Below are positions 1 through 11,980 of a stretch of 11,980 nt of DNA, piece by piece. The position numbers and the translations under genes are program-made. Source of the stretch: Candidatus Izemoplasmatales bacterium (lineage in GTDB: Bacteria > Bacillota_I > Bacilli_A > Izemoplasmatales > Hujiaoplasmataceae); the NCBI GenBank assembly GCA_028699855.1, contig JAQVTV010000018.1, forward strand, positions 1 through 11,980, read 5' to 3'. Below the pieces are notes generated by a model. It saw only the letters and a list, made by a program, of their open reading frames with translations, did no database searches and was not told where the DNA came from. Position 1 is the first letter of the stretch. The number at the start of each line of letters is the position of its first letter.

Positions 1-752
1 TGGATGCGTCGATGAGCCATTCGGATCTGAGCCTGATGAAGATCGCCGACGTCCTCGGAAATCGACCAATCCATATTCACGTGGCAGAGAGCCGGATGGA
101 TCAAGATGATGCCAAGATGAAATATCAGATGTCGGTCATCGAGAGACTCAACCATTTCGATTTGATCCAACCCGATTCTATCCTGGTCCATGGGGTGCAT
201 CTGAGCGACAAGGAGTTGGACATCATCCGCGAGAAAAAGGCCGTCATTGCCCTGAACGTCTCGTCCAATATGAACAACGGTGTCGGCTTGCCCGATTATG
301 CACGCATGAAAGCAAGGGGCATACCGGTGATTATCGGCAACGATGGACTCCAGCCTGCCATCGCGCAGGAGTACCAAAATCTGGTGTTCGCGATGCATCA
401 TCTTAAAAGCGATCCCTGCGCCTTCGGTTTGAATGATCTTCAAGAAATCATCGAAGAAACGTATCGTTATGCCCAGCGAAGATTGCAGGTGCCCTTAGGC
501 AGAATCGAGGCAGGCTATATGGCGGACTTCATCGTCATACCCTATGAGCCTCCGACACCGATGCAACTCGATAATGCGCTCGGACATGTCTTTTACGGAC
601 TCTTTCATCGCTTCACACCTCGAGATGTGTACATCCAAGGGCGAAAGATCGTCGATCAATATGACGTTTCTGATCGGTTGAAACACGCATATGTGAATGC
701 CCGGGCGGAAGCCGAGAGGTTATGGCAACGTATAGAGGAGGAACAATCATGA
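1..752 (+). CDS. ssnA: SsnA-type putative aminohydrolase (5' partial)
   Basis: C-terminal 249 or so residues of an amidohydrolase-superfamily metal-dependent deaminase. The frame is open to the left edge (codons from base 3 read D-A-S before the ATG at 12), so that ATG is internal. E. coli SsnA is about 440 residues, so roughly 190 N-terminal residues, including the first metal-binding HxH, are missing. Visible hallmarks, in order: HVAE (metal His), the VHGVHL segment, the substrate-pocket segment NVSSNMNNGVG, the metal/catalytic Asp in IGNDGL (family usually TDG), and the C-terminal sandwich GRIEAGYMADFIVI followed by PPTPMQLDNALGH, which is strongly SsnA-like. Family members deaminate or hydrolyse cyclic amines such as guanine-type rings; the exact SsnA substrate in purine clusters is not shown by sequence. 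Its stop overlaps the next start (ATGA), so the two are probably translationally coupled. The family call is firm, the substrate is inference. Confidence 0.88.
   Translation, partial: DASMSHSDLSLMKIADVLGNRPIHIHVAESRMDQDDAKMKYQMSVIERLNHFDLIQPDSILVHGVHLSDKELDIIREKKAVIALNVSSNMNNGVGLPDYARMKARGIPVIIGNDGLQPAIAQEYQNLVFAMHHLKSDPCAFGLNDLQEIIEETYRYAQRRLQVPLGRIEAGYMADFIVIPYEPPTPMQLDNALGHVFYGLFHRFTPRDVYIQGRKIVDQYDVSDRLKHAYVNARAEAERLWQRIEEEQS
735..742 (+). promoter_or_regulatory. Strong ribosome binding site deciding the start of the flavoprotein gene
   Basis: GAGGAGGA lies six bases before the ATG at 749, inside the last codons of the ssnA-like gene. It selects 749 over the in-frame ATG at 722, which has no such site and would add nine residues encoded wholly within ssnA. 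Confidence 0.75.
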
Positions 753-1828
753 GTTTGAAGACCCAATTCGATGGCATGGTGTTCGAAAACCCGTTGATGC
801 CTGCGGCGGGACCCCTGAATGGAGATCTCGAAAAACTGCTCTTTTTGCATCATGCGGGCGTCGGTGGCATGGTCACGAAGACGATTTCCACCCAAGAACC
901 CCATATTCCCAAGCCATGTATTTATGCGGAGAAGGACCGGGTCATGAACTCCGAATTGTGGAGTGAACATAGCTATGAACGATGGATCGACACGTTTCTT
1001 CCGGGATATATGGCAGTCAAGGATAGGCCTTTGATCATATCGGTCGGTTACTCGGATCAAGATATGGAATGTCTGATCCCGAAACTCGAGCCATTCGCGG
1101 ATGCCTTTGAGGTCTCGACGCACTATGTGGGAACTGATCTCAAGAAAATCGCTCATACCGTTAAAACCATACGAAAACTGACCTCGAAACCCTTGTACAT
1201 GAAAATCAGCCCGCATATTCCTTCACCAGAAGCTTTCGCCAAGGAAGTCTATGAAGCCGGGGCCAGCGGAATCGTGGCCATCAACTCTGTGGGTCCGACC
1301 ATGAAGATCGATATCCCCAAGCGCAAGGCCATCTATGGCAATGACCAGGGTTTTGTCTGGACCAGTGGCCCCATCATCAAACCGATCGCGCTTGCCATCG
1401 TCAAAAAAATCAAATCAGCCGTGCCCCAGATGACAGTCATCGGTGTCGGTGGCATTCAATCCGCAGATGACGTGATCGAATTTCTCCTTGCCGGTGCGAG
1501 CGGTGTCCAAATGTTGTCGTCTGCGTTGATCAAAGGCAAACAACTCTATCAACAAGTGATTTCCGATTTGCCTGAAGCACTCAAAAAGCATCAATTCACA
1601 AGTGTCGAAGCCGTCATCCGAACGCATCTTGAGCATTCTGTCAAATACGAGGCGGGATTGCCCAAATTGATAGAATCGCGGTGCATCCGCTGTGGTTTGT
1701 GTGAGAAGGTGTGTCCGTACTTCGCGATTGAAGATCCCGGAGTCATCACCTTCATCGACGACAAATGCTTCCGCTGTGGACTCTGCGTCTCCCGATGTCC
1801 GACGCAGGCCATCGAGATGGATATATGA
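749..1828 (+). CDS. Dihydroorotate/dihydropyrimidine dehydrogenase-like flavoprotein with two [4Fe-4S] clusters
   Basis: A 359-residue protein. Residues 1 to about 295 form an FMN-binding TIM barrel of the DHOD/PreA family: it opens with FENPLMPAAGP, has the conserved FMN lysine in YMKISP (K152), and ends with SGPIIKPIAL and the phosphate-binding VIGVGGI...LLAGASGVQ. Residues 312-322 (C312, C315, C318, C322) and 340-350 (C340, C343, C346, C350) are two CxxCxxCxxxC ferredoxin motifs, as in the C-terminus of dihydropyrimidine dehydrogenase and PreA. The segment that should hold the pyrimidine-binding Asn and the catalytic Cys/Ser (N-x-S-C-P-N in DHOD) instead reads EVSTHYVGTD (121-130), with a shortened loop. 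A classical pyrimidine substrate is therefore unlikely. In this operon it is a candidate for ring reduction or for passing electrons, analogous to YgfK-type proteins; that role is inference. It overlaps both neighbours by four bases. Confidence 0.85.
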   Translation: MSLKTQFDGMVFENPLMPAAGPLNGDLEKLLFLHHAGVGGMVTKTISTQEPHIPKPCIYAEKDRVMNSELWSEHSYERWIDTFLPGYMAVKDRPLIISVGYSDQDMECLIPKLEPFADAFEVSTHYVGTDLKKIAHTVKTIRKLTSKPLYMKISPHIPSPEAFAKEVYEAGASGIVAINSVGPTMKIDIPKRKAIYGNDQGFVWTSGPIIKPIALAIVKKIKSAVPQMTVIGVGGIQSADDVIEFLLAGASGVQMLSSALIKGKQLYQQVISDLPEALKKHQFTSVEAVIRTHLEHSVKYEAGLPKLIESRCIRCGLCEKVCPYFAIEDPGVITFIDDKCFRCGLCVSRCPTQAIEMDI

Positions 1829-3924
1829 AATTCCAACCAGACATTGGCACGCCGATTCCTAGGGTCGATGCCAAGGAAAAGATCAGCGGAGCCGCAGCCT
1901 ATATCAACGATATCGATATGCCTGGCATGCTTTATGCGAAGACGTTGCGATCGAAGATGGCTCATGGGAAAATCATCAAACGGCACTATCCGACGTTGCC
2001 GGAAGGCTACGCCATTATCGACTATCGTCATATCCCTGGAACGAACATCGTCAAAGCCATCTATGAAGACTGGCAGATTTTTCCGGTGGATGAGGTGCGC
2101 TATATCGGCGAACCGATTCTCTTGGTTGTCGGCGAAAATAAAGATGTGATCATCGATATCCTCGAGGCCATTGAGATCACCTATGAGGAGATGGAACCTC
2201 AGTTCGAATGGATCGACTCGGTCATCCATTACCACTACGAAAAAAAGCATGGATCGCGGCCCTTTGCGGATGCCAACCGCATCATCGAACATACCTATGA
2301 GACGGGATATCAAGAACAGGCCTATATCGAGCCTCAAGGCATGATCGGTTATCTCGATCAAGACAAGATGACATTGATCGGTTCGATTCAATGCCCGTAT
2401 TATGTGAAAAATGCCGTTCTAATGGCTTTGGGATGGGAAAATGAACGCGTTCGCGTCATCCAAGCCCATGTCGGAGGGGCTTTTGGCGGCAAGGAGGAGT
2501 ATCCTTCCTTAATCGCCTGTCAGCTCGCAATGGCGGTCATCCAAGTGAACAAGCCGGTCAAGCTCATCTTTGAACGCGAAGAAGACATCATCGCGTCGAC
2601 GAAGAGACACCCAGCTCAGATCGCGATGAAAGCAGCGATCGATTCCGAAGGACACATCATGGCGCTCAAAGTGCACGTGGGCATTGACGCCGGTGCCGTC
2701 ATCGGGTTGTCCGGAGTGGTTTTGTCCCGCGCGATGATTGCGGCGACAGGCGCGTATACGATCGAGAATCTCGACGTGACAGGAGATGTCTACCGGACCC
2801 ATAGTGTGCCCACCGGAGCGTTCCGCGGTTTCGGCGCACCGCAAATGATGTTCGCCATCGAAATGTTCATGGAACATATCGCTCGGAATTTGGGAAAAGA
2901 ACCTTTGGCATATCGCATGGCGTATGTGGCAAAACAATACGATTTGACCGCGACGAGCGGAACGTTTCGTGACCCGATACTGATGCAGAAAATGATTGAA
3001 GAAGCGATGAAACGCAGTCGATATGAGGAAAAAGCCCTTCAATATCAAAATCTGCATCGATATCAAGGAATCGGGATGAGTTTCTTTCTTCACGGTTGCG
3101 GTTTCACAGGCAGTGGCGAAGCCACGACGATCAAGGCCAAGGTGCGCTTGCGTCGTGAAGCATCCGGAGTCGTCCATATTCTCATCGCTGCGGTCGATAT
3201 GGGTCAAGGCGTACGAACCGCGATGCGGAAGTTGGTCGCACATATGCTCGAAGTGCCGATCGACCAGGTGATCTATGACTTGCCTGATACGGATTGTGTG
3301 CCTGATTCGGGACCCACTGTCGCTTCGCGTACGATGATGATCGTTGGAGGTCTCGTCGCCCGAGCGGCGCAACGTCTCGGGATGGAGCCGCAAATAGCGG
3401 TTGAAATTGAAGAAACATACCATCAACCCAGCGAGATCCAATGGGATGAGGCACGGATGCAAGGCGATGCTTACCCGGCCTATTCCTGGGGTGTCAATGT
3501 GGTCGAGGTCGCTGTGGATCCGGTGACCGGAGAGGTCAGCGTGGTCGGGGCGTGGAGCGTCTATGATGTCGGCAAGGCCATCGATACCTTGATGGTCCGT
3601 GGTCAAGCCGATGGCGGGTTGGCTCAAGGTATCGCCTATGGCTACCTTGAAGTCATGCGCCATCACCAAGGAAAGATCCAGCAAAGAAATTTGACAGACT
3701 ATATCATCCCTACGGCGGCAGATATGCCACCGATGGAAACCTATCTTTTCGACAACCCCTATGCCTATGGGCCATATGGGGCGAAAGGTGTCGGCGAACT
3801 CACCCTTGTGGGCGGAGCTCCGGCGATTGCCAAAGCGATCGAGATGGCGATCAAACGTCAAATCACAAAAATTCCGGTGACACCGGAGATGATCATGGAG
3901 TTGATGACACATGGCGAAGATTGA
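1825..3924 (+). CDS. Molybdopterin-binding subunit of a xanthine dehydrogenase-family hydroxylase
   Basis: A 699-residue large subunit that binds the molybdenum cofactor and hydroxylates the substrate. Start 1825 overlaps the previous stop (ATGA); an upstream in-frame ATG at 1765 lies in the ferredoxin-coding region and is unlikely. Landmarks: the N-terminal domain from PRVDAKEKISGAAAY, then QEQAYIEPQGM, Q189 in SIQCPY (position of Gln767 of bovine xanthine oxidase), GGAFGGKE with E224 (Glu802), AFRGFGAPQ with R334 (Arg880), MGQG (459-462), and catalytic E658 in GAKGVGE (Glu1261). The Glu/Arg pair that holds purines is conserved; aldehyde oxidases and CO dehydrogenases lack it. This supports a purine substrate such as hypoxanthine or xanthine. 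The protein is somewhat shorter than typical XdhA-like subunits. The two small subunits follow directly. Labile selenium cannot be judged from sequence. Confidence 0.92.
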   Translation: MKFQPDIGTPIPRVDAKEKISGAAAYINDIDMPGMLYAKTLRSKMAHGKIIKRHYPTLPEGYAIIDYRHIPGTNIVKAIYEDWQIFPVDEVRYIGEPILLVVGENKDVIIDILEAIEITYEEMEPQFEWIDSVIHYHYEKKHGSRPFADANRIIEHTYETGYQEQAYIEPQGMIGYLDQDKMTLIGSIQCPYYVKNAVLMALGWENERVRVIQAHVGGAFGGKEEYPSLIACQLAMAVIQVNKPVKLIFEREEDIIASTKRHPAQIAMKAAIDSEGHIMALKVHVGIDAGAVIGLSGVVLSRAMIAATGAYTIENLDVTGDVYRTHSVPTGAFRGFGAPQMMFAIEMFMEHIARNLGKEPLAYRMAYVAKQYDLTATSGTFRDPILMQKMIEEAMKRSRYEEKALQYQNLHRYQGIGMSFFLHGCGFTGSGEATTIKAKVRLRREASGVVHILIAAVDMGQGVRTAMRKLVAHMLEVPIDQVIYDLPDTDCVPDSGPTVASRTMMIVGGLVARAAQRLGMEPQIAVEIEETYHQPSEIQWDEARMQGDAYPAYSWGVNVVEVAVDPVTGEVSVVGAWSVYDVGKAIDTLMVRGQADGGLAQGIAYGYLEVMRHHQGKIQQRNLTDYIIPTAADMPPMETYLFDNPYAYGPYGAKGVGELTLVGGAPAIAKAIEMAIKRQITKIPVTPEMIMELMTHGED

Positions 3925-4384
3925 ATGGATGCTGAACGGAACACCGATATCCTCTGACATCGATCTCTCGATGCGTCTTTTGGACTATCTTCGCGATCAC
4001 CAGCACCTCAAAGGACCCAAAGAGGGATGCGGCGAGGGAGAATGTGGCGCGTGTGCGGTACTCATCGACCACCAGATCGCCAATTCATGCCTTGTTCCGA
4101 TGGCGAATGTCGCAGGTCATGAAGTGGTGACGATTGAAGGATTTGCGAAGACAAAACGCTATCAGATCATCGCACAGGCGTTCATCGATTGCGGTGCGGT
4201 TCAGTGCGGGTTTTGCACACCGGGTATGATTATCGCGACTGAGAGTCTTCTCCATCATCAACCTCAGCCCACCATCTCCGAAATCAAGGTCGCCTTATCG
4301 GGAAACCTATGTCGCTGCACCGGCTATAACATGATCATCGAAGCGATCACTTTGGCGGCGAAACGGGGTCGAGGCGAATGGTAG
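3911..4384 (+). CDS. [2Fe-2S] iron-sulfur subunit of the xanthine dehydrogenase-type enzyme
   Basis: A 157-residue protein, normal length for the family. Residues 1-75 form a plant-type ferredoxin domain with C40, C45, C48 and C60 (GCGEGECGACAV...NSC). Residues 80-150 form the helical second-cluster domain with C99, C102 (QCGFCTPGM), C134 and C136 (LSGNLCRCTGY). All eight cluster cysteines are present. It moves electrons from the Mo centre to the FAD subunit. The ATG at 3911 is chosen because the product begins KIEWMLNG, as in homologs, and a GGAG-like site precedes it. It overlaps the Mo subunit gene by 14 bases and the FAD subunit gene by 7, which fits equimolar production of a heterotrimer unit. 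In E. coli XdhD this domain is fused to the Mo domain; here it is separate. Confidence 0.95.
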   Translation: MAKIEWMLNGTPISSDIDLSMRLLDYLRDHQHLKGPKEGCGEGECGACAVLIDHQIANSCLVPMANVAGHEVVTIEGFAKTKRYQIIAQAFIDCGAVQCGFCTPGMIIATESLLHHQPQPTISEIKVALSGNLCRCTGYNMIIEAITLAAKRGRGEW

Positions 4385-5223
4385 AAGCGCGAATTCCTCA
4401 TAGCCTCCAAGAGGCTTTGATCTTGATGTCTCAGGCGACGTATACGATTGTGAATGGAGCGACCGATCTCTTGGTCCAGAAACGTTCATGGTCGGGGACC
4501 ATACCCAAGTTTTCTCAGCCCCCCTTGTATATTCGCGGATTGAAGGAACTCGATTATATCTGTGAACGATCGGGAATGTTGGAAATCGGTGCGACAACAT
4601 CGCTCGAAACCATCCTTCATCATCCCAAAACACCAAAGATTCTGCAACACATCATCCTCACGATGGCATCTCCGGCCATCAGACATCAGGCCACGCTTTC
4701 GGGAAACATCCAAAACGCATCGCCAGCCGGGGATTCCTTGGTAGGACTCTATCTCCTCGATGCTTCGATCGTGCTGCATAATCGCCATCATGAACGCGTG
4801 ATTTCCATCCAAGATTTCATCGTTGATGTCCGGAAAACCATGCGGGAAGCGGATGAACTCATCACCAAGGTCGTGTTGCCGATCGATAAGTTCTCGCAAT
4901 GCGCTTACACCAAAGTCGGGCCGAGAAAAACCGATGCGATCGCAAAAGTCGCTTTCGGTGGACTGATCGATATCGAGAATGACCGGATCCGCGATATCCG
5001 CATCGCTTTTGGAGCGGTATATAAGACGGTCTTGCGTTCCCGCAAGATTGAAGAATCGCTGATGGGTAAAGACCGATCGGCTGTACCTGAAATGAAACAC
5101 GTGCTGCTTGAAGGCTATGCATCCCTGATCCAACCCATCGACGATCAACGATCGAATCGGTGGTATCGCAAAACGACCGCTTTGAATTTGTTGGAAGCTT
5201 TTCTTGATTCGATTTCTCGATAA
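4378..5223 (+). CDS. FAD-binding subunit of the xanthine dehydrogenase-type enzyme
   Basis: A 281-residue medium subunit of the CoxM/XdhB/YgfM family. The N-terminal PP-loop that grips the FAD diphosphate reads IVNGATDLL (24-32), a variant of the usual AGGTDLL. The second FAD loop is IRHQATLSGNIQNASPAGD (101-119), a good match to IRN.ATiGGNi..asP.aD. The C-terminal domain shows YTKVGPRKTDAIAKVAFGG and RIAFGAV, typical of the family. It accepts electrons from the [2Fe-2S] subunit and passes them to NAD or another acceptor. The start at 4378 overlaps the previous gene by seven bases with a GAGG just upstream. No extra FeS insertion, as in 4-hydroxybenzoyl-CoA reductase, is apparent. Length is between YgfM (about 260) and XdhB (about 290). 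Confidence 0.9.
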   Translation: MVEARIPHSLQEALILMSQATYTIVNGATDLLVQKRSWSGTIPKFSQPPLYIRGLKELDYICERSGMLEIGATTSLETILHHPKTPKILQHIILTMASPAIRHQATLSGNIQNASPAGDSLVGLYLLDASIVLHNRHHERVISIQDFIVDVRKTMREADELITKVVLPIDKFSQCAYTKVGPRKTDAIAKVAFGGLIDIENDRIRDIRIAFGAVYKTVLRSRKIEESLMGKDRSAVPEMKHVLLEGYASLIQPIDDQRSNRWYRKTTALNLLEAFLDSISR

Positions 5224-5228
5224 GGGGG
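5222..5228 (+). promoter_or_regulatory. Ribosome binding site of the adenine deaminase gene
   Basis: AAGGGGG overlaps the stop codon of the FAD subunit gene and sits four bases before the ATG at 5233. The nine-base gap contains nothing else, so translation of ade is probably coupled to the gene before it. Confidence 0.55.
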
Positions 5229-5232
5229 ATTT

Positions 5233-6951
5233 ATGGACAAAGACAAACTTCGCCGTATCGCTCTAGGAGAAACGTCCGCCAAACTGGTTTTGAAAAATGC
5301 CCGGATCATCAACGTCTTCTCCGGAACGATCGAGACGGCGGATATTGCGATCGAAGACGGAATTATCGCAGGCATTGGCAGTTATGAAGGTATAAAAGAG
5401 ATCGATGTGTGCTTTTCGTATGTCGCTCCTGGATTCATGGACGGTCATGTGCATATTGAATCCTCGATGATGACGCCGGGCCATTTCGCCCGTCTCGTGA
5501 TGCCTTTCGGCACGACAACTGTCATCGCAGATCCCCATGAAATCGCCAATGTCTGCGGTTTATCAGGCATCCAGTATATGATTGATTCTGCACAACACGT
5601 ACCACTCGATGTGAAAATCATGATTCCTTCTTGTGTCCCTTCCACTCCGTTTGAAACCGCGGGAGCCAAGATTCTTTCAAGCGACATCGAGAAGATCAAA
5701 GACGATCCCGCGATTCTCGGTTTGGGTGAAATGATGGACTACCCGGGTGTCATCCACGGGGATAGGGAAGTATATCGAAAAATCGCATCCGTCGGCATGA
5801 TGCCAATCGATGGACATGCCCCGAGGCTCACCGATAAAGAACTGAATGCTTATGTCCTGGCAGGCATGGAAACCGACCACGAAGCCACAACCGCTTCGGA
5901 GTTGGAAGAAAAAGTGAAGCGCGGTATGTACGTGCACTTGCGCGAGGGTTCGCAGACGAAAAATGTCCGAGACTTGCTCGGCGGGATTACACATGAGAAT
6001 CATTCCCGGCTCCTGTTTTGCACAGATGACAAACAGCCAGAAGACATCATCAGTCATGGACACATCAGCGCCAACATCAATCTCGCCATCGCTGAGGGCA
6101 TCGATCCCATTGATGCGATCAAAATGGCGACGATCAATATCGCCCAGTGTTATCGCTTGCGCCATATCGGCGCGATCGCTCCGGGATATCATGCCGACTT
6201 GGTCGTGTTTGATGACCTGCATCAGATTCACCCGCATCTGGTGTTTAAAAACGGCGTCATCGTCGCGAAAGACGGAGTTGCTTTGTTTCAACCCCCACCC
6301 GAATCAACTCATCCGCTTGGCCAATCCGTGCGCTTCAACCCGGAAGCCATTGATTTCCGCATTCGCGTGACTTCCAACCACGTCTATGCCATCGAACTTG
6401 AGAAAAACAACGTGACGACGAAAAAAACACCCATCATGATTCGGACTCAATCGGGGTATTATATCCAAGATCCTGCGAGCGACATCTTGAAATTGGCAGT
6501 CGTCGAACGGCATCAATCAAGTGGCAGAGTCGGGTTGGGTTTTGTCAAAGGCTATGGTTTGAAAAAGGGAGCGATCGCCATGACGATTGCGCATGATTCC
6601 CATAATTTGATCATCATCGGCGACAATGATGATGACATGCGTCTTTCTGCCAAAAGAATCAAAGAGATTGGTGGCGGGATCGTACTGGCACATGATGGTC
6701 ATGTGTTGCATCAACTGCCCCTGGAAGTCGGTGGATTGATGACTTCAACGAAAGTGGAATCATTGATTTTTCAACTCGACCACATGAAAAAAATGGCACG
6801 GAAACTGGGCGTGAACGAGGCGATTGACGATCCTCTGCTACAACTCGCGTTTTTGTCCTTGCCGGTCATACCGTCCTTGAAACTGACCGACCACGGTCTG
6901 TTCGATGTGGACCAGTTTCGAATTATCCCGCTTGAAGTGGAGGCGAAGTGA
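5233..6951 (+). CDS. ade: Adenine deaminase
   Basis: A 572-residue enzyme that hydrolyses adenine to hypoxanthine and ammonia; E. coli Ade is about 590. Diagnostic segments: PGFMDGHVHIESSMMTP (66-82, metal-binding H72 and H74 plus the Glu characteristic of the Ade family), PFGTTTVIADPHEIANVCG (91-109), LGEMMDYPGV, DGHAPRL with H195, DHEATT, and CTDDK with the catalytic/metal Asp at about 265. The C-terminal third has the Ade-specific region with FVKGYGLKKGAIAMTIAHDSHN and IGDNDDDM, which separates it from other amidohydrolases. It supplies hypoxanthine for the Mo-hydroxylase encoded immediately upstream, which makes adenine a probable input to this operon. It is unrelated in sequence to the adenosine-deaminase-type adenine deaminases. 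Confidence 0.96.
   Translation: MDKDKLRRIALGETSAKLVLKNARIINVFSGTIETADIAIEDGIIAGIGSYEGIKEIDVCFSYVAPGFMDGHVHIESSMMTPGHFARLVMPFGTTTVIADPHEIANVCGLSGIQYMIDSAQHVPLDVKIMIPSCVPSTPFETAGAKILSSDIEKIKDDPAILGLGEMMDYPGVIHGDREVYRKIASVGMMPIDGHAPRLTDKELNAYVLAGMETDHEATTASELEEKVKRGMYVHLREGSQTKNVRDLLGGITHENHSRLLFCTDDKQPEDIISHGHISANINLAIAEGIDPIDAIKMATINIAQCYRLRHIGAIAPGYHADLVVFDDLHQIHPHLVFKNGVIVAKDGVALFQPPPESTHPLGQSVRFNPEAIDFRIRVTSNHVYAIELEKNNVTTKKTPIMIRTQSGYYIQDPASDILKLAVVERHQSSGRVGLGFVKGYGLKKGAIAMTIAHDSHNLIIIGDNDDDMRLSAKRIKEIGGGIVLAHDGHVLHQLPLEVGGLMTSTKVESLIFQLDHMKKMARKLGVNEAIDDPLLQLAFLSLPVIPSLKLTDHGLFDVDQFRIIPLEVEAK
6939..6943 (+). promoter_or_regulatory. Ribosome binding site favouring ATG 6951
   Basis: GGAGG lies seven bases before the ATG at 6951 and only four before an in-frame GTG at 6948. 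The spacing favours the ATG, giving a one-base overlap with the ade stop codon (TGATG). Confidence 0.65.
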
Positions 6952-8207
6952 TGAATCACGTCATAGGCTATCAATGCACGACGTGCCGGAGAATCTATCC
7001 TCGCGACGTCGCCTTTCTCACCTGTCCCGAATGTGGGATTGAGGGGATTCTTGACGTTCTGTATGATTATGATCGGATTGCATCCCACATATCCAAAGAA
7101 CGCTTGCGTCATGATCCCACCCCTTCGATTTGGCGATATCTGCCGCTGTTGCCGATAGAAGGAACCATGATCGAAGATACGCTCCGCGTCGGGATGACGC
7201 CATTGTATCAGGCACGTAGGTTTCAGGAACATACTGGGGTACACCATCTCTATATCAAAGACGATGGCGTGAATCCCACCATGAGTTTGAAGGACCGGGC
7301 ATCGGTGCTCGCGGTCATGGATGCGCGGGAACGCGGTCATGACACCCTATGTTGCTCATCAACAGGCAATGCGGCTTCAAGCCTCGCGGGCAACGCGGCG
7401 CGTTGCCGATGTCAAAGTGTGATCTTCGTTCCCAAGCGTGCGCCCATGGGCAAACTGGCGCAACTCATCTACTTTGGCGCAATCCTCGTTCGTGTCGACG
7501 GAGACTACCATGACGCTTTCAGTCTGTCTCAACAAGCGATCGAGCGATACGGATGGTACAACCGGAATGCTGCAATCAATCCCGTCATGGTGGAGGGAAA
7601 GAAAACCGTCGCTTTTGAAATCGTCGAACAGATGCAATTTATCGCGCCCGATTATGTGTATGTTTCTGTCGGAGATGGCTGCACGATCGCTGGGGTATAC
7701 AAAGGTTTCCGGGAAAGCCATCGACTCGGACTGATTGAGAAGATACCCAAGTTGATCGGTGTCCAGAGCAGCGGCTGTGATCCATTCGTACGTGCGTGGA
7801 AAGAAGGAAAGCCGCTTCAGGCACAGCCGGAGCTGACACTCGCTGATTCCATCGCCGTGGGTGTTCCTCGCAATCCGCAAAAAGCCATGGATGCCGTCAA
7901 GGCATCATCGGGTCGTTGGGTCAGCGTCAGCGATGCGCTCATCCTCGAAGCAATGCGCCGTCTAGGACAAGATGAAGGGATCTTCGTGGAACCTGCCGCA
8001 GCGGCAGCCTTCGCCGGAGCCATGCTTCATCAATCCATTCCGGGAGCGACGCCAGAAGACACAGTGGTGGTCATCGCGACAGGGAATGGTCTCAAAGATA
8101 CGAAAACGGCTTTGAATGCCGTGGCAGAGCCACATATGATTAAAAATAATTTGTCTGATTTCATCGCATTCTATCACAATGAAACTCAAAGGAGAAAACA
8201 TGATTAA
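6951..8207 (+). CDS. Threonine synthase-like PLP enzyme with N-terminal zinc ribbon
   Basis: A 418-residue fold-type-II pyridoxal-phosphate enzyme. Residues 9-28 form a zinc-ribbon-like element (C9, C12, C25, C28). The catalytic domain follows: VGMTPLY (80-86), LYIKDDGVNPTMSLKDRA with the presumed PLP lysine K114, the substrate loop SSTGNAASSLAG (136-147), and the glycine-rich phosphate loop VSVGDGCTIAGVYKG. Automated annotation would probably call it threonine synthase. No homoserine kinase, homoserine dehydrogenase or other aspartate-family gene is adjacent, and the gene is embedded among purine-catabolic genes. An ammonia-lyase or beta-elimination role on an amino-acid fragment of the purine ring, as 2,3-diaminopropionate ammonia-lyase YgeX does, is therefore plausible. 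Family assignment is good, reaction is inference. It overlaps the next gene by eight bases. Confidence 0.85.
   Translation: MNHVIGYQCTTCRRIYPRDVAFLTCPECGIEGILDVLYDYDRIASHISKERLRHDPTPSIWRYLPLLPIEGTMIEDTLRVGMTPLYQARRFQEHTGVHHLYIKDDGVNPTMSLKDRASVLAVMDARERGHDTLCCSSTGNAASSLAGNAARCRCQSVIFVPKRAPMGKLAQLIYFGAILVRVDGDYHDAFSLSQQAIERYGWYNRNAAINPVMVEGKKTVAFEIVEQMQFIAPDYVYVSVGDGCTIAGVYKGFRESHRLGLIEKIPKLIGVQSSGCDPFVRAWKEGKPLQAQPELTLADSIAVGVPRNPQKAMDAVKASSGRWVSVSDALILEAMRRLGQDEGIFVEPAAAAAFAGAMLHQSIPGATPEDTVVVIATGNGLKDTKTALNAVAEPHMIKNNLSDFIAFYHNETQRRKHD
8188..8194 (+). promoter_or_regulatory. Ribosome binding site deciding ATG 8200
   Basis: AAAGGAG(A) is five to six bases before the ATG at 8200. It rules against the in-frame ATG at 8179, which would place the site inside the reading frame and add seven residues. 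The chosen start lies within the end of the upstream gene. Confidence 0.7.
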
Positions 8208-9564
8208 GATTCCTTATGGCCCCACCTACGATGAAATGCTCCACCCTGAAACGATCGACCCCCGCACAAGAGCGGAAGCGCTTCAAGCAAAAGCAGAAGA
8301 ACTCGATCCGATCAACCTCTTCAACATCACTTGGAAAGATGAAGACAATCAAGTGTTGAAAATCGTATTACCCAAAGCGCTGACCGGAGTCGATGCGAAC
8401 ATCATCGTGCTGACCGGCAAGTATTTTCCTTCCGGATCTCATAAAGTCGGTCCTGCCTATGCCACCCTCATCGAGGGCTGTGTGGATGATACGATCATTC
8501 CGGGCAAACATACGATTTTGGGACCGTCGACGGGAAATTTCGGTATCGGTGTGGCATATATATGCAATCTGATGAAATATGATTCCATCGTCATCATGCC
8601 CGATAACATGTCCAAGGAACGCTATGACCGCATCGAGCGCTATGGGGCGAAACTGGATTTGACTCCCGGAACAGAGTCGGACGTCATACTCACACTTGAA
8701 CGCACGTTCAAACTCAAAGAGAATCCGAAAAACCGTTCGCTTGCGCAGTTCGAACTTATGCCCAACTATCGTTTCCATCGGCATGTGACAGGTTATAGCG
8801 CGATCGAAGCCGTTCAAGGCATCGGCAATTCTCGCATCGCGTGTTTTTGTTCGGCACCGGGTTCAGCCGGTACTCTGGCTGCAGGCGACCAGATCAAGAA
8901 GGTGTTTCCCGAAGCCAAAGTCGTCGCGCTCGAACCCTATGAGTGCTCAACTTTGATGAACGGCGGCAGAGGCCAGCACCGCATCGAAGGCATCGGTGAC
9001 AAGATGTGCACGTTGATCCACAATGTGTTGAATACGGACTTCATTGCATTGATCAAGGATGATGACTGCGTCAAGGGACTGAAACTCATTCATGACGGCA
9101 CGGATATTCTCATCGAACATGGGGTTGACCCGGCAACTGCCAAAGCGATGACGGAGCTGTTCGGTGTCTCCTCGATTTGCAATATCATCGGCGCGATCAA
9201 GATGGCGAAGTATCTCCGTTTGGGACCAGACGACAACATCGTCACGATCGCTACAGATGGCTATGATCGCTATGATTCGGTCATCAGAAATCTCGAACAG
9301 CGTTATCTTGAAACCGAAGACTTCGTTTTACGACGCTGGTTCACCGATGTGTTCCGCAAAAACGGTGTGGAAGATATCGCGGATTATCGCTCATCAGCCC
9401 AAAAGGACAAGTTGTTTTTACAAAAAGAACGCGATTGGTTGAAATTCGGTTATGCCCAGGAATATCTCGATGAAATGAAGTCGCCGGCATTTTGGGATCA
9501 TGAATACGAAAAAGTGCATGCATATGATCAAAAGATCATTGCCCGAAGGAGTCGTGAAGAATAA
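8200..9564 (+). CDS. Fold-type-II PLP-dependent lyase-like enzyme (cysteine synthase/TrpB superfamily)
   Basis: A 454-residue protein with no close named homolog that I recognise. Visible features: an N-terminal extension of about 65 residues, then [16 protein letters not shown] (72-87) with K82 as the presumed Schiff-base lysine, [15 protein letters not shown] (106-120) as the substrate/carboxylate loop, the [18 protein letters not shown] segment typical of the small domain, and [14 protein letters not shown] (around 217-230) as the PLP-phosphate loop. It ends with about 100 residues beyond the usual core, rich in charged and aromatic residues. It is not recognisably orthologous to YgeX (2,3-diaminopropionate ammonia-lyase, about 400 residues, FGLNAFK lysine motif), although it occupies the ygeX position directly before ygeY and ygeW. 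A deaminating or eliminating lyase acting on a purine-derived diamino or ureido acid is the most economical guess. Its stop shares one base with the next start (TAATG). Confidence 0.82.
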
Positions 9565-10787
9565 TGAAAGCGAAGATTCGCGAACTGGCGCAAAAATATC
9601 TGCCGGAAATGACGGCATTTTTGCGCGACATGATTCGCATTCCTTCGGAATCTTGTCAGGAAGAAGGCGTCATCAAGCGCATCCAGGCGGAAATGGAAAA
9701 GGTCGGTATTGATGAAGTCACGATCGATCCCATGGGCAACATCATCGGCAGAATCGGCTCAGGCCGACATCTGATCGCTATGGATGCCCATATCGACACG
9801 GTCGGCATCGGCGAACGCGATCATTGGCACGTCGACCCTTATGTGGGAAAAGAAGATGAAACGACCATTTTTGGGCGCGGTGCATCCGATCAAGAAGGCG
9901 GTATGGCTTCCATGGTCTACGCCGGAAAAATCATCAAGGATCTGCATCTGGAGGATGATTATACTTTGTGGGTCACCGGTACCGTTCAAGAAGAGGATTG
10001 TGATGGCTTGTGCTGGCAATACATCATTGAAGAAGATCGTCTTCGCCCTGAGTTTGTGGTGATTACCGAGCCGACCTCATGTCGCATCTATCGTGGACAT
10101 CGCGGTAGAATGGAGATCAAAGTGACAACATCCGGAACGAGTTGTCATGGCAGTGCTCCCGAGAGAGGTGAGAACGCGATTTTCAAAATGGCCCCGATTC
10201 TTCAAGAACTGGAAAGTTTGAATGACCGGTTGATCACGGATGCCTTTCTGGGAAAAGGAACCTTGACAGTCAGCGAGATCTTTTCGGGTTCGCCCTCACG
10301 TTGTGCCGTAGCGGATCAATGCTGGATTTCGATTGATCGAAGACTCACCGATGGCGAAACCTATCTGTCCGCCATCGCGGAAATCGAAGCGCTTCCGTCT
10401 GTCCAAAAAGCGAATGCCAAAGTGGAACTCTATGATTACGCCCGTCCATCATGGACGGGGCTCGTCTACCCGTCTCAAGCGTACTTTCCGACATGGGCGC
10501 TACCGGAGTCGCACCCCGTATGTCAAACCTTGATCGATAGTTATAAGGAGTTGTTTGAAAAAGAGCCCGTCGTCGACAAGTGGACTTTTTCAACGAACGC
10601 GGTATCGATCATGGGGCGATACGGGATTCCTTGTATCGGATTCGGACCGGGACATGAAGACCAAGCCCATGCACCCAACGAGCGGACATGGAAAGCGGAA
10701 CTTGTCGAGGCTGCGGCCATGTACGCGCTCATTCCCACGCAATATCTAAAATCGATCCACGAATCCAACAAAGGAGAAAAATCATGA
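9564..10787 (+). CDS. ygeY: YgeY-family M20 metallohydrolase
   Basis: A 407-residue M20/ArgE/DapE-type zinc hydrolase. The two-metal site is intact: H76 with D78 in DAHIDTV, bridging D109 in [11 protein letters not shown], catalytic base E143 and metal ligand E144 in VQEEDCDG, E169 in ITEPT, and H369 in [11 protein letters not shown]195 in [14 protein letters not shown] belongs to the dimerisation (lid) domain and is typical of the family. The segments RGASDQEGG and GHRGRMEI match the YgeY/selenium-metabolism-hydrolase subfamily better than carboxypeptidase G2 or ArgE. Such enzymes cleave amide bonds in N-acyl or N-carbamoyl amino acids, so removal of an acyl or carbamoyl group from an open-ring purine product is plausible. 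An AAGGAG at 9546-9551 precedes the start at a rather long spacing (12 bases). It overlaps ygeW by four bases. Confidence 0.9.
10771..10776 (+). promoter_or_regulatory. Ribosome binding site deciding ATG 10784
   Basis: AAGGAG sits seven bases before the ATG at 10784, in the last codons of ygeY. The upstream in-frame ATG at 10688 would add 32 residues of non-homologous, Arg/His-rich sequence and is rejected. Confidence 0.75.
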
Positions 10788-11767
10788 AACCCCTCTTTAA
10801 AGGAAAACACTTCATCACACTTGAAGACTGGAAGAAATCCGAGATCGATGTGTTGCTCGAAACCGCCAAACAATTGAAACATGATTTTCTTCACAATCAA
10901 CCCACTGCCTATTTGACAAACAAAGTGGCATTCCTCATGTTTTTTGAGCAGTCCACCCGCACCCGCAATTCGATGGAAGCGGGTATCGCACAACTGGGCG
11001 GGACCGGCATTTTTCTCGACACTTCGAAGATGCAGATTGCTCATGGAGAGAGTGCGAAAGACACTGCCAAGATATTGTCAAGTTACGGACACGGCATCGC
11101 CTGTCGCAATTGTTTCTGGGAAGTAGGTAACAAGTACTTGCGCGAAATGGCGGAAAACGCATCCGTTCCGATCATGAACTTGCAATGTGATCTCTATCAT
11201 CCGATGCAAGGATTGGCAGATTTGATGACGATACAAGAAGTCTGGCCCGATACCAGACGTCTGAAAGTATCGATCATCTGGGCCTACGCGACAACGCACA
11301 AAAAACCCATCAGTGTGCCACTGACGCAAATCCTCTTGTTTCCAAGATATGGGATGGATGTGACGATCGCCTATCCCGAGGGTTATGACCTTCCCGAGTG
11401 GGCATTTCAGAAAGCGCGTCAAAACGCGCTTGAGAACGGTGGTAGTTTGACCATCACCCACGATCAGGAAGCGGCATATCGCGATGCCGATGTCGTCATC
11501 CCCAAAAACTGGGGAAGTTGGGTCAACAATCCTTCCAGCGATGTGATCGATGAGTTGCTGGAGCGAGGAAAAACCTGGAAGTGCACCACCCAACGGATGG
11601 CCCTTGCAAAACCGGGTGTGAAATATATGCATGCGCTTCCGGCGGATCGAGGTAACGAAGTAGAAGATGCCGTCATCGACGGACCCCATTCCATCATTTA
11701 TCAGGAGGCTGAAAATCGCTTGCACACCGCCAAGGCGGTCATGGCACTGACCATGGGAGACAAATAA
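10784..11767 (+). CDS. ygeW: YgeW-like carbamoyltransferase (transcarbamylase of unknown substrate)
   Basis: A 327-residue member of the aspartate/ornithine carbamoyltransferase family. The carbamoyl-phosphate domain has [15 protein letters not shown] (STRTR at 57-61), QIAHGES (84-90), and [16 protein letters not shown] with HPMQ at 139-142. The second domain has the segment [19 protein letters not shown] (164-182). This aligns with TWAYSPSYGKPLSVPQ of E. coli YgeW and corresponds to the proline-rich region that forms the knot in N-acetylornithine-type enzymes. YPEGYDLP and [10 protein letters not shown] are also YgeW-like. The amino-substrate motif reads MHALPADR (282-289), not HCLP of ornithine carbamoyltransferases, which argues against an arginine-pathway role. 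It is about 70 residues shorter than E. coli YgeW. The probable role is phosphorolysis of a ureido intermediate to carbamoyl phosphate, feeding carbamate kinase; the substrate is not known. Confidence 0.88.
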
Positions 11768-11786
11768 ATCAGAATCGAGGTGGATT

Positions 11787-11980
11787 ATGAGAGTATTTTT
11801 TGCATTCTTACCGGACGACAAGACAAAGGCAAGACTCCTGAGTTTGTCAAAAAGCATTCGCGCAAACGCCATAGGAGGCAATTTCACGTCGCTTGATAAC
11901 TTTCATGTGACGCTGGTTTTCGTCGGCGACGTCGAGCAAGCTTCTTTGGGTGGATTGATCAGCGTGGTGGAGCAGTGTGA
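11787..11980 (+). CDS. thpR: RNA 2',3'-cyclic phosphodiesterase (ThpR/LigT family), 3' partial
   Basis: The frame is open from the ATG at 11787 to the window edge, 64 complete codons. The product begins MRVFFAFLPDD, the standard first strand of the 2H phosphoesterase fold (compare MRLFIAL), and contains NFHVTLVFVGDV at about residues 39-50, holding the first catalytic HxT motif (H41-V-T). The second HxT motif would lie beyond the window; the family is about 180 residues. These enzymes hydrolyse 2',3'-cyclic phosphates on RNA. GAGGTGG at 11777-11783 is the ribosome binding site. The gene follows ygeW after 19 bases without a visible terminator, so it may be co-transcribed, although a purine-catabolic role is not evident. 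Confidence 0.82.
   Translation, partial: MRVFFAFLPDDKTKARLLSLSKSIRANAIGGNFTSLDNFHVTLVFVGDVEQASLGGLISVVEQC

Follow-up and report, generated by a model that had tools for sequence, protein, structure and literature searches.

The biochemistry of XdhD, YgfK/UacX, SsnA, HyuA, YgeW/UacY, YgeY, and YgeX has been published, as described in PMC12507026, and the reductive urate route has been reviewed (PMC12990295). In E. coli K-12 the reductive urate cluster is composed of xdhD, ygfM, ygfK, ssnA, hyuA, ygeW, ygeX, ygeY, and yqeA. "Xanthine-degradation loci" of Candidatus Izemoplasmatales have also been described (PMC8289736), as have induced clusters of the isolates zrk13 and zrk29 (PMC8397711, PMC10470597); the main texts of these three papers do not contain the string "uric", and no assignment of the loci to urate reduction was found in them.

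The window, that is, the whole stretch of DNA analyzed here, is a complete contig of 11,980 nucleotides from a metagenome-assembled genome (MAG) of a Candidatus Izemoplasmatales bacterium (GCA_028699855.1, JAQVTV010000018.1), an affiliation to which the closest named homologs also point. We consider it likely that the window holds the 3′ portion of an Izemoplasmatales operon through which purines are fermented anaerobically, by a variant of the reductive urate pathway (Li 2025).

Operon Structure and Gene Content

An open reading frame analysis of the window yields ten overlapping plus-strand genes that span positions 3 to 11767 and fill the contig, the start of which cuts the operon inside ssnA (table 1). 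Each gene start overlaps the preceding stop by 1 to 14 bases, with the exception of ade, which begins 9 bases after the preceding stop. The reading frame of plpC is 461 codons long, and a start at 8200 is most plausible. An earlier note on this DNA had described an overlapping train of purine genes that forms a catabolic operon akin to the E. coli yge/ygf set, a description borne out by family matches that are over cut-off or to a best model, by gene order, and by conservation. The ThpR/2′-5′ RNA ligase-like gene that comes next has a similar counterpart 3′ of the transferase gene in 12 of 20 related loci and probably lies outside the purine pathway. An Rfam search at the gathering threshold found no riboswitch in the window or in loci L042–L047; the sole match across these sequences is one tRNA in L045.

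Table 1. Genes of the window, with coordinates and the family matches or readings on which their names are based
Gene or product	Position	Strand	Match
ssnA, C-terminal 249 aa, 5′ end cut by contig	3..752	+	best NCBIfam models NF005540, TIGR03314
uacX-like	749..1828	+	PF01180 and two Fer4
XDH molybdopterin subunit, short form, 699 aa	1825..3924	+	PF02738, PF20256, PF01315
XDH [2Fe-2S] subunit	3911..4384	+	PF01799, PF00111
XDH FAD subunit	4378..5223	+	PF00941, PF03450
ade, adenine deaminase	5233..6951	+	TIGR01178 over cut-off
plpT, threonine-synthase-like PLP enzyme	6951..8207	+	TIGR00260 over cut-off
plpC, cysteine-synthase-like PLP enzyme, 454 aa	8200..9564	+	PF00291 only
ygeY, M20 hydrolase	9564..10787	+	TIGR03526 over cut-off
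short YgeW-like carbamoyltransferase, 327 aa	10784..11767	+	PF02729, PF00185
ThpR/2′-5′ RNA ligase-like gene start, cut by contig end	11787..11980	+	reading of sequence, without family scan

The C-terminal part of SsnA scores 174.1 and 169 bits against NF005540 and TIGR03314, with the next model at 75.5 bits, and a full-length SsnA relative (L022) scores 344.7 bits against a cut-off of 444. We predict that SsnA is an aminohydrolase that opens the dihydro-yanthine ring. The UacX-like protein, a predicted yanthine reductase, is composed of a DHO dehydrogenase domain and two 4Fe-4S motifs without an NAD/FAD domain, and a S[TC]HYVG motif is conserved in 39 of 39 proteins at 56% identity or more, including that of the window. 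This protein, described in the earlier note as a DHOD-like FeS flavoprotein, is not odd in such a locus and fits the published UacX variant; a YgfK-type protein occupies its position in two of 20 related loci (L024 and L041) with the same gene order, and that of L024 passes the YgfK cut-off. Ade (590.8 bits, cut-off 472.5) and YgeY (675.3 bits, cut-off 321.5) are well above their thresholds, and YgeY is predicted to cleave the second ureido group.

The carbamoyltransferase was previously called a YgeW homolog, a name that the motifs of the protein support and the model scores do not. It scores 164.8 and 175.7 bits against the YgeW models TIGR03316 and NF005538, below their cut-offs of 500 and 453, and higher on OTC models (251.5 bits, cut-off 280.85). 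These YgeW models stand for a knotted carbamoyltransferase, and YgeW structure 3q98 contains the knot. In an alignment made for this analysis, KPxSVP and PK[NS]W motifs (PKxW in general form) are common to this protein and E. coli YgeW, are not found in ArgF, and stand in place of the OTC SMG motif. KPxSxP is present in 61 of the 65 aligned proteins, the window protein and E. coli YgeW among them; it is missing from ArgF and two proteins of other types and altered in L119. We take the protein to be a short YgeW relative and predict that it releases carbamoyl phosphate. The protein matches PF00185, the marker for YgeW/UacY used in PMC12507026.

Conservation of the Gene Neighborhood

A check suggested in the earlier note comes out in its favor, as the gene set is conserved: the window gene order recurs in relatives and beyond, and the operon is seen in relatives; three genomes of the same genus show it in pieces. 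Gene families, gene order, conservation, gene swaps, and co-distribution are observed in these loci. The gene set is not a chance assembly, with at least two other core uricolytic genes in 45 of the 80 plpC loci of named genomes; in 26 of the 80, the fetched sequence shows no core gene at all. By record titles, similar plpC-bearing sets occur in named Acidobacteria, Chloroflexi, Ignavibacteria, SAR324, Lentimicrobiaceae, and others. In three loci that lack the core uricolytic genes, the neighbors of plpC share no usable theme and include a CpXC protein (L174, L178), a poly-A polymerase head (L178), and a methyltransferase (L177).

Upstream of these genes in relatives, including three of the same genus, are hyuA, XdhC, and a second XDH, and MobA/MocA-type genes are likewise upstream in relatives. 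The HyuA-type gene adjoins ssnA in relatives and in 3/3 same-genus genomes; its product matches best a dihydropyrimidinase model, below cut-off, and the HyuA- and SsnA-type proteins of relatives score below their own NCBIfam cut-offs. Of 61 genomes, 47 have a carbamate kinase family match above the cut-off and 53 a purine permease family match. Most of the flanking and pathway genes named in the earlier note are found among relatives, but a search of the window's own incomplete MAG for HyuA, the second XDH, carbamate kinase, and the permease found none of them.

The Two PLP Enzymes

No protein over the YgeX cut-off (TIGR01747) was found in any of 61 genomes, the window's own MAG included, and plpT most likely substitutes for YgeX. 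PlpT passes the thrC cut-off (TIGR00260, 192.4 bits against 167.1), scores below the cut-offs of the remaining threonine synthase models, and has four conserved N-terminal cysteines. Across loci, plpT and YgeX are nearly mutually exclusive. PlpC passes no NCBIfam cut-off, with PF00291 as its only domain match, and retains the PLP lysine. Neither plpT nor plpC has counterparts of Asp120 and Asp189 of E. coli YgeX (Thr and a gap in the alignment), which we take to be catalytic; a literature search found no paper on catalytic Asp residues of YgeX. The idea that plpC places an Asp at the N1 contact of PLP, which would favor poor leaving groups, was considered and dropped as unproven: the alignment can also be read with ATDG and a Thr at the contact, which resembles STEG in YgeX.

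PlpC is linked to the purine pathway; the published scheme contains no step for it, and literature searches, together with word counts in PMC12507026, found none named in print. PlpC and SsnA mark the identical 18 of 295 genomes and disagree in five of 61. For 15 of these 18 genomes, the fetched loci encode plpT; the loci of G043 and G047 are outside the fetched set, and G265, the only one of the 18 with YgeX over cut-off, has a locus with YgeX and without plpT. PlpT and plpC amount to more than a rearranged YgeX, because plpC also occurs with YgeX-type proteins in four loci (L095, L109, L141, and L166). Only L109 among these also encodes plpT, and the other three argue against a simple sharing of the YgeX role between plpT and plpC.

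Proposed Pathway

We infer every reaction, direction, and substrate of the following scheme, as well as the division of roles between the two XDHs and between the two PLP enzymes. Ade would convert adenine to hypoxanthine, and the window XDH would convert hypoxanthine and xanthine to urate, with guanine probably entering via a neighboring CDA-type deaminase of relatives. The off-window XdhD-like XDH would reduce urate to yanthine, UacX and SsnA would reduce and then open the ring, and the off-window HyuA would form 2,3-diureidopropionate by opening the hydantoin. Carbamoyl phosphate would then be released by the short YgeW-like enzyme, YgeY would remove the second ureido group to give 2,3-diaminopropionate, and plpT (or plpC), instead of YgeX, would form pyruvate and ammonia. 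The probable products, pyruvate, ammonia, and carbamoyl phosphate, agree with the oxo-acid, ammonia, and carbamoyl phosphate of the earlier note. For the DNA-degrading Izemoplasmatales, the scheme predicts in concrete steps how purines would yield pyruvate, ammonia, and ATP, and it appears to include two enzymes whose names come from amino-acid biosynthesis.

Probable Roles and Alternative Assignments

Wasmund 2021 compared loci of this kind with those of biochemically known purinolytic Clostridium, and the genes could accordingly be read as serving another purine route, of the xanthinase/formiminoglycine type found in purinolytic clostridia, or salvage only. We regard this as extremely improbable given that SsnA-, UacX/YgfK-, HyuA-, YgeY-, and YgeW-like genes jointly fit the reductive route as set out in PMC12507026. 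Of the members of that cluster, SsnA, YgfK or UacX, YgeW or UacY, and YgeY are represented in the window, candidates for the XdhD-like urate reductase and HyuA are seen off-window in relatives, and YgeX was not found. Within the reductive route, the window XDH is probably a hypoxanthine/xanthine hydroxylase that forms urate and the off-window XDH probably the urate reductase. In a tree, the off-window subunit falls together with E. coli XdhD (support 0.999), to which it is 36% identical compared with 24% for the window type, and the Glu606 loop of E. coli XdhD is present in 17/17 full-length off-window copies and 3/3 same-genus copies; the loop is absent from the window XDH and from 27/27 full-length relatives of its type (0/28 overall). 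From this distribution of the loop, urate would probably be the product of the window XDH and the substrate of the other. The converse, a window XDH that reduces urate to yanthine and an off-window XDH that is an ordinary xanthine dehydrogenase, was set aside as the main reading because of the tree and the loop and is unlikely, although the window XDH adjoins uacX and ssnA, loci L089–L094 keep both XDHs in the absence of ade, and the top curated model of the off-window XDH, which is 33% identical to E. coli XdhA, is XdhA itself, below cut-off (649.3 against 780). Moreover, the Glu606 loop is not universal in uricolytic clusters, since the 846–852-aa XDHs of L095–L097 also lack it. The division in which the window XDH forms urate would make for redox-balanced adenine fermentation: hypoxanthine to urate yields four electrons and urate to dihydro-yanthine uses four, and therefore adenine use would be balanced to pyruvate.

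The PLP enzymes could also be assigned the other way around, with plpC as the diaminopropionate lyase and plpT performing an unexplained step. Beta-elimination is chemistry performed by the CysK-like family to which plpC belongs, which by analogy would suit such a role, as would the shared genome distribution of plpC and SsnA; we nevertheless find this assignment rather doubtful given that three of the four loci with plpC and a YgeX-type protein are without plpT and that alignment to the YgeX-family profile covers 216 positions in the window plpT and only 51 in plpC. That plpT and plpC truly serve threonine and cysteine biosynthesis and merely reside in the operon would accord with the thrC score of plpT and with the names that homologs carry where sources name them (threonine synthase for plpT, cysteine synthase or PLP-dependent enzyme for plpC). 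This is very unlikely in view of the co-distribution of plpC with SsnA, the further PALP match in 38 of 46 plpC-bearing genomes, and the scarcity of homoserine dehydrogenase (PF00742), which occurs in 16 of 61 genomes (6/30 of high quality) versus 14/14 controls, is missing from 21 of 24 high-quality plpC-bearing relatives (present in G011, G041, and G045), and was looked for and not found in the window's own MAG. We speculate, as a decidedly long shot, that plpC adds a new and widespread step to reductive urate degradation, acting as a beta-replacement enzyme or epimerase on purine-derived diaminopropionate or albizziin, such that the purine C3 unit would end up partly in an amino acid, such as cysteine or S-sulfocysteine through capture of sulfide or thiosulfate, and not only in pyruvate. 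If true, this would tie the assimilation of sulfur in sulfidic sediments to purine fermentation. The sole hint comes from isolate zrk13, in which a cluster with matching gene names is reported to be induced by thiosulfate.

Comparison with Known Systems

The clusters of zrk13 and zrk29 belong to the same bacterial order, and their gene names match the window operon, a match by name alone. Induction by DNA and RNA is reported for a name-matching cluster in an Izemoplasmatales isolate, which counts in favor of the earlier note, whose checks include purine-dependent expression. The survey described in PMC12507026 marked YgeX by PF00291, a proxy that would count plpT or plpC, and clusters without YgeX could therefore be scored as having it. 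By the description in the same paper, the C. difficile uricolytic cluster shares a DHOD/Fe-S UacX without an FAD domain in place of YgfK; in contrast to that cluster, the operon described here has a YgeW-type transferase rather than UacY, FAD subunits with both XDHs, and no YgeX. Clostridium algoriphilum DSM 16153 (L141) shares second-type XDH subunits, SsnA, HyuA, UacX (56% identical to the window protein), the short carbamoyltransferase (70%), and YgeY (70%), but differs in a YgeX-type protein (49% identical to that of E. coli) that adjoins YgeY, in a long-type plpC on the opposite strand, and in the lack of plpT in the stretch. With E. coli K-12, the Izemoplasmatales system has in common SsnA, YgeY, a HyuA-type protein, a carbamoyltransferase with YgeW motifs, an off-window XdhD-like XDH, and MobA/MocA- and XdhC-type genes. 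The splitting of XDH into subunits, earlier listed as a difference, is not by itself out of the ordinary, as E. coli XdhABC is split too. Unlike the E. coli cluster, this operon has UacX for YgfK, a short carbamoyltransferase, ade inside the operon, plpT and plpC with no YgeX, and no carbamate kinase gene.

Operon organization and gene neighborhood

The window is the entire contig (G000:C70) of a 1.34-Mb metagenome-assembled genome (MAG) in 242 contigs, 68.5% complete. The purine-catabolic gene train described in an earlier note is real: ten plus-strand genes span positions 3-11767, in an order that recurs in relatives, and eight of the nine junctions overlap by 1 to 14 bases, the other being a 9-base gap. 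Family scans identify the C-terminal part of SsnA, a DHO dehydrogenase with two 4Fe-4S motifs (UacX, the YgfK counterpart), the molybdopterin, 2Fe-2S, and FAD subunits of a xanthine dehydrogenase (XDH), adenine deaminase (Ade), two PALP-fold PLP enzymes (threonine-synthase-like plpT and cysteine-synthase-like plpC), YgeY, and a protein of the aspartate/ornithine carbamoyltransferase fold.

We compared 20 loci of 13.8-20 kb from relatives and 12 upstream stretches. The gene order in relatives is a MobA/MocA-like NTP transferase, the FAD, 2Fe-2S, and molybdopterin subunits of a second (off-window) XDH, a ~210-aa membrane protein, XdhC/CoxI, NTPase_1, and a HyuA-type amidohydrolase, followed by SsnA, UacX, XDH, Ade, plpT, plpC, YgeY, and the carbamoyltransferase; a CDA-type deaminase, likely a guanine deaminase, is often next, mostly on the opposite strand. 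The hyuA and XdhC/MocA-type genes that the note proposed seeking are thus present upstream in relatives, whose proteins match the NCBIfam MocA, XdhC, HyuA, and SsnA models below cut-off. By ORF clustering, 18 of the 20 loci contain HyuA and 16 contain UacX, whose place is taken by a YgfK-type protein in two (L024, L041); of the remaining two, L023 starts downstream of the hyuA/uacX region and L038 has no call there. All three same-genus genomes encode HyuA and the second XDH, both on the ssnA contig in G001 and G002; in G003, HyuA adjoins ssnA and the second XDH is on a separate contig. Neither was found in the window's own 68.5%-complete MAG. The membrane-type protein (13/20 loci, no Pfam match) is perhaps part of a transporter, and NTPase_1 (PF03266), conserved just upstream of hyuA in 18/20 loci, is possibly a cofactor-maturation helper.

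Positions of individual features
Feature	Sequence	Positions
UacX	window	749-1828
XDH molybdopterin subunit	window	1825-3924
plpT	window	6951-8207
plpC	window	8200-9564
NTPase_1	L022 (related locus)	17544-18017
~210-aa membrane-type protein, between second XDH and XdhC	L022	18844-19479
Cluster with plpT, plpC, YgeX-type protein, and sigma-54 activator	L109 (Acididesulfobacillus)	8594-16572

UacX and the two xanthine dehydrogenases

Portions of PMC12507026 describe assays of the enzymes of the reductive urate route (reviewed in PMC12990295): XdhD forms yanthine, YgfK or UacX together with SsnA gives ureidomethyl-hydantoin, HyuA gives diureidopropionate, the ureido groups are taken off by YgeW or UacY followed by YgeY, and YgeX forms pyruvate. 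This role for UacX in the operon is supported by L024, in which the protein at the UacX place scores 1318.5 bits with the YgfK model (cut-off 835.3) and the gene order is unchanged. All 39 aligned UacX proteins at ≥56% identity, window included, contain S[TC]HYVG; SCP is kept in four of the six other proteins, and neither motif occurs in a YgfK piece or the 27% protein of L034. S[TC]HYVG may be a diagnostic motif separating UacX from PreA/DHOD-type proteins, four of which (L116, L155, L160, L161) have SCP here.

The XdhD Glu606 loop, tied to yanthine formation in a part of PMC12507026, is present in 17/17 off-window and 0/28 window-type molybdopterin subunits, window included, in an alignment to E. 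coli XdhD that left out copies under 650 or 700 aa. Three same-genus off-window copies also have the loop, and the off-window type clusters with XdhD in a tree (support 0.999). Because loop and grouping both belong to the off-window XDH, the window XDH is best read, from these comparisons, as the urate-forming enzyme. Two observations speak against this reading: no loop is seen in the 846-852-aa XDHs from the clear uricolytic clusters L095-L097, and the off-window XDH, among curated models, scores highest (below cut-off) on that for XdhA and is 33% identical to XdhA. Five further aligned XDHs and E. coli XdhA, the latter without its N-terminal piece, have no such loop either. All 28 window-type molybdopterin subunits are 694-727 aa as called; compared with the second XDH they lack ~70 aa, and the gap, judged by eye, is in the second MoCo domain.

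The PLP enzyme pair

Co-occurrence of plpT, plpC, and YgeX across genomes and loci suggests that plpT most likely substitutes for YgeX, the diaminopropionate ammonia-lyase, and that plpC most likely does something other than the YgeX step. In 295 genomes of the phylum, clear SsnA (E 1e-85 or better) occurs in 17 plus G000, the window's MAG, whose SsnA is cut (1e-49), and clear plpC (1e-68 or better) in 18; the two sets, G000 included, are identical, with next-best E-values outside of 1.9e-65 and 1.5e-28, respectively. YgeX is over cut-off in four of the 295; of these four, one (G265) belongs to the set, and at its locus, L095, YgeX is present without plpT. Loci from all of the 18 genomes except G043 and G047 were examined, and those of 15 contain plpT. 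None of 61 genomes, the window's MAG included, passes the cut-off of TIGR01747 (YgeX family). In these 61, at E 1e-70 for plpC and 1e-30 for SsnA, plpC and SsnA disagree in five, assemblies of 130 to 430 contigs: G006 and G033 have SsnA without plpC, and G017, G018 (SsnA fragment), and G056 the reverse. The closest organism-named plpC homologue, at 85% identity, is from a Candidatus Izemoplasmatales bacterium.

Among the best 80 of at least 583 named-genome plpC loci, 45 have at least two core uricolytic genes in the fetched stretch, nine have one, and 26 have none; these 45 include 34 with plpT, three with a YgeX-type protein (one with both), and nine with neither, six of which have <4 kb on a side. 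Identity to E. coli YgeX is 39-56% for the YgeX-type proteins at L095, L109, L141, and L166; that of L095, the sole one scanned, is over two of three model cut-offs. In Elusimicrobia loci L174 and L178, plpC adjoins a CpXC-domain protein, with a similar-sized gene there in L162, and no core uricolytic gene lies within the examined stretch of these three.

Threonine synthesis by plpT is unlikely in relatives lacking homoserine dehydrogenase, which is absent from 21 of 24 high-quality plpC-bearing relatives and present in 16/61 genomes versus 14/14 controls. Both plpT and plpC keep the PLP lysine and lack counterparts of the catalytic YgeX residues Asp120 and Asp189.

Carbamoyltransferase, carbamate kinase, and permease

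The carbamoyltransferase, named a YgeW homolog in the note, shares KPxSxP with E. coli YgeW but misses the YgeW model cut-offs. The motif is common to 61 of 65 aligned proteins; it is missing from ArgF and from two proteins of other type (L140, L159) and altered in L119. KPxSxP proteins have PK[NS]W-like letters at the ArgF SMG-loop position, SMG itself occurring only in ArgF, and an ArgF-rooted tree nests the long YgeW proteins within the short carbamoyltransferase family. Carbamate kinase and a purine permease, also proposed for a search, are borne out among relatives: of 61 genomes, 47 pass the cut-off for carbamate kinase and 53 that for the xanthine/uracil permease family, but neither is over cut-off in the window's 68.5%-complete MAG. 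Carbamate kinase lies within 10 of the 45 core-bearing plpC loci (from the best 80 of at least 583), and directly 3' of the transferase in L113-L115.

Comparison with known systems

Strain zrk2 (L101) has a window-type operon. Wasmund 2021 (PMC8289736), in part of its text, likens xanthine dehydrogenase and deaminase loci of Ca. Izemoplasmatales to those of some Clostridium. Sections of Zheng 2021 (PMC8397711) report a thiosulfate-induced cluster (G4Z02_01105 to 01195) with XDH, guanine and adenine deaminase, NTPase, nucleotidyltransferase, ornithine carbamoyltransferase, cysteine synthase, and threonine synthase, and sections of PMC10470597 (mBio 2023) one induced by DNA plus RNA, with XDH, Fe-S proteins, dihydropyrimidinase, nucleoside-triphosphatase, and adenine deaminase; the likeness of both to the window operon is by the gene names in those sections. 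The word "uric" is absent from the main texts of these three papers, and cysteine synthase, threonine synthase, Mycoplasmatota, and Tenericutes go unmentioned in that of PMC12507026. The window operon resembles that of C. difficile, as described in PMC12507026, in its UacX variant, and that of E. coli in its YgeW-type transferase. The locus is real and its logic familiar; what is new is the variant, a probable reductive urate operon that lacks YgeX and carries a widespread PLP enzyme, plpC, falling outside the published scheme.
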